The translations under genes were made by a program, and so were the position numbers. This document shows positions 1 through 64,000 of a stretch of 64,000 bases of DNA, one piece after another. The first letter of the stretch is position 1. Each line of letters starts with the position of its first letter. The notes under the pieces are model-generated. The model was given only the letters and a program-made list of their open reading frames with translations. It ran no database searches and was not told the DNA's origin. This stretch comes from Pedobacter sp. Leaf194 (GTDB lineage Bacteria; Bacteroidota; Bacteroidia; Sphingobacteriales; Sphingobacteriaceae), in assembly GCF_001423945.1 (NCBI RefSeq), contig NZ_LMPU01000009.1, positions 372,416 through 436,415 on the forward strand, given 5' to 3'.

Positions 1-1
1 C

Positions 2-148
2 CTTGATGCCGGTAAAGAAGTTGGAATAATCAAAAGCGCAATTCGCGAAGCCATTTTGGAAGGTGAGATAACAAACGACTACAACGAAGCGTTTAATTTT
101 ATGCTCAACCTGGCGAAACAAATGGGATTAAATCCTGTTAATAGATAA
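2..148 (+). CDS. cca: CCA tRNA nucleotidyltransferase, C-terminal end (5' cut by window edge)
   Basis: Only the last 48 codons are present; the reading frame enters at base 2 and stops with TAA at 146-148. The peptide starts LDAGKEVGIIKSAIREAIL and ends in a helical tail (FMLNLAKQMGLNPVNR), which matches what I know of the C-terminus of the HD-domain CCA-adding enzymes of Bacteroidota. That enzyme adds or repairs the 3' CCA of tRNAs. This fits four of the five tRNA genes in this window, which lack an encoded CCA. Family assignment is from recall of the tail only, because the catalytic head lies outside the window. Confidence 0.7.
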   Translation, partial: LDAGKEVGIIKSAIREAILEGEITNDYNEAFNFMLNLAKQMGLNPVNR

Positions 149-247
149 TTTAATTGCCAAAAACAATCAACCAAACAACTTTTTGTCGTAAATGTTGTTT
201 TGTGATAAAACAAATTAACTTTAATTTTACAGCTCCAAATAACAATA

Positions 248-898
248 ATGGCTATTTATAAATTTAAAATTACTTTTGAAGATTTTGATGATGTTGTGCG
301 AGAGATCGACATTAAATCTAACCAGACATTTGAAGATTTGCACAAGGCAATTCACAAATCGACGGGATATAACGCCGAAAAATCTTCATCATTTTATGTA
401 AGTACCGATAATTGGTTGAAAGGTGATGAAATTGCATATTTACCAAATGAACGTAAAAAAGATAGAGTTGTGCTAATGGAAAACTCGAAACTCAGCGGCT
501 TTATCGAAGACCCTCATCAAAAATTTTATTATACCTACAATTTCGACCGCCCTTACGATTTCCATGTAGAACTCGTTAAAATCATTTTAGAAGCCGACCC
601 ACATATTGAATATCCGTTTTTAGCAAAAAGCGCCGGCGAAGCGCCGAAAATTATGGAACAAAACGGGCCGCAATCTGTCGACCCACGTGGGGCCGCAGCA
701 TCTGCCAGCGAATTTGATTTCCTTAATGAAATGAATTTTGTTCCTGAAGATACTGATGAACTTGAAGCAATGGGTGAAATGGGTATCAATGCAGAGGAAA
801 GCGATGAAGAAGAGGATTCGGAAGAGAATGATGAGTTTGGCGATGAGTTTTCGGACAGCGAAAGCTACGAAGATGATACGCACAAAGATGATTATTAA
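248..898 (+). CDS. Plasmid pRiA4b ORF-3-like protein with acidic tail (IS1096 TnpR-like family)
   Basis: This is a 216-residue cytosolic protein. Residues 1-120 (MAIYKFKITFEDFDD, then FEDLHKAIHKSTGY and YTYNFDRPYDFHVEL) look like the pRiA4b ORF-3 / IS1096 element passenger TnpR fold. The last 50 residues are almost all Asp, Glu and Ser and are probably disordered. The family name comes from a mobile-element passenger gene, but nothing here suggests mobility: there are no terminal repeats or transposase nearby. Biochemical function is unknown. A terminator follows directly, so it is probably monocistronic, and miaA lies downstream on the same strand. Confidence 0.65.
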   Translation: MAIYKFKITFEDFDDVVREIDIKSNQTFEDLHKAIHKSTGYNAEKSSSFYVSTDNWLKGDEIAYLPNERKKDRVVLMENSKLSGFIEDPHQKFYYTYNFDRPYDFHVELVKIILEADPHIEYPFLAKSAGEAPKIMEQNGPQSVDPRGAAASASEFDFLNEMNFVPEDTDELEAMGEMGINAEESDEEEDSEENDEFGDEFSDSESYEDDTHKDDY

Positions 899-925
899 TT
901 AGTTATACAAGTTTTTAAATATCAA

Positions 926-956
926 ACTGTCGGACAAACCATCCGGCAGTTTTTTT
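926..956 (+). terminator. Rho-independent terminator
   Basis: A 9-bp stem (ACTGTCGGA / TCCGGCAGT, one G-U pair) with a 7-nt loop is followed by six T residues. It ends transcription of the upstream acidic-tail protein gene just before miaA. Confidence 0.85.
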
Positions 957-969
957 ATACCTTAACCTT

Positions 970-1890
970 ATGTTAAAAAGCAATATCAAAACCTTAATCG
1001 TTATCGTTGGCCCAACAGCCATCGGCAAAACGGCTTTGGCCATTGATATCGCAAAACATTATAAAACCGAAATCGTATCTGCAGATTCGAGGCAGTTTTT
1101 TAAGGAAATGGAAATTGGCACAGCTAAGCCAAATGCTGTTGAACTCGCCGCTGCTAAACATCATTTTATTAACTCCCATTCCGTTACACAACTTTTTAGC
1201 ACAGGAGATTTCGAAGTAGAAGCTTTGAAGGTTATCGAAAACATTTTCGAAAAGCATGATCAGGCGGTGATGGTTGGTGGAAGCGGTTTGTACGTTAATG
1301 CTGTAGTTAATGGCCTAGATGAAATGCCTGAAATTGATCTTAAAATTAGAGCAGCATTAAATAAACAGTTTGACGATGAAGGCTTGGAAATAATCCAAAA
1401 TCAGCTTAAACAGCATGACCCGGAGTATTACGAAAAAGTTGATCAAAATAATCCGCAAAGAATGATTAGAGGACTTGAAGTTTTTCTCTCAACGCGGAAA
1501 AAGCTGTCCTCAATGTTGTCTTCAACGAAAAAACAAAGACCATTTAACATCATAAAAATTGGCTTAAATACCGACCGGGCCAAACTTTATCAAAGCATTA
1601 ACCTTCGGGTAGATAAAATGATGGAAAATGGCTTGCTTGAAGAAGTGAAATCATTAATTAATTATCGAAGAGATAATGCTTTAAATACGGTTGGTTATAG
1701 CGAACTATTCGATTATCTGGATGAGCAAGTTCCGCTAGATGTTGCGGTTGCTTCCATTAAACAGAACACCCGGCGTTTTGCCAAAAGGCAGTTAACCTGG
1801 TTTAGAAGAGATGAGGATATCAAGTGGTTTGAGCCGGGTAAACCCGAATCGGTAATTAACATGATAGACCAAGAACTCAAAAAGCCATAA
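970..1890 (+). CDS. miaA: tRNA dimethylallyltransferase
   Basis: This 306-residue enzyme transfers a dimethylallyl group to N6 of A37 in tRNAs that read codons starting with U. The N-terminal P-loop GPTAIGKTALAIDIA (about residues 14-28) is the phosphate-binding motif. It is followed by the family motif SADSRQFFKEMEIGTAKP (about 38-55), HHFI, and the GGSGLYVNAV segment. Length is normal for the family. It has its own terminator and lies between two terminators, so it is likely transcribed alone. It acts on tRNAs such as the tRNA-Trp and tRNA-Tyr encoded in this window. Confidence 0.95.
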   Translation: MLKSNIKTLIVIVGPTAIGKTALAIDIAKHYKTEIVSADSRQFFKEMEIGTAKPNAVELAAAKHHFINSHSVTQLFSTGDFEVEALKVIENIFEKHDQAVMVGGSGLYVNAVVNGLDEMPEIDLKIRAALNKQFDDEGLEIIQNQLKQHDPEYYEKVDQNNPQRMIRGLEVFLSTRKKLSSMLSSTKKQRPFNIIKIGLNTDRAKLYQSINLRVDKMMENGLLEEVKSLINYRRDNALNTVGYSELFDYLDEQVPLDVAVASIKQNTRRFAKRQLTWFRRDEDIKWFEPGKPESVINMIDQELKKP

Positions 1891-1924
1891 AAAAAGGCTC
1901 CGGATAAAATCCGGAGCCTTTTTG
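1891..1924. terminator. Bidirectional terminator between miaA and the SGNH-hydrolase operon
   Basis: A near-perfect 14-bp stem (AAAAAGGCTCCGGA and its complement) with a 5-nt loop is flanked by A and T runs on both sides. It can stop both the miaA transcript and the convergent minus-strand FadL/SGNH transcript. Confidence 0.9.
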
Positions 1925-1939
1925 TTTTTCTGAACTATC

Positions 1940-3229
1940 TTATTTATCTGGAAACTTAACACCTCTATACTGTGTAATGTCGACAGTAGGAATATTAGAG
2001 CCATATTTGCCGTTAATTGCATCAATAAATACATTTGCAATTACAGCATTTCCACGTGGCGTTAGGTGAACACCATCCAAAGAAAAAGCACCACCGGTTA
2101 TAAAGCCGGAATTAATTCCAACACCTTGCAAAACAATGCCTGTTTTCACCTGATTTAGATAAGTATAGGTGTCTGCTATGGCAAGGCCTTTGCTATCCGC
2201 AAGCGATTTGATGGTACTGTTATAGCTAAGTACATAATCTTTCACTTTAACGATTTCGTCTTTATCTAAAACCCAGTTGTTGGCAATCGGATTTAAAGGA
2301 TGTAAGCCGTAAGGAAGGCCCGAAGCATTTGGAACACCAAATAAACCAGAAGATTGGAAAGGTAAACGAATCAAATCATCAGCAGTTGCAGCCCTTACCG
2401 CACCGGTTCCGGTTTGAATATAAATTGCTGCCGCCGCAGGGTTAATTGCTTTGGCTGCATTAAGCAAGGCTGCAATGGTTACGGTATTAAAATATGGAAT
2501 TGCGGTAACGTCAGGAATGGTAGCAACTACGCCTTTTTGTCCGCCAGCTGTTAATGAATTTACTAAGTTCGAATATAAAAGTGCGAAGGTCGATTTATCA
2601 GTCAACACGTTTGTCGCATCGGTAGTTACTCCACCATTTGTTGCGTAACCTAAAGCGTCATTATTACCTAGCCACAAAGAAAAGAAAGTATGATTTCTTC
2701 CCTGAATAAACTGGAAATAACTCACCGTTCCAACTTGTGCATCAGTTAGCAAGCGCTCAAGATAAGGATTTGCAGCACCAAAAGGAGCAGCAAAAGCTAA
2801 ATCAACACGCATACCAGGGATACCAAGATTTTGTACCTCGCCGGTGTATTTTGCCAAATGCCCGGCCGCATCACGGTAAGCGAGGTTACTCGTTACGTTT
2901 GTTAAAGTTGGCGTTCCATTTACAAGTGCTGATAAGTTTAAATAGCCTGAACCATTTGCCTGCGCATCGGTAAAAAATGGAGAAGTAAAGCTACCACCTC
3001 CAACAGTGGCCATTTGAGCAGCCACAAGATTAGGGTAAGCAACTTTTTGGCCTTCAAGGTAAAGCCCGCCATCGGCAAAGCCAGATGTTAGAGAATTACC
3101 CACGGCAATGTATTTGCTAAAATTTGCCTGACCTGCAGATGTCCCAACAGCGGTATCTATATCGGGTTTACAAGCCGCTGCAAAAAGAATTACGGCCGCA
3201 AAAAAACTATTGTATATATATTTCTTCAT
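1940..3229 (-). CDS. SGNH/GDSL-family hydrolase lipoprotein
   Basis: The protein has 429 residues, starting at MKKYIYNSFF. A longer frame begins at 3247, but at 3229 a GGAG sits 8 bp upstream of the ATG and the protein begins with a clean lipoprotein signal peptide ending AAAC (Cys20). The SGNH blocks are visible: GNSLTSG (nucleophile Ser46), GNND in the middle, and DGVHLTPRG near the C-terminus with the Asp-x-x-His pair. It is likely an esterase or lipase anchored to the outer membrane. The Shine-Dalgarno overlaps the stop codon of the upstream FadL-like gene, so the two are translationally linked and probably act together on fatty acyl substrates. The exact substrate cannot be read from the sequence. 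Confidence 0.85.
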   Translation of the reverse strand: MKKYIYNSFFAAVILFAAACKPDIDTAVGTSAGQANFSKYIAVGNSLTSGFADGGLYLEGQKVAYPNLVAAQMATVGGGSFTSPFFTDAQANGSGYLNLSALVNGTPTLTNVTSNLAYRDAAGHLAKYTGEVQNLGIPGMRVDLAFAAPFGAANPYLERLLTDAQVGTVSYFQFIQGRNHTFFSLWLGNNDALGYATNGGVTTDATNVLTDKSTFALLYSNLVNSLTAGGQKGVVATIPDVTAIPYFNTVTIAALLNAAKAINPAAAAIYIQTGTGAVRAATADDLIRLPFQSSGLFGVPNASGLPYGLHPLNPIANNWVLDKDEIVKVKDYVLSYNSTIKSLADSKGLAIADTYTYLNQVKTGIVLQGVGINSGFITGGAFSLDGVHLTPRGNAVIANVFIDAINGKYGSNIPTVDITQYRGVKFPDK

Positions 3230-3240
3230 TTGAAATTCTC

Positions 3241-4464
3241 CTACCATTTATAAGTTAATGAAATACCCGGCGCATAAACCAAAGTCTTAAATGTACCATC
3301 TAATCCAGTTTCAATATTGCGTTGTTTACGCGATTTAACATCTTCAAAAAAGAATGATGCATTAACTTCAAATTTAGAAGTGAAAGCGTAACCTGCACCG
3401 GCACTTAAAATATAACGGTCAGCATCTGGTGCTTCCGGAGTTACATAACCATCCTGAACCGGACTAAAAGCATAACCAACACCGGCCCGTAGGGCAAGTT
3501 TATCAGATGCCTGGTGGTTTATACCCAGTTTAAATGAAGAACCATCACGATAGTTTCTGGCCGATTTTGTATCTGCAAGTGCTGAAGTATTGGTTGCATA
3601 ATCGAAAGATAAATCCTGGTAGATGTGCCACTGCACCCAACTTGCATCGAATGCGAGCAACGTGCTTTTCGATAATGGAATTCCAATACCTAAACTAGTT
3701 GTAGCGGGTAAAGGCAGTTCTGCATTAAATGTATTTCCTGCCGGGAAAGAAGTTCTCAAAGATTCAGGCACATCAAATTGCGCAGAACCTCCATCTAACT
3801 TCGTTACCACTTTCGATTTATGTACAATTGCAAAAGTAACATTACTTAAAGTTTTGATATATATACCCGCATTCCAGCCATAACCTTTACCTGTACCGTC
3901 AAGCGTTACCTTGCCCGAGCGGCCATCAGGATAATTTACCGGAAGTGCCCGCTGAAGGTTTACGTCGCCATGGTTATAAACAAAACCGGCACCGATACCA
4001 ATCTGATCAGTAATTTTTACACTCAAAGTAGGTTGAACATAAATTGCTTTCAGGTTTAAAGAAGTTAGGGCGTATTTACCAGACCAGTTATCACCCCAAT
4101 CTACCAAACCCCCAAATGGCGTGTAAACCCCTAAACCAAGTTTCCAACGGTTTGATTTCGGACCCCAAACTGCGTAGAATTCGAAAGGTGGCGCTATTTT
4201 ATTCTTTACATCTTCGGTAACGTTTGAGCCCGTTCGCTGAAAAGCCGACTTAAACAAAAGTGGATTCACGCCCGCAGAAATGGAATTTTTCTCCAGGAAA
4301 CTAACTGCACCTGGGTTGTAAAATACGGAAGCTTCATCTAAAGCAAGTGCAGAACCCGCACCAGCCATGCCAATTTGTTTCTGGCCTTGTAAATTAACCT
4401 GGAAACCCTGCCCCAAAACCCACAGCGGGGCAGAAAGTAATACGCTCAATAAAATTTTTCTCAT
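3241..4464 (-). CDS. OmpP1/FadL-family outer membrane transporter
   Basis: A 407-residue beta-barrel precursor. The signal peptide (MRKILLSVLLSAPLWVLGQ) is followed by the FadL N-terminal hatch motif (GFQVNLQGQKQIGMAGAGSA, with the NPG-like FYNPGAVSFL). The chain ends in aromatic-containing beta strands (SLTYKW). FadL proteins move long-chain fatty acids or other hydrophobic compounds across the outer membrane. It is first in an operon with an SGNH hydrolase lipoprotein, which suggests hydrolysis at the surface followed by uptake of the released acyl chain. A TATATTTG -7 box lies 19 bp upstream of the start. Confidence 0.85.
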   Translation of the reverse strand: MRKILLSVLLSAPLWVLGQGFQVNLQGQKQIGMAGAGSALALDEASVFYNPGAVSFLEKNSISAGVNPLLFKSAFQRTGSNVTEDVKNKIAPPFEFYAVWGPKSNRWKLGLGVYTPFGGLVDWGDNWSGKYALTSLNLKAIYVQPTLSVKITDQIGIGAGFVYNHGDVNLQRALPVNYPDGRSGKVTLDGTGKGYGWNAGIYIKTLSNVTFAIVHKSKVVTKLDGGSAQFDVPESLRTSFPAGNTFNAELPLPATTSLGIGIPLSKSTLLAFDASWVQWHIYQDLSFDYATNTSALADTKSARNYRDGSSFKLGINHQASDKLALRAGVGYAFSPVQDGYVTPEAPDADRYILSAGAGYAFTSKFEVNASFFFEDVKSRKQRNIETGLDGTFKTLVYAPGISLTYKW

Positions 4465-4482
4465 TTATATATGGTTATATGA

Positions 4483-4490
4483 CAAATATA
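4483..4490 (-). promoter_or_regulatory. Bacteroidota -7 promoter box for the FadL-like operon
   Basis: TATATTTG on the minus strand matches the TAnnTTTG -7 consensus of Bacteroidota. A CTTG about 20 bp upstream is a weak -33 element. The expected transcription start is about 10-15 bp before the ATG at 4464. Confidence 0.6.
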
Positions 4491-4541
4491 TATTATGCTA
4501 ACATAGCAATCAAGTATTTGTTTATTTTGTTTTAAAGAAAT

Positions 4542-4853
4542 TTATGCCTGGGCTGTAGGGCCTCCAAAACCCATCGTAAAAGGCGGTTCTTCCTGCGTTT
4601 TGATGCGGCCGTTAACGTGTTCGAATTTTTGGATATTATCTTCCAGTGCGGTTAGCAAACGTTTTGCATGTTCAGGCGTAAGGATAATTCTCGACTTTAC
4701 CTTCGCTTTTGGCAAGCCCGGCATCACCCTGATAAAATCGAGCACAAACTCCGTATTAGAATGGGTAATTATTGCCAGGTTCGAAAAAATACCTTCAGCA
4801 ATCTCTTCAGATAGCTCTATGTTCAACTGGTTTTCGTTTTGTTGTTCTTCCAT
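4542..4853 (-). CDS. DUF3467 domain protein
   Basis: A 103-residue soluble protein that matches DUF3467 along most of its length: SNLAIITHSNTEFVLDFI, MPGLPKAKVKSRIILTPEHAKRLLTAL, and a C-terminal Gly/Pro-rich tail. The family is widespread in Bacteroidota downstream of rpoC, as here, but no function is established that I know of. It is separated from rpoC by a strong terminator and by a second hairpin that ends only about 10 bp before its start codon. Confidence 0.85.
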   Translation of the reverse strand: MEEQQNENQLNIELSEEIAEGIFSNLAIITHSNTEFVLDFIRVMPGLPKAKVKSRIILTPEHAKRLLTALEDNIQKFEHVNGRIKTQEEPPFTMGFGGPTAQA

Positions 4854-4861
4854 AAGTCAAA

Positions 4862-4893
4862 AATAAAAAAATCCGCTGCTAAACGGCGGATTT
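4862..4893 (-). promoter_or_regulatory. Terminator-like hairpin just upstream of the DUF3467 start
   Basis: On the minus strand a 7-bp stem (AATCCGC / GCGGATT, 9-nt loop) is followed by seven T residues, then a short A/T stretch and the ATG at 4853. It may be a terminator for a short transcript starting below rpoC, or a leader attenuator of the DUF3467 gene. Confidence 0.6.
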
Positions 4894-5005
4894 AAAGAAA
4901 AGATTAAATAAAATAAGGAGATTTATTGAATCGAGTATTCATAGTATTAACGACAAAATTTGTAATTGCCGGAAATATTGAACGCTAGAAATCCAATTTA
5001 AACAA

Positions 5006-5036
5006 AAAAGTCCTCCATTTTAGTGGAGGACTTTTC
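5006..5036 (-). terminator. Terminator of the rpoBC operon
   Basis: An 11-bp stem (AAGTCCTCCA and its complement) with a 6-nt loop and a run of T on the minus strand starts 17 bp after the rpoC stop codon. Confidence 0.9.
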
Positions 5037-5052
5037 TTAAAATATTGAAATA

Positions 5053-8000
5053 TTATGCTTCTACTTCTTCTTGTTTCGAAGCTAATAATTTGTCGTACTC
5101 TTCCTGAGAACCAACGATGATTCTTTCGTAACCACGTACACCAGTTCCTGAAGGAATTAAGTGACCTACAATTACGTTTTCTTTCAAGCCCAACATATTA
5201 TCGCGTTTACCTGCAATTGCTGCCTCATTTAATACTTTCGTAGTTTCCTGGAATGAAGCCGCAGAAATGAACGATTTAGTACCTAATGATGCACGTGTAA
5301 TACCCTGAAGGATAGAACTCGCAGTTGCTGGTCTCGCATCTCTAACCTGGATTTGTTTCAAATCTTTACGTTTCAGCTGAGAATTTTCATCTCTTAATCT
5401 ACGTAATGAAACAATTTGGCCTGGTTTAAGATCTGTCGAATCGCCTGCATCTTCAACAACTTTCTTGTCGTACATTGCATCGTTTTCTTCAGCAAAATCC
5501 CAACGGTCAACAGCGTTATTTTCTAAGAAAATAGTATCGCCTGGATCCTCGATGTGAACTTTCTGCATCATTTGGTGAACAATTACCTCAAAGTGCTTAT
5601 CGTTAATTTTCACACCTTGCAAACGGTATACCTCTTGAATACCATTAACGAGATATTCCTGAACTGCTGCAGGGCCTTTAATTGATAAGATATCTGCAGG
5701 AGAAATCGAACCATCTGATAATGGCATACCAGCTTTCACAAAATCATTATCCTGAACAAGGATGTGTTTAGACAATGGAACAAGGTACTTTTTAACTTCA
5801 CCATCTTTAGATTCAATTGTAATCTCACGGTTACCACGTTTAACGCCACCCAAAGTTACAACACCATCAATTTCGGTTACTACAGCCGGGTTAGATGGGT
5901 TACGAGCTTCGAATAATTCCGTTACACGAGGCAAACCACCGGTAATATCACGGGTTTTACCAGTTGCACGAGGAATTTTAGCGATAATCTGACCAGTTTG
6001 GATAGCTTCGCCTTCATCAACAGAAACGTGAGCACCTACCGGGATGTTATAACCTTTAATGAATTCGCCTTTTTTATCAACGATTTGAACCGAAGGGTTT
6101 TTTGTTTTATCACGTGTATCGATAATAACCTTTTCACGGTGACCAGTTTGCTCATCTGACTCTTCACGGAAGGTAACACCTTCAATAATTGCATCAAATT
6201 GTGCTTTACCGGCAAATTCTGAAAGAATAACCGCGTTATATGGATCCCACGAACAAATTTTATCTCCTTTTGATAATTTATCGCCTTCTTTAACAAATAA
6301 GAATGCACCGTAAGGAATGTTGTTGGTTACAATAATACGACCCGTTCCTGGCTCAACAATTTTGAATTCACCTGAACGACCTAATACAACCTGAACTGTT
6401 CCATCTTCTGTTTGTGTATCAACAGTACGGATGTTTTCAAATTCGATAACACCATCAAATTTAGCTACGATGTTTGATTCTGCAGCGATGTTTGATGCAG
6501 TACCACCCACGTGGAAAGTACGAAGTGTTAACTGTGTACCCGGCTCACCGATTGATTGTGCTGCAATTACACCAACTGCCTCACCTCTCTGAACACGTTT
6601 GCCTGATGCTAAGTTACGTCCGTAACATAGTGCACAAACACCACGTTTGGCTTCGCAGGTTAATACCGAACGAATTTCGATACCTTCTAAAGGAGATTCT
6701 TCAATCGCTTTAGCTACATCTTCGTTAATATCTTCGCCCGCACCTATCAATAACGTGTTATCCAATGGATTGTACACATCATGTAACGAGGTACGACCTA
6801 AAATCCTGTCGTATAATGGCTCAACAATATCTTCCTGATCTTTCAATGCTGTTGTGTACATACCCCTTAAGGTACCACAATCGTTATCATTTACAATCAT
6901 ATCCTGTGCAACATCATGTAAACGACGAGTTAAGTAACCCGCATCCGCCGTTTTCAAAGCCGTATCTGCCAAACCTTTACGAGCACCGTGAGTAGAGATA
7001 AAGTACTCTAATACGGATAAGCCTTCTTTAAAGTTTGATAAAATAGGGTTTTCGATAATATCACCACCTGAACCTGATTTTTGAGGTTTTGCCATCAAAC
7101 CACGCATTCCGCAAAGCTGACGAATCTGCTCTTTTGAACCACGTGCACCTGAATCAAGCATCATGTAAACTGAGTTAAAACCTTGGTTATCTGAAGATAA
7201 CTGAGTCATAACGAAAGTAGTTAACCTGTTGTTGATACGGGTCCAGATATCGATAATTTGGTTGTAACGCTCGTTGTTGGTAATGAAACCCATGTTATAG
7301 TTGTTTCTCACCTCTTCAACCTCAGCAGCTGCTTGCTCAAGCAATGTATGTTTCTCTACAGGAATATTTACATCTTGTAAGTTGAACGATAAACCGCCCT
7401 GGAAAGCCATACGGAAACCTAATTCTTTGATATCATCTAAGAATTGAGAAGCACGGGCCATACCAGTCATTTTAACTACCTCACCGATAATATCTCTTAA
7501 CGATTTTTTAGTTAACAACTCATTGATGTAACCAACTTCTTCCGGTACCATCTGGTTGAATAAAACTCTACCAACAGTTGTTTCTGTCAACTTATTAACG
7601 ATAGAACCATCAGATTGCTTAACATTTACCCTTACTTTGATAAAAGCATGCAAGTCTAATTCTTTCTCATTATAAGCAATGATAACTTCTTCAGGAGAAT
7701 AAAAATTCGAATCCTGTCCTTTTACAACTCTGGTTTCATCAGTTCTACGGCCTTTAGTAATGTAGTAAAGACCCAAAACCATATCCTGAGATGGTACTGT
7801 AATTGGTGTACCATTTGCAGGGTTCAAGATGTTGTGTGCTGCCAACATTAATACCTGGGCTTCCAAAATTGCCGCATTACCTAGTGGTAAATGCACAGCC
7901 ATCTGGTCACCATCAAAATCGGCGTTAAATGCAGTACAAACTAAAGGGTGTAACTGGATAGCTTTTCCTTCGATTAGTTTTGGCTGGAAAGCCTGAATAC

Positions 8001-9339
8001 CAAGTCTGTGTAACGTAGGTGCACGGTTTAATAAAACCGGGTGTCCTTTTAGTACATTTTCCAGGATATCCCAAACTAAAGGATCTTTTCTATCTACAAT
8101 TTTCTTTGCAGATTTAACTGTTTTTACAACACCACGTTCAATCATCTTGCGGATAATGAATGGTTTGTAAAGCTCAGCAGCCATATCTTTAGGAATACCG
8201 CACTCGTGTAATTTAAGGCTCGGGCCTACAACAATTACCGAACGTGCTGAGTAATCCACACGTTTACCTAATAAGTTTTGACGGAAACGACCTTGTTTAC
8301 CTTTCAGAATATCTGAAAGTGATTTCAAAGCACGGTTACCTTCAGTTTTAACCGCGTTAACTTTACGTGAATTATCAAATAACGAGTCTACAGCTTCCTG
8401 AAGCATACGTTTCTCGTTACGTAAAATTACCTCTGGTGCTTTAATCTCGATCAAACGTTTTAAACGGTTGTTACGGATAATTACACGACGGTATAAATCA
8501 TTTAAATCGGAAGTTGCGAAACGACCACCTTCTAATGGAACTAAAGGACGTAATTCTGGTGGAATAACCGGAACAATTTTAACAATCATCCACTCAGGAC
8601 GATTCTCAATACGTGTATTAGCGCCGCGGAAAGCTTCAACAACCTGAAGACGTTTTAACGCCTCATTTTTACGCTGCTGAGATGTTTCGTTAGCTGCCTG
8701 GTGACGTAAGTCGTAAGATAAAGTATCTAAGTCAATACGTTTTAACAAATCTTCTAACGCTTCAGCACCCATTTTGGCGATGAATTTATTAGGATCTTTA
8801 TCGTCTAAGTATTGATTTTCTTTAGGTAATTTATCCAAGATATCTAAATATTCTTCTTCGGTTAGGAAGTCCATATAATTGATACCTTCTTCGGCCATTA
8901 AGCCTGATTGGATAACTACGTAACGCTCGTAATAAATGATTAAATCTAATTTCTTAGTAGGTAAACCTAATAAATAACCGATTTTGTTTGGTAATGAACG
9001 GAAATACCAGATGTGCGCAACAGGAACCACCAAAGCAATGTGTCCCATACGCTCACGACGTACTTTCTTTTCTGTTACTTCAACACCACAACGATCACAA
9101 ACAATACCTTTATAACGGATACGTTTGTATTTACCGCAATGACATTCGTAGTCTTTTACCGGACCAAAAATACGCTCGCAAAACAAACCATCACGTTCAG
9201 GTTTGTAAGTACGGTAGTTAATAGTTTCCGGTTTCAACACCTCACCGCTCGAACGTTCCAAAATAATTTCCGGAGACGATAAGCTAATCGTGATTGATGT
9301 GAAATTGCTTTTTAATTTATTATCCTTTTTGTAAGACAT
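5053..9339 (-). CDS. rpoC: DNA-directed RNA polymerase subunit beta'
   Basis: At 1428 residues this is the usual length for Bacteroidota. The N-terminal zinc ribbon is intact (Cys66, Cys68, Cys81, Cys84, within YECHCGKY and CDRCGVEV). The active-site magnesium motif NADFDGDQM lies at residues 472-480. The second zinc site is seen as [16 protein letters not shown]. Together with RpoB it forms the catalytic cleft of RNA polymerase. It follows rpoB after a 94-bp spacer filled by an unusual hairpin repeat and ends at a strong terminator. Confidence 0.98.
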
Positions 9340-9350
9340 ACTCTTTTTAT

Positions 9351-9432
9351 AAGGTTAAAGGCGGAGGGCGGAAAGGTAGAGGGCTTGGGGCGTCTAAACC
9401 CTTAACCTTCTACCTCTATACCTTCTACCTTA
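9351..9432. repeat. Word-repeat hairpin in the rpoB-rpoC spacer
   Basis: The left arm (9351-9383) is purine-rich, built from variants of AAGGTAGAGG, and the right arm (9399-9432) is pyrimidine-rich, built from CCTTCTACCTCTATACC. The reverse complement of the right arm aligns with the left arm over about 33 bp with scattered mismatches. The centre (CTTGGGGCGTCTAAA) is unpaired. The element fills nearly the whole rpoB-rpoC spacer. Confidence 0.75.
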
Positions 9433-9433
9433 G

Positions 9434-12400
9434 TTAATCTAACGTAATATCTAAACCTAAACCGCGTAACTCATGCACCAATACGTTAAACGATTCTGGC
9501 ACACCTGGTGTTGGTAGGTTTTCACCTTTAACAATAGCTTCGTAAGTTTTGGCTCTTCCGATAACATCATCCGATTTAACGGTTAATATCTCCTGAAGAA
9601 TATTAGCAGCACCGAATGCTTCTAATGCCCAAACCTCCATCTCACCAAAACGCTGGCCACCGAACTGGGCTTTACCACCCAATGGTTGTTGTGTAATTAA
9701 TGAGTATGGTCCGATTGAACGGGCGTGCATTTTATCATCAACCATGTGACCTAGTTTCAACATATAGATAATACCTACTGTTGTAGTCTGATCGAAACGC
9801 TCACCAGTTAAACCATTATATAGGTAAGTTTTTCCTGAGGCAGGAACACCTGCCTTAGCAATCCACTCTTCAACCTCATCGTGCGTAGCGCCATCAAAAA
9901 TAGGTGTAGCGAACTTAACACCCAGTTCTTTACCGGCCCATGCCAATACGGTTTCGTAAATCTGGCCTAAGTTCATACGTGAAGGTACACCAAGTGGGTT
10001 CAACACAATATCAACAGGGCTACCATCAGCTAAGAAAGGCATATCTTCATCACGTACAATACGTGCAACAATACCTTTGTTACCGTGGCGACCAGCCATT
10101 TTATCACCTACTTTTAATTTACGTTTTTTAGCAACATAAACTTTTGCCATCTGTACAATTCCCGATGGAAGCTCATCACCTACACTAATTGCGAATTTAT
10201 CGCGTTTGTAAGCGCCAAGTTCTTCGTTAACACGGATACCGTAGTTGTGAAGCAACATTTTAATCATCTCGTTCTTGTCATCATCAGTAGTCCATTTGTT
10301 AGGGCTGATGTGATTGTAATCAAGATCTGCTAAAATTTTCTGAGTGAATTTAGCACCCTTAGCAACTAACAATTCTTTGTAAATGTTAAATACACCCTGA
10401 GATGTTTTTCCATTTACAATGGTGAATAATTTATCTACTAATTCTGCTTTTAACTTCTCAGTGATGTTGTTATACCCTTTGTCTAATTTCTCAATTGCCG
10501 ATTTTTCTTCAGCTTTTGTAGTTTTCTTAGCACGGCTGAATAACTTAGTATCAATTACTACACCCTGGATTGAAGGAGGAGTTTTTAAAGACGCATCTTT
10601 AACATCGCCTGCTTTATCACCAAAGATTGCACGTAGTAATTTTTCTTCAGGTGATGGGTCAGACTCACCTTTAGGGGTAATCTTACCAATTAAAATATCA
10701 CCTTCTTTTACATCAGCACCGATACGGATAATACCGTTTTCATCAAGGTCTTTAGTAGCCTCTTCAGAAACGTTCGGGATATCTGGTGTTAATTCCTCTT
10801 CTCCACGTTTAGTATCACGTACTTCTAATTCAAACTCTTCAATATGCAATGAAGTGAAAACGTCATCACGAACAATACGTTCGTTAATTACAATCGCATC
10901 CTCAAAGTTAAAACCTTGCCAAGGCATGAATGCCACTTTAAGGTTTCTACCTAATGCCAACTCGCCATTTTCAGTTGCATAACCTTCGCAAAGAACTTGT
11001 CCTTTAGTAACTTTCTGACCTTTCTTAACGATTGGTTTTAAGTTAATACAAGTATTCTGGTTGGTTTTTTTGAACTTAATTAAACGGTAAGTTTTGCTAT
11101 CACCTTCAAATGAAACTAAACGATCATCTTCGTTACGTTCGTATTTAATGGTGATTTCATTCGCATCTACATATTCTACAACACCATTACCTTCTGCATT
11201 GATAAGTGTTCTTGAGTCGCGTGCAACGCGGCCTTCCAAACCTGTACCAACAATCGGAGCTTCCGGACGTAACAATGGTACGGCCTGGCGTTGCATGTTC
11301 GATCCCATCAATGCCCTGTTCGCATCATCATGTTCTAAGAACGGAATTAACGACGCAGCGATTGAAGTAATCTGGTTAGGCGCAACATCCATCAAGTCTA
11401 ATTTCTCAGGCTCAATAATCGGGAAGTCACCCTCATAACGTGCTTTTACGCGTGGTGTTATAAAGTTACCTTTATCATCATATTCTGCATTTGCCTGAGC
11501 GATGGTTTTTCCATCTTCATCCTCTGCAGATAAATAAATAACATCAGAATCAACAACTACTTTACCATCTTCAACACGTTTGTATGGTGTTTCAATGAAA
11601 CCTAAATTATTGATTTTTGCATGCACACAAAGTGATGAAATCAAACCAATATTCGGTCCCTCTGGCGTTTCAATTGTACACAAACGACCATAGTGCGTAT
11701 AGTGAACGTCACGTACCTCGAAACCAGCACGCTCACGTGATAAACCACCCGGGCCTAAAGCTGATAAACGACGTTTGTGTGTAATCTCGGCTAATGGATT
11801 GGTTTGATCCATAAACTGAGACAACTGATTTGTACCAAAGAAAGAGTTGATAACTGACGATAACGTACGGGCGTTAATTAAGTCAGTTGGTGTAAACACC
11901 TCGTTATCGCGAATGTTCATACGCTCACGGATGGTTCTTGCCATACGGGCTAAACCTACACCGAATTGTGCGTACAATTGCTCACCTACCGTACGTACAC
12001 GACGGTTTGATAAGTGGTCAATATCATCCACCTCTTCTTTAGAGTTTATTAATTTAATTAAGTATTTAACAATGGCGATAATATCCGCTTTTGTTAAAAC
12101 TTTAACATCATCCGGTGTATTCATTTTCAATTTACGGTTGATGCGGTAACGACCAACATCTCCTAAATCGTAACGTTTATCTGAGAAGAATAAACGATCA
12201 ATGATACCACGTGCAGTTTCCTCATCAGGTGGTTCTGCGTTACGCAAAGCACGATAGATGTTTTCAACAGCCTCTTTTTCAGAGTTTGATGTATCTTTTT
12301 GTAATGTATTATAAATAATGGTATAATCGGCCTGGCTAGCACCATCTTCTTTAGAAAGAATGATGGTTTTAACACCTGCTTCGATTACCATATCAATGTG

Positions 12401-13237
12401 TTCGTCTTCTAAAACGGTTTCTCTTTCAAGAATCACTTCATTACGGTCGATAGAAACTACCTCACCTGTATCTTCATCTACAAAATCTTCAACCCATTTC
12501 TTTAAAACTCTTGCAGCAAGTTTACGACCGATATATTTCTTTAAACCTGATTTACTAACTTTTACCTCGTCAGCAAGATCAAAAAGTTCTAAGATGTCTT
12601 TATCAGAATCGTAACCAATAGCACGTAATAAAGTGGTAACCGGGAATTTTTTCTTACGATCGATGTAAGCATACATTACGTTGTTAACGTCTGTAGCAAA
12701 CTCGATCCATGAACCTTTGAAAGGGATAACACGTGCTGAATACAATTTGGTTCCGTTTGTGTGACGGCTTTGGCCGAAAAACACGCCTGGAGAACGGTGT
12801 AATTGCGAAACGATAACACGCTCTGCACCGTTGATAACAAATGTACCTTTTGGTGTCATATACGGGATTGTACCTAAGTACACATCCTGAATAATGGTTT
12901 CAAAATCTTCATGTTCAACATCGTTACAAGAAAGCTTTAGCTTCGCTTTTAATGGAACATTGTAGGTTAATCCACGCTCAATACATTCGTGTATATCGTA
13001 ACGTGGCGGATCAACAAAATAATCAAGAAACTCTAAAACGAAGATGTTTCTTGAATCTGTTATTGGAAAGTTTTCAGCAAACACTTTAAACAAACCTTCG
13101 CTAGAGCGATCGTCTGATGTGGTATCTATCTGGAAAAATTCTCTGAATGATTGCAATTGCACATCCAGAAAATCCGGATAGTCTATAATGTGCTTACTAG
13201 TTGCAAAATTTACTCTTTGTTCGACTGTCTTTGCCAA
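9434..13237 (-). CDS. rpoB: DNA-directed RNA polymerase subunit beta
   Basis: A 1267-residue RpoB with the expected landmarks: the rifampicin-region sequence [20 protein letters not shown] followed by [12 protein letters not shown], the motif [18 protein letters not shown], and the C-terminal [20 protein letters not shown]. The rifampicin region looks wild type by eye. It is co-directional with rplKAJL upstream and rpoC downstream; a hairpin between rplL and rpoB probably tunes how much polymerase is made relative to ribosomal proteins. Confidence 0.98.
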
Positions 13238-13337
13238 TGGACTAAAAGATTTTAGTTTAAGAATAAACTATTTGTTTGGTTTCGGGTTTGAAACATCCTC
13301 ATTAACCAAGCAAAATGAGGTGTTTATAAACAGGTAA

Positions 13338-13364
13338 AGACACCGACATTTTCAGTCGGTGTCT
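13338..13364 (-). terminator. Attenuator hairpin between rplL and rpoB
   Basis: A perfect 10-bp stem (AGACACCGAC and its complement, 7-nt loop) lies 31 bp after the rplL stop. The following tract is only TTT then ACC, so it is a weak terminator. Partial termination between rplL and rpoB is the known way to lower rpoBC expression in Escherichia coli; the same role here is inference. Confidence 0.7.
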
Positions 13365-13395
13365 GATACATTTTTAGCTTAGCTAAATTAAGTTA

Positions 13396-13773
13396 TTACT
13401 TAATTTCAACTACTGCTCCAGCTTCTTCTAATTGTTTTTTAAGAGCTTCTGCTTCGTCTTTAGCAACACCAGTTTTTAATTCTTTTGGTGCTCCGTCTAC
13501 TAAGTCTTTAGCTTCTTTCAAACCTAAACCAGTTAAGTCTTTAACAAGTTTTACAACTGCTAATTTCTGACCACCAGCTTCTTTTAAGATTACATCAAAA
13601 GATGTTTTTTCTGCAGCAGCAGCAGGTGCATCACCACCAGCAGCAGGACCAGCAACTACAGCAGCAGCTGCAGGCTCAATACCATACTCATCTTTTAAGA
13701 TTTGAGCTAATTCATTAACTTCTTTTACTGTTAAGTTTACCAATTGCTCAGCAAACGCTTTTAAATCTGCCAT
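13396..13773 (-). CDS. rplL: 50S ribosomal protein L7/L12
   Basis: 125 residues. The N-terminal dimerisation helices ([20 protein letters not shown]) are joined by a long Ala/Gly-rich hinge (about residues 34-55) to the C-terminal factor-binding domain ([20 protein letters not shown], then [12 protein letters not shown]). It forms the stalk with L10 and recruits translation factors such as the EF-Tu encoded just upstream in this block. Confidence 0.97.
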
Positions 13774-13837
13774 TTTATTAAGATTTTAAAAATTTACGTG
13801 TAATAATTTTGTTTAATTTTCGAACTTAAGGTGTTCG

Positions 13838-14359
13838 TTAACCTTCTCTTTCTTGTAGAGTTTTAACAATTCCTGCAATTTTGCCACCGCTTGATTTAAG
13901 GGCAGAAACAACATTTTTAGCTGGTGATTGTAATAATCCAATGATATCGCCAATAAGCTCTTCTCTCGATTTTAAGCTTACTAAGTTATTCAATTGGTCA
14001 TCGCCAACGTATACTGATGAATCTATGTATGCCGCTTTAAGCAAAGGTTTATCAGAAGTTTTTCTCAAAGTTTTAATCAACTTAGCCGGAGCGTTTGCTG
14101 TTTTTGAGAATAATAATGATGATGAACCTTTAAGGGCTTCGTATATCTCAGAAGCATCGCCGTCCAAACCTTCAATCGCTTTGCGGATTAAAGTGTTTTT
14201 AGCAACCTTCATTACGATATCACTTTCAAAACATTTGCGACGGATGTTATTAATCTGCTCAACAGAAAGGCTCGAAGTATCAGCAATGTAAAAATTGCCA
14301 AACTCCTGCATTTGTCCTTGTAGTTCTAAAACTACTTCGTTTTTTTCTTCTCTGTTCAT
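13838..14359 (-). CDS. rplJ: 50S ribosomal protein L10
   Basis: 173 residues with the L10 N-terminal RNA-binding domain (KNEVVLELQGQM, then NTLIRKAIEG) and a C-terminal helix that would bind L12 dimers. It starts only two bases after the rplA stop codon, so the genes are translationally coupled. Rpl10 is the usual autoregulator of this operon. Confidence 0.97.
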   Translation of the reverse strand: MNREEKNEVVLELQGQMQEFGNFYIADTSSLSVEQINNIRRKCFESDIVMKVAKNTLIRKAIEGLDGDASEIYEALKGSSSLLFSKTANAPAKLIKTLRKTSDKPLLKAAYIDSSVYVGDDQLNNLVSLKSREELIGDIIGLLQSPAKNVVSALKSSGGKIAGIVKTLQEREG

Positions 14360-14361
14360 GA

Positions 14362-15060
14362 TTAGATCCCCGCTACTGATTTTGTTTCAATTGCAATTCC
14401 AGGACTCATTGTAGAAGACACGTGAATGCTCTTAAAATAAGTTCCTTTAGCAGCAGATGGTTTTAATTTAGAAATTACAGAGATGATCTCTAATGCATTT
14501 TCATAAATTTTATCTGCCGGGAATGATACTTTCCCAATTGAAGCGTGTATAATACCGCTTTTGTCTACTTTAAAATCAATCTTACCTGCTTTAACCTCTG
14601 TTACAGCTTTACCAACTTCGTTAGTTACTGTACCAGATTTTGGGTTTGGCATTAAGTTCCTTGGACCTAGAACACGGCCTAATTTACCTACTTTCGCCAT
14701 ACAAGCTGGTGTAGTGATAATAATGTCTACATCGGTCCAACCACCTTCAATTTTAGCCACATATTCGTCTAAACCTACGAAATCTGCGCCGGCTGCTTTT
14801 GCTTCTTCTTCCTTATCAGGAGTTACTAAAGCTAAAACACGTACAGTTTTACCTGTTCCGTGTGGTAAAGTAGCAATACCACGTACCATTTGATTGGCTT
14901 TACGTGGATCTACACCTAATGATACATCAATATCAACTGATGCATCGAATTTAGTGGTAGTGATTTCTTTTACCAAAGCAGCAGCAGCCTGTAAAGTATA
15001 AGCTTTACCAGCTTCTATTTTAGCATGTGCCTTTTTTTGATTTTTAGTTAATTTCGCCAC
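14362..15060 (-). CDS. rplA: 50S ribosomal protein L1
   Basis: 232 residues, standard length. Family motifs include [32 protein letters not shown], and [20 protein letters not shown], the signature of L1. It binds 23S rRNA at the L1 stalk and is commonly a translational repressor of its own operon. It lies 19 bp downstream of rplK. Confidence 0.97.
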
Positions 15061-15079
15061 TGTTGTAAACTGTTTTTAA

Positions 15080-15523
15080 TTAATTATTCCAGGGTGCGTC
15101 ACCAGAAACGGTGATTCCCATACTGCGTGCTGTACCGGCAACCATACTCATTGCAGATTCGATTGTAAATGCATTTAAATCAGGCATCTTATCTTCAGCA
15201 ATAACTTTAATCTGGTCCCAGGTCACCGATCCAACTTTTTTACGGTTAGGCTCAGCAGAACCACTCTGTAATTTAGTAGCATCTTTTAACTGGATGGCTA
15301 CAGGAGGGGTTTTGATGATGAAATCGAATGACTTATCAGCATAAACAGTAATTACAACCGGCAATACTTTACCTGCTTTATCTTGGGTACGAGCGTTGTA
15401 CTGTTTGCAAAACTCCATAATGTTAACACCTTTAGCACCTAATGCAGGTCCTACTGGTGGCGATGGATTTGCCGCTCCGCCTTTGATCTGTAATTTGATC
15501 ATTGCACTGACTTCTTTTGCCAT
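15080..15523 (-). CDS. rplK: 50S ribosomal protein L11
   Basis: 147 residues. The N-terminal domain carries [20 protein letters not shown] with the prolines that contact thiostrepton, and the C-terminal domain binds the GTPase-centre rRNA. It is the first gene after a clear promoter (15616-15647), so rplKAJL and rpoBC can be transcribed separately from nusG. Confidence 0.97.
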
Positions 15524-15615
15524 TTTGTGTTTTTATTTATTTAAAACTCAATGTTAATTGTGGAAGCATGTAACATTTAATTTCCTGGCGGCTTTATATA
15601 AAACCAAAAGGACTG

Positions 15616-15647
15616 CAAAGATATGAATAATCTTGCAGATAGACAAT
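15616..15647 (-). promoter_or_regulatory. Promoter of the rplK operon
   Basis: On the minus strand, ATTG (weak -33) is separated by 20 bp from TATCTTTG, a perfect TAnnTTTG -7 box. The start site should fall near 15610, giving a leader of about 85 nt before rplK. Confidence 0.75.
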
Positions 15648-15705
15648 AGATTAAGAGAAATTTTTTATAATTTGTGAAGTCGTGAAATAAAGCAAGCCCT
15701 CTAAT

Positions 15706-15737
15706 TAAAAAAACCTCCAGAAATCAATCTGAAGGTT
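15706..15737 (-). terminator. Terminator after nusG
   Basis: AACCTTCAG pairs with CTGGAGGTT (one G-T pair, 8-nt loop) and is followed on the minus strand by seven T residues. It lies 53 bp after the nusG stop and upstream in the chromosome of the rplK promoter region in transcript order; because minus-strand transcription from rplK runs leftward into nusG only after rplK, see the note that nusG is downstream in coordinates but earlier in the block: this hairpin would stop readthrough from a transcript initiated right of 15791 only if that transcript passes nusG first. In plain terms nusG (15791-16333) is transcribed leftward and ends here. Confidence 0.75.
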
Positions 15738-15738
15738 C

Positions 15739-15789
15739 TATATTTTTAAATCGTAATTTGAAACTCTAAAATCTAAAATCGTAAATCAG
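15739..15789. repeat. Short AATCTAAAATC word repeats after nusG
   Basis: Copies of AAATCGTAAAT and CTAAAATCTAAAATCG lie between the nusG stop and its terminator. The words are the same as those in the tRNA-Gly/tRNA-Tyr spacer hairpin at 18337-18409. The inverted arrangement is weak here. Confidence 0.5.
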
Positions 15790-15790
15790 A

Positions 15791-16333
15791 TTACTCCTTT
15801 TCTACTTGCATATAGTTAAGTTCCAGTGGCGTTTTACGACCGAAAATCTTAACCATAACTTTTAATTTTTTCTTCTCTTCGTTTACTTCTTCGATAACAC
15901 CGGTAAAACCGTTGAAAGGTCCATCCATAACTTTGATGTTTTCGCCAACGTAGAAAGGCACATTCATCATCTCTCCCTGCTCACTCATTTCATCAACCTT
16001 ACCTAAAATACGGTTAACTTCTGCCTGGCGCATCGGGATTGGATTACCGGCTTTATCACCTAAAAATCCAATTACACTATTAATGCCTTTAATGATGTGT
16101 TCTAGTTCGCCGTCTAAAGTTGCTTCAATTAAAACATAACCAGGATAAAAGTTACGCTCTTTTGCAATTTTTTTACCGTCTTTCATCTGGTAATATTTCT
16201 CCATAGGTATTAAAACCTGAGGAACCAAATGAGAGAAACCTAAACGACTTATTTCAGCATCAATATACTGTTTTACCTTTTTTTCTTTACCGCTTACCGC
16301 TCTTACAACATACCACTTTAAAAGATCGCTCAT
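15791..16333 (-). CDS. nusG: Transcription termination/antitermination factor NusG
   Basis: 180 residues with an N-terminal NGN domain (LLKWYVVRAVSGKEKKVKQYI) and a C-terminal KOW domain (VMDGPFNGFTGVIEEVNEEK). It binds RNA polymerase over the active cleft and links it to the ribosome or Rho. It follows secE after 7 bp, the standard pairing. A hairpin repeat and a terminator lie between it and rplK. Confidence 0.96.
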   Translation of the reverse strand: MSDLLKWYVVRAVSGKEKKVKQYIDAEISRLGFSHLVPQVLIPMEKYYQMKDGKKIAKERNFYPGYVLIEATLDGELEHIIKGINSVIGFLGDKAGNPIPMRQAEVNRILGKVDEMSEQGEMMNVPFYVGENIKVMDGPFNGFTGVIEEVNEEKKKLKVMVKIFGRKTPLELNYMQVEKE

Positions 16334-16340
16334 TAGTATA

Positions 16341-16538
16341 TTAATTAGAAAGTGATTTGTAAAAAGTATCTAACACGAATACAGAACCTTTATCCATTGC
16401 GAAAATGATTAATGCAATAATTAAAGAGGCTACTAAAACAAGAACCGCCGAATTTTGAAGCTCGCCCCAGGTTGGCCATGTAACCTTCTGGGTCATTTCA
16501 TCATACGATTCTTTTATAAACTGAACTACTTTAGCCAT
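16341..16538 (-). CDS. secE: Preprotein translocase subunit SecE
   Basis: 65 residues with the amphipathic helix (VQFIKESYDEMTQKVTWPTW) and one C-terminal transmembrane helix (about residues 30-55). This is the short SecE form with a single membrane span. It stabilises SecY in the Sec channel. It begins 88 bp downstream of tRNA-Trp and lies 7 bp before nusG. Confidence 0.95.
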   Translation of the reverse strand: MAKVVQFIKESYDEMTQKVTWPTWGELQNSAVLVLVASLIIALIIFAMDKGSVFVLDTFYKSLSN

Positions 16539-16546
16539 ATCTATTT

Positions 16547-16622
16547 AAATGATTAAATGATTGAGTTAGTGAATGAACGAATGCTAACATTCTATCCTTG
16601 TAACATTCATTAAACAACCATT
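16547..16622. repeat. Word-repeat hairpin between tRNA-Trp and secE
   Basis: The left half is made of variants of AATGATT and GAATGAACGAATG; the right half contains CATTCATT and CATTC. The reverse complement of the right half aligns with the left over about 30 bp with a bulge. It fills the spacer almost completely. Confidence 0.7.
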
Positions 16623-16625
16623 ATT

Positions 16626-16699
16626 TGGCACGGGAACAAGGATTCGAACCCTGATCAAAGGTTTTGGAGACCTCTATTCTACCGTTGAACTATTCCCGT
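16626..16699 (-). tRNA. tRNA-Trp (anticodon CCA)
   Basis: A cloverleaf with acceptor stem ACGGGAA/TTCCCGT, anticodon loop CTCCAAA (CCA), T-loop GGTTCGAATCC and discriminator G. The bases after the discriminator read CCA, so the 3' end may be encoded, unlike the other four tRNAs here. It sits between tuf and secE, a common Bacteroidota order. Confidence 0.95.
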
Positions 16700-16705
16700 A
16701 ATTTA

Positions 16706-16744
16706 AAAGCAAAGTACTTAAGTATTTCTCAAGCACCTTGCTTT
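16706..16744 (-). terminator. Long hairpin between tuf and tRNA-Trp
   Basis: AAAGCAAAGTACTT pairs with AAGCACCTTGCTTT (12 of 14 positions, 11-nt loop). On the minus strand it is followed by TTTTAAATT, so it can act as a tuf terminator; equally it may be a processing hairpin that releases tRNA-Trp from a longer transcript. Confidence 0.6.
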
Positions 16745-16756
16745 CAATTATTTTCC

Positions 16757-16782
16757 TTAAGCCCCCGTAGGGGTTTGGGGTT
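16757..16782. repeat. C/G-run palindrome after tuf
   Basis: AAGCCCCCGTAGGGGTTTGG directly follows the tuf stop codon. The GC runs form a short hairpin (CCCC, TAC, GGGG on the minus strand). It stands out from the AT-rich surroundings and resembles interspersed G/C-run phrases that I have seen in other Bacteroidota spacers. Confidence 0.45.
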
Positions 16783-16783
16783 A

Positions 16784-17971
16784 CTATTTTAAAATTTCAG
16801 TTACCTGACCAGCACCTACTGTTCTACCACCTTCACGGATAGCGAAACGTAGACCTTTTTCCATTGCGATTGCGTTAATCAATTTAACTGTAATTGTAAC
16901 GTTATCACCTGGCATTACCATCTCAGTACCTTCAGCTAATGAAATCTCACCAGTTACGTCTGTTGTACGGAAATAGAATTGAGGACGGTATTTGTTGAAG
17001 AATGGAGTGTGACGACCACCTTCTGCTTTTGATAATACATAGATCTCAGCTTTGAAATCTGTGTGAGGCGTTACTGAACCTGGTTTACAGATTACCATAC
17101 CACGACGGATATCAGTTTTCTCAATACCACGTAATAATAAACCAACGTTATCACCAGCTTCACCGTAATCTAAAATTTTACGGAACATCTCAACACCAGT
17201 TACTGTAGATTTTAAGTTCTCAGCACCCATACCTAAGATTTCAACCGGATCACCTGAGTTGATTACACCACGCTCAATACGACCAGTAGCAACTGTACCA
17301 CGACCAGTAATTGAGAATACATCTTCTACAGGCATTAAGAAAGGAAGTTCAGTTAAACGTGGAGGAATTGGAATGTAGTTATCTACCGCTTCCATTAATT
17401 CCATAATTTTTCCAACCCATTTCGGATCACCGTTTAATCCACCTAAAGCAGAACCTTGGATTACTGGAATGTCATCACCTGGGAATTCATAGAATGATAA
17501 TAATTCACGAACTTCCATTTCAACTAATTCTAATAACTCAGGATCATCAACCATATCCACTTTGTTCATGAATACAACTAATGAAGGAACACCTACCTGG
17601 CGAGCCAATAAGATGTGCTCACGAGTTTGTGGCATTGGACCATCTGTAGCAGCAACAACGATAATTGCACCGTCCATTTGAGCAGCACCAGTTACCATGT
17701 TTTTCACGTAATCCGCGTGACCTGGACAGTCAACGTGTGCGTAGTGACGGTTAGCTGTTGAATACTCAACGTGAGCTGTATTGATTGTAATACCTCTTTC
17801 TTTTTCCTCTGGAGCAGAGTCAATAGATTCGAATGAACGTGCCTCAGATAAACCTGCATCAGCTAAACATTTTGTAATAGCTGCTGTTAAAGTTGTTTTA
17901 CCGTGATCGACGTGACCGATTGTACCGATGTTTAAGTGCGGTTTACTGCGGTCAAATTTTTCTTTTGCCAT
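16784..17971 (-). CDS. tuf: Elongation factor Tu
   Basis: 395 residues. G1 motif GHVDHGKT (residues 19-26), switch II DCPGH, NKVD for guanine recognition and the domain II/III landmarks are all present. EF-Tu delivers aminoacyl-tRNA to the ribosome. It lies between a four-tRNA cluster upstream and tRNA-Trp, secE and nusG downstream, so these may share one long transcript. Confidence 0.98.
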
Positions 17972-18098
17972 TTTATTTATAACTAATTAGTAGGTTAACT
18001 TTTTATTATTTTTTATTTATTGTTTTATTGCAATGCAACACAAAAAACCTTGTCTACTCTGTTCTAATTAACAGATTTAACAAAGCTTCTTTTACCTG

Positions 18099-18170
<72 letters not shown>

Positions 18171-18180
18171 TTTTTATTCA

Positions 18181-18251
18181 GCTCATTAGTTCAATAGCCT
18201 GCCAGTTCGTTAGGTTACAAATGAACCAGTGAACTATTTACTAATGAACTT
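18181..18251. repeat. Word-repeat hairpin between tRNA-Gly and tRNA-Thr
   Basis: Left arm words CATTAGTTCAATAG and CAGTTCGTTAGG; right arm words GAACCAGTGAACTATT and ACTAATGAAC. The reverse complement of the right arm aligns with the left arm over about 33 bp, roughly three quarters identical. It fills the 86-bp spacer. Confidence 0.75.
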
Positions 18252-18256
18252 CCAAG

Positions 18257-18329
18257 AGCGGAAGACGAGGTTCGAACTCGCGACCTATAGCTTGGAAGGC
18301 TATCGCTCTACCAACTGAGCTACTTCCGC
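18257..18329 (-). tRNA. tRNA-Gly (anticodon TCC)
   Basis: 73 nt. Acceptor GCGGAAG/CTTCCGC, anticodon loop CTTCCAA, T-loop GAGTTCGAACCTC, discriminator T. CCA is not encoded. Confidence 0.95.
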
Positions 18330-18336
18330 TTGCTAA

Positions 18337-18409
18337 TTTACGGTTTTAGATTTATGAATTACGATTGATGGTCTCAATCTAAAATCGTCAATCTAAAATC
18401 TACAATCAA
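18337..18409. repeat. Word-repeat hairpin between tRNA-Tyr and tRNA-Gly
   Basis: Left arm TTTACGGTTTTAGATTTATG then ACGATTGAT; right arm AATCTAAAATCG twice, then TACAATC. The two arms are reverse complements over about 33 bp with mismatches. The words recur after nusG at 15739-15789. Confidence 0.75.
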
Positions 18410-18413
18410 CTTG

Positions 18414-18496
18414 TGGGGAGAGAAGGATTCGAACCTTCGAAATCTTGCGATAACAGAGTTACAGTCTGTCCCATTTGGCCGCTCTGGAATCTCCCC
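18414..18496 (-). tRNA. tRNA-Tyr (anticodon GTA)
   Basis: 83 nt with the long variable arm of tRNA-Tyr. Acceptor GGGGAGA/TCTCCCC, anticodon loop CTGTAAC, T-loop GGTTCGAATCC, discriminator A. CCA is not encoded. Confidence 0.95.
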
Positions 18497-18533
18497 AACT
18501 TTATCCTAAAATGCGAACACCTTAAAATAACAG

Positions 18534-18606
<73 letters not shown>

Positions 18607-18771
18607 TTTTATTTTTATTGCACCGTTTAAAAAAATGGTTTTCTAAACAAATGAATGCGTATTTTATAAAATATTATACTTTCACAGAACAATCCATTTC
18701 GTTATTTGAGGTAACCCCCTTTCCGAATTGGAATGCAAATCTACACATTTATATTTCTATTCAAAATAAAT

Positions 18772-18808
18772 TTAAAAAAAAATTAGCAGGCCTTTAAACC
18801 CGCTAATT
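18772..18808 (-). terminator. Terminator upstream of the tRNA cluster
   Basis: ATTAGC pairs with GCTAAT with two more G-C pairs inside, followed on the minus strand by nine T residues. It insulates the tRNA-tuf transcript from readthrough from the right. The remaining sequence of the 18607-18974 gap holds this hairpin, the decayed hpf copy listed next, and AT-rich sequence without a gene. Confidence 0.75.
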
Positions 18809-18837
18809 GCTTATCTAAAAATAGAAAAAATATTTAC

Positions 18838-18930
18838 TTAGTAATCAGATGTTTCAGCAAGAGTGGACAGTGTTTTCTGCTGAATTTTTTTTTTACATTA
18901 TTTGTTAGTACCTGGTAATTGGATTTCTTA
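18838..18930 (-). pseudogene. Decayed duplicate of the 3' end of hpf
   Basis: The plus-strand sequence TTAGTAATCAGATGTTTCA at 18838 matches TTAGTAATCAGATATTTCA at 19323, the reverse complement of the last codons of hpf. The similarity continues with small gaps through a shared T-run to GGTAATTGGATTTCTTA, which matches GGTAATCTGCTTTCTTA ending near 19417. The copy has frameshifts and in-frame stops. It is a remnant of a tandem duplication, with the small membrane-protein gene and the hpf terminator now between the copies. Confidence 0.7.
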
Positions 18931-18974
18931 AAAATAAAACCGTCCCTTCAAAATGTCCAAAAAAAAAGAAATTG

Positions 18975-19205
18975 TTACGGTAAATATTGATAGATGAAAA
19001 TTGATAACGCTATTAAAAATATACCGCCCACCAAAAGGTACAACCCTTTAGTTTTTTGCAAAAACAACGAAACCATTCCTAACAAAATAGCTGTCGACAG
19101 CATCAAGATACTTACCCAGTAACTTAGTTTCCAGATGCTGGTTGCTAGGAGATAAATTACAAATGGTAAAAAGCCAATGCTTTTCAATGCTAAATTCTTA
19201 TTCAT
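18975..19205 (-). CDS. Small hydrophobic membrane protein, unknown
   Basis: 76 residues, nearly all hydrophobic, with two or three membrane helices (about residues 10-27, 30-48 and 54-74). I do not recognise a family. It lies between the hpf terminator and a decayed copy of the hpf 3' end. Codon use looks ordinary and the frame is uninterrupted, but evidence for expression is limited to the open frame and hydrophobic pattern. Confidence 0.5.
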   Translation of the reverse strand: MNKNLALKSIGFLPFVIYLLATSIWKLSYWVSILMLSTAILLGMVSLFLQKTKGLYLLVGGIFLIALSIFIYQYLP

Positions 19206-19274
19206 AGGTAACGTTCCGGTTTAATTGGTGATAATTTAATCTTCTATTATAAATCATGTGAATCCGCCCAAACA

Positions 19275-19308
19275 AAAAACGGCATAAATTACTTTATGCC
19301 GTTTTTAT
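19275..19308. terminator. Terminator after hpf
   Basis: A 13-bp stem (AAAACGGCATAAA and complement) with a 3-5 nt loop and T-runs in both directions starts 15 bp after the hpf stop codon. Confidence 0.9.
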
Positions 19309-19322
19309 AATGGTATCGTTAA

Positions 19323-19670
19323 TTAGTAATCAGATATTTCACTATCAATTAAAACAGTTTTCTGTTCACTAATTTTTTTTCTTGTTTTTTCTTTATGCTT
19401 GGTAATCTGCTTTCTTAATGATTCGATTGCCAAATCCGTGGCTTCCTCAAATGATTTACATTGTTCTTTAGCGAATAACGTTCCACCCGGTACAATCAGC
19501 TTTATTTCACTGATTTTATTGGCTTCATCTTCTACGTTCTCTAACTTTAAATACACTTCACCACTAATTATCTGGTCAAAAAACTGATCGAGCTTATTGG
19601 CCTTCTTCTGTATAAAGTTTAACAACTTACTGTCTGCACTGAAGTGGATTGATTGAACTCCGATTTTCAT
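19323..19670 (-). CDS. hpf: Ribosome hibernation promoting factor (HPF/RaiA family)
   Basis: 115 residues, the short form without the C-terminal dimerisation domain. The beta-alpha-beta-beta-beta-alpha pattern is visible: MKIGVQSIHFSADSKLLNFI, LDQFFDQIISGEVYLKL, and SFEEATDLAIESLRKQITKHK followed by a lysine-rich helix. The protein binds the 30S subunit in the tRNA and mRNA channel and stops idle ribosomes. It is 15 bp downstream of xerC. The last residues are also found in a broken copy at 18838-18930. Confidence 0.9.
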   Translation of the reverse strand: MKIGVQSIHFSADSKLLNFIQKKANKLDQFFDQIISGEVYLKLENVEDEANKISEIKLIVPGGTLFAKEQCKSFEEATDLAIESLRKQITKHKEKTRKKISEQKTVLIDSEISDY

Positions 19671-19685
19671 TTTTCCTCCTTTTTT

Positions 19686-20570
19686 TTACGCCTTTGGATG
19701 GGCTTGTTTATAAATTGTTTTTAATCTTTCGATTGAATTGTGTGTGTAAACCTGTGTAGCGGCTAAGCTGGCATGACCTAACAACTCCTTAATTGCATTT
19801 AAATCTGCACCGGCATTGAGCAAACTGGTTGCATAACTATGGCGAAGTACATGCGGACTCTTTTTATCATGAGTTGACACGTATTTTAGGTAAGAACTTA
19901 CAATGCGGTATATTAACTTAGGGTAAGCAGCCGCACCATTATTGGTAACGACTAAGTTTGGCAAATTGTTATCGAAACTTTGCAACTTTTTTAATTCGAT
20001 GTAACTATTTAATTGATTTACAAGTTGTTTATTGATGGGAATAATGCGTTCCTTATTGCGTTTACCCAAGACTTTAATCGTATTTGAATAAACATCGAAA
20101 TCTGTTTCCTTTAGGTTAATTAATTCGGCCAGCCGCATGCCCGTACCAAAAAGCAATTCGATTACAAGATGATTTCTTTTGGAATAAAAATCATCGTTAA
20201 AAAAGGTTTCAGAATCCAGCAGGTGATCAAGCTTTTGACTTTCTACAAAAACCGGCAAGCGTTTAGGGATTTTCGGCGCTTTAATCAAAACCATTGGGTT
20301 TTGTTCGGCTTTACCTTCACGTATCAGAAACTTATAAAAGCTGCGCAACGAAGATATTTTTCGGTTGATGCTGTTTTCTGATGATTTTTCTTCCATCAAA
20401 TCAACCATAAAACTCCGCACGTGGGTATGCTTAATGTCTAAAAAATTTAAACCATACGTATCGGCAATGTACTTTTCAAACTGAACCAAATCAGCCTTGT
20501 AAGAGGTTATGGTATGCTGAGAATAGCGTTTCTCGTGAAGTAAATATGTTAAAAAACCGTTCAGCAACAT
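19686..20570 (-). CDS. xerC: Tyrosine recombinase XerC-like
   Basis: 294 residues. The N-terminal SAM-like core-binding domain (FLTYLLHEKRYSQHTITSYK) precedes the catalytic domain with Arg in GTGMRLAELINL, His-x-x-Arg in PHVLRHSYATSLL, His in LLGHASLAATQ and the Tyr nucleophile in VYTHNSIERL. It would resolve chromosome dimers at dif with a second Xer protein. The location between rpsU and hpf is a housekeeping locus in this phylum, so it is not a phage or island integrase. Confidence 0.9.
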   Translation of the reverse strand: MLLNGFLTYLLHEKRYSQHTITSYKADLVQFEKYIADTYGLNFLDIKHTHVRSFMVDLMEEKSSENSINRKISSLRSFYKFLIREGKAEQNPMVLIKAPKIPKRLPVFVESQKLDHLLDSETFFNDDFYSKRNHLVIELLFGTGMRLAELINLKETDFDVYSNTIKVLGKRNKERIIPINKQLVNQLNSYIELKKLQSFDNNLPNLVVTNNGAAAYPKLIYRIVSSYLKYVSTHDKKSPHVLRHSYATSLLNAGADLNAIKELLGHASLAATQVYTHNSIERLKTIYKQAHPKA

Positions 20571-20651
20571 TTAATATAAATTAGTAGCCCACTAAGATTG
20601 AAGTTACTAATTGTTTTAATATTAAGAAATTATTAACAGAAAATTTTACAC

Positions 20652-20682
20652 AAAAAAAATGCCTTCAGAAAACACTGAAGGC
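20652..20682 (-). terminator. Terminator after rpsU
   Basis: GCCTTCAG pairs with CTGAAGGC across a 6-nt loop; the minus strand continues with eight T residues. Confidence 0.9.
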
Positions 20683-20711
20683 ACTTAATATTATTGTATA
20701 TATCTTTGAAA

Positions 20712-20906
20712 CTATACGGTTGTATCCTGGTTCATATTCTGAATGTAAACAGCATGTTTAATTTCAGTACGACGAGCTACAGATTTTTTCTCGTATGCCT
20801 GACGGCTACGTAGTTCTCTCAATACACCAGTTTTTTCGAATTTCTTCTTGAAACGTTTAAGGGCTTTATCTAATGATTCGCCGTCTTTAATGTTGATAAT
20901 AATCAT
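20712..20906 (-). CDS. rpsU: 30S ribosomal protein S21
   Basis: 64 residues. The N-terminal MIIINIKDGESLDKALKRFK and the basic middle (LRELRSRQAYEKKSVARR) are typical of S21 in Bacteroidota. S21 sits near the anti-Shine-Dalgarno end of 16S rRNA. It has its own promoter and terminator, so it is a monocistronic unit ahead of xerC-hpf. Confidence 0.95.
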   Translation of the reverse strand: MIIINIKDGESLDKALKRFKKKFEKTGVLRELRSRQAYEKKSVARRTEIKHAVYIQNMNQDTTV

Positions 20907-20960
20907 AACGCTGAAATACCTCCTCTCGTGGTTTTTAAATTTTCCTTATTGTAAGGGATG

Positions 20961-20968
20961 CAAATGTA
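20961..20968 (-). promoter_or_regulatory. -7 promoter box of rpsU
   Basis: TACATTTG on the minus strand fits TAnnTTTG. It gives a leader of about 45-50 nt with a purine-rich AGGAGG close to the ATG at 20906. The rest of the 20907-21241 gap has no other recognisable feature. Confidence 0.65.
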
Positions 20969-21241
20969 AGCAAATTATTGAAACTCAGAAACGTTTTTGC
21001 GAAAAAAACATTAACGAATCTCAGGCATATAAATTTAATTGCTGCTATAAAATGCCTGGAAAATTATTGCCTCCTGTTTTTTTTAAATCCTGTTGTAGAA
21101 AACCTGTTTTAAAACTGGAAAATATCAGGTGTTAATCCTCAAAGCGTCTCTTGAATCATTACACTGCAAATGAAAACATATTATCGTTTAACTGAATTAA
21201 TTATTTTCTTTTTATACATTTAGATCTTAAATAAACAACAA

Positions 21242-21628
21242 ATGACTACAGGAAAAAAAGTTATTTCAATCATTGCAGTAATTGCAATTCTTCTACTGGC
21301 TGGCTTAGCTTATTATCGTTATTTCTTCGTTTTTGGCGAAGGTGTTAAAGCTGGAGAACTTAACTATGTTGTTAAAAAAGGCTACATGTTTAAAACATAC
21401 GAAGGTAAACTAATTCAAAGCGGCATAAAATCAAGGCAGACAGGAACCTTACAAAATAACGAATTTGAGTTTTCTATTGGCAGTAAAGCAATTGCCGAAA
21501 AAATGATGGCTAATAGTGGTAAGTTTTATGAATTGCATTACAAAGAATACAAAAATACCTTACCCTGGAGAGGCTTCTCGGTTTATCTTGTAGACAGCAT
21601 TCTTTCTGTTAAAGATTTACCCCAGTAA
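21242..21628 (+). CDS. Membrane-anchored protein of unknown function
   Basis: 128 residues: one N-terminal membrane helix (about residues 7-28, VISIIAVIAILLLAGLAYYR) and a C-terminal domain of about 95 residues likely in the periplasm. The motif KAGELNYVVKKGYMFKTYEG and the ending FSVYLVDSILSVK recur in conserved Bacteroidota proteins that some annotation labels, without basis, as a 6-phosphogluconate dehydrogenase; the fold and length do not support that. Function unknown. Confidence 0.75.
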   Translation: MTTGKKVISIIAVIAILLLAGLAYYRYFFVFGEGVKAGELNYVVKKGYMFKTYEGKLIQSGIKSRQTGTLQNNEFEFSIGSKAIAEKMMANSGKFYELHYKEYKNTLPWRGFSVYLVDSILSVKDLPQ

Positions 21629-21643
21629 TTAAGTCTTTTTAAA

Positions 21644-21820
21644 TTAGCTCTTCTTTTTCGGAACCTTTGCACCTTCTTTTCTGGCTTCTGATAAGCCTAT
21701 TGCCACCGCTTGTTTTTTAGAAGTTACTTTTTTGCCCGAACCACTTTTGAGCTTACCTTCTTTCAATTCGTGCATGGTTTGCTCCACCTTTTCACCAGCT
21801 TTTTCTGAGTACTTTGCCAT
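21644..21820 (-). CDS. DUF6496 small basic protein
   Basis: A 58-residue frame below usual length cut-offs. It reads MAKYSEKAGEKVEQTMHELK, then EGKLKSGSGKKVTSKKQAVA, then IGLSEARKEGAKVPKKK. This is the whole DUF6496 pattern: an amphipathic start, a Gly/Lys hinge and the KQAxAIGLSEARK core. The protein is strongly basic. No function is established; such proteins often occur with stress genes in Bacteroidota. It ends 15 bp from the convergent membrane-protein gene. Confidence 0.85.
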   Translation of the reverse strand: MAKYSEKAGEKVEQTMHELKEGKLKSGSGKKVTSKKQAVAIGLSEARKEGAKVPKKKS

Positions 21821-21880
21821 ATCTTTTAGTTTTTCATTGAAAACAATTTGTAAAATATTTTAGTTTGAAAAAAACAGACA

Positions 21881-21912
21881 AAAAAAATCCGGAGGTTGTT
21901 ACCTTCCGGATT
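21881..21912 (-). terminator. Terminator after the acyl-CoA dehydrogenase gene
   Basis: AATCCGGAAGG pairs with CCTCCGGATT across a short loop, with eight T residues following on the minus strand. Confidence 0.85.
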
Positions 21913-21951
21913 ACTCATAAATATATTTGGTTGTTAATATTTTGATTAAGC

Positions 21952-23103
21952 TTAGCCTAAAATTTCTCTGGCAATTACAATTTTCTGAATTTCTGAAGTC
22001 CCCTCGCCTATTGTACATAATTTACTGTCGCGGTAAAATTTTTCTACAGGAAAATCTTTAGTATAGCCGTAACCACCAAAAATCTGCACTGCTTCGGTTG
22101 ATACCTTTACGGCAACTTCCGACGAAAAATATTTAGCCATTGCCGATTCCTTTGTCATTGGCAGGTGTCTGTTTTTCAAATCAGCGGCCTGGCGAATCAA
22201 AAGTTCCGATGCTTCAATCTCTGTCGCCATATCTGCAAGTTTAAAACTAATGGCCTGAAAACTCGAAATTGGTTGCCCAAATTGCTGGCGTTGTTTCGAA
22301 TAAGAAACCGCAGCATCAAAAGCACCTTTTGCAATGCCTAAACCTAATGCAGCAATTGAAATTCTTCCGCCATCTAAAACTTTCATGGCCTGCTTAAAAC
22401 CCTCGCCAACATTTCCAAGCAAATTTGCCTTTGGAACGCGGCAATTATCAAAAATCATCTCTGTGGTTTCAGATGCCCGCATTCCTAATTTATTCTCTTT
22501 CTTACCGGCAGAAAATCCTGGCGTACCACGTTCAACCACTATTGCCGAAATTCCTTTCGAGCTTCCCTGCTCGCCCGTACGTACCATTACAACGGCAACA
22601 TCGCCGCTTTTTCCATGGGTTATCCAGTTCTTCGAACCATTAATTATATAGTCATCACCATCTTCAACAGCTGTTGTCATCATCCGCAGTGCGTCAGAAC
22701 CAGTATTGGCCTCAGTTAAACCCCAGGCGCCAATCCACTCGGCAGTTGCTAATTTTGGCAACCACTTTTTCTTCTGCTCATCGTTACCAAAAGCCAAAAT
22801 ATGGCCGGTACAAAGCGAGTTGTGGGCGGCCACCGATAAGCCGATAGAACCACAAACTCTGGCAACTTCTACAATTACATCTACATATTCCTGGTAGCCC
22901 AAACCTGAGCCACCGTACTCTTCGGGCACTAAAACGCCCATCAACCCCATCTCCCCCAATTGCTTAAATAAATCTACCGGAAAGAATTGTGCCTCATCCC
23001 ATTCCATTATATTCGGGCGAATGTGTTTCTCGGCAAAATCCCGAACCATCGCCTTTACATTTACCTGTGTTTCAGTTTCTGAAAAATTATAGCTTACGCT
23101 CAT
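21952..23103 (-). CDS. Acyl-CoA dehydrogenase
   Basis: 383 residues from [10 protein letters not shown]; a 10-residue upstream extension exists but lacks family similarity. The FAD and substrate segments are clear: [38 protein letters not shown], and [18 protein letters not shown]. The catalytic glutamate region near the C-terminus is [19 protein letters not shown]. It oxidises acyl-CoA to enoyl-CoA, probably of short or branched chains, and passes electrons to ETF. No other beta-oxidation genes are adjacent, so it stands alone with its own terminator. Confidence 0.93.
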
Positions 23104-23310
23104 TAATTTATATTTTATGGTTAGTGGCGGCAATGATAAACAATTATTTTTTAGTTATTTCCTATTTAAAATTCGCACAAATGCAGAACGAAATGGTATT
23201 GGGTTCAATTACCCGATCTGCCAATTTTAACACATAAAAAAACTGGATTTTTTCTTGAAAAGAATTTAAATTATTTTTCTGTCTCAACCGAACGATAAAG
23301 CGTTTAGCAA

Positions 23311-24210
23311 CTAAAAAGTAATGTAAGGGGTAATTTTTTCAATAATCTGAGGCGTAAGAATAGCCACTTTTCTCAAATCACTCAATCCAGCATAGTTGCC
23401 ATGCTGTTTGCGGTATTGAATAATTGCATTAATTTGTTTGTAGGATAGATAGGGTGATGACTTTAATGCACTAAAGTCAGCGGTATTGATATTAAGCGTC
23501 TTAACTGACGATGCATTTATCGTTATCTGGTCTTTTATTTCTGCATACTTTACCGAATCTAAGCCATAAACTTCCAGAAGTTGTTCCTTTTTGTAGAAAC
23601 CACCTAAACGCTCCCGATATTTTAAAATCCTGGTTGCGAAAGCCGGCCCAATGCCTTTTATCTGGTCCAAACCGGCAGAATCGGCTTGGTTAAGCTCAAC
23701 GACAACAAGCGCCTTTTTAACATACTCTTTTTTCTCGTATTGAAAATTTTTCCCTGCAAATGATGGCTCTTTATTTTCTATTTCTACATATGGCAAAAGC
23801 TTCTTATACATCGCGGGCGAAATGGTGTACATCTTTTGCAAATCTTCTGCTCTGTAAAACTTACCTCCTTTGTTTCTATAATTTACGATAGACTGCGCTT
23901 GCTTTGTCGATAAACCAAGTGTTTGCCACTCTTCCGAACTGATTTTATTGGGATCGAATTTAAATAACCTTGAGCTGGTCTTAATCCCTGCATTTTCGAT
24001 TCTATCGCGGGTGTAGTACGAACTTTCCTCGTCGGTAATTGTTATTTTTTTAATTGCTGCCGATAAAGCCGGCCCATCTTCATCAACAGGCTTATAATAA
24101 TTGTACGCTAAGGGAGAAATTTTTAAGAGGAGAATAATTGCAGTTAAGAACACTAAGCCGTTGAATTCGCCTTTGCTGAAACCAAAATGTTTGTTAAGCC
24201 AAATTCTCAT
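23311..24210 (-). CDS. Helix-hairpin-helix (ComEA-type) protein with N-terminal membrane anchor
   Basis: 299 residues. An N-terminal hydrophobic segment (about 18-32, NGLVFLTAIILLLK) is followed by three helix-hairpin-helix modules: GLSTKQAQSIVNYRNKGG, QADSAGLDQIKGIGPAFATR with ILKYRERLGGF, and LSYKQINAIIQYRKQHGNY. HhH modules bind DNA backbone non-specifically. A membrane-anchored form resembles ComEA, the DNA receptor in natural transformation, though the Bacteroidota versions with several HhH copies have no proven role. It is divergent from the OlsF-like gene. Confidence 0.8.
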   Translation of the reverse strand: MRIWLNKHFGFSKGEFNGLVFLTAIILLLKISPLAYNYYKPVDEDGPALSAAIKKITITDEESSYYTRDRIENAGIKTSSRLFKFDPNKISSEEWQTLGLSTKQAQSIVNYRNKGGKFYRAEDLQKMYTISPAMYKKLLPYVEIENKEPSFAGKNFQYEKKEYVKKALVVVELNQADSAGLDQIKGIGPAFATRILKYRERLGGFYKKEQLLEVYGLDSVKYAEIKDQITINASSVKTLNINTADFSALKSSPYLSYKQINAIIQYRKQHGNYAGLSDLRKVAILTPQIIEKITPYITF

Positions 24211-24246
24211 AATATGATATGACGTGTGTATTATAAATATAAATCT

Positions 24247-24254
24247 TATTTTTG
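24247..24254 (+). promoter_or_regulatory. -7 promoter box of the OlsF-like gene
   Basis: TATTTTTG fits TAnnTTTG and lies 53 bp before the ATG at 24307. No good -33 element or phased TTAACAT array is visible here. Confidence 0.5.
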
Positions 24255-24306
24255 GGATTGCAAAACACGTTACTGTTACGCAATATCAACAAGCTAAAAT
24301 TTTTTT

Positions 24307-26058
24307 ATGAAGATTATTACTACCTCAGAGTTTGCGAAGGCGACGAAGATAGATAAGTTAGGCGTTCCCGGTTTGGCAGGTTTGATGATGGAAATCATGA
24401 AACTGAACGATATTAACGACGTTTTCTCTCAGAACCAGCACTTTAAAGGCTTAGAATTCGTTGATAAAATACTGGAAACCATTGGTGTTTCAATTGATTT
24501 TGATGAAGATGAACTAAACAGTATCCCTAAAACCGGACCATTTATTGCGATTGCAAATCATCCATACGGAGGCGTAGAAGGCTTGGCGCTCGTTAAACTT
24601 TTGTGCACGGTTCGCCCGGATGCGAAGGTCATGGTTAACTTCATTTTGAAAAAGATTCCAAACTTAGATGAATTTTTCGTGGCGGTTAACCCCTTCGAAA
24701 ACGTACAGCATTCATCAAGCATTAGCGGCTTAAAAACAACTTTCGATCTTTTAAGAAACGGTACGCCGATAGGAATTTTTCCCGCTGGTGAAGTTTCGAC
24801 GTTTAAATTGGATGCACAACAGGTTACCGATAGAATGTGGCACCCGGTTGTGGGCAAATTAATAGCGAAAGCAAAGGTACCGGTGGTACCCATCTACTTT
24901 CACGGCAATAATGGTGTTTTCTTCAACATTTTAAGTTTCATCCATCCAACGCTTAGGACCGCAAAGTTACCATCCGAGTTTCTGAACAAGCATGGCCGCA
25001 CCATTCGTGTAAGGATAGGAAAAGCTATCGGACTTGATGAAATTTCTCACATGAACAAAACCAATAAGTTAATGGACTTTTTAAGAGCCCGTACTTATGC
25101 ATTAGGTGTTGGTTTAGACACAGAAAAGAAACTTTTTAATCCACTCAAACTCTTTAAGATTAAAAAGAAACCGGTAGAGGTTATCGAAGAAACATCGAGG
25201 GTTTTGATAAAAGAGGAAGTGACAACGCTGGACGATTTTAAAGTGTGGACGGAAAAGAACTATGAGGTTTACATCGTGCCAACGCTAAAAATTCCAAATA
25301 TTTTAAGAGAAATTGGCCGTTTACGTGAAATTACTTTTAGAGAGGTTGGTGAGGGTACAAATAAAAAAATAGACTTAGATAATTACGATATTTATTATAA
25401 CCACCTTTTTATCTGGGATAAAGAACTTGAAAATATTGTTGGCGCTTATCGCATTGGCAAAGGCGACGAAATTTTGGAAAGCATGGGTCGCAGAGGTTTC
25501 TATCTTTCAGAGCTGTTTAAAATGAAAGACCAGTTTTACCCTATGTTACGGCAAGGTATCGAGCTGGGACGCTCCTGGATAAGGAAAGAGTACCAGGGTA
25601 AACCGCTTCCACTTTTCTTGCTTTGGAAAGGGATTTTAAAATACCTTATCGATAATCCTCAATACCGCTACATGTTTGGTCCGGTGAGTATTAGCAATAG
25701 TTTTTCTAAATTTAGTAAGGCACTTATTGTCGATTACATCACCAAAAATCATTTCGATTATGAGATGGCCAAATATGTAAAACCAAGAAACAAATTTAAG
25801 GCAGATTTATTGCCGATTTCGACCGATACTTTGGTTGATAGCAGCGATTCTTTTAAAGACTTAGATAGCATAATTGGCGACATCGAAAACTCACACATCA
25901 AAGTTCCTGTGCTTTTGCGCCAGTACATGAACCTGAACGCAAAAATCATTTCATTTAACATCGACCCAAAATTTTCTGATTGTTTAGATGGTTTTCTGGT
26001 TGTAGATACACATAATATTCCGCCAGAAATGATAGAAAAATTAGGCAAGAACCTTTAG
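24307..26058 (+). CDS. Two-domain acyltransferase, OlsF-like (PlsC-type + GNAT N-acyltransferase)
   Basis: 583 residues. The N-terminal half (about 70-260) is a PlsC/LPLAT O-acyltransferase: NHPYGGVEG with His85 and Glu91, and FPAGEVS (158-164) in place of the usual PEGTRS block. The C-terminal half (about 300-560) resembles the hemolysin-like GNAT enzymes of the OlsB type (LREITFREVGEG, GAYRIGKGDEI, LGRSWIRKEYQGK). This fusion matches OlsF, reported in Serratia and Flavobacterium to make ornithine lipids by itself: the GNAT half N-acylates ornithine and the PlsC half adds the second chain. Related fusions may use glycine or other amino acids. It is monocistronic with a terminator. Confidence 0.75.
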   Translation: MKIITTSEFAKATKIDKLGVPGLAGLMMEIMKLNDINDVFSQNQHFKGLEFVDKILETIGVSIDFDEDELNSIPKTGPFIAIANHPYGGVEGLALVKLLCTVRPDAKVMVNFILKKIPNLDEFFVAVNPFENVQHSSSISGLKTTFDLLRNGTPIGIFPAGEVSTFKLDAQQVTDRMWHPVVGKLIAKAKVPVVPIYFHGNNGVFFNILSFIHPTLRTAKLPSEFLNKHGRTIRVRIGKAIGLDEISHMNKTNKLMDFLRARTYALGVGLDTEKKLFNPLKLFKIKKKPVEVIEETSRVLIKEEVTTLDDFKVWTEKNYEVYIVPTLKIPNILREIGRLREITFREVGEGTNKKIDLDNYDIYYNHLFIWDKELENIVGAYRIGKGDEILESMGRRGFYLSELFKMKDQFYPMLRQGIELGRSWIRKEYQGKPLPLFLLWKGILKYLIDNPQYRYMFGPVSISNSFSKFSKALIVDYITKNHFDYEMAKYVKPRNKFKADLLPISTDTLVDSSDSFKDLDSIIGDIENSHIKVPVLLRQYMNLNAKIISFNIDPKFSDCLDGFLVVDTHNIPPEMIEKLGKNL

Positions 26059-26070
26059 ATTATAAAATAG

Positions 26071-26099
26071 AAAAACCCGGATATCCATCCGGGTTTTTT
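26071..26099 (+). terminator. Terminator of the OlsF-like gene
   Basis: AAAACCCGGAT pairs with ATCCGGGTTTT across a 4-nt loop, followed by a T-run. Confidence 0.9.
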
Positions 26100-26171
26100 C
26101 TTATCAACTAACCTAAACTTTTTTATAAATACTAACCAAGTAATTTATAATGCAAATATGAGGTTACATCA

Positions 26172-26205
26172 TTAGCTAAATATTAAGGGAATGTTATAAA
26201 ATCGA
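26172..26205 (-). promoter_or_regulatory. Phased 11-bp TTAACAT-like repeats (candidate Pho-type box)
   Basis: Read on the minus strand: ATAACAT, TTAATAT and CTAATGA, each followed by 4 bases, giving an 11-bp period (TTA at 26172, 26183, 26194 on plus). The plus-strand core TATTAAGggaaTGTTATA closely matches the one at 27701-27718. It lies in the 416-bp gap 26059-26474, which otherwise holds a terminator and no gene. Confidence 0.45.
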
Positions 26206-26389
26206 AAGTCCCGGAAAGAAATTAGATCCATAACTACTGCCCAAAAAAGGAAATGCAGGCCTATCAACTCCTGCAAATCCATTCACTCATTCGTTCGGTT
26301 ATATTTACGGTAAAAGTTGCGGTATGGTTTCTTTCGATTGATACTAAGCGCTGACCCATAACATTTTAGAATTTCAGATTACCTGCGTG

Positions 26390-26414
26390 TTAACCGATTT
26401 AACTTTTTTAACAT
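26390..26414 (+). promoter_or_regulatory. Three TTAAC repeats at 9-bp spacing
   Basis: TTAACcgatTTAACttttTT then AACAT: three TTAAC pentamers start at 26390, 26399 and 26408. They lie about 60 bp upstream of the transglutaminase-like gene. The period differs from the 11 bp of the neighbouring arrays. Confidence 0.4.
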
Positions 26415-26474
26415 AAAGAAATTGTTGTTTTAATATTAATTTTAAGTAAATTTAATATTACCAAATATTTCAAG

Positions 26475-27683
26475 TTGAAAAGCAGCACCAATAAATTTTC
26501 TTTAATTTTAGTGTTAAGCATTTGCTTCGTACTGGTTTTTTGTGAAACGAAGGCTGCTAACTACTCCGTCGACTTTTACAACGGGACGTTTAACTTTTCA
26601 GCAGATTCATCAATTATTGTCGCTACACCCTTAAACGCAACTTCTGAAACGGTAAATAGTTTTTACAACACCATCAACGCCGGAAACTATGCCGGTTTAA
26701 CTACCGCTTTAACAGCTTATAGAGAAAAGTATAAACTGAACGACTGGATCTATTACCAGCTTATTCGAAAAACTGCTGAATTGTTAAGTCCGAAGTTGAA
26801 AAATTATAGCCAATACACCTTATACAAATGGTTTCTGTTAAACAAGTGTGGCTATGATGCCCGTTTAGCAGTTGGAAATGGGCAAATTATATTTTATGTA
26901 AAAAACGGTGAAGACATCAGTGACATTCCGTTTTTTATGGTAGATGATAATAAATATATGTGCCTTAATTACCATGATTATGGCAAACTTTTTCAACAAT
27001 CGGGTGCGTATAAACCGGTGAGGATTGCAATACCAGAGGGCGTAAATTCATTTTCATATAAAGTTACCCGAATGCCCGATTTTAAGCCGGAAACCTATTC
27101 TGAAAAGGATGTAGATTTCAGCTACAAGCATCAAACCTATCATTTCAAGTTAAAAGTTAACGATGCAGTTCAGGCAATTTTTGCTAATTATCCTGGGGTA
27201 GATTTCGAATCATATTTTAACATTCCACTCAGTCGGGAAACTTACAGTTCCTTAATTCCGATATTGAAGAACAATGTAAAAAAGCTGGATCAAAAAAAGG
27301 GTGTAGACTATTTAATGCGTTTCACCAGATATGCTTTTTTGTATGAGAATGACCAGGATAACTTCGGAAGGGAAAAACGTTTATCGCCAGAGCAAACATT
27401 ATTAACTAAATATAGCGATTGCGATGACAGGGCCGCATTATTTTTCTACCTGGTAAAAGAGATTTATAACCTGCCAATGGTGGCACTTTTATATCCAACA
27501 CACCTAAGTATGGCAGTTCAATTTGATAAACCGGTTAAAGGCGATTACTTAATTTATCAGGGCAAAAAGTATGTTTTCTGCGAACCGACACCACAATTGC
27601 AGGATTTGAAGGTTGGAGAAATAGCCACAAAACTAAAGGATGTTGAGTATAAGATTGTCTACAACTACAACCCGTCTAAATAA
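26475..27683 (+). CDS. Secreted transglutaminase-like protein
   Basis: 402 residues from a TTG start that gives a signal peptide (KFSLILVLSICFVLVFC). No in-frame ATG fits better. The C-terminal part has the transglutaminase-like triad pattern: Cys in LTKYSDCDDRAALFFYLV, His in YPTHLSMAV, and an acidic residue after it. In bacteria such domains are mostly cysteine proteases or peptide amidases, not cross-linkers. The N-terminal 250 residues are unassigned. It is probably periplasmic or surface located. Two candidate regulatory arrays lie upstream. Confidence 0.7.
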   Translation: MKSSTNKFSLILVLSICFVLVFCETKAANYSVDFYNGTFNFSADSSIIVATPLNATSETVNSFYNTINAGNYAGLTTALTAYREKYKLNDWIYYQLIRKTAELLSPKLKNYSQYTLYKWFLLNKCGYDARLAVGNGQIIFYVKNGEDISDIPFFMVDDNKYMCLNYHDYGKLFQQSGAYKPVRIAIPEGVNSFSYKVTRMPDFKPETYSEKDVDFSYKHQTYHFKLKVNDAVQAIFANYPGVDFESYFNIPLSRETYSSLIPILKNNVKKLDQKKGVDYLMRFTRYAFLYENDQDNFGREKRLSPEQTLLTKYSDCDDRAALFFYLVKEIYNLPMVALLYPTHLSMAVQFDKPVKGDYLIYQGKKYVFCEPTPQLQDLKVGEIATKLKDVEYKIVYNYNPSK

Positions 27684-27691
27684 ATTTAATA

Positions 27692-27720
27692 TTAAATTAA
27701 TGTTAAGCTAACGTTATAAA
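27692..27720 (-). promoter_or_regulatory. Phased 11-bp TTAACAT-like repeats
   Basis: On the minus strand: ATAACGT, TTAACAT, TTAATAT with 4-base spacers (11-bp period). On plus, TGTTAAGctaaCGTTATA followed by AAATC matches the element at 26181-26202. It lies between the transglutaminase-like gene and the 91-residue unknown. Confidence 0.45.
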
Positions 27721-27783
27721 ATCAACAACAAGCCCGCATTGGTATTTTTTAGGCTATTTTTATCGTTCAAAAAAAACATTCCT

Positions 27784-28059
27784 ATGCAGCCTGTAATTTA
27801 TACCGTTTTGAAAGAGTACTTCACAGAAATACATGCTCACCCAATAAAGGCCCGGATTATGTCGCCAGTAAACAAGGAAGAAGTTTTTGTGTTTCAAACA
27901 AGCTTATTCTATAAAAATTACAACAGCAGCGACCCATACGAACCATCAGCGTCATTTACGTCTTTCGCGACGGCAGAACGGCATTTGCTTCAGTACCTTG
28001 AAGAATTTCAAAGCGCTTTAGATATGGGCGGAAGCATTGCAAAGGGCTCGGGCATATAA
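27784..28059 (+). CDS. Conserved small soluble protein, unknown
   Basis: 91 residues from the ATG at 27784 (MQPVIYTVLKEYFTEIHAHP); an upstream in-frame ATG at 27739 would only add a hydrophobic stub. The protein has no membrane segment or signal. I do not recognise a family. It is flanked on both sides by phased TTAACAT-type arrays, which suggests co-regulation with its neighbours. Confidence 0.55.
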   Translation: MQPVIYTVLKEYFTEIHAHPIKARIMSPVNKEEVFVFQTSLFYKNYNSSDPYEPSASFTSFATAERHLLQYLEEFQSALDMGGSIAKGSGI

Positions 28060-28170
28060 ATGATCTATCGATTTAAGTTCTTGGCCGTCTAAAAACACGC
28101 TTGATTTATCCTTGAAGCATTTTTTATCGGGTTATGCAGTTTTTTAGAAAATTAGCTGTTTGTTAAGGCT

Positions 28171-28228
28171 TTAAATTATACTTAACATAATCATAATATT
28201 AACTTAACATCACGATATTTTATCTTTG
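28171..28228 (+). promoter_or_regulatory. Pho-type array plus -7 box upstream of the lysine-rich protein
   Basis: TTAACATaatcATAATATta then acTTAACAT: heptamers start at 28182, 28193 and 28204, an exact 11-bp period, with a fourth weaker unit (TTAAATT) at 28171. Ten bases after the last heptamer comes TATCTTTG (28221-28228), a TAnnTTTG -7 box. No -33 TTTG is present. In Escherichia coli the Pho box has heptamers at an 11-bp period and ends about 10 bp before the -10 box. Confidence 0.6.
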
Positions 28229-28247
28229 AGGAAATCCTGATTGTTAA

Positions 28248-28559
28248 ATGAAAAAGAATAAATCTAAGTCGAAAAATCACTCGGCGAGTAAAAAACTGCG
28301 TAAAGAATTAGAATTGAGGCTAGCAACTGCAATTAGCGAAATTGTTAATCAATTTGGAAAAGCAAAAAAACCCGAAAAAGTTATTGAGAAATTTGCGAAA
28401 CAACTTTCCAAAAAAATCAGTATCGCCCCGGCAGAAGATTCAATAGCTTCATTTATTAAAGAAGAGCAGGTTGCTCCACTCGTAATTAAAGAAAAAGCGG
28501 TAAAACCGGTAGCCGTTAAAGTATCCGCGTCGAAAGCGAAAAAAGAGGTTTCAGAGTAA
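28248..28559 (+). CDS. Small lysine-rich protein, unknown
   Basis: 103 residues. The N-terminus is strongly basic (MKKNKSKSKNHSASKKLRKE), the middle (about 24-60) is a helical segment, and the tail is rich in Lys, Ala and Val (VKPVAVKVSASKAKK), like the C-termini of histone H1-like or granule-associated proteins. The leader is very short, about 13 nt from the predicted start site. Given the phosphate-box-like promoter, binding to DNA or polyphosphate is possible but is inference only. Confidence 0.65.
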   Translation: MKKNKSKSKNHSASKKLRKELELRLATAISEIVNQFGKAKKPEKVIEKFAKQLSKKISIAPAEDSIASFIKEEQVAPLVIKEKAVKPVAVKVSASKAKKEVSE

Positions 28560-28570
28560 AATAAAACAAA

Positions 28571-28600
28571 AAGCCGGAGCATAATTAAATGCTCCGGCTT
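28571..28600. terminator. Bidirectional terminator
   Basis: A stem AAGCCGGAGCAT with its complement and a 6-nt loop lies between two convergent transcription units; T-runs occur on either side. Confidence 0.9.
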
Positions 28601-28623
28601 TATTATGTTATGAAGTTGTTATT

Positions 28624-30078
28624 TTATTTAACTGCTCCTGGCGTAGTATACGCTAAGCTTTGAGCATCTACTTCTGCCCAACCCGAAGCCCAGTTTTCAG
28701 CACCAAATGCACCTTTGTAAGCTACCGGAGTAAAGAAAGAACCAGAAACTTTAGCATTTGTAAAAGCAGCTCCTGTTGCAGCAGGCGACCCATTTAACAA
28801 AGTGAAATTAGCCGTACCCAATGTAGCACCAGCACCGAAATCACTATAGTATAAATATGGGTTTGTGTATATCGCTGATGCAAAAGAGGTTTGAGCGAAA
28901 ATGTTGTCAGCACGTAATTTAGCTTCGATTGCTACGGCCGCCGCTGCATTGCTAACACTAACTTCAGTGCCTTTTGTACCATAAATCAGGTTATTTGCGA
29001 TAACCATATTTCCACTTGTAAAGTTTGCTGATGTAGAATTAGCTGTTACAACCTTAGTATCATCAATATATAAGCCAATTGGGAAACCAGCAATAACCGA
29101 ATTTAAGATACTGATTGAAGAGTTACGACGAATTTGCGCACCATGGAAAAAGTTTGCGTTGAATGCACCACCAGCAGCCTTAATCGGACCAAGTACGGTT
29201 ACGTTAGAGAAAACAGCAGACGTTTTTGGCGTTTGGTCAGTTCCTGTTCCATTGTTATCAGATTCAAAACCGTTAGATTGAGATTGATCCGCAACAGTAG
29301 AAACACGCTGCGCTAAAGCAAACTGAACATTACCTGCATAACCGAAATCTGTATCGAAATCGTCATCCCATGTTCCGATAGCCAATAAGTGTTTCGCGTT
29401 AACTGTACCACCAAACCATTCGAAAGCATCATCGCCAGAGCGGTAAACCTGGATATAATCAAGTGTAGTACCGTTACCAACGCCACCCATTGTTAAACCA
29501 TTAATCTCGTTATCAACTGAATAAGCAATACCAGCATATTCAATACGAACATATTTCATCGTTCCTGAGTTATCTGCTGCATCAGTACCACCATAGTAAA
29601 TGTATAATTTCTCGTCTTTTCCTGTTGGCTGAACTAATCCACCTTCAATTTTAACGTCAGTACCTTGGTTAACCGGTGCTTTACCTAACAAGATAACGCC
29701 ACCCCAATCACCCTGGCTACGGGCGCCTGAGGCCAAAGCCGAAGTGAAAACAATCGGTTTGTCTACCGTACCTGTTGCATTAATTTTCGCACCGCGGGTT
29801 ACAATTAAAGTACCTTTTGTTGCCTTGTCGCCTTTTATAATTGTGCCTGGCTCAATTGTTAAAGTTGCGCCGTTGCTTACAAAAACAAATCCTTTTAATA
29901 AATAAATCTTACTTGCAGACCATGTTGTGTTAGCCGAAATCTCGCCGGTTACTTCAACCACACCAGTTGCCGTACCACCTGGAGTTTCTGTAGAAGGACC
30001 TTCCACAATTACATTTTTTTTACACGACGTTGAAAATAAAACTACTGATAAAGCGAGTAGTATAAATTGGTTTTTCAT
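28624..30078 (-). CDS. Right-handed beta-helix-like lipoprotein paired with a TonB receptor
   Basis: 484 residues. The lipoprotein signal ends FSTSC (Cys19). The mature chain has repeated short strands typical of beta-helix or adhesin-type proteins: GATLTIEPGTIIKG, GTLIVTRGAKINATG, and GDWGGVILLGKAPVN. Bacteroidota genomes often place this family right after a TonB-dependent receptor, as here (83-bp spacing). It is not a SusD protein. It could capture ligand at the surface for the receptor. Substrate unknown; the upstream promoter array suggests phosphate limitation as a cue. Confidence 0.75.
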   Translation of the reverse strand: MKNQFILLALSVVLFSTSCKKNVIVEGPSTETPGGTATGVVEVTGEISANTTWSASKIYLLKGFVFVSNGATLTIEPGTIIKGDKATKGTLIVTRGAKINATGTVDKPIVFTSALASGARSQGDWGGVILLGKAPVNQGTDVKIEGGLVQPTGKDEKLYIYYGGTDAADNSGTMKYVRIEYAGIAYSVDNEINGLTMGGVGNGTTLDYIQVYRSGDDAFEWFGGTVNAKHLLAIGTWDDDFDTDFGYAGNVQFALAQRVSTVADQSQSNGFESDNNGTGTDQTPKTSAVFSNVTVLGPIKAAGGAFNANFFHGAQIRRNSSISILNSVIAGFPIGLYIDDTKVVTANSTSANFTSGNMVIANNLIYGTKGTEVSVSNAAAAVAIEAKLRADNIFAQTSFASAIYTNPYLYYSDFGAGATLGTANFTLLNGSPAATGAAFTNAKVSGSFFTPVAYKGAFGAENWASGWAEVDAQSLAYTTPGAVK

Positions 30079-30161
30079 TTTTTTTGCTTTAATATTTTTT
30101 TACAAATAGAAATTTTTAATTTTTATTCAGGATTAATATCCTGTTACCATATTGTTAATCA

Positions 30162-32957
30162 CTAAAAAGTATAGTTAAAAGAGAGTGATATGTTAGTGCC
30201 AGACTTGTATGATGAGAAGGTTTCATCTCCGCCGTTGCCAACGCTGCCGTTGTATTTTTTATCACCATTGTAATCAAAGTAAATTATGCTTCTTTGGTTA
30301 AGGATATCTCCGGCGTTTAGTTTAAACTCGCCTTTCGATTTTAACACTTTGTAACTTACCTGAAGGTCGATTACATCTCTCGGATTTTCCCAGGTGCTTG
30401 GAAAGTTGATACCACTTGCCTGTACAATTCTTCTACCTATTTTATTGTAAAGGATATTGAAATTAAGCTTATTATCTAAAGCACTGTGCTGTAAACCAGC
30501 ATTGATAACATATGGCGACTGGCCAACCATTGGGCGGGTTTTATCGATATAGTTTTGATCTGTAGGGTTAGTAACCTTTGATTTTATTAGCGACAGGTTA
30601 ACATAAGCAATTGTATTCTTGAACAAATTACTTTCGCCAATAAAGTTTAAGTTCTTCCTGCCTTCAAACTCTAAACCATAAGTATAAGCTTTAGGGGTAT
30701 TAAAAAACGAAACATCAGGCGTTGATAAAACATCGTAACGGTATGATTCGATCGCGTTTGTAAAATGTTTGTAGAATGCTGAAACAGAGAACAACTGACC
30801 TGCTTCCGGATAAATCTCATACCTGATGTCGGCATTATCGATTAATGAGCGTTTCAGGTTTGGGTTACCGGTTATGTTACCCAATAATTCGTAATCGTAG
30901 TAAGATGAAAGCGATAATTCCCTAAATTCTGGTCTTGCTAAAGTACGGTAATACGATGCACGCAAGTTTGCTTTTTTAGTTAAACTGTAGGTTAAGTTAA
31001 CGGAAGGCAAAACGTCAACCTGCGAATCATCAACATATGTTTTGCTAATGCTCATCACTTTTACGTTGTAACTTTCTACCCTCGCACCATACACCGCTCT
31101 GAAATTTTCTCCAAATTTCTGATCCAACATTAAGTAACCGTAATTCGTAAACGAGTTTGCTTTGTAACTATCCAGTTCGCCACCAACCTCTGCAAGTCTG
31201 TAAGCACCAGAATCAAACAACGACTGAGAAAAAATCTGATCAACAGGTAAGCTTCTGATTTGTGTTTGCAAGGCAGGGTTATTGGTAATCAATTCAGCAC
31301 CGATGAAGCGGGCAGTAAAATTACGGTCGCGGTATTGCGAACCTAAGCCAACTTTGAAAGTACTCGAAGCATCAAATAATTTAAATGGAGTACTGTAATT
31401 AACATCGCCGGCATAAATGTTTTCATTTAAATCTGAAAACAACCTCGTATTGTCTTTTCCTAACGAAGTAATGTTAGCTTGGTACAAAACACTTGGATCA
31501 TTCTGAGCCGCTAATGGTTTTGTATAATTAATTTTTAACTGATTGGGCTGGTTGTTGCTAATGTTGCTGTAAGATGCAGTCCATTTTAACTTATTATTTC
31601 CTTCCCCAATCTGATGATCTCCTTCTAAAGTTGTTTTAAAAAGCGACTTCTGCATAATATCGAAAGCATAAAAACGGTTTAATGAATTACCATCCTTTAT
31701 ACCCGTTCTTTCTGCATAGGTATCATCATAGTTTCTGTTATAAATATTCTTAAAGCTAATTTTGTTCTTTCCGAACGAATAGGCAAAGTTTGCCAAACCA
31801 CCTAAGTTTGTTGAAAACTTATATTGATTATCGAGATAGTTATACACGTAGAAATTACGTTCAACATCCTGATTTATGGTTTGTGCGTTTCTGTAAGTTG
31901 CAGATATTAACGCACCGAAAGTATTACCACTTTCGAAATGCTTTACACGCCCTAAACTTAGCTGGTAATTTTGCGTTGGCAGGGCCGACCTGTTTTTAAC
32001 ACTCAAATCATTCGGTAAAGATTCTAATGCAGCAATGCTTTTAGAGTTTGTTAATGTTCCCTTAGCCACCTGCTCGCTGCTCGGAAAGTTTTCTGCCAAT
32101 TGTTTCGAGCCATCCTCAAAACCCAAATAATTCTGGGCATTTTTCTTGGTTGCTAAAAAATCTTTAAAAGTAGATTGGCTATTGTATCCGTAGCCGACAC
32201 CAAAAGAAAGAAAGTTCTGATCGGGAATATCTTTGGTAACTATCTGAACCGCTCCACCTGCAAAATCCGCCGGAAGATCAGGCGTTGCAGTTTTGCTGAT
32301 GGTAATTTTGTCAACAAGATTAGAAGGTACAATATCGAAAGAGAATGCTTTTTTGTTTGCTTCTGTACTTGGCAAAGTCGAATTATCAAGCGTGGCAGTG
32401 TTGTAGCGGTCACTCAATCCACGAACAATTACGAATTTATTGTCTTGAATAGTTGCTCCACTAACACGTTTTAACACATCAGAAGTATTTCTATCTGGCG
32501 ACTTTTTAATCTGCTCGCTCGAAATTCCGTCAGAAATTAACGCACTGTTTTTTTGTTGTGCATATAATGTATTGATAGACTCTTGTTTAAAACTGGCTTT
32601 TACAACAACTTCACCAAGATTTTGCCCGCTGGCCTCGCTAAGGGTTACGCTAAGGTTGGTAACCGCGGGAGCTTTAACTTCGATGTCTGAGATTTCTTTG
32701 GTTTGATAACCGATGTAAGAAAATTCCAGAACATATTTGCCATTGGCCATGGCCTGAAGCGTGTATTTTCCATCAACATCTGTCGAAACACCTTTTGTAG
32801 TACCTTTAATTTTTACGGTAACACCGATTAATGTTTCACCTGTTTTATTGTCTGATACAACGCCGGAAATTTTACCGGTTTGGGCGTAAGCAGCTGCGCT
32901 TAAAAAGAAAACCAGCATTGCTAATGCTGTGCTTTTAAAAAGTTTGAGTAAGTTCAA
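30162..32957 (-). CDS. TonB-dependent receptor with carboxypeptidase-D-like domain
   Basis: 931 residues. Signal peptide (ALAMLVFFLSAAAYAQ), then a CarboxypepD_reg-like domain (about 28-112, GKISGVVSDNKTGETLIGVT), a plug domain (RGLSDRYNTATLDN) and a 22-strand-type barrel ending in Phe (LSFNYTF), the BAM recognition residue. It imports a ligand across the outer membrane using TonB energy. The pair with a beta-helix lipoprotein, not SusD, separates it from glycan systems. The promoter region carries six to seven phased 11-bp repeats. Confidence 0.9.
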   Translation of the reverse strand: MNLLKLFKSTALAMLVFFLSAAAYAQTGKISGVVSDNKTGETLIGVTVKIKGTTKGVSTDVDGKYTLQAMANGKYVLEFSYIGYQTKEISDIEVKAPAVTNLSVTLSEASGQNLGEVVVKASFKQESINTLYAQQKNSALISDGISSEQIKKSPDRNTSDVLKRVSGATIQDNKFVIVRGLSDRYNTATLDNSTLPSTEANKKAFSFDIVPSNLVDKITISKTATPDLPADFAGGAVQIVTKDIPDQNFLSFGVGYGYNSQSTFKDFLATKKNAQNYLGFEDGSKQLAENFPSSEQVAKGTLTNSKSIAALESLPNDLSVKNRSALPTQNYQLSLGRVKHFESGNTFGALISATYRNAQTINQDVERNFYVYNYLDNQYKFSTNLGGLANFAYSFGKNKISFKNIYNRNYDDTYAERTGIKDGNSLNRFYAFDIMQKSLFKTTLEGDHQIGEGNNKLKWTASYSNISNNQPNQLKINYTKPLAAQNDPSVLYQANITSLGKDNTRLFSDLNENIYAGDVNYSTPFKLFDASSTFKVGLGSQYRDRNFTARFIGAELITNNPALQTQIRSLPVDQIFSQSLFDSGAYRLAEVGGELDSYKANSFTNYGYLMLDQKFGENFRAVYGARVESYNVKVMSISKTYVDDSQVDVLPSVNLTYSLTKKANLRASYYRTLARPEFRELSLSSYYDYELLGNITGNPNLKRSLIDNADIRYEIYPEAGQLFSVSAFYKHFTNAIESYRYDVLSTPDVSFFNTPKAYTYGLEFEGRKNLNFIGESNLFKNTIAYVNLSLIKSKVTNPTDQNYIDKTRPMVGQSPYVINAGLQHSALDNKLNFNILYNKIGRRIVQASGINFPSTWENPRDVIDLQVSYKVLKSKGEFKLNAGDILNQRSIIYFDYNGDKKYNGSVGNGGDETFSSYKSGTNISLSFNYTF

Positions 32958-32979
32958 TTTGCCTGTATTTAATTTTAGG

Positions 32980-33058
32980 CAAAGCTATTACCACAATGTT
33001 AGCTCTATGTTAGATGTTAATTAAGCTTTGTTTAGCTAAAGGTTAATTTAATGTTACC
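32980..33058 (-). promoter_or_regulatory. Seven-register 11-bp array and -7 box of the TonB receptor operon
   Basis: On the minus strand TAA triplets begin at 33056, 33045, 33034, 33023, 33012, 33001 and 32990, an unbroken 11-bp period. The last two full units are identical: CTAACATagagCTAACAT. Other units read GTAACAT, TTAACCT, CTAAACA, TTAATTA. The -7 box TAGCTTTG (32980-32987) starts 8 bp after the last heptamer, and no -33 element is seen. This is the architecture of a multi-site PhoB-type activator target. Confidence 0.65.
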
Positions 33059-33068
33059 GGCTTTTGAT

Positions 33069-33584
33069 TTAGTATTTAATACCCGCCTTTTTGCAGATGA
33101 AGTGCAATAACCATATCGGTCCAATTAACAAAAACTTAATATCGTCTAAAAATGATGGTTTTTTCCCCTCAATTTTATGCCCGATAAACTGGCCAATCCA
33201 GGAAACTACAAAGATGATAAGACAAATTACCCAAACCGCGGGGCCACCCGTTTTTTGCCACTGTTCCAGCGATACAATTCCCCAACTCATTATAACGATG
33301 AGCAGTAACATCATGTAAGAGAGCACAGGCGACAAACGGTAGTAGTAATACACAGAGAAAGCAATTAAAAAAGATGCCCAGTTTACAAAGCCGTTATATT
33401 TCCCTAAAAAAGCGATATGTGGAAACGGAATTGACCAGACGAGGCCCAGCAAGCTGAAAATAATCAGCGGCACACAAATCCAATGGATAACTTCGTTTGT
33501 TTCATTATTATGGCTTTCCTGATATTTATCGAAATAAACATCTACAGGCCGTTTAATTTCAACTTTGTGGGTTTGCTTGCTCAT
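33069..33584 (-). CDS. Mpo1-like (DUF962) membrane protein
   Basis: 171 residues from MSKQTHKVEIKR; the longer frame to 33656 adds a low-quality stretch. The family motifs are SHNNETNEVIHWICVPLI near the N-terminus and SWIGQFIGHKIEGKKPSF near the C-terminus, with four membrane helices between and around them. Yeast Mpo1 is an iron(II) dioxygenase that shortens 2-hydroxy fatty acids; the motif histidines bind the metal. In Bacteroidota, 2-hydroxy acyl chains occur in sphingolipids, so a role in their turnover is plausible. Confidence 0.85.
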   Translation of the reverse strand: MSKQTHKVEIKRPVDVYFDKYQESHNNETNEVIHWICVPLIIFSLLGLVWSIPFPHIAFLGKYNGFVNWASFLIAFSVYYYYRLSPVLSYMMLLLIVIMSWGIVSLEQWQKTGGPAVWVICLIIFVVSWIGQFIGHKIEGKKPSFLDDIKFLLIGPIWLLHFICKKAGIKY

Positions 33585-33715
33585 TATGTAAAAATAAAAA
33601 AAATACTGATGTCTTCGATTTATTTTTAGCCACAGGCAAGCGGCAGCTAATTTCAATTTTTAAATGAGCTAAATAAAAAGTGACGTTACTGTTTCTAAGC
33701 GCCAAAAAATAGAAA

Positions 33716-33748
33716 ATAAAAAAAGCGACGACCTCAGTCATCGCTTTT
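33716..33748 (-). terminator. Terminator after rny
   Basis: AAAAGCGA pairs with TCGCTTTT with an inner 3-bp extension and one mismatch; a T-run follows on the minus strand, 50 bp after the rny stop. Confidence 0.8.
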
Positions 33749-33799
33749 ATCTATATCCTCTTTGAACTGCTGTAACCGTTCAGTTTACTACATCAGCAA

Positions 33800-35371
33800 T
33801 TACTTAGCAAATGCAACAGAACGCGTTTCGCGTATTACCGTAACTTTAATCTGACCAGGGTAAGTCATTTCCGTTTGAATGCGTGTCGAAATATCCGCAG
33901 CAAGCAACTCTGCCTGGGCATCGGTAATTCTTTCACTTTCCACAATTACCCTTAGCTCTCTTCCTGCCTGTATTGCGAAGGTTTTTTCTACGCCCGGATA
34001 TGATAGGGCAAGTTCTTCTAAATCTTTGAGACGCTTAATGTAGCTTTCTACAACCTCTCTACGCGCACCCGGACGAGCGCCCGAAATCGCATCGCAGGCC
34101 TGCACAATTGGCGAAATCATCGATGTCATTTCGATTTCATCGTGGTGGGCACCAATTGCGTTACAAATTTCAGGATGTTCCTTATATTTTTCTGCAAGTT
34201 GCATACCTAAAATCGCGTGTGGCAATTCAGGGTTATCATCAGGTACCTTACCTATATCATGTAACAAACCTGCCCGTTTAGCCATCTTCGCGTTTAAGCC
34301 AAGCTCTGCAGCCATTGTAGCACAAAAATTTGCAACCTCACGAGAGTGGTGTAAAAGATTTTGTCCGTAAGATGAACGGTAACGCATACGGCCAACCATT
34401 CTAATTAACTCCGGATGCAAACCGTGGATACCTAAATCAATCACGGTACGCTCACCAATTTCTACAATCTCGTCTTCAATTTGTTTCTTGGTTTTGGCAA
34501 CAATTTCCTCAATACGAGCCGGGTGGATTCGGCCATCGGTTACCAAACGGTGTAAAGCTAAACGGGCAATTTCCCTTCTTACCGGGTCAAAACCTGATAA
34601 TATGATCGCTTCCGGAGTATCATCAACAATAATTTCGATACCTGTTGCCGCCTCAAGTGCACGAATATTACGGCCTTCTCGACCGATAACACGGCCTTTA
34701 ATCTCATCACTTTCAATATGAAAAATCGAAACCGAGTTTTCGATTGCAGCTTCGGTTGCTGTACGCTGAATGGTTTGGATAACCACTTTCTTCGCTTCCT
34801 TGCTGGCTGTCAGCTTTGCCTCATCAACAATGTCTTTAACCTGCATCATCGCCTGGGTGCGGGCTTCTTGTTTTAGATTTTCTACCAATTGCTCTTTGGC
34901 TTCTTCTGCAGAAAGGCCGGCAATGGTTTCCAGCTGCTTTAAGTGCTGGTGCTTTAAAACCTCAACCTCTTCCTGCTTTTTAACAGCAAGATCCGTTTGC
35001 TTTTCTAAATGAATTTTTTGTTTATCAAGTTCCGCTTCCTTTTTGTTAAAGTTTTCCATACGCTGATTAACAGATTGTTCTTTCTGTTTCATGGTATTCT
35101 CGCGTTGGTTGATGGTATTATTTTTAGCATTTACCTCTTGCTCATGCTCGGCTTTAAGTTGCAGAAACTTTTCCTTTGCTTCTAAAAGTTTATTCTTTTT
35201 TAAGATTTCCGCGTTGTTTTCTGCGTCTTTTAAAATCTTTTTAACCTTGTTTTGTGCAGCAACTTCCTGCTGTTTAAGCAAGTTGCGCAGTAGGAACCTG
35301 CCTACTACTATGCCGATACCTAAGCCTGCTATAAGGGCAAATATGTATCCTAGAATCTCCGTTATTTCCAT
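33800..35371 (-). CDS. rny: Ribonuclease Y
   Basis: 523 residues. N-terminal membrane helix (about 7-26, [20 protein letters not shown]), a long coiled coil rich in Lys, Glu and Gln (about 40-180), a KH domain ([19 protein letters not shown]) and an HD domain with AGLLHDIGK and the later GAHHDE. It is the endonuclease that starts mRNA decay at the membrane in many bacteria without RNase E, and in Bacteroidota may coexist with RNase E/G. The gene follows zapA after an unusual 312-bp gap. Confidence 0.95.
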
Positions 35372-35683
35372 TTTGTTTTTTAAGTAAAAAAAAACCGCAA
35401 CTAATTTTTTTAAAGTCTCATCATTTTAAACCTCAACTAAGCATAATTGGGATTTAAGCCATTTTCAGGTGCCATAGCAGATGAAATACGCCCTCTTAAC
35501 CCCATAGATATTGAAGTGTTAAGTTTTATAAAATTGAAACTCAAAAAACTAGCCGCGGCTATGCTTTTATGCTAATTATAAGTTAACGCCATGCTTTTAT
35601 ATTACCCTCCGGTTTTATTTCAGCACCTCAATTATCAGATTCAGGCCGGAGCCAGAACGACGAACACTTAAAAAGAACGAACC
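35372..35683 (-). ncRNA. Structured gap between zapA and rny; candidate small RNA (6S-like position)
   Basis: No ORF fits in this 312-bp gap. On the minus strand it holds CTCCGG...CCGGAG enclosing about 33 nt (near 35605-35655), the perfect 12-bp palindrome TAGCCGCGGCTA (35550-35561), repeated AAAAGCATGGC / AAAAGCATAGC, and a GGGTTAAG...CTTAAATCCC hairpin (35450-35505). In Escherichia coli the 6S RNA gene ssrS lies directly after zapA, so a 6S RNA here is a positional guess. I could not derive a full 6S fold; a long rny leader is the alternative. Confidence 0.35.
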
Positions 35684-35974
35684 TTATTTTGAAAAGAAAT
35701 CACCTAATAAAACATCTAATTCCTCGACTTTGTCAGCAACTGCAGTATCCTGGTTTTGCACCTTATTTTCTGTTCTCAGCACAGCCGTTGCATAATGCAA
35801 TACTGCCATAGAAAGAAGGTCCTGCTTATCTCTGACCGCATAATTGTCTTGATAATCTTTTATGCGCTCATTGATCATTTTTGCTGCCCGCCTCACAATT
35901 TCTTCCTCCTCAACATTAACCTTTAAAGGATAAATACGGTCGGAAATAGTTATCTTAATCGAGATTTCTCCCAT
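35684..35974 (-). CDS. zapA: Cell division protein ZapA
   Basis: 96 residues with the ZapA head (ISIKITISDRIYPLKV, EEEIVRRAAKMINERI) and a coiled-coil tail. ZapA crosslinks FtsZ filaments. It follows a coiled-coil protein gene that may be a ZapB-like partner. Confidence 0.9.
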   Translation of the reverse strand: MGEISIKITISDRIYPLKVNVEEEEIVRRAAKMINERIKDYQDNYAVRDKQDLLSMAVLHYATAVLRTENKVQNQDTAVADKVEELDVLLGDFFSK

Positions 35975-36006
35975 TGTTAGCTTAGTTTCTGATTATGTCT
36001 CACTAC

Positions 36007-36297
36007 TTATTTTTTAAGCAATGCGATACTTTTATCAATCTCCCGCACAAAATCGTTAATTTTTTGTTTAATATCAAGCGACTTCTCGCTCGTGCCTTCA
36101 ATACTCTTTGCAAGTTTGGTAACCCGAAGTTTTTCTTCCAGTTCGCCATGCTTACCTTTAAAAGTATCAAGCGCCACTTTTAACGATTGATTTTCAAGCT
36201 TTAATAAATCATTTTCTTCCTGCAAAGCATTACACAACTCGATTATCCGCGTTGTTTTTAGTATTACCTTATCTAATTGATCTGCAACAGAAGCCAT
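36007..36297 (-). CDS. Coiled-coil protein upstream of zapA, ZapB-like
   Basis: 96 residues, almost wholly coiled coil (LCNALQEENDLLKLENQSLK, then LEEKLRVTKLAKS). It has the heptad pattern and size of ZapB but no clear sequence signature I can name. It lies 31 bp after pheT and 32 bp before zapA in the same direction, which supports a role with ZapA at the division ring. Confidence 0.7.
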   Translation of the reverse strand: MASVADQLDKVILKTTRIIELCNALQEENDLLKLENQSLKVALDTFKGKHGELEEKLRVTKLAKSIEGTSEKSLDIKQKINDFVREIDKSIALLKK

Positions 36298-36328
36298 GAA
36301 TTTATTTCTAAAAATACGAATTTAAATT

Positions 36329-38728
36329 TTATTTCCTAATTTCTGCACCCGCTTGTTGCGTAAAATTGGCAATTAACTTTTGTACCGTATTTTCAATTTG
36401 CTTATCAGTAAGCGTTTGCTCTTCATCCTGCAAAATAAAATTTAATGCATATGATTTTTTTCCTTCCGGAAGTTTGTCACCTTCGTAAACATCAAAAACG
36501 CCAACTTCTTTAATCAGTTTTTTGTCGGTTTTGAAAGCAATTCCTTTCAGAGCATCAAAGGTAACATCCTTATCAACCAGCATTGATAAATCTCTTCTCA
36601 CCTGTGGATATTTAGAAACATCTTTGTTAACGATTTTATTCTTTTTAACAATATCCAGCAAGCCTGCCCAATCAAAGTCGGCATAAAAAACCTCCGCATG
36701 CACATCAACTTGTTTTCTGTCGGCCTTGGTGGCGGCACCAAAACTTACCAAAGTTTTATCTCCGCGGAAATACCGGATTCCGTAAGCAAAATTTTCATCC
36801 TCCAAAACATCTGTCTGGTAAGTTGTAATTCCTAAGCGGGAAATAACGGCATCAACGGCAGCCTTCAAATTGTAAAAAGTAGCCGATTTGGTATGCTGAT
36901 TCCATTGTTCGCTCTGCGTTGCGCCCGATACCAATAACAATAACCTTGGCCGCTCGATGTACTGCTCATTTATAAGGTGATAAGTTTTACCGTATTCATA
37001 AAATTTAACGTCGGCATTTTTACGGTTTTGATTGTAAGCAACACTTTCCAGCGCAGGCATTAGCATGCTTTGTCGCATTACATTTAAATCGCTACTGAGC
37101 GGATTTAAAATAAATACAGCTTGATCTAAGTTTTTAGAGTAAGCAGATTTTGTTAACGAATTACACCAAATCTCAGCAAAACCATTGGCAGTTAGCATGT
37201 CTGCAATTACGTTTTGTGTATTTTCTTTATCAGGCCTCGAGCTGTTCGAAAGCGATGCATTTATCTTCGTCGGAATCGCGATGTTATTGTATCCGTAAAT
37301 ACGTAAAACCTCTTCGGTAATGTCGCACTCGCGGGTAACATCCACTTTAAACGAAGGCACCCTTAAGGCGAGCGTATCATCAGATGTATTGGTGGCAGAA
37401 ATTCCTAAAGCCGTTATAATGTGCTTAATTTCTACCGGGGGGATGTTTGCACCGATTAACTTATTGATGTTGGTGAAGCTTACTTCAAACTCAAAGGGTT
37501 TAATGTGCGTAGGATAAACATCAGAAACTGGTGATGAGATTTCGCCACCGGCTAGTTCTTTAATTAAAATGGCCGCATATTTTAAGGCTGTAACCGTAAT
37601 TTCGGGGTCGGTTCCCCGCTCGAAACGAAAGGAGGCATCCGTTTTTAACCCGTGCCGCTTAGCTGTTTTACGAACAGATACAGAATTGAAGTAGGCGCTT
37701 TCCAGAAAAACATTTGTAGTATTTGCATCAACTCCGGAAGTTTTGCCGCCAAATACCCCTGCAATACACATTGGCGTTTTAGCATTGCAAATCATCAGGT
37801 CATCTGCACTCAACTTTCGTTCTACATCATCCAGAGTAACAAAGGGGGTGCCTTCAGCTACCTTTTTTACCAACACCTTGCCGCCTGTAATTTTATCTGC
37901 ATCAAAAGCATGTAAAGGCTGACCAAGGCCATGCAAAACATAATTTGTTACATCTACCACGTTATTAATGGGGCGCAGGCCAATAACCTTTAATTTATCT
38001 TTAAGCCAGTCAGGCGAATCGCCAACACGAACACCTGCAATGGTTAGGCTGCTGTAACGTGGACAAGCATCGAGGTCCTTTACTTCAACCGGAATAATCA
38101 AATTTTCATTGTCTACGTTAAAGGCAGACAAATCCGGCATTTCAAATTCGCTTCTAAAGTAAGCAGCCAAATCGCGGGCAACCCCTAAATGTGAGGCCGC
38201 ATCGGCTCTGTTTGGCGTTAAGCCAATCTCGAAAACGTAATCGTCTGCGAGTTGGAAATATTCTTTCGCGAGGATTCCAACCTGGGTGTCGGCTGGCAAA
38301 ATCATAATTCCATCATGCGATTTGCCCAATCCAATTTCATCCTCGGCACAAATCATTCCCTGAGAAACTTCTCCCCTTATCTTCGATTCTTTGATTTTAA
38401 AAGGTTCGCCTTCTAAAGGATAAACGGTTGTGCCAACGGTGGCGACCACAACTTTCTGGCCTGCGGCTACGTTGGGCGCACCACAAACAATTTGCAAATT
38501 TTCAACGCCGCCAACACTTACTGTGGTTACACGCAAACGATCGGCATTAGGGTGCTGAATACAGGTTAAAACTTCGCCAATAACCAGACCCTCCAGCCCA
38601 CCGATAACGGCCTGTACCTTATCTACACTTTCCACTTCTAAACCAACGTTGGTTAGAATTAAAGAAAGTTCCTGAGGTGTTTTATCTATCTGAACGAATT
38701 GTTTTAGCCAGTTGTATGATATTTTCAT
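36329..38728 (-). CDS. pheT: Phenylalanine-tRNA ligase beta subunit
   Basis: 799 residues, normal length. Domains in order: tRNA-binding EMAP-like domain (about 40-150), B3/4, B5 (about 405-475), core, and the C-terminal FDX-ACB anticodon-binding domain (about 700-799, SKYPQVRRDLSMLVDKDV). It forms a heterotetramer with PheS, which is not in the window. Confidence 0.96.
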   Translation of the reverse strand: MKISYNWLKQFVQIDKTPQELSLILTNVGLEVESVDKVQAVIGGLEGLVIGEVLTCIQHPNADRLRVTTVSVGGVENLQIVCGAPNVAAGQKVVVATVGTTVYPLEGEPFKIKESKIRGEVSQGMICAEDEIGLGKSHDGIMILPADTQVGILAKEYFQLADDYVFEIGLTPNRADAASHLGVARDLAAYFRSEFEMPDLSAFNVDNENLIIPVEVKDLDACPRYSSLTIAGVRVGDSPDWLKDKLKVIGLRPINNVVDVTNYVLHGLGQPLHAFDADKITGGKVLVKKVAEGTPFVTLDDVERKLSADDLMICNAKTPMCIAGVFGGKTSGVDANTTNVFLESAYFNSVSVRKTAKRHGLKTDASFRFERGTDPEITVTALKYAAILIKELAGGEISSPVSDVYPTHIKPFEFEVSFTNINKLIGANIPPVEIKHIITALGISATNTSDDTLALRVPSFKVDVTRECDITEEVLRIYGYNNIAIPTKINASLSNSSRPDKENTQNVIADMLTANGFAEIWCNSLTKSAYSKNLDQAVFILNPLSSDLNVMRQSMLMPALESVAYNQNRKNADVKFYEYGKTYHLINEQYIERPRLLLLVSGATQSEQWNQHTKSATFYNLKAAVDAVISRLGITTYQTDVLEDENFAYGIRYFRGDKTLVSFGAATKADRKQVDVHAEVFYADFDWAGLLDIVKKNKIVNKDVSKYPQVRRDLSMLVDKDVTFDALKGIAFKTDKKLIKEVGVFDVYEGDKLPEGKKSYALNFILQDEEQTLTDKQIENTVQKLIANFTQQAGAEIRK

Positions 38729-39073
38729 CTATAAGTATCGGTAACGCGTATCAGCGACCAAAGCAATATCGGGCGATACACAGTTTTATAAAACGCAAAG
38801 ATATTATTTAAAGCCCAAAGCAGAAAGCTAATCGAGAAATCTTGATGTAATAAAATCAGCCGCAGGCTTAAGCTGCAACCCCCTCCTCATCCCGGTAAAT
38901 TGCCTGTTCAAAAACACACTAGAAACAAATCTGCCGAAAACTTTTTAATCCACGGGAAGAAATTGAGCCAGTTACCAAAAAAAAGCACTATCCAACCCTT
39001 CGAAAAAGCTATCAAAATGATGAAATCAGTTTGAGAATTCTTCGGGAAAATTTAGCATCAGCTATCAATATTA
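38729..39073. other. 345-bp gap without a gene
   Basis: Between pheT and the small membrane-protein pair. No ORF, strong promoter or terminator seen. The part next to pheT has GTATCGG / CGATAC words in partial inverted order (38734-38782), a weak member of the word-repeat class; the remainder is featureless. Confidence 0.5.
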
Positions 39074-39268
39074 CTAATGGTTAATGGTTAAATTCGACAG
39101 AATTACAGCGCAGGCACCTGCACCAATCACCAGCATAATTACCGACACAATAAGTAAACGCAAAGCCGGTTTAAGCGGCAATCCCTTCGCCGATTTTATG
39201 ATAAGCTGGATCATACCAACCACAAACAGTACCACAACGATAAGCCAGTAGAAAATAAAGCCTTCCAT
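39074..39268 (-). CDS. Mini membrane protein, copy B
   Basis: 64 residues with two membrane helices (about 5-24 and 33-57). It ends GAGACAVILSNLTINH and is a paralogue of the preceding gene (GLGACAVILANG). They share the second helix, with LLIVSVIMLVIGAGACAVIL here against LLIASVIMVVIGLGACAVIL there. It is last in the unit headed by the Lgt-like gene. Family and function are unknown to me. Confidence 0.7.
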   Translation of the reverse strand: MEGFIFYWLIVVVLFVVGMIQLIIKSAKGLPLKPALRLLIVSVIMLVIGAGACAVILSNLTINH

Positions 39269-39274
39269 AGGTTG

Positions 39275-39463
39275 CTAACCGTTTGCCAGAATTACAGCAC
39301 AGGCGCCTAACCCAATTACAACCATAATTACTGATGCAATGAGGAGTTTCAAACCTGGTTTTACCGAACCATTATTTGTGGAGGCAACAATGATCATTAT
39401 TAGCCCCACTACAAATAGAATTACTGTGGCAAACCCGTATAATATAAGGAGTAAAATTAACAT
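39275..39463 (-). CDS. Mini membrane protein, copy A
   Basis: 62 residues with two membrane helices (about 3-26 and 35-58). Its ATG overlaps the stop codon of the radical SAM gene (TAATG), so its translation is coupled to it. A Cys in the motif GACAVIL is conserved with copy B. The tandem pair looks like a duplication within the operon. A structural or partner role in the membrane for the upstream enzymes is inference. Confidence 0.7.
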   Translation of the reverse strand: MLILLLILYGFATVILFVVGLIMIIVASTNNGSVKPGLKLLIASVIMVVIGLGACAVILANG

Positions 39464-40857
39464 TATTTCATATTTAGTTCAGCCCTTATGGCATCTATTT
39501 TATTATCACGATAGAAAATATTCATGGTTTCAAAAGGCACAATTTTATATTTTTCGCTAACAATGTGCACGCATGATTTCTTAACCGCACGCACATCAAA
39601 ATCTAACGGATCCATGAAGTTCATGATAATGATACGAAAAAGATTGTCATAACTCAGGTTATCAGACTTTACCCTCGGCAAACAACACATTAATTCGCCG
39701 AAAGTATCTTCAGCACAATCCACCGAAACGCCGGTGCTAAAAAGATTAAGCATGTGCTCCTTCAATTGCTCATCATGCTCAAAAACAATTGTATTTTTAG
39801 AGTTGTTCAATAAATCTTCCGGATTAATAAGGTGCGTCATCGGAATCACTTCATCACCAATTTTTAACGCGTAGGCCATGCAGAGCGCATCAGGATTGCA
39901 GGGAACTGGAATTAAATCCTGTGGCGTAAAAGTTGGATATTGCTCGTAAATTTTCCGACGAACCTCAGTTAGGGTAATTCTTCCTGCCTGATCGTTGTAA
40001 TCGTCATTTCTGCCGGCAACCTGCGTTGGCTGAAAAGTAACACCACGAACACATTTCTGTTTTAAAGCATAATCAATAATGTCGCCAATTTCACCATCAT
40101 TTAAACCCTTTTGCAAGGTAACCACCAGCGTTGTTGATACATTAAACTGATTGAGATTAGCAATCGCTTTCTTGCGCACTTCAGTTAAATCTTCGCCCCT
40201 TAAACGCGTTAGCACGCCTGCATCAAAACTATCAAACTGCAGGTAAATTTCGAAATCGGGCATGTAAGAGGCCAGCTTCTCTACAAAATTTATGTCTTTA
40301 GCAATGCGAATTCCATTGGTGTTAACCATTAAGTGTTTAATGGGCTTAGTTTTGGCCAGGTCCAGAATCGCGAAAAAGTCAGGATGTACAGTGGGTTCCC
40401 CACCCGATAACTGAACCACATCCGGTTCGCCTTCATTTGCAACAACCACATCCATCATGCGGTTAATTTCTTCGAGCGTACGGTGCCGGCCATAATTTGG
40501 AGATGACATGGCATAACACGTTGGGCAGGCAAGGTTACAGCGGTCTGTTACTTCGATTACCGTTAAGCAAGAGTGCTGCTCGTGGTCGGTGCATAATCCG
40601 CAATCGTAAGGACAGCCATAATGTACTTTAGTATTAAACTTAAGCGGCATCTCCGACTGCTTATTGTAGTTTCTTATCTGCTTGTAATACTCTACATCGT
40701 CAGCAATCATTACCTTGCTGTCTCCGTGCACTTTACAGTTTTTGAGCATAAAAACCTTTGCATCCTGAAAAACAATCTTTGCATCGCAAAGCATCAGGCA
40801 TTCCGGACAAAGGCTTTTCGTGTAATCGTAGTAGATGTAATCTCTTGTATTAGCCAT
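39463..40857 (-). CDS. Radical SAM enzyme of the Tes/MJ0619 type
   Basis: 464 residues with three visible metal motifs. A rubredoxin-like site: Cys17, Cys20, Cys41 in SLCPEC and NCKVHG. An auxiliary cluster: Cys82, Cys86, Cys89 in GCPYDCGLC. The radical SAM cluster: Cys107, Cys111, Cys114 (CNLACPTC), followed by QLSGGEPTVHP. The C-terminal FMDPLDFDVRAVKKSCVHI recalls the terminal part of the same family, although IPFC reads VPFE here. Archaeal Tes joins two lipid chains by C-C bonds. Whether this protein does so is unknown. It overlaps the Lgt-like gene by 8 bp. Confidence 0.8.
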   Translation of the reverse strand: MANTRDYIYYDYTKSLCPECLMLCDAKIVFQDAKVFMLKNCKVHGDSKVMIADDVEYYKQIRNYNKQSEMPLKFNTKVHYGCPYDCGLCTDHEQHSCLTVIEVTDRCNLACPTCYAMSSPNYGRHRTLEEINRMMDVVVANEGEPDVVQLSGGEPTVHPDFFAILDLAKTKPIKHLMVNTNGIRIAKDINFVEKLASYMPDFEIYLQFDSFDAGVLTRLRGEDLTEVRKKAIANLNQFNVSTTLVVTLQKGLNDGEIGDIIDYALKQKCVRGVTFQPTQVAGRNDDYNDQAGRITLTEVRRKIYEQYPTFTPQDLIPVPCNPDALCMAYALKIGDEVIPMTHLINPEDLLNNSKNTIVFEHDEQLKEHMLNLFSTGVSVDCAEDTFGELMCCLPRVKSDNLSYDNLFRIIIMNFMDPLDFDVRAVKKSCVHIVSEKYKIVPFETMNIFYRDNKIDAIRAELNMK

Positions 40858-41623
40858 AAGCGCTGGTTTGTACGGTAAAAACAGACTTAAATATTCTTAT
40901 TATGAACCGGTAATAATAAATAAATATAAACAATGCCGACCAATGTATGCTGCTTAAATTTAAAAACAGGGGCTCGTATGGTTTTAGAAATTCGATAAGA
41001 AACCGAAAAAGAAAATACAATACCATCAATAGCTTAAACCTATCGCCGTTTATGAGCACCTTGTTTTTAAGCGACCTGAACAGTATTAACAAAGCAGTTA
41101 AAAACAACATTTCATAAAGCATAATTGGATGTCTGTTAACTCCGTCGCCTAAATCCATACCCAGAAAAAAATTGGTGGGTAAGCCATAGGTGGGTTCGTC
41201 TATTCCCATAGAAAAACAGCCTATTCTGCCGATAAGTAATGCAATAATAATGGGTGTAACGTACAAATCGCCAGAGGCGATGTTTACACCGATTATTTTC
41301 TTAATAAGCTCTACGCCAAAAAGGCCGCCGAGCAAACCACCAACAATGGTTTTACTTTGGTAAAGCGTTAAAAAAGTTAGCTGATTTAACTGTCCGGGTG
41401 TTTCGAGAATGGCAATAAGCCTGGAACCGATTAGGGCGCCAAGCATAGCACCGAGCATAATCCAGAGCCGGTTTTCATCCGAAATTGGGTCAGCAATGCC
41501 TTTCTTTAAGTAGTAGTAAACCCGAACGCCCACAATAAAAGCAAGTGTTTCAAAAATGTAGTGATAGTGATAATATTCACCAAGAAATTGAAACTTAAAT
41601 GGAAATAAGTGGTCTGTGTTCAA
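40850..41623 (-). CDS. Lgt-like membrane protein (prolipoprotein diacylglyceryl transferase family, atypical)
   Basis: 257 residues, about seven membrane helices. Family landmarks are GALIGSRL, LLIGRIGCF...YGLPT, HPIMLYEMLF and FRFLIEFLKPYE. By eye, the active-site His of HGG reads Val (TIVGGLLGG) and the Asn of GRIGN reads Cys, so it is probably not the housekeeping Lgt that transfers diacylglyceryl from phosphatidylglycerol to prolipoproteins. It starts 3 bp after the phosphodiesterase-like gene and overlaps the radical SAM gene, so a shared pathway is likely. Confidence 0.75.
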   Translation of the reverse strand: MNTDHLFPFKFQFLGEYYHYHYIFETLAFIVGVRVYYYLKKGIADPISDENRLWIMLGAMLGALIGSRLIAILETPGQLNQLTFLTLYQSKTIVGGLLGGLFGVELIKKIIGVNIASGDLYVTPIIIALLIGRIGCFSMGIDEPTYGLPTNFFLGMDLGDGVNRHPIMLYEMLFLTALLILFRSLKNKVLINGDRFKLLMVLYFLFRFLIEFLKPYEPLFLNLSSIHWSALFIFIYYYRFIIRIFKSVFTVQTSAYG

Positions 41624-41626
41624 TAG

Positions 41627-42466
41627 CTATTTAAAGAAAAGCCTTACAAATACGGGCAAGTGGTCAGAAAAATATCTTTTGTCTTTACTATCGCTAAGTA
41701 CAGCAAACTTTTGAACATTAAAGCCATTATTTACAAAAATATAATCGATACGGTTTTTTAACTCGCTGTTAAAATCAAAAGAATTGAATGTTCCGGCCGG
41801 CCCGTAAGGTTGCTCAACTGATATTTCTTTAGCATCCTGAAGGAATGATTTTATCGTAGCAATAGCTTCAGTTTCTGGCGTAACATTTAAATCACCTGTA
41901 TAAACTACGGGTAACTTTGGGGCAATTTCCTGTATTTTTTGTTTTATCAGCTTTGCCGATTCGATTCTTGCTTTTACACCAACATGATCGTAATGGGTGT
42001 TAAATACGATAAATTCCTGCTTGTTAAGTTTATCATATAGCTTAACCCAGCTACAAATCCTTGGCAGTACAGCATCCCATCCTTTCGATGGAACCTCTGG
42101 CGTTTCGGAAAGCCAGAATGTTCCGCCATCCTTTTTTGTAAACCTGGTTTTATCAAAGTAAATGGCCGAAAATTCGCCTTTACGTTTACCATCATCGCGG
42201 CCAACACCTACAAAATCGAAATTGGTGTTTTCGCTAAGCGCATCAAACTGCTCTGCAAGCGCTTCCTGCACGCAAAGAATGTCGGCATCGTGAAATTTAA
42301 CCAAAGCCTTAACATTATCTTTTCGGTTTGGCCAGGCGTTTACACCGTCGCCAGGATTGTTATAGCGAATATTATAGGTTATTATATTAACTGGCACTTG
42401 CTTTTTTTGAGCAAAAATTGCAAGACTAAACAACAAAGAAATGGCAAAAGTGATACATGTTTTCAT
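41627..42466 (-). CDS. Secreted endonuclease/exonuclease/phosphatase family protein
   Basis: 279 residues. Signal peptide (ITFAISLLFSLAIFAQ), then the EEP fold: ITYNIRYNNPGDG, DILCVQEAL with the metal Glu, TGDLNVTPET, and SDHLPVFVRLFFK with the terminal Asp-His. The fold serves in nucleases, phosphodiesterases and lipid phosphatases. The preserved RIDYIFV and HYDHVG histidine motifs fit a phosphodiesterase. Sits 3 bp upstream of the Lgt-like gene, so a lipid-related substrate is possible. Confidence 0.85.
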   Translation of the reverse strand: MKTCITFAISLLFSLAIFAQKKQVPVNIITYNIRYNNPGDGVNAWPNRKDNVKALVKFHDADILCVQEALAEQFDALSENTNFDFVGVGRDDGKRKGEFSAIYFDKTRFTKKDGGTFWLSETPEVPSKGWDAVLPRICSWVKLYDKLNKQEFIVFNTHYDHVGVKARIESAKLIKQKIQEIAPKLPVVYTGDLNVTPETEAIATIKSFLQDAKEISVEQPYGPAGTFNSFDFNSELKNRIDYIFVNNGFNVQKFAVLSDSKDKRYFSDHLPVFVRLFFK

Positions 42467-42531
42467 GCCGCAAATTACAAAATTGTTCTTTTGCTAAATT
42501 GATTTAGTGTTAAATTAAAATTGTTTTTCGA

Positions 42532-43230
42532 TTAAACGAGCCCCTCGTCTTTGTAACTGTAGTAGCCGTTATCAGTAAAGATTAGGTGGTCTACAACGAA
42601 CAACCCAAGCATTATTCCAGATGCAACCATATCTCGGGTAAGCTTATTGTCGCTATCGCTTGGCTTTAAATTTCCTGAGGGATGGTTGTGGGCTAAAACG
42701 ATGCTCGCGGCGTTATTTTCGAGTGCTACTTTAAAAATAATTTTTGGGTCGGCGATGGTTCCGGCCTGCCCACCTTTGCTAATGAGGTATTTACCTATAA
42801 TTTTATTTGATCTGTTGAGCAAAAGAATCCAGAATTCTTCATGATTGAGGTGGGCGAAAGATGCCTGCATGTAGCGAAATACATCAATTGACGCCGTAAC
42901 CTGAGTGACTTCGTCCTGGGCAGTTTCTTTTCGCCTTAACCCAAGTTCTACCGCTGCCACAATGGAAACTGCTTTTGCCTCGCCTATTCCTTTAAATTTT
43001 GAAAGCTCAGCAATAGAGGCTTTTCCAAGTTTGGTGAGGTTGTTTTCGTAGAAGTTTAAAATCCGCTTGCTTAAATCTACAGCGGTTTCATTTTTATTGC
43101 CCGAACCGATTAAGATTGCAATGAGTTCGGCATCTGTTAAATGTCTTCGTCCGTTCAATAAGAGTTTCTCCCTCGGTCTGTCTTCCTCAGCCCAGGTTTT
43201 AATGCCTATTCTTTGCTGGTAATCTGCCAT
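42532..43230 (-). CDS. radC: RadC-family JAB domain protein
   Basis: 232 residues: an N-terminal HhH domain (about 15-90) and a JAMM/MPN+ domain with HNHPSGNLKPSDSD (metal His-x-His and Asp) and an upstream Glu. The name derives from a DNA-repair mutant that was later traced elsewhere, so its molecular role is not settled. It follows rpsT after a terminator and precedes the phosphodiesterase-like gene by 65 bp. Confidence 0.9.
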   Translation of the reverse strand: MADYQQRIGIKTWAEEDRPREKLLLNGRRHLTDAELIAILIGSGNKNETAVDLSKRILNFYENNLTKLGKASIAELSKFKGIGEAKAVSIVAAVELGLRRKETAQDEVTQVTASIDVFRYMQASFAHLNHEEFWILLLNRSNKIIGKYLISKGGQAGTIADPKIIFKVALENNAASIVLAHNHPSGNLKPSDSDNKLTRDMVASGIMLGLFVVDHLIFTDNGYYSYKDEGLV

Positions 43231-43242
43231 ATTTTTGATAAA

Positions 43243-43276
43243 AAAAAAGGCATCCCAACTTTGGTTGGGATGCCTT
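43243..43276 (-). terminator. Terminator after rpsT
   Basis: AAGGCATCCCAAC pairs perfectly with its complement across a 4-nt loop, with eight T residues following on the minus strand. Confidence 0.92.
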
Positions 43277-43300
43277 CTACTAATATCGTAAAAAATTAGC

Positions 43301-43555
43301 TTATTTTAAACCGTTAACGAATTTCGTTAATTTTGATTTGTTGTTAGCCGCTTTATTTTTGTGAATAACATTTTTCTTAGCTAAACGATCTAGCATAGAA
43401 ATTACTTTAGGCAATAAATCTGAAGCAGTTTTTTTATCTTCTGCTGCACGTAGTCTTTTAATAAAAGTACGTGTAGTTTTTGCCTGATATCTGTTACGTA
43501 AACGTTTTGTAGCGTTTGCTCTAATTCTTTTTAATGAAGATTTATGATTTGCCAT
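43301..43555 (-). CDS. rpsT: 30S ribosomal protein S20
   Basis: 84 residues, basic, with the S20 pattern MANHKSSLKRIRANATKRLR and KNVIHKNKAANNKSKLTKFV. Monocistronic with its own promoter and terminator. Confidence 0.97.
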   Translation of the reverse strand: MANHKSSLKRIRANATKRLRNRYQAKTTRTFIKRLRAAEDKKTASDLLPKVISMLDRLAKKNVIHKNKAANNKSKLTKFVNGLK

Positions 43556-43604
43556 TTTAATTTAGCCTTTATTTTTTCTTAATCGTTTCCTGTAATTCGG
43601 GTTG

Positions 43605-43636
43605 CAAATATAGGATTAATGTTTTTAAATTACAAA
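43605..43636 (-). promoter_or_regulatory. Promoter of rpsT
   Basis: TTTG (-33), 20 bp, TATATTTG (-7) on the minus strand: a textbook Bacteroidota promoter. The leader is about 45 nt. Confidence 0.8.
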
Positions 43637-43768
43637 ACAGTTTTACTTTTTTTAGCGATTTTTTTAAACCTTTTATTTACAGCGCAAAAATACGTCAATT
43701 TAATCGTTAACGCAATAGAATTAAAACCATAAAAAATATCATATTAAAAAATACCTGCCTAAAAATGC

Positions 43769-43776
43769 TATTTTTG
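43769..43776 (+). promoter_or_regulatory. -7 promoter box of purN
   Basis: TATTTTTG fits TAnnTTTG, 17 bp before the GTG start, giving a leader of about 10 nt. Confidence 0.6.
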
Positions 43777-43792
43777 GGGAAAACGAATTTGA

Positions 43793-44371
43793 GTGAAAAA
43801 ACGAATAGCCATCTTTGCTTCGGGTTCGGGCTCTAATGCCCAAAAACTAATGGAGCATTTTAAACGAAGTACCGATATAGAAATCTCTTTAGTATTAACC
43901 AATAATGCTGATGCCTACGTTTTGCAAAGGGCTGATAACTTCGAAATTCCGAGTCACATTTTCGACAAAAACGAATTTTACAAAACAGACGAAGTTATCG
44001 ATTTACTCAAGAACCTGGATATTGATTTTATTGTATTGGCGGGCTTTTTATGGCTAATTCCAAAAAATTTAATCGAAGCCTATCCCGGCCGGATTGTAAA
44101 TATACACCCTGCTATTTTACCAAAATTTGGCGGCAAAGGTATGTATGGCGATAATGTACACAATGCAGTACTTGCCGCTGGCGAAGCCGAAGGTGGCATC
44201 ACCATTCATTATGTTGATGAACATTATGATGAAGGCGAATACATTTACCAGGCGAAATATAAAATTGATAAAAATGATAACCTGGAAATGGTAAAATTTA
44301 AGGGCCAGCAACTCGAACACCTTCATTATCCGCGGATTGTAGAAAGCCTGCTCAAGAAAATTAAAAAATAA
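43793..44371 (+). CDS. purN: Phosphoribosylglycinamide formyltransferase
   Basis: 192 residues from a GTG start; no upstream ATG in frame. GSGSNAQKLMEHF binds the phosphate of the substrate, NIHPAILPKFGG carries the catalytic Asn and His, and YVDEHYDEGEYI carries the Asp. It uses 10-formyltetrahydrofolate to formylate GAR in purine synthesis. A later purine gene, purH, lies 4.6 kb downstream but in a separate unit. Confidence 0.95.
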   Translation: MKKRIAIFASGSGSNAQKLMEHFKRSTDIEISLVLTNNADAYVLQRADNFEIPSHIFDKNEFYKTDEVIDLLKNLDIDFIVLAGFLWLIPKNLIEAYPGRIVNIHPAILPKFGGKGMYGDNVHNAVLAAGEAEGGITIHYVDEHYDEGEYIYQAKYKIDKNDNLEMVKFKGQQLEHLHYPRIVESLLKKIKK

Positions 44372-44553
44372 GGCAAGGGAGGCATCCCTACTCATTTTTG
44401 TCCTGAACCTGAAGAAGTTGTTCCTTAACGCCAGTATCCGCCCTGGTGCACCTTTTCCTAATCAAAACCGGTATGGCTTCCCTGAAGAAATGATTTGCAC
44501 GAGGAAGCGCATTGCTCCTGCAATATGCACGATTCGGAATGCGAACATATTGC

Positions 44554-45591
44554 TTAGCGTTTAAGTTTCTGCTGTTTTTCCCTTTTCATCCGTTCTCGAA
44601 CCCCATCGTCAACGCCTGTACCTTCCTTCATTGGTTTGAAAACCGAGCCGGATGTGGTATCTGCAGGAGGCGCCATTCTGATTTGATAGCGGTGAGATAT
44701 ATTTGCAGAAATCCGCTCTGTAAGTCCTGGAAAAAGCCAGTGTGAAAATTTAGCGCCTTTGGCTTTCCAACCAACGCCAATTTCCTTTCGCGGTCTTACC
44801 GAGCCGCGGACAACCGCATTTACAACTTTAGATGGTGGATCCATTGCGGCCATCCTAGGCGTACCTCCACTATAGTTAGCGGCGTGGCGCCAAAATGGCG
44901 TGTCTACAGCCCATGGCTCAATCGTAACCACCTTGATATTTTTGTAACCTGCCAGCCTCAACTCCTGTTTGATGGTTTTGGAGAGATTTAAAACACCTGC
45001 TTTCGTAGCCGAATAGGATGCATGGTAGGCAAGTGGGTTTACACTTTCTATGGAACCCATGTTAATCAGGGTTCCAAAACCCTGGCTTTTAAAAAGCGTA
45101 ATCGCAGCGTGACTTGAATAAATAAATCCCGTCAGGTTGATTTCGACAATCCTTGCCTGATCTGCCACTGGAATCTCCCAAAAGCGCCCAATGGCACCCA
45201 CACCGGCCATATTGATCCATACATCGACATGGCCAAGTTCATTCAGAGCCAGCTTCTGCAACCTCGCAACATCTTCCGGCTTGCTAATGTCCATTGCCAG
45301 CGTGATGGCCGTTCCGCCGTTAGAGCGAACTACCCTGGCCACTTCTTCGAGCGCCTCAGCTCTTCTAGCTGCAAGAATAACTTTGGCGCCATAACGCCCA
45401 ACCTCCTCTGCAACCCCCCTTCCAAATCCACTCGAGGCCCCTACGATTACGTAAGTCTTTTGAGCTACTTTTTTTTGCATGTTGATGCTCGGCGTAGATG
45501 TACCACATCCGCTAAGCATCAAACTGAACACAAGTGTCAAAACACAATTTAAAATAAAGATTTGCCGCAGAGATAAGTTTGTTGTAAACAT
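44554..45591 (-). CDS. Short-chain dehydrogenase with possible lipoprotein signal
   Basis: 345 residues as called. Residues 1-29 look like a lipoprotein signal (FILNCVLTLVFSLMLSGC, Cys29). From residue 38 on it is a classical SDR: GASSGFGRG (51-59), NMGSIESVN with the Ser, and YHASYSATKAG with Tyr-x3-Lys. If translation starts at Met38 (position 45480) the product is a normal cytosolic SDR. Which start is used is not clear. Substrate unknown. Confidence 0.75.
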   Translation of the reverse strand: MFTTNLSLRQIFILNCVLTLVFSLMLSGCGTSTPSINMQKKVAQKTYVIVGASSGFGRGVAEEVGRYGAKVILAARRAEALEEVARVVRSNGGTAITLAMDISKPEDVARLQKLALNELGHVDVWINMAGVGAIGRFWEIPVADQARIVEINLTGFIYSSHAAITLFKSQGFGTLINMGSIESVNPLAYHASYSATKAGVLNLSKTIKQELRLAGYKNIKVVTIEPWAVDTPFWRHAANYSGGTPRMAAMDPPSKVVNAVVRGSVRPRKEIGVGWKAKGAKFSHWLFPGLTERISANISHRYQIRMAPPADTTSGSVFKPMKEGTGVDDGVRERMKREKQQKLKR

Positions 45592-45794
45592 GCTATGAAG
45601 TAATTTATTATTCTTGAACCATCGCAGCCGATTATTTTTTGCGCTTTAAACTCCCGCTCATTAAATCGGTTTGGAGTTTTTATCAACCGGACAGATATAA
45701 GTTAAAAACCCTACACATTGGCCAAAAGTTGCTTATGTAAATACTGTTTCTTTAAAAGCGATGTACCTATTTTCTGTCTTAAGACCGGAGTTGA

Positions 45795-45910
45795 AGCAAG
45801 AAACTTATCGCCCATGCGATAGGCAACCTGAATGCGCACAAGCCTCATCCGCCTACCGGCACCTTCTCCGGGAGAGAAGGGTTCTAGCAAGAAAATTATC
45901 GCCCATGCGA
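45795..45910. repeat. 25-bp direct repeat around a GC-rich palindrome
   Basis: AGCAAGAAACTTATCGCCCA at 45795 and AGCAAGAAAATTATCGCCCA at 45886 are two copies (24 of 25 bases over the full length, both ending TGCGA), 91 bp apart. Between them is CCTCATCCGCCTACCGGCAC followed by CTTCTCCGGGAGAGAAGG, a palindrome of the type seen in dispersed REP-like elements. The rest of 45592-45993 has no gene; ORFs there run through the repeat. Confidence 0.65.
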
Positions 45911-45993
45911 ACCGGCAAAGAGAAAACAAGAAATTTGCCGAATTATAGCACTAGCCCAGACTAACTTCATTTTCAAGACACAGCCCTGAACAA

Positions 45994-46263
45994 TTAGCCA
46001 TAAATACTTAGCAAAATCAGCCAGGTAACAAAGCCAACGGGTGCCAGAACCGCAGCGCTTATAAAAAAAGATTTTACAAACTCTTTCTTGCCAAGCACTA
46101 AAAAAATAATTGCTGCAACCAGGTTTAACACCACATGTAGAAAGATGCAAACGCCCATTCCTACGGCTATACTGAAGCCCCTATCGGCTACGGTACTGGT
46201 GTGTACGATGAGCAAAGCATAAGCAGCAAACGCCAATAAATTTATCCCGATGATTTTGAACAT
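45994..46263 (-). CDS. Small membrane protein, unknown
   Basis: 89 residues, three membrane helices (about 4-24, 34-58, 66-87). Not recognised. It lies alone between a repeat and a 289-bp non-coding gap. Confidence 0.55.
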   Translation of the reverse strand: MFKIIGINLLAFAAYALLIVHTSTVADRGFSIAVGMGVCIFLHVVLNLVAAIIFLVLGKKEFVKSFFISAAVLAPVGFVTWLILLSIYG

Positions 46264-46437
46264 TATCTAAGTTTTTATCGTTCATTACTAGCTCCACTTG
46301 AAGCACTTACCTATTCCTAAGCATCGAACCGATAAAAATGTTTTTAATCCCAGATTTTTTATTTTAGCTGCGCAATACAAAGACTTACGTCAACGCAAAT
46401 GCTTTCAGAATTAACTATAACTCAAATTTCTATTTAT

Positions 46438-46465
46438 TGTCAATTAGCTGAAGCGTAAATTGACA
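46438..46465. repeat. 8-bp inverted repeat
   Basis: TGTCAATT and AATTGACA with a 12-nt spacer. No T-run follows. It might be an operator; nothing nearby shows for which gene. Confidence 0.35.
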
Positions 46466-46552
46466 GTTACTAAGGCGCCGAGTGCACTTAACCTCATAAA
46501 AGAAATCTCCCTAACACCTTCGAGATAAGCAACTATGCTGAGCATGATACCT

Positions 46553-47074
46553 TTACAAATCGATCACTTTTTCCATTTCTATAAGCCGAATGGTTTCCAC
46601 TTTGGGCTTTCCAAACCTTTCCGGAATCTCCTCAAAGGCGATTGAATGGCCTGTAGGCACATAACCATGACGGCTGTACCAATTTATCAGCTCAAGGCGG
46701 CCACTGATAACCGAGATGACTATCCTGGAGCAATTATTTGCACGGGCATATTGCTCTGCCTCCGCCAGGAGTAACTTGCCATAACCAAGCCCTTGTAAAA
46801 TTGGTGAAATCGCAAACATACCAAGGTAAAGGTCAGCAGATTTTACCTCAAGGCAAACCGTTCCCAAAATCTTCGCATCCTCGTCGCTGATTATTAAAAT
46901 TGCCACTTCGGGCTTAACCAACATTTGCATCAAAGCCTGTTCATCTATACGGATGCCATCAAGAATTTCAGCCTCGGTTGTCCACCCCTTTTTCGATTCT
47001 TCGCCGCGATAGGCAGCGTTTACCAGTTTTTCGAGTTCTTTGGCATCTTCAGGCCGGGCAATCGTTATTTTCAT
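46553..47074 (-). CDS. GNAT-family N-acetyltransferase
   Basis: 173 residues. Acetyl-CoA motif A is ISPILQGLGYGKLLLAEAE; motif B includes WYSRHGYVPTG. The substrate cannot be told. Confidence 0.88.
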   Translation of the reverse strand: MKITIARPEDAKELEKLVNAAYRGEESKKGWTTEAEILDGIRIDEQALMQMLVKPEVAILIISDEDAKILGTVCLEVKSADLYLGMFAISPILQGLGYGKLLLAEAEQYARANNCSRIVISVISGRLELINWYSRHGYVPTGHSIAFEEIPERFGKPKVETIRLIEMEKVIDL

Positions 47075-47194
47075 CTTTGTATTTGTGCAGCGAAAATAAA
47101 CAATAGATTTTGCTTTACTATGGCTACCGATTAATCAAGAGAAAGAAAAATACAGCCGAAGTTTTTGCTGCCAGCGCAACTGAATGTATAAAAC

Positions 47195-47689
47195 CTAAAA
47201 GGCCAGGCCGACCTGAAATGCGATGGTTGCAGAAGAGGGCTTATCGTTTCCAAACCTTACAGGTACCGGAAGAACGACGAAGATTTTGCTGGCTTTATTG
47301 TTGATGATCACTTTGTTTATTCCTGGTGTAAAGCCATATCGGCCAGAGGTTTCAAATGCCAGGCGCCCGACGAAAGTAAATCCGCTTCCGAGCGACAAAA
47401 GTACACCCGGGTGGATAAGCAAGTTCGACATTTTGCTCGACCCGTTTTCCGCCCTAACATAGGGAACTACCTCAAAAGAGAACCCAATTTTTTTACTTTT
47501 CCAAAGGTTAAGCCCAACGGGAACGCCCACAACATAGTGCCCGTCGAAGTTAAAGGTGGTACTTTCGGAAGTAAAGGTGACAATGGGATGCACCACACCC
47601 ACATAACCGGTAATTTTTGGATAACTTTCCTGAGCGAAAGTAGATAGTTTGATGCTGATAAGCATTAATAAGACAACGTATTTCTTCAT
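47195..47689 (-). CDS. Outer-membrane-barrel-like secreted protein, unknown
   Basis: 164 residues with a signal peptide (VVLLMLISIKLSTFAQ) and alternating-strand sequences ending in Phe (IAFQVGLAF), typical of small beta barrels or porin-like folds. Function unknown. Confidence 0.6.
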   Translation of the reverse strand: MKKYVVLLMLISIKLSTFAQESYPKITGYVGVVHPIVTFTSESTTFNFDGHYVVGVPVGLNLWKSKKIGFSFEVVPYVRAENGSSKMSNLLIHPGVLLSLGSGFTFVGRLAFETSGRYGFTPGINKVIINNKASKIFVVLPVPVRFGNDKPSSATIAFQVGLAF

Positions 47690-47732
47690 GGCCTAAAAAT
47701 AACTTCGCGTTATAAGTCAAAATAGAACTGAA

Positions 47733-48581
47733 TTAACTATTTGTATACTCTTTACTTTTTTTAGCTCTTTTTCTATAAACGGAAGGATTTTCACCGGTTT
47801 GTTTCTTAAATATTCTGTTAAAATGGCTCTGATCAGAAAAGCCTGTTAGGTAAGCAATCTCGGTGAGCGAATATGAAGTGGTTTCCAAAAGTTTAATGGC
47901 TTTGTCTATGCGCATCTTTCGGATGTAATCCCCAAAAGACATGTTGTCAAAGTACTTGGAAAACGCCCTTGAAAGATATGCCGGATTAATATCCAATTCG
48001 TTTGAAGCCCGCCTTAAACTTATAGACATGTTGGTATCCATCTGGTCTTGTATCATTTCTTTCAACTCCATCGTCCATCCGGGCGCCTTTTTCTTACCCG
48101 TTTTGAGGTATTTATGGTAAACATCGAGCAATAATTGTTCTCCAGCCGCATCGCAATGTTTCTGATTAAACATGTGTTTTGCCCAATGGTAGAGGCCATC
48201 ATAAATTTTCATGCCGATCTCCAGCAGTTCATAATCATCTTTAATTTGTTGCGATAAACCCATAAAAATTGCCGAAAGGCCTGCCGCCTGCGGCGCAAAA
48301 TCCAGTCGATCGGTGTCGGCACCCCGAACAATTGCCGCAATGCGGTCGAGGGCTTCATCCTTAAGTTTATGTTTTTTCAAGAAATAATCAAATATGCATT
48401 CATCTTCATAGTGGCTGTACTCTACGCCCGGCAGGTCAAAAGGTATCGCATCCAGCTCATTTGCCTTTACAATCACTTGCTCAAATGGAACATAAATAAT
48501 CTCAGCATCTTGGTCAATAAAACGTTTGATTAGCCAGGGACAAGCTATACGGTTAATTTTGGGTGTTCTCTGGTAATCCAT
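47733..48581 (-). CDS. ChrB-type domain fused to an AraC DNA-binding domain
   Basis: 282 residues. Residues 1-140 match the chromate-resistance ChrB C-terminal domain (RTPKINRIACPWLIKRFID, LPGVEYSHYEDECIFDYFL, AAIVRGADTDR). Residues 180-275 are an AraC/XylS double helix-turn-helix (LRRASNELDINPAYLSRAFS, then YSLTEIAYLTGFSDQSHFNR). No chrA transporter lies nearby. A metal or anion sensor that regulates transcription directly is a reasonable inference. Start chosen at the ATG before the conserved RTPK segment. Confidence 0.8.
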   Translation of the reverse strand: MDYQRTPKINRIACPWLIKRFIDQDAEIIYVPFEQVIVKANELDAIPFDLPGVEYSHYEDECIFDYFLKKHKLKDEALDRIAAIVRGADTDRLDFAPQAAGLSAIFMGLSQQIKDDYELLEIGMKIYDGLYHWAKHMFNQKHCDAAGEQLLLDVYHKYLKTGKKKAPGWTMELKEMIQDQMDTNMSISLRRASNELDINPAYLSRAFSKYFDNMSFGDYIRKMRIDKAIKLLETTSYSLTEIAYLTGFSDQSHFNRIFKKQTGENPSVYRKRAKKSKEYTNS

Positions 48582-48975
48582 TTCATTATATTTGGTTAGT
48601 TTGGTTAGCTAAAGGTAAAAATCTTCTTCAACCTTCCACCTTGCGCAACTTTTCTGAATAATGGAACATTATTGATTTTTGCAGTAAGTAATATAACTCA
48701 TCTGGCCATTTCCAATCCCCAGTTTTATTTCATTAATCAATTATTTTTTCTGCTTTTGCAAGCTCACCAGAACTTCAATTTGGCTACCTTTTATTAAAAA
48801 AAGCTAAGCAACCTTGATTGGGTACGGCGGCAAATAACTACCGAAAGTAGCAAGCGATAAAAGCAATAACCAGTCTGTTAGAAAATTTAATATGCCTTTA
48901 AGGCCCACGATGAAGGCTAGCTTAGTCAATCGTTTTTTTAGCTGTTAACATGCCAAAAAAACCACCGTGTTTTAC
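48582..48975. other. Gap of about 400 bp upstream of purH
   Basis: No gene, no terminator with a U-tract, and no purine riboswitch aptamer that I can draw. The right end carries the purH promoter. Confidence 0.5.
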
Positions 48976-48983
48976 TACCTTTG
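48976..48983 (+). promoter_or_regulatory. -7 promoter box of purH
   Basis: TACCTTTG fits TAnnTTTG and precedes the ATG at 49005 by 21 bp, so the leader is about 15 nt. Confidence 0.7.
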
Positions 48984-49004
48984 CGGCTCAAAATTTACAG
49001 TAGC

Positions 49005-50531
49005 ATGAGTCAGCCGATTAAAATTAAAAACGCTTTAATTTCAGTATATTATAAAGATGGTTTAGCGCCGTTAGTAAAATTATTAGCCGCTCAGGGCGTG
49101 CAGTTATTTTCTACGGGTGGAACAGAACAATTTATAAAAGATTTGAATTTGCCCGTAACCGCTGTTGAGGATTTGACAGGTTACCCATCAATTTTAGGTG
49201 GCCGTGTTAAAACTTTGCACCCAAAGGTTTTCGGTGGAATTTTAAATCGTAGGGCGTTGGCGGGCGATCAGGAACAGATTGCAGAATATGAAATTCCGGA
49301 GATTGACCTGGTAATTGTTGATTTATATCCTTTCGAAGAAACAGTTAAAGCAGGTGGAACGCCTGAGGAAATCATCGAGAAAATTGATATCGGCGGCATT
49401 TCGTTAATCCGTGCTGCAGCCAAAAACTTTAACGATGTGGTTATCATCGCATCAAAAAATGATTACCCTACCCTACAAGCTCAACTGGAAGAACAAAACG
49501 GGGAAACTACTTTAGCGCAGCGTAAAACCTATGCTAAAAAGGCTTTCCACACTTCTTCTCACTACGATACCGCGATTTTCAACTATTTTAATGCCGAAGA
49601 ACCGCTTGATGTTTTCAAGCAGAGTGTTACCGAAGCGAAGACTTTGCGTTATGGTGAAAACCCACACCAGGGCGGTGTTTTTTATGGCGATTTGGATGCA
49701 ATGTTCACCAAACTGAACGGTAAAGAACTTTCTTACAACAATTTAGTTGATGTAGACGCCGCAGTTGCCTTAATAGATGAATTTGATGAGCCCACGTTTG
49801 CCATTCTAAAACATACAAATGCCTGTGGTATCGCTTCGCGAAGTACTGTAAAACAGGCATGGATTGATGCGCTGGCCTGCGATCCGGTTTCTGCTTTTGG
49901 TGGCGTTTTAATTACCAATGTTGAAGTTGATTTAGAAACTGCTCAGGAAATTAACAACCTGTTTTTTGAGGTGCTGATTGCACCAGCTTACCAGCTGGAA
50001 GCAGTTGAATTGTTCAGTAAAAAGAAAAACCGGGTAATTTTGCAACGCAATGAGGTTGAATTAGCTAAAAAGCAATTTAAAACTTTATTAAACGGCGTAA
50101 TTGAGCAGGATAAAGATTTAATAATCGAAGGACCGGAGCAAATGACAACAGTTACGGAGAAAGCGCCAACTGCTGAAGAATTAAAAGACTTGCATTTCGC
50201 TAACAAAATCGTAAAACATACAAAATCAAATACCATTGTTTTGGTTAAGGATAATGTACTAATTGCGAGTGGCGTTGGCCAGACTTCACGCGTTGATGCA
50301 TTGAGACAGGCGATTGAAAAAGCGGCCTCTTTCGGTTTCAGCGTTAAAGGAAGCTCGATGGCATCGGATGCATTCTTCCCTTTTCCCGACTGCGTGGAGA
50401 TAGCAGCCGAAGCGGGAATTACGGCAGTTTTACAACCAGGAGGATCAATTAAAGATGCAGACTCGGTTGCGAAAGCTAACGAAAAAGGCATTGCAATGGT
50501 TACCACCGGCGTTAGGCATTTTAAACACTAG
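49005..50531 (+). CDS. purH: Bifunctional AICAR formyltransferase / IMP cyclohydrolase
   Basis: 508 residues from MSQPIKIKNALI; a TTG further upstream in the same frame lies inside the -7 box and is not used. The N-terminal IMP cyclohydrolase (MGS-like, about 1-150, FSTGGTEQFI) and the C-terminal AICAR transformylase (LRYGENPHQGG, FAILKHTNACGIA) are complete. It performs the last two steps of purine synthesis. Confidence 0.96.
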   Translation: MSQPIKIKNALISVYYKDGLAPLVKLLAAQGVQLFSTGGTEQFIKDLNLPVTAVEDLTGYPSILGGRVKTLHPKVFGGILNRRALAGDQEQIAEYEIPEIDLVIVDLYPFEETVKAGGTPEEIIEKIDIGGISLIRAAAKNFNDVVIIASKNDYPTLQAQLEEQNGETTLAQRKTYAKKAFHTSSHYDTAIFNYFNAEEPLDVFKQSVTEAKTLRYGENPHQGGVFYGDLDAMFTKLNGKELSYNNLVDVDAAVALIDEFDEPTFAILKHTNACGIASRSTVKQAWIDALACDPVSAFGGVLITNVEVDLETAQEINNLFFEVLIAPAYQLEAVELFSKKKNRVILQRNEVELAKKQFKTLLNGVIEQDKDLIIEGPEQMTTVTEKAPTAEELKDLHFANKIVKHTKSNTIVLVKDNVLIASGVGQTSRVDALRQAIEKAASFGFSVKGSSMASDAFFPFPDCVEIAAEAGITAVLQPGGSIKDADSVAKANEKGIAMVTTGVRHFKH

Positions 50532-50534
50532 TTT

Positions 50535-50600
50535 TTTAAGCTGCAAGCTGAAGCACAAAGCGTAAAGCTTATTGCAGCCGTTATGGCCTGCGGGCTTTTA
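50535..50600. repeat. Word-repeat hairpin between purH and mreB
   Basis: Left words AAGCTGCAAGCTGAAGC and AAAGCGTAAAGC; right words TTGCAGCC and GGCCTGCGGGCTTTT. AAGCTGCA / TGCAGC and AAAGC / GCTTT pair across the centre. Confidence 0.6.
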
Positions 50601-50645
50601 GCATTTATCTTTCTTAATAAAGAAAGTTGAACTTAAAACAATAAA

Positions 50646-50668
50646 AAACCTATTTTTACATTAGGTTT
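50646..50668. other. Hairpin upstream of mreB
   Basis: AAACCTA / TAGGTTT, 9-nt loop. On the plus strand there is no T-run, on the minus strand TTTTTTATTG follows; likely a weak stop for leftward transcripts or a leader element for mreB. Confidence 0.4.
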
Positions 50669-50707
50669 AATATAGATTTAACAAATTAAAGAAAATATAA
50701 CTCATAC

Positions 50708-51730
50708 ATGGGATTATTCAATTGGTTTACGCAGGAAGTTGCCATCGATTTAGGCACTGCGAATACCCTAATTATACATAACGACAAAGTGGTTGTAGAT
50801 GAGCCATCTATTGTTGCGTTCGATCGTACTACTAATAAAGTGATCGCAATTGGTCGCCAGGCCATGCAAATGGAAGGTAAAACCCATGATAATATTAAAA
50901 CCGTTCGCCCATTGAAAGATGGAGTAATTGCCGATTTTAACGCTGCTGAAGCGATGATAAAAGGCATGATCCGAATGCTTAATGGCGGTAAAGGCTGGAT
51001 GTTTCCATCATTACGAATGGTTATTTGCATTCCTTCCGGGATTACTGAAGTAGAGAAACGTGCCGTACGAGATTCGGCGGAAATTGCAGGTGCAAAAGAG
51101 GTTTACTTAATTCACGAACCAATGGCTGCCGCGGTTGGTATTGGGATTGACGTGGAAGAACCGATGGGTAATATGATTATTGATATCGGTGGCGGTACCA
51201 CAGAAATCGCTGTTATTGCATTGTCTGGTATTGTTTGCGATCAATCTATCCGCGTTGCGGGAGATAATTTCGACTCGGATATTGTAAACTACATTCGCCG
51301 CCAGCACAACATTATGATTGGCGACAGAACTGCGGAGAAAATAAAAATTGAAGTTGGTGCAGCGCTACCCGAATTGCAGGATGCTCCGGCAGATTTCGCC
51401 GTGCAGGGCCGTGATTTAATGACGGGTGTTCCTAAACAAATCACCGTTTCTTATACTGAAATTGCGCACTGTTTGGATAAATCTATCTCTAAAATTGAAG
51501 AAGCGATTTTAAAAGCTTTAGAGATTACACCACCAGAACTTTCTGCAGATATTTACCAAACCGGTATTTATTTAACAGGCGGCGGTGCGCTGCTTAGGGG
51601 TTTGGATAAACGTGTTGCAGCAAAAACAAAACTACCTGTTCATGTTGCTGAAGACCCACTGCGTGCAGTTGTTCGCGGTACTGGCATTGCCCTTAAAAAC
51701 ATCGGAACTTATAAATTTTTAATGCAATAA
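50708..51730 (+). CDS. mreB: Rod shape-determining protein MreB
   Basis: 340 residues, actin fold. Phosphate-1 motif VAIDLGTANTLI, phosphate-2 IIDIGGGTTEIAVI and adenosine motif TGGGALLRGLD are seen. It directs lateral wall synthesis together with MreC, MreD, PBP2 and RodA, all encoded directly downstream. Confidence 0.97.
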   Translation: MGLFNWFTQEVAIDLGTANTLIIHNDKVVVDEPSIVAFDRTTNKVIAIGRQAMQMEGKTHDNIKTVRPLKDGVIADFNAAEAMIKGMIRMLNGGKGWMFPSLRMVICIPSGITEVEKRAVRDSAEIAGAKEVYLIHEPMAAAVGIGIDVEEPMGNMIIDIGGGTTEIAVIALSGIVCDQSIRVAGDNFDSDIVNYIRRQHNIMIGDRTAEKIKIEVGAALPELQDAPADFAVQGRDLMTGVPKQITVSYTEIAHCLDKSISKIEEAILKALEITPPELSADIYQTGIYLTGGGALLRGLDKRVAAKTKLPVHVAEDPLRAVVRGTGIALKNIGTYKFLMQ

Positions 51731-51732
51731 AT

Positions 51733-51818
51733 CACGTTGTGCGTTGTAGGTTAAAAGTTTTAAGTCGTGTTTACTTAGAGCATAAAACTTACAACGTAAT
51801 ACTTAAAATTTACAACTG
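51733..51818. repeat. Word-repeat hairpin between mreB and mreC
   Basis: Left arm words CGTTGTGCGTTGTAGG and AAAAGTTTTAAGTCG; right arm words AAAACTTACAACG and ACTTAAAATTTACAACT. CGTTGTA and AAGTTTTA words oppose their complements around the centre TTTACTTAGAGC. Confidence 0.7.
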
Positions 51819-51820
51819 GA

Positions 51821-52660
51821 ATGCGTAACCTTTGGATTTTCATAAGCAGATACAACGCATTTTTCTTATTTATTATCTTTTTTTTGATCGGAATTTATTT
51901 AACGGTCAAAAATAATGCTTACCAGCGAAGCGTAACTCTAAATTCAACAAATGAGGTAGTTGGCACAGCCTATGAGCGTTTTAACGTTTTCAAAAGGTAT
52001 CTAAATTTAGGGAAAGTGAATGATAGTCTGGCCGCCGAGAATGCGAAGCTTAAAACAACACTCCTGGCTTTAACAACAGTAGATTCTGCTATGGATGTTA
52101 AAGTTATTGACACGACAACCAATCAGCAATACACCTACATTGCGGCCAAAGTGGTTAAGAATTCGGTAACCTTGCGAAATAATGTAATGACGGTGAATAA
52201 AGGAACGCTTGACGGACTGGAACCCGGAATGGCTGTTATTTCACCGCAGCAGGGCGTAGTTGGTTTTATACGTGATGTTTCTGCACACCTGGCAACGATT
52301 CAGTCGTTATTGCATAAAGACACAAAAATTAGTGTAAACATTAAAAGAAACAATGCCCTTGGGTCTTTGGTGTGGGGCGATAATAATTTCGATATCCGTA
52401 AGGCTTTTATTAAAGAAGTTCCAAATCATATTAAAATGAATGTTGGTGATACGGTGGTAACTTCTGGTTTAGGGAAATTTCCCGCAGGAATTTTAGTGGG
52501 TAGGCTTAGCAGAACAAACATCGCAACGAATGATAATTTTTTGTCGGCCGAATTAAATTTATTCAATGATTTTTCAACTTTGCAGTATGTTTACGTGATT
52601 AAAAACAAACTTGCTAAAGAACAGGAACTTTTAGAAAACCCGGTTAAGCCAAAAGAATGA
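51821..52660 (+). CDS. mreC: Rod shape-determining protein MreC
   Basis: 279 residues: N-terminal membrane helix (about 10-28), coiled coil (about 60-80) and the two beta-barrel domains of MreC (LDGLEPGMAVISPQQGVVG, VVTSGLGKFPAGILVGRL). It links the MreB filament to the periplasmic wall enzymes. Overlaps mreD by 4 bp. Confidence 0.93.
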   Translation: MRNLWIFISRYNAFFLFIIFFLIGIYLTVKNNAYQRSVTLNSTNEVVGTAYERFNVFKRYLNLGKVNDSLAAENAKLKTTLLALTTVDSAMDVKVIDTTTNQQYTYIAAKVVKNSVTLRNNVMTVNKGTLDGLEPGMAVISPQQGVVGFIRDVSAHLATIQSLLHKDTKISVNIKRNNALGSLVWGDNNFDIRKAFIKEVPNHIKMNVGDTVVTSGLGKFPAGILVGRLSRTNIATNDNFLSAELNLFNDFSTLQYVYVIKNKLAKEQELLENPVKPKE

Positions 52661-53172
52661 GCAGTAGATTAATAATAATAAATATCATAAGATGGTTTAT
52701 CCTGCTTTTTGTTCAAATCTTTTTGCTCAAAAACATGGGCTTTTATGATTTATCTACACCTTTCATTTACGTGCTTTTCCTGCTTTTGCTTCCATTCGGT
52801 ATTCCGAACATCCTCCTTTATTTATTGGCCTTTGGAACGGGTTTAACACTCGATGCCTTTTACGATACCATGGGCGTACATGCAACAGCGTGCGTGGTTT
52901 TGGCTTTTGTTCGCATCTCTTTCATATCTATAAGTTTAAACAAAGACGCCATTGACGACCCTGAGCCAGCTTTAAGCTACATGGGATTCCAATGGTTTGC
53001 ACTATATTCTTTTCTTTGCATCAGTACCCATCATCTTGTTTTGTTCTTTTTAGAAACCTTTAGATTAACAGAAATTGGCTATACCTTAATGAGATGTGGC
53101 ATAAGTTGTATCTTTACGCTTGGATTAATCTTACTGGTTGAGTTTATTTTCTATAAAAGGACGTCCCGCTAA
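52657..53172 (+). CDS. mreD: Rod shape-determining protein MreD
   Basis: 171 residues, five membrane helices, poorly conserved in sequence as usual for the family; the assignment depends on the topology and on the mreBC-mrdA context. ATG overlaps the stop of mreC and its stop touches the start of mrdA. Confidence 0.88.
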   Translation: MSSRLIIINIIRWFILLFVQIFLLKNMGFYDLSTPFIYVLFLLLLPFGIPNILLYLLAFGTGLTLDAFYDTMGVHATACVVLAFVRISFISISLNKDAIDDPEPALSYMGFQWFALYSFLCISTHHLVLFFLETFRLTEIGYTLMRCGISCIFTLGLILLVEFIFYKRTSR

Positions 53173-55172
53173 TGGAGCAATTATTTAATCGGAAATACAT
53201 CATTCAAGGCTTGTTTATTGTGGTGGCCATTATTTTGCTGGCAAAGCTTTTTTACATACAGATTGTGAGCGATAAAGCCTTTGTTGCTGCCGAAAGTAAT
53301 GTGTTAAAGAAAAAATTCAAATACCCAGCCCGCGGTGCAATTCTGGATAGAAACATGAGGGTTATTGTGCAGAATGAGCCCGTGTACGATTTGATGGTAA
53401 TACCAAACGAGGTAAAATCTTTTGATACGGTGGCGCTTGCAAATGCGCTCGAAATTTCGATAGAAGAGGTTCGCAAAAGTATGCGTAAGGCAAAGCTTAA
53501 GTCGAACTACCAAGCCACCCCATTTGCAAAACAAATTTCTGTACAGAGTTATGCTCGTTTGCAGGAAATTATGTACCGCTTTCCGGGTTTTTCAACTCAG
53601 GACAGAACCATACGTCATTACCCAGACAGCGTTGGCGGCCAGTTATTTGGCTATGTTAAAGAGGTTAGTCAGGATGATATTGAAAAATCTGAAGGTTATT
53701 ACCGGTCTGGCGATTACATTGGAAAGAGTGGCTTAGAGCGTTCTTACGAAGAAATTTTGCGTGGCGAAAAAGGCGTTGTCAACACCGTTTATGATGCCAG
53801 AAATACACCTCAGGGCAGTTATGCCAATGGAAAATATGATGTAAATGCAGTTTCCGGAGAGCGTTTGATTTCCGGCATCGACATTCAGGTGCAAAAACTT
53901 GGTGAAGAGTTGATGAAAAACAAGGTTGGCGCAATTGTAGCAATTGAGCCATCAACCGGAGAGATTCTGGCCTTTGTGAGTAGCCCGGGTTACGACCCGA
54001 ATTTACTTGTAGGCAGAAGTCAGGGCAATAATTACATGGATTTGATTGGAAACCCGTACAAACCTTCCATCGTTCGCCCGATACAGGGAAAGTATCCTCC
54101 CGGCTCATCGTTTAAACCTATTGACGCATTACTCGCCTTGCAGGAAGGTGTAATTGATGTAAACACAACCTTCAACTGCCCCGGATATTACATGGCAGGT
54201 AACCATAAGGTGAAGTGTGAACACGTTGACGGAAATATAAGCATGCGGCGAGGCATTGCACGAAGCTGCAATACTTATTTTTGCCACGTTTTTCAAAAAC
54301 TTATCACAAAAAATGGCATGAAAAATCAACGTCAAACCTATCAGGATTGGCGGGACAAGATTGCAAAATTTGGTTTCGGTCAAAAACTCGACATCGATTT
54401 ACCATTCGAAAAGCAAGGCTACTTTTACAATGCCGACCATTACGACAAAATTTACGGTAAGCGGTGGGGTTACACAACTGTAATTTCGCAGGCCATTGGC
54501 CAGGGTGAAATAACGGCAACTCCTTTACAAATTGCAAACGCAATGGCAATAATTGCCAACCGTGGCTATTACATAAAACCCCATCTGATAAAAGCGATGG
54601 GCGATAAAATTAAAAAGGAGTACAAAGAAAAAAATTACGTTGGTGTAGATGAAAAATATTTCGAGCCGGTTATTGATGGCATGCAGGATTGTGTAAACAG
54701 CGCATGGGGAACAGCAACGTTATCAAGAATACCAGATTTACTAATGTGTGGCAAAACCGGAACAGTACAAAATCCACACGGAAAAAACCACTCCGTATTT
54801 ATTGGTTTCGCACCGAGGGATAACCCAAAAATTGCGATTGCCGTTATTGTGGAAAATGCTGGTTTTGGAAGTACTTATGCGGCCCCGATAGCCAGTTACC
54901 TGGTAGAGAAATACATTAAAGGCAGCGTTACCGGCGCAAGGGCAAATCAGGTAGAGTGGATGAAAAGCCAGAATCTATTGCCTTTGCTTATCGATAAGAG
55001 TAAAAAACTGAAACTAACAAAAGCGGATAGTCTGATAATTAAGAAAACAGATTCTATGAAACGTTTAAACGACAGTTTAAGGCTGAAGCCCGCTACTGCC
55101 AAAAGGCCCATCTCTGCCCAGTTATTGCAAAAGCCAGCAACAACCGCACAAAAAGAACAGAATAAAAAATGA
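53172..55172 (+). CDS. mrdA: Penicillin-binding protein 2 (peptidoglycan transpeptidase)
   Basis: 666 residues. One N-terminal membrane helix (about 13-31), a PBP dimerisation domain and the transpeptidase: Ser312-x-x-Lys315 (GSSFK), SCN and KTG (CGKTGTVQNP). A Lys/Ser-rich tail of about 50 residues follows. PBP2 works with RodA; the genes overlap by 4 bp. Confidence 0.95.
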   Translation: MEQLFNRKYIIQGLFIVVAIILLAKLFYIQIVSDKAFVAAESNVLKKKFKYPARGAILDRNMRVIVQNEPVYDLMVIPNEVKSFDTVALANALEISIEEVRKSMRKAKLKSNYQATPFAKQISVQSYARLQEIMYRFPGFSTQDRTIRHYPDSVGGQLFGYVKEVSQDDIEKSEGYYRSGDYIGKSGLERSYEEILRGEKGVVNTVYDARNTPQGSYANGKYDVNAVSGERLISGIDIQVQKLGEELMKNKVGAIVAIEPSTGEILAFVSSPGYDPNLLVGRSQGNNYMDLIGNPYKPSIVRPIQGKYPPGSSFKPIDALLALQEGVIDVNTTFNCPGYYMAGNHKVKCEHVDGNISMRRGIARSCNTYFCHVFQKLITKNGMKNQRQTYQDWRDKIAKFGFGQKLDIDLPFEKQGYFYNADHYDKIYGKRWGYTTVISQAIGQGEITATPLQIANAMAIIANRGYYIKPHLIKAMGDKIKKEYKEKNYVGVDEKYFEPVIDGMQDCVNSAWGTATLSRIPDLLMCGKTGTVQNPHGKNHSVFIGFAPRDNPKIAIAVIVENAGFGSTYAAPIASYLVEKYIKGSVTGARANQVEWMKSQNLLPLLIDKSKKLKLTKADSLIIKKTDSMKRLNDSLRLKPATAKRPISAQLLQKPATTAQKEQNKK

Positions 55173-56434
55173 TGCAACAACAGGGTAACAGGTTTTTCTT
55201 TAATGTTGACTGGATAACGGTTCTGATTTATATTGCATTGTGCGCAATTGGTTTTACCAATATCTACGCTTCAATTCCACATCCTGATAACGCAGCAGGC
55301 TTTGATTTCTCCAGCAGCTACGGAAAACAGTTAATCTATATCGTTTCGGGGTTGGTTCTAGGCTTATCAATTTTACTGTTTGATGGAAGGCTTTTCAATG
55401 TATTTGCACCGTTTGTCTACGGCGGAACTTTGCTGCTGCTCATCGCGGTGCTGTTTATCGGGCGGAATGTTGGTGGCAACCAGGCCTGGATTCCAATCGG
55501 TTCATTCAGGTTGCAACCATCCGAGTTTGCAAAGTTTGGCACAGCACTACTTTTGGCGAGGTATGTAAGCACATTTAACCCTAAGTTTAGGGATTTGAAA
55601 ACCATCTTAATTGCCGGAATCATTGTCGCTGCCCCACTTTTGCTCATCATGATGCAGCCAGATACGGGCTCGGCTTTGGTATTCCTCGCCTTTATGTTCC
55701 CTTTGTACCGCGAAGGCTTATCGGGCTATTTCCTTTTGATATTTTTAGGGATGATTGTGCTGTTCGTGGCCGATTTTCTTGTACCCACAACCATATTAAT
55801 CCTTATTCTTGTTGCAATTTGCGGCTTATTTATCTATGCCAACAAGCGTAAACAGAAACTAATTATTACAACGGTTTTCGTAACCTTAGTAGCAATCGGT
55901 TATTTGTTTCTGGTTAAGGTAGCTTACGAAAAAGTGCTCCAGCCACATCAGCGGAACCGCATTGAATTAATGCTTGGTTTAAAAACAGACAACAAAGGTG
56001 CCGGCTATAATGTAATTCAATCTCAAATTGCAATCGGCTCCGGACAAGCAACCGGAAGGGGGTTTTTACAGGGAACACAAACTAAATACGGCTATGTTCC
56101 GGAGCAAAGTACCGATTTTATTTTCTCTACCGTGGGTGAAGAATGGGGCTTCCTGGGTTGCTCAATACTTATCGGTTTGTACAGTTTTTTACTGCTCAGA
56201 TTGATAAATCTTGCAGAACGTCAGCGTTCTACTTTCTCCAGGGTATATGGCTATAGTGTTGCCTGTATCTTGTTCTTCCACATATTTATAAATATTGGAA
56301 TGACGATTGGGATTATTCCGGTGATTGGTATTCCTCTCCCGTTAATCAGTTATGGCGGTTCCTCTTTGTGGAGTTTTACCATCCTGATTTTTATCTTTTT
56401 GAAACTGGATTCGAACCGGATGGGCTTTATTTAA
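55169..56434 (+). CDS. rodA: Rod-shape glycosyltransferase RodA (SEDS family)
   Basis: 421 residues, about ten membrane helices; SEDS landmarks QPSEFAKFG, QPDTGSALV, GSGQATGRG and GEEWGFLG. It polymerises lipid II into glycan strands. Last gene of mreBCD-mrdA-rodA; its 3' end overlaps the convergent SDR gene by 4 bp. Confidence 0.96.
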   Translation: MMQQQGNRFFFNVDWITVLIYIALCAIGFTNIYASIPHPDNAAGFDFSSSYGKQLIYIVSGLVLGLSILLFDGRLFNVFAPFVYGGTLLLLIAVLFIGRNVGGNQAWIPIGSFRLQPSEFAKFGTALLLARYVSTFNPKFRDLKTILIAGIIVAAPLLLIMMQPDTGSALVFLAFMFPLYREGLSGYFLLIFLGMIVLFVADFLVPTTILILILVAICGLFIYANKRKQKLIITTVFVTLVAIGYLFLVKVAYEKVLQPHQRNRIELMLGLKTDNKGAGYNVIQSQIAIGSGQATGRGFLQGTQTKYGYVPEQSTDFIFSTVGEEWGFLGCSILIGLYSFLLLRLINLAERQRSTFSRVYGYSVACILFFHIFINIGMTIGIIPVIGIPLPLISYGGSSLWSFTILIFIFLKLDSNRMGFI

Positions 56435-57225
56435 AGAATGGAGCGGATTAATCCACCCTCAACTCTAATGGATGCGCCATTTGTACCCGATGCCAAAGGG
56501 CTTACATAATACGTTACGGTATTTGCAATTTCCTCAACATCTAAAAATCTTTTTATAAGCGATGTTGGGCGCATATTTTTAAAAAAGTCCGTTTCTACTT
56601 CTGCAACCGTCAAATTTCCTGATTTCGCTAAGTCCTCGATAAAACCACCCACCCCTTTCGACTTTGTCGGGCCGGGCAAAATCGAATTAACGGTTACTCC
56701 TGTGCCTTTCGTTAATTCTGCTAAACCCCTGCTCACGGCTAGCTGTGCTGTTTTAGTCATGCCATAATGAATCATTTCATCAGGAATAAAAACGGCAGAT
56801 TCGCTCGAAATAAAAATGATTCGACCCCAGTTTTTAGCAAGCATTTTTGAAAATACCGAGCGTGACAGGCGGATACCACTCATCACATTCACCTCAAAAA
56901 ACCTGAACCAGTCTTCATCAGGAATTTCTTCAAATGCCATAGGCTCAAAAATCCCGGCATTGTTAATCAGGATATCAATCTCAGGTAACTGCTCAATTAG
57001 TGAATTTACTTCCTCCACCTTCGAAAAGTCTGCTGCAATCCCCGAAACGTTTTCGCTGCCCGAAATTTTAGCCAATTCTTTAAGAGCCGCATCAACACGC
57101 TCTTCGCTCCTCCCGTTTATAATAACTTTAACGCCTTCTTTTAGTAAACTTTCGGCTATGGCGTAGCCAATACCTGCAGTAGAACCGCTAATAAAGGCTG
57201 TTTTGTTTTTGAGCTGTAAATCCAT
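56431..57225 (-). CDS. SDR-family oxidoreductase
   Basis: 264 residues. GSTAGIGYAIAES binds NAD(P), NNAGIF follows, Ser in SSESAVFIP and Tyr-x3-Lys in HYGMTKTAQ are the catalytic residues. Similar to FabG but the substrate is not known. It lies 8 bp downstream of the acidic unknown gene, so the two share a transcript. Confidence 0.9.
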   Translation of the reverse strand: MDLQLKNKTAFISGSTAGIGYAIAESLLKEGVKVIINGRSEERVDAALKELAKISGSENVSGIAADFSKVEEVNSLIEQLPEIDILINNAGIFEPMAFEEIPDEDWFRFFEVNVMSGIRLSRSVFSKMLAKNWGRIIFISSESAVFIPDEMIHYGMTKTAQLAVSRGLAELTKGTGVTVNSILPGPTKSKGVGGFIEDLAKSGNLTVAEVETDFFKNMRPTSLIKRFLDVEEIANTVTYYVSPLASGTNGASIRVEGGLIRSIL

Positions 57226-57233
57226 ATTTTTTT

Positions 57234-58394
57234 TTAGCGGGAGAATCTTCTGTTTAATAATTCGTAAAACTGGTCTACCGTAGATTGCTTGGCTCCCCAG
57301 TTATTTTTAACCGCATAATTATTCTGTAAGAAAGTGTCTGCAGATTCGAAATTTGGCATTTTATTCACAATATCGAGTGCTTCTGAATAAGCCAGATTGT
57401 ATCCGTTGAATAAATCTTTAATAAAAAGTAACTTCTCATTCACGTTAATTGCCTGTTTTAAATCCGCAATTGGCGCCTTAACTGGCTCATCTTGTGCACT
57501 ATTCGTTTTTGCCAGCAAATCATTTAACGAACGAGCTGGTTTCGAAGATATAGGTTCATTTGCAGGTTTTACAGGAATGGCGTGAGGGGTAAAAACCGGC
57601 CGCTCAGTTTCCACAGGTGGCGAAATGATGTCATCATCAAGGTCGACATTTTTTAAAGCTTCAATTGGTTCAGATTGGTGCGGCGCAAATGATGAGTCTG
57701 CCGCGGTGTGGTTTATAGGATGCTCCTGCTCATGTGGTATTAAGAATGGCTCCGGACCAATTTCATCTTCGTCGACTGCTAAAGGTGCCTCTTCAATTGG
57801 CTCCTGCTCTTTTTCCAGGATGCGTTTCTTCTGCGCCAACACCTCCTCTTCTGCCTTGCTTAATGGCCTGTCGAAGATTTCATCTACTGATTTTTCTTCA
57901 TAATCAAACTTATCATCGTTGCTGTGTTTACCCAACACAAATTCAAAACTCTTTGATTCCTGATCAGGCTTAAAAAAATCTTTTTCTAATAATTCTTCCG
58001 TTTTCTCCTGCTGAATGAACTTATTTTCGAATATTTCTTCTTCCGGAAGTACATCAACACGTTCTTCTTCTTCCTCGGCTGTTGCAATTTCTTCAAGTTT
58101 GCCGGCGTCGTCAGCTTCCTTTTCCTGCTGATAAAGTTGCTCGGGCAGTATAATCGTATTTTGTTCTTCGAGCAATAAACCTGCGTCAGTTTCCACCGGT
58201 TTTTTTGCTTCCGTTAATGTGTTAAGTTTTTTAACTACTTTAACATGGTCTGCGAGGAAATCGGCATTAGCCAGAAAGAGTTCGAGCTCTAACTCATTTA
58301 ATTCTTCAGGATTTTGAGCCAGAAAATGATATTGCTCGTTAAGCTCTGTCAAAATTGCACCTATCTTTCGGAAAATATCTTGTTGGTTCATCAT
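57234..58394 (-). CDS. Acidic protein of unknown function
   Basis: 386 residues. The ends (about 1-75 and 300-386) are helical; the long middle is rich in Glu, Asp and Pro and likely disordered. No signal or membrane helix. The C-terminal block (FNGYNLAYSEALDIVNKMPN, DQFYELLNRRF) is the most domain-like. Similar proteins occur in other Bacteroidota, but I know no function. Confidence 0.7.
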   Translation of the reverse strand: MMNQQDIFRKIGAILTELNEQYHFLAQNPEELNELELELFLANADFLADHVKVVKKLNTLTEAKKPVETDAGLLLEEQNTIILPEQLYQQEKEADDAGKLEEIATAEEEEERVDVLPEEEIFENKFIQQEKTEELLEKDFFKPDQESKSFEFVLGKHSNDDKFDYEEKSVDEIFDRPLSKAEEEVLAQKKRILEKEQEPIEEAPLAVDEDEIGPEPFLIPHEQEHPINHTAADSSFAPHQSEPIEALKNVDLDDDIISPPVETERPVFTPHAIPVKPANEPISSKPARSLNDLLAKTNSAQDEPVKAPIADLKQAINVNEKLLFIKDLFNGYNLAYSEALDIVNKMPNFESADTFLQNNYAVKNNWGAKQSTVDQFYELLNRRFSR

Positions 58395-58442
58395 AAATTA
58401 TAAAACGATTTTTTAGGTGATTTATGTTGGTAACTATGTATA

Positions 58443-58450
58443 CAAAAATA
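58443..58450 (-). promoter_or_regulatory. -7 promoter box of the acidic-protein operon
   Basis: TATTTTTG (TAnnTTTG) on the minus strand, with TTG 18 bp upstream. The rest of the 58395-58704 gap shows no gene. Confidence 0.55.
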
Positions 58451-58704
58451 ACACTTAATTATGGTATTCAATTTCAATGATCAAATGATAAAAATTTCAC
58501 CATGTTATCAAAGGTAATTTATCTTTTGAAATACACAATCGTTGTTACCGATAGGTGTAACGCTTGTCGTTCCGCTAAAATAATTATCATAATAACATAA
58601 ATACAGCGATTATGTTAGAGATTTATTTTCAAATTTTTTCTGAGCCTGCGCCAAACTGGTTTCTTATCAAACCAAAATAAAACAGCTTGGAGAGATAACG
58701 AACA

Positions 58705-58905
58705 TCAAATTTCCCGTGATTTTGGTTTGGTAAAAAATCGGGTGAAAACCAAGTATATAATAGGGCCAAGCAATCGAAGAAATATAACCAGCAAAATCCA
58801 CATGGTTTTGTTATACCTCAAGGGCAGATTGGTAAACATATCGACTATCGCCCAGACTGGGACAATTATGCCTAAAAATAACAAAAACAACTCTTCAATT
58901 CCCAT
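58705..58905 (-). CDS. PLDc_N (phospholipase D N-terminal-like) mini membrane protein
   Basis: 66 residues from MGIEELFLLF. An upstream ATG at 58935 exists, but the -7 box at 58941-58948 would leave it without a leader, so the internal start is preferred. Two membrane helices and the WAIVDMFTN...WILLVIFLRLLGPIIYL pattern place it in the PLDc_N family, normally the anchor part of cardiolipin synthases; stand-alone copies have no known role. Confidence 0.75.
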   Translation of the reverse strand: MGIEELFLLFLGIIVPVWAIVDMFTNLPLRYNKTMWILLVIFLRLLGPIIYLVFTRFFTKPKSREI

Positions 58906-58940
58906 AATGAATTTTAAATTACCGCTCAACGCCATGTAAA

Positions 58941-58948
58941 CAAATGTA
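58941..58948 (-). promoter_or_regulatory. -7 promoter box of the PLDc_N gene
   Basis: TACATTTG fits TAnnTTTG. Its distance to the two candidate ATGs supports the start at 58905. Confidence 0.6.
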
Positions 58949-59064
58949 GTTGTATGAAAAGAGATTTATTCTACACGGGAAGTTAATGAAAATTTTAGGT
59001 TCTTTATAGTATAAGCCGCTGCATTTTGGCGATGGTTTTTTTTAATGCTCAGCTCATATTTTAC

Positions 59065-59072
59065 TATCTTTG
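59065..59072 (+). promoter_or_regulatory. Possible -7 promoter box of tdk
   Basis: TATCTTTG fits TAnnTTTG but lies 174 bp before the tdk ATG, implying a long leader. The gap 58906-59245 has no gene. Confidence 0.4.
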
Positions 59073-59245
59073 GCTAACACTTTGAATTTAAAAAGAGCAT
59101 AGATTTGCATATATCTAAAGTTAAATGCTTGTCACTCTTTGTCATTCGAAATAATTGAAGTTACAACCGGGCCACTTCAGTAAATTAATATGATATTTGT
59201 TCAGTTTAAAAATTATCATACGACAGAGAAAGTAAAGGATTGAGC

Positions 59246-59827
59246 ATGTTATTCAGCGAACAAAATTTTAGGAGAAGAGGTGAATTTTCAGGAAGTATAG
59301 AAGTTGTATGTGGCTCTATGTTTTCTGGAAAAACAGAGGAACTTATTCGCAGGTTAAAAAGAGCTCAGATTGCAAAGTTAAATGTTGAGATTTTTAAACC
59401 TCGCACGGATACCCGTTACCATGAAAGTGCTGTAGTGTCGCACGATTTAAATTCCATAAATTCTACACCGGTGGATAACGCATCGGCCATACTTTTATTA
59501 GGCGCAAATACACAGGTTGTTGGCATTGATGAAGCTCAGTTTTTTGATAACGAACTGCCAGAAGTATGCAATAAACTTGCAATGAAAGGTATCAGGGTGA
59601 TTGTAGCAGGGTTGGATATGGATTTTACCGGTAAGCCTTTTGGACCAATGCCGGCATTAATGGCCATTGCAGAACATGTAACCAAGGTTAATGCGGTTTG
59701 CGTTTGCTGTGGTAACCCTGCTTTATTTAGTTACCGAACCGTTGCTGATGAATCGACTGTACTTTTGGGCGAGAAAGAAAGCTATGAGCCGCGGTGTAGG
59801 GCGTGCTACAATATCGATAAAGGCTAA
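59246..59827 (+). CDS. tdk: Thymidine kinase
   Basis: 193 residues from the ATG at 59246; the two codons before it (TTG AGC) are in frame but the TTG is weaker. P-loop [17 protein letters not shown] (Walker B) and the zinc lasso with CVCCGN and CRAC are present. It salvages thymidine to dTMP. Confidence 0.95.
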
Positions 59828-59839
59828 GTCCGTTTATCT

Positions 59840-59928
59840 TGCAGTGGTTCAATAGTCATTAGCTCGTTGGTTAAAGTGCTTTGCTGATTCGCAGTCGCTA
59901 TTTGACGATTCACTGTTATTGCTCATTT
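59840..59928. repeat. Probable word-repeat element after tdk
   Basis: Words GTTCAATAGTCATTAGCTCG on the left and CGATTCACTG then TTATTGCTC on the right; the words resemble those of the 18181-18251 hairpin. Pairing is weaker than in the others. Confidence 0.45.
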
Positions 59929-59986
59929 TAAATATTTTTGCTATCGGTTGCGAAACCTTTAAGCTTATCCGCTAAAGCATAAAATC

Positions 59987-60778
59987 ATGAAAAAAAACAT
60001 TTCTATTCTCGGTTGTGGTTGGTTCGGTTTTGCACTTGCCAAGAAATTAATCGAAAATGGCTATAATGTTAAAGGGTCGACAACAACTCCGGAAAAAATT
60101 CTTTTGTTGGCAGAAGCTAAAGTAAAACCATTTCTTATAAATTTTACCGGGGAGAAAATTGTTGGCAACGACGATTTCTTTGATGCTGATGTACTCTTTA
60201 TCTGCATACCGCCTAAAAGAAATTCAGCCGAACTGGAAAGCTATCCTTTCAAAATCAAATCGATTTTAGAAAGTGCTGAAAATAGAAGTGCAAACATTGT
60301 GTTAATTAGCTCGACAAGTGTGTATGGCGACGAGAATAAAACCGTGAACGAAAATACATCGACCAGGCCTGATACAGCTTCTGGCGGTGTAGTAGCAGAT
60401 GCGGAAGAAGTTTTTAAAATAAAATACCCTCAAAATTATACCATTATCCGCTTTGCGGGATTAATCGGCCCGGAGCGCAATCCTGGTCGCTTTTTTGCCG
60501 GCAAAACCAATGTGCCTAACGGCTTGGCGCCAGTAAACCTCATTCATCAAACGGACGCTGTAGGCATAGCGATTTCTATTTTAGACAAGCAGGCTTTTGG
60601 GAGAATTTACAATGCTTGTGCACCAACACATCCATCGAAGCAGGAATTTTATACCAAAGCAGCACTCGATAGTGGCTTGCAGAGCCCGGAATTTGTTGCT
60701 GAAAAAGCGAGCTGGAAGATAGTAGAGAGTATAAATGTTCCGGAGTTTTTGGGTTATGCCTTTGAAATTAAGCTTTAA
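59987..60778 (+). CDS. NAD(P)-binding epimerase-like protein (YeeZ type, atypical SDR)
   Basis: 263 residues. GCGWFGFALAKKL binds NAD(P); the C-terminal half follows the atypical SDR YeeZ pattern. The usual Tyr-x3-Lys is missing (TASGGVVADAEEVF stands at its place), as in YeeZ, so the chemistry is unknown. Monocistronic; convergent with the helicase gene, 26 bp between the stops. Confidence 0.8.
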   Translation: MKKNISILGCGWFGFALAKKLIENGYNVKGSTTTPEKILLLAEAKVKPFLINFTGEKIVGNDDFFDADVLFICIPPKRNSAELESYPFKIKSILESAENRSANIVLISSTSVYGDENKTVNENTSTRPDTASGGVVADAEEVFKIKYPQNYTIIRFAGLIGPERNPGRFFAGKTNVPNGLAPVNLIHQTDAVGIAISILDKQAFGRIYNACAPTHPSKQEFYTKAALDSGLQSPEFVAEKASWKIVESINVPEFLGYAFEIKL

Positions 60779-60804
60779 GTGCCGATTTCCTCCGCGAAAA
60801 ATAA

Positions 60805-63800
60805 TTAACTCAACAAGCCCAATAATTCCTGCCTGCTTAGGTTTTTAAACAAGCCGTTTTCGTTCTGAATTAAATCTTTAACCAGATCTTTTTTCACTGC
60901 CTGCAGTTTCATAATTTTTTCCTCAATCGTATCCGGGCAAATCAGGCGAACGGCCATTACATTTTTATGTTGGCCAATGCGATACGCCCGGTCAATGGCC
61001 TGGTTTTCTACCGCAGGGTTCCACCAAGGGTCAACGAGGTAAACATAATCTGCTTCGGTTAAATTTAAACCCGTTCCACCGGCCTTTAAACTGATTAAAA
61101 AAACCGGAACGTCGGTATTCTGGAATGATTGCACAACTTCCTGCCGCTTTTTAGTCTGCCCGGTTAAATATTCATACTTAATGCCTTTAAGCTCCAGCGC
61201 TTTTTTGATTAAATCGAGCATGGTTACAAATTGCGAGAAAACTAAAATTTTATGGTTTGCGGCCTTAACCTGAAGCTGTTCTATAAGCACATCAATCTTT
61301 GATGATGCCTGTAAATAGGACTTCCCATCGGCAAGCAGGGCTGCAGAGTTGCAAATCTGCCTTAGGCGGGTTATACTTTTTAACACATGCATCGAACTTT
61401 TAGGCAACTCATCTTCAGTTTTCCCTAGAATATAATCCTGAATTTCCTTTTTATTTGCCTCATAAACTTCACGTTGCTCCGCTCCCATTTCACAATAAAG
61501 TATTACCTCAGTTTTATCCGGTAGTTCTTTGGCAACCTCTTCTTTAGTTCTTCTTAAAATAAAAGGCCGAATCTTTTTCTGCAATTCAGCCGCCCGTTTG
61601 CTGTCTTTAAACTGATCAATCGGGGTAGAGTATAAATCTGCAAACTGTTGTTTACTACCAAACAAACCCGGACAAGCGAATGAAAGTTGTCCATACAAAT
61701 CAAACGTATTATTTTCTACGGGCGTTCCCGTAATGGCCACTTTATTTCTGGATTGCAACATGCGCACCGTTTTATACCGCTGCGATTCGGGGTTCTTTAT
61801 GTTTTGCGACTCATCCAGAAAAATATAATTGAAGCGATAATCTTTCAGGAAACGAATATCAGAAAGTAGTGTGCCGTAAGATGTGAGAACAATTTCATAA
61901 TTGTCAAAATTATAGGATTTTTTTGTCCTGTCGGTTCCGTAAATGGTTTTCACCTTAACAGATGGCGCAAATTTTTCGACTTCCGTTTTCCAGTTAAAAA
62001 TTAACGATGCCGGCACAACAATTAGATTTGTATTCTGTACGACTTTTTTTCGTTGCGTTAAAATAAAGGCAATAATCTGAATGGTTTTGCCCAATCCCAT
62101 ATCATCGGCCAGGATGGAACCAAAGTTAAAATCATCCAGAAAATTTAGGCGGTTTAAACCGTCTTTCTGGTATTCACGCAGCGTAGCATTAAGTTCTTGA
62201 GGTATTTCAATATCAGTGGCTAAATCTGCTCCGTCAAACTTCTGTTTAAAACTGCTAAGCTCATTTTTAACATGGCCTTCAAGCAAAGCATCTTCATACA
62301 AATCGTTTATTACTGCAAACTTTATTTTTGGGGTAAGCAAAGTGTCCTCAACAATTTCACCTGCGCTGAAATAACCCGTAAACTTTCTAATCCATTCTTC
62401 AGGCAAAATGCCCTGAGTTCCATCATCGAGCGTTACAAATTTGCTTTTATTTCTAATCGATTTGTGCAGGTGCTTTAGCGCCACATTTTGCGTACCAAAC
62501 TTCAGCTTTACTTTGGTTTCAAACCAGTCTGTTCCGCTTAAAACTTCGATATTAATTGCAGCTTTGTAACCATTAAGCTTGTTGTTTTTGAGCTGGTTGA
62601 AACCTAAAATATGAATTTCTTTGCTTCGCCATGCCTCAAAAGCATCTAAAAACCAAAGTTCTTCCAAAAATCTTTTGCGGTGGAGGTAATACGAATCGTT
62701 CGTTTCCTGATCGTAAAAGAAAGGATGTTGCCTTAATATTTCAGCAATAAATTGCAACTCGACCTCTTCATCACGCTTCACGGTAAAAAGATTACCGAAC
62801 TTATCCTGCGATTGAATTGTCTTTTTGGAAAGCACCGGAATTTCCAGGTTACCATAACGCATAACCGGAGTAATCAGAATAAAATCTTCAGATTCTGACA
62901 GGTAAACCAGTTTTTCCAATTCCAGATCGAAGCCCTTTTCCTCAATTTGCCCCTGCGTTGCCGGTTTAAGGAAGGAATAATCTACCTTGATATTGTTTTC
63001 TAACTGAATAAGTATGTTTTTTTGAAACTCCGGATATTTGCTTTTGTGAATAACAAGGCGATTGCTTTGCTTTACAAAAAAGCCTATCACCTTAACCAAA
63101 TCTGCATTAGCTAAAAGGTAAAGCTGGTTTTTCAGTTGCACAAAATAGTTATACCTAATAACAAGATTATCGAGGGAATAGGCATTTCCGTTTATCTGTA
63201 AACGGCCGTTAATTTCGAAAAAATCGTCTTTTTGGTTCACAGATAAATGTAAATCACCATCAAGTAGCTGCAAATCGACAGGTAGAATTGATGAAGGCTG
63301 AATGTTGGAATGCAGTTTATTATCGTGCAGGAAAACCGGCATTTTCCTGGGGTTTTTCACTACCGATTTTAATGCCTCAATTTCAGCGGCAACATTTTCC
63401 GTTGTATAGTTATTTTGAAACCTCGCAATTCCGCTATAAAACTTCAGCACTGCACTGTCTTCTGTTTTGAAGAGATAATCTGCAGGGTTAACCACTTTCA
63501 TCGGGTTTTTAACTTTCCCGGTTTTAGTAAGTGCAGCCTCGAACAACTCGATATTGAGCTGCCCGTAATAGCGGTGGTTACCCAGCACGAGCAAGAGTGG
63601 CGTGCCTTCAGCATTTGAGATCGAGACAGTTTTTTTAGCCGGGAGTAAGGCAGACTGAAGCTGTTGCCGGGCTTCCGTATTAAAGGCCTGCAAGGCGGCT
63701 AGTTTCGGTGCGATGTTAAGCACATCATGTTCTAATTTAATTTTAAAAAGCTCTTCCAGATTTTTTTCGTTTTCCAAACCGTAATCCGCAGCTATTTTGG

Positions 63801-64000
63801 TTAGTTTTTGTCGCCTTAAGTTAGCGTCAAAGAAAATCTGTAATTCCTGACGCTGCAAAATGTTGTATAAAACCTGCGCCTGATGCTCACAAAGCTTATT
63901 TTTGAGGGCATCGCAGCGACACGATAATTTAACGGCGTTTTCAGTTTGCTGAACCTGAACCAGGGGAAAGGCTTGCGACGCTGAGGGATGCGTGAAGGCG
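60805..64000 (-). CDS. SWIM zinc-finger / SNF2-family DNA helicase (5' end beyond the window)
   Basis: The frame is open to the right edge, so the start lies outside; an internal TTG at 63858 is not the real start. Just inside the edge is CRCDALKNKLCEH, the SWIM motif Cys-x-Cys-x7-Cys-x-His. The SNF2 core follows: Walker A DDMGLGKTIQ, DESQ box (LDESQNIKN), and the C-terminal helicase lobe (SLKAGGTGLNLTEAD, AIDRAYRIGQ). Proteins of this type remodel DNA-protein complexes; the bacterial role is unclear. Confidence 0.9.
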   Translation of the reverse strand, partial: AFTHPSASQAFPLVQVQQTENAVKLSCRCDALKNKLCEHQAQVLYNILQRQELQIFFDANLRRQKLTKIAADYGLENEKNLEELFKIKLEHDVLNIAPKLAALQAFNTEARQQLQSALLPAKKTVSISNAEGTPLLLVLGNHRYYGQLNIELFEAALTKTGKVKNPMKVVNPADYLFKTEDSAVLKFYSGIARFQNNYTTENVAAEIEALKSVVKNPRKMPVFLHDNKLHSNIQPSSILPVDLQLLDGDLHLSVNQKDDFFEINGRLQINGNAYSLDNLVIRYNYFVQLKNQLYLLANADLVKVIGFFVKQSNRLVIHKSKYPEFQKNILIQLENNIKVDYSFLKPATQGQIEEKGFDLELEKLVYLSESEDFILITPVMRYGNLEIPVLSKKTIQSQDKFGNLFTVKRDEEVELQFIAEILRQHPFFYDQETNDSYYLHRKRFLEELWFLDAFEAWRSKEIHILGFNQLKNNKLNGYKAAINIEVLSGTDWFETKVKLKFGTQNVALKHLHKSIRNKSKFVTLDDGTQGILPEEWIRKFTGYFSAGEIVEDTLLTPKIKFAVINDLYEDALLEGHVKNELSSFKQKFDGADLATDIEIPQELNATLREYQKDGLNRLNFLDDFNFGSILADDMGLGKTIQIIAFILTQRKKVVQNTNLIVVPASLIFNWKTEVEKFAPSVKVKTIYGTDRTKKSYNFDNYEIVLTSYGTLLSDIRFLKDYRFNYIFLDESQNIKNPESQRYKTVRMLQSRNKVAITGTPVENNTFDLYGQLSFACPGLFGSKQQFADLYSTPIDQFKDSKRAAELQKKIRPFILRRTKEEVAKELPDKTEVILYCEMGAEQREVYEANKKEIQDYILGKTEDELPKSSMHVLKSITRLRQICNSAALLADGKSYLQASSKIDVLIEQLQVKAANHKILVFSQFVTMLDLIKKALELKGIKYEYLTGQTKKRQEVVQSFQNTDVPVFLISLKAGGTGLNLTEADYVYLVDPWWNPAVENQAIDRAYRIGQHKNVMAVRLICPDTIEEKIMKLQAVKKDLVKDLIQNENGLFKNLSRQELLGLLS

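Follow-up and report, generated by a model that had tools for sequence, protein, structure and literature searches.

The promoter of a gene for a TonB-dependent receptor in Pedobacter sp. Leaf194 is preceded by TAA triplets at a strict 11-bp period, and the question raised by this locus is which regulator, if any, would read them and under what conditions the downstream genes would be expressed. Regulators of the OmpR/PhoB family occupy their sites as tandem dimers, on direct repeats of 7 bp set apart by 4-bp spacers (PMC4832192). An earlier note, made from the letters of this DNA, had proposed a PhoB-type operator, and that proposal is supported by the genome scan, the family-wide conservation, the enrichment at pstS and the arrays linked to phoBR in Flavobacterium presented below. 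The array is very probably, judged from these sequence comparisons, a Pho operator for PhoB with the half-site consensus TTAACAT and an 11-bp pitch. With the operator defined as TTAACAT units at an 11-bp pitch, placed 8 bp above TAnnTTTG, the phosphate regulon would become predictable from sequence in the Bacteroidota, which matter for phosphorus cycling in soil, gut and marine habitats.

The array and the genes downstream

The stretch analysed, hereafter the window, comprises 64 kb (G000:C9:372416-436415), and the array lies on its minus strand between an Mpo1-like gene (33069-33656) and the receptor gene. Read from 33059 to 32980, the minus strand runs CG GTAACATTAAA TTAACCTTTAG CTAAACAAAGC TTAATTAACAT CTAACATAGAG CTAACATTGTG GTAATAGCTTTG. 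The earlier description is borne out in that TAA recurs seven times at an 11-bp period without a slip (33057 to 32985), identical CTAACAT heptamers lie nearest the promoter (33013-33007 and 33002-32996), a TAnnTTTG box is present 22 nt before the receptor start, and the promoter has no -33 element, there being no TTG at the -33 spacing, where the distal unit of the CTAACAT pair sits. The features considered are the following.

32996..33057, minus strand: six-unit 11-bp tandem array, GTAACAT/TTAACCT/CTAAACA/TTAATTA/CTAACAT/CTAACAT with 4-bp spacers, from the sequence and six-register conservation in two families
32996..33013, minus strand: core box, the promoter-proximal pair CTAACAT-N4-CTAACAT over the would-be -33 position, from conservation of the anchored motif
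33018..33035, minus strand: middle, weaker pair CTAAACA-N4-TTAATTA (in-register means 2.94 and 3.62 of 6)
33040..33057, minus strand: distal pair GTAACAT-N4-TTAACCT (means 4.97 and 4.94 of 6 TAACAT matches)
32980..32987, minus strand: TAGCTTTG, Bacteroidota -7 box (TAnnTTTG) overlapping the seventh TAA register, from the sequence and the fixed 8-bp spacing in anchored sites
30162..32957, minus strand: TonB-dependent receptor (CarbopepD_reg_2, Plug and TonB barrel by Pfam; relatives carry homologues under the same promoter), predicted TTG start, first gene of the putative operon
28624..30078, minus strand: second gene of the putative operon, on the same strand 83 nt past the receptor, encoding a surface lipoprotein with a homologue in the phoBR operon of Flavobacterium
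28172..28210, plus strand: second array of four registers (TAAATTATACTTAACATAATCATAATATTAACTTAACAT), then a TATCTTTG box at 28221-28228 (10-bp spacing), upstream of the ORF 28248-28559

The seven-register series is the longest 11-bp run of TAA on either strand of the 64 kb, the next being the four registers at 28172 on the plus strand, and at other periods (7-15) runs reach at most three registers, save one of four at period 12. Phasing by chance might be entertained for an intergenic region with 70% A+T. When the window was simulated 200 times with Markov models (orders 1 and 3, both strands), neither order ever gave a run of five or more registers, and the same architecture is kept in two families; chance phasing is considered refuted because the architecture is conserved, and we give it almost no credence.

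The spacing of the receptor and surface-lipoprotein genes suggests that they form one operon. Matches to the lipoprotein were found in 169 of 198 genomes of the class, the Flavobacterium limi homologue lying at G264:C25, and homologues in other families (L177, L178, L195, L185, L198) adjoin PstS-like, PhoB-like or PlcP-like genes. In two congeners (L157, L161) the promoter is almost identical and the signal peptide similar, yet the receptors are only about 33% identical to that at 30162-32957, which suggests that the receptor body has been exchanged behind a conserved promoter.

The ORF behind the second array (28248-28559) encodes a small lysine-rich protein of 103 aa, to which no family was assigned, and is transcribed towards the lipoprotein gene; in a congener (L173), the orthologue of this ORF also has a similar 11-bp array in front of it. 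A third array of three units lies in reverse orientation at 27689-27716 (minus strand) between the ORFs 26475-27683 and 27739-28059, with no minus-strand gene downstream of it.

Other sites in the Leaf194 genome

A motif scan of the genome near phosphate genes, named in the earlier note as a check on its reading, was positive; it was made by pattern searches and on selected stretches. The promoter-anchored motif TAACAT-N5-TAACAT-N8-TAnnTTTG has three exact matches in the 4.57-Mb genome, namely the array described here, C1:307579 and C13:95186. The second lies 19 nt 5' of a DUF47 (PhoU_div) gene, which is followed by a PHO4/PiT transporter gene and has a HisKA/HATPase PhoR-like kinase gene upstream, while the third precedes the gene for an 811-aa protein (beta-propeller and Phosphoesterase domain) and then a metallophosphoesterase gene. 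A PlcP-like metallophosphoesterase gene with a glycosyltransferase-like gene is preceded by a weaker, 9-bp-spaced array.

Relaxing the units to TAAYMT gave no extra exact match; with up to one mismatch allowed, five sites were found, as opposed to two for the reversed control. With loose patterns (up to three mismatches) the matches in this genome were about equal to, or only about twice, those of the reversed control, and therefore only matches with no or one mismatch were used. The one-mismatch match at C2:35732 was discounted, no long ORF being found downstream until one at 8146 in L051; C1:1434173, C1:196625 and C8:9938, near NAD kinase-like, NadB-like and giant-adhesin-like genes, are treated as unproven. 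A search of this genome for PhoU (PF01895) showed it to be absent, and PstS gives one weak match below the family cut-off; a check at pst and phoA, also suggested in the earlier note, was therefore feasible in relatives only.

Conservation in the Sphingobacteriaceae

In the family, 151 of 201 genomes (19 of 25 genera) carry an exact match to the anchored motif, at sites that share phylogeny and so are not independent, while the reversed pattern gave no match among the same 201 genomes. The downstream gene was read at 114 sites and could be called at 112. It is the DUF47 gene of a DUF47-PiT operon in 60 of these 112 and a clear homologue of the TonB receptor gene in 38, and most of the others encode phosphoesterases or related surface proteins. 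The remainder include GDPD-like phosphodiesterase, purple-acid-phosphatase-like, PlcP-like and beta-helix proteins, names given by reading the sequences without a family search. A homologue of the PhoR-like kinase gene lies upstream at 55 of 58 PiT sites.

At a few anchored sites the gene that follows has no obvious link to phosphate (ECF sigma factors in L130 and L140; L152), and the sites before the ECF sigma-factor-like genes possibly hint at a cascade from PhoB to ECF factors. The exact anchored site also precedes a family of exported proteins of about 245 aa in the genus g14 (L107, L119, L122, L123, L126), which are candidates for new members of the Pho regulon.

pstS genes and Flavobacterium

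A set of 29 pstS-like genes was drawn almost entirely from other families of the class; upstream of them, 16 pairs of TAAC at lag 11 were counted on the gene strand, against 3 on the reverse strand and 0.3 in shuffles; the count was made without the anchored motif and is independent of it. At the phoBR-linked TonB-dependent receptor (TBDT) promoters of Flavobacterium the lag-11 TAAC count is 40 against 0.5, in a comparison that covers named Flavobacterium species other than F. johnsoniae, F. limi among them. In F. limi (L202, G264) the genes stand in the order OprP-like, PhoR, PhoB, TBDT, lipoprotein, which matches the order described for the F. johnsoniae operon, and 11-bp TAAC arrays occur at the receptor promoter and at two promoters (L201, L204) read as FIII-like from their orphan context. 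On phosphate depletion of F. johnsoniae, the TBDT of the phoBR operon (Fjoh_0545) is induced with a log2FC of 8.0 and the lipoprotein FII (Fjoh_0546) with 9.9, and induction of the related FI pair and of FIII is greater still (PMC8115612).

The phased TAA could alternatively form a curved or AT-rich, UP-like promoter element that works with no specific activator, 11 bp being close to the helical pitch and the region AT-rich. We regard this as very improbable. The conservation is specific to sequence (the C of TAACAT is kept) and to strand and is limited to genes of the phosphate type, and the signal is prominent at lag 11, not at neighbouring lags, and is much weaker on the reverse strand.

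Six conserved units

When 34 TBDT promoters of the Sphingobacteriaceae were aligned on the -7 box, with the two proximal registers fixed by the search itself, the four further registers scored 3.62, 2.94, 4.97 and 4.94 of 6 TAACAT matches against about 1.7 off-register, and beyond the sixth register only background was seen. In PiT promoters only two units are conserved. Across 58 Flavobacterium-type phoBR-linked receptor/lipoprotein promoters, the registers k=0 to 5 scored 4.28, 5.45, 4.67, 3.22, 3.97 and 4.88 (the scores at k=0 and k=1 were used in choosing the alignment, of which k=2 to 5 are independent), with the flanking registers at background (k=-1, 1.38; k=6, 1.03).

Six registers bounded by background on both sides indicate that the operator is one of six units, not seven, the seventh TAA being part of the promoter box. 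The sequence of this register (GTAATAG, 32991-32985) shares bases with the -7 box and is unconserved in the PiT and Flavobacterium promoters. The earlier count of six or seven units thus stands as to the seven TAA registers, and the conserved operator units number six, not seven. An array of six units fits three tandem PhoB-dimer boxes.

Several features expected of a Pho box are found here. The units, each of about 7 bp, are directly repeated at an 11-bp pitch with 4 bp between them; they adjoin the promoter in place of its upstream hexamer, with a fixed 8-bp gap to TAnnTTTG and a TAACAT unit at -33; and they stand before genes of phosphate acquisition, namely the DUF47-PiT and phosphoesterase operons in this genome and pstS in other families.

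Candidate PhoB and PhoR

A PhoB/PhoR pair appears to be encoded in the Leaf194 genome, by similarity to the adjacent phoB and phoR of Flavobacterium. The regulator L053 (G000:C3:32801) shares 57-58% identity with the PhoB genes that adjoin the lipoprotein or receptor gene in L195 and Flavobacterium (L202), whereas the seven others of the eight full-length OmpR-type regulators compared are at most 37% identical to them. Against the NCBIfam PhoB equivalog TIGR02154 it scores 227 bits, the best among the regulators of the genome and below the cut-off of 296.2, and is therefore described as a putative PhoB orthologue by similarity and synteny rather than as a member of TIGR02154. This orphan regulator is the probable PhoB of Leaf194. 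Over 339 aa, the kinase L049, whose gene lies upstream of DUF47-PiT on C1, shares 46% identity with the kinase encoded in phoBR of Flavobacterium. The genes for L053 and L049 lie apart in the Leaf194 genome and neither has an adjoining partner gene, so that their pairing is inferred.

A different OmpR-family regulator might act on the array, or the receptor might be under ECF/FecR-type control, the association with phosphate genes then being indirect. Direct repeats are common to all OmpR/PhoB-family regulators (PMC4832192), the genome encodes at least eight full-length OmpR-type regulators, and ECF sigma genes follow some anchored sites. Against this, the sites concentrate at PiT/DUF47, pstS, phosphoesterase and PlcP-like genes, phoB itself is adjoined by the same array in Flavobacterium, and L053 alone is close to the PhoB genes compared above. 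We consider such control unlikely, though less so than the curved element, and retain PhoB as the regulator.

Proposed mechanism and significance

In cells starved of phosphate, the PhoR-like kinase encoded immediately 5' of DUF47-PiT (G000:C1) would phosphorylate the PhoB orthologue, and the phosphorylated protein would bind the array head-to-tail as tandem dimers stacked along a single face of the DNA, the last of them 8 bp above TAnnTTTG. There it may stand in for the missing -33 contact and recruit RNA polymerase, whereupon the TonB receptor and surface-lipoprotein genes would be transcribed. The extra distal units probably increase cooperativity and promoter strength relative to the two-unit PiT promoters; binding of M. 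tuberculosis PhoP is tighter to rows of three and four motifs than to two (PMC4832192). The binding of PhoB, the phosphate control of the receptor operon and the role of unit number are thus proposed here from the comparisons above.

A broader proposal, to which we give slightly less than even weight, is that a single Pho operator is common to the Bacteroidia and that its output rises in steps with how many units it has, two serving housekeeping uptake (PiT) and a fixed length of six, or three dimers, serving massively induced receptor/surface-lipoprotein operons through an extended head-to-tail row of PhoB. If this were true, the motif would define a Pho regulon across the class, genes of unknown function included. 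At the present locus the Pho operator itself would tie an uncharacterised TonB receptor and surface lipoprotein to phosphate scavenging.

Comparison with known systems

Within the same phylum, PhoB of Bacteroides fragilis (BF1576) has been shown to bind the pst promoter, on a fragment of 512 bp only, and has both pst and a phosphate permease under its control, and in the portion of that report available to us no PhoB binding motif was found (PMC3547664). The work on phosphate starvation in F. johnsoniae makes no mention of a Pho box (PMC8115612), and no mapped PhoB recognition sequence of the Bacteroidota was found in the open-access literature, most subscription journals and preprints lying outside the search. 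Pho boxes as such are already known; the TTAACAT consensus, the array fixed at six units and its setting in a Bacteroidota promoter are undescribed in the open-access literature searched.

The Pho boxes of Escherichia coli are pairs of 11-nt units, with several boxes in tandem at some promoters such as ugp (PMC4415409). The E. coli box (PhoB; CTGTCAT-W4-CTGTCAT; pstS, phoA, ugpB) shares with the present array the 7-bp direct repeats, the 4-bp spacers, the missing upstream hexamer and the types of target, phosphate uptake and phosphatases. The present array differs in having TTAACAT for CTGTCAT, the E. coli-type heptamer not being found, a Bacteroidota TAnnTTTG promoter and six half-sites, and in belonging to a genome with neither PhoU nor a PstS match above the family cut-off. 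The PhoP box of Bacillus subtilis consists of TTAACA-type repeats, so that its core hexamer is nearly identical to the array unit and the 11-bp pitch is shared; it belongs to another phylum and promoter type, and orthology of the regulators is not established by the tests made here. PhoP of Mycobacterium tuberculosis is, to our knowledge, not a phosphate regulator. More than two 11-bp units also occur in the M. tuberculosis PhoP rows and in the simple and complex PhoP operators of Streptomyces coelicolor, which are built of GTTCACC direct repeats (PMC4415409, PMC4832192), and the S. coelicolor unit is GC-rich, unlike TTAACAT.
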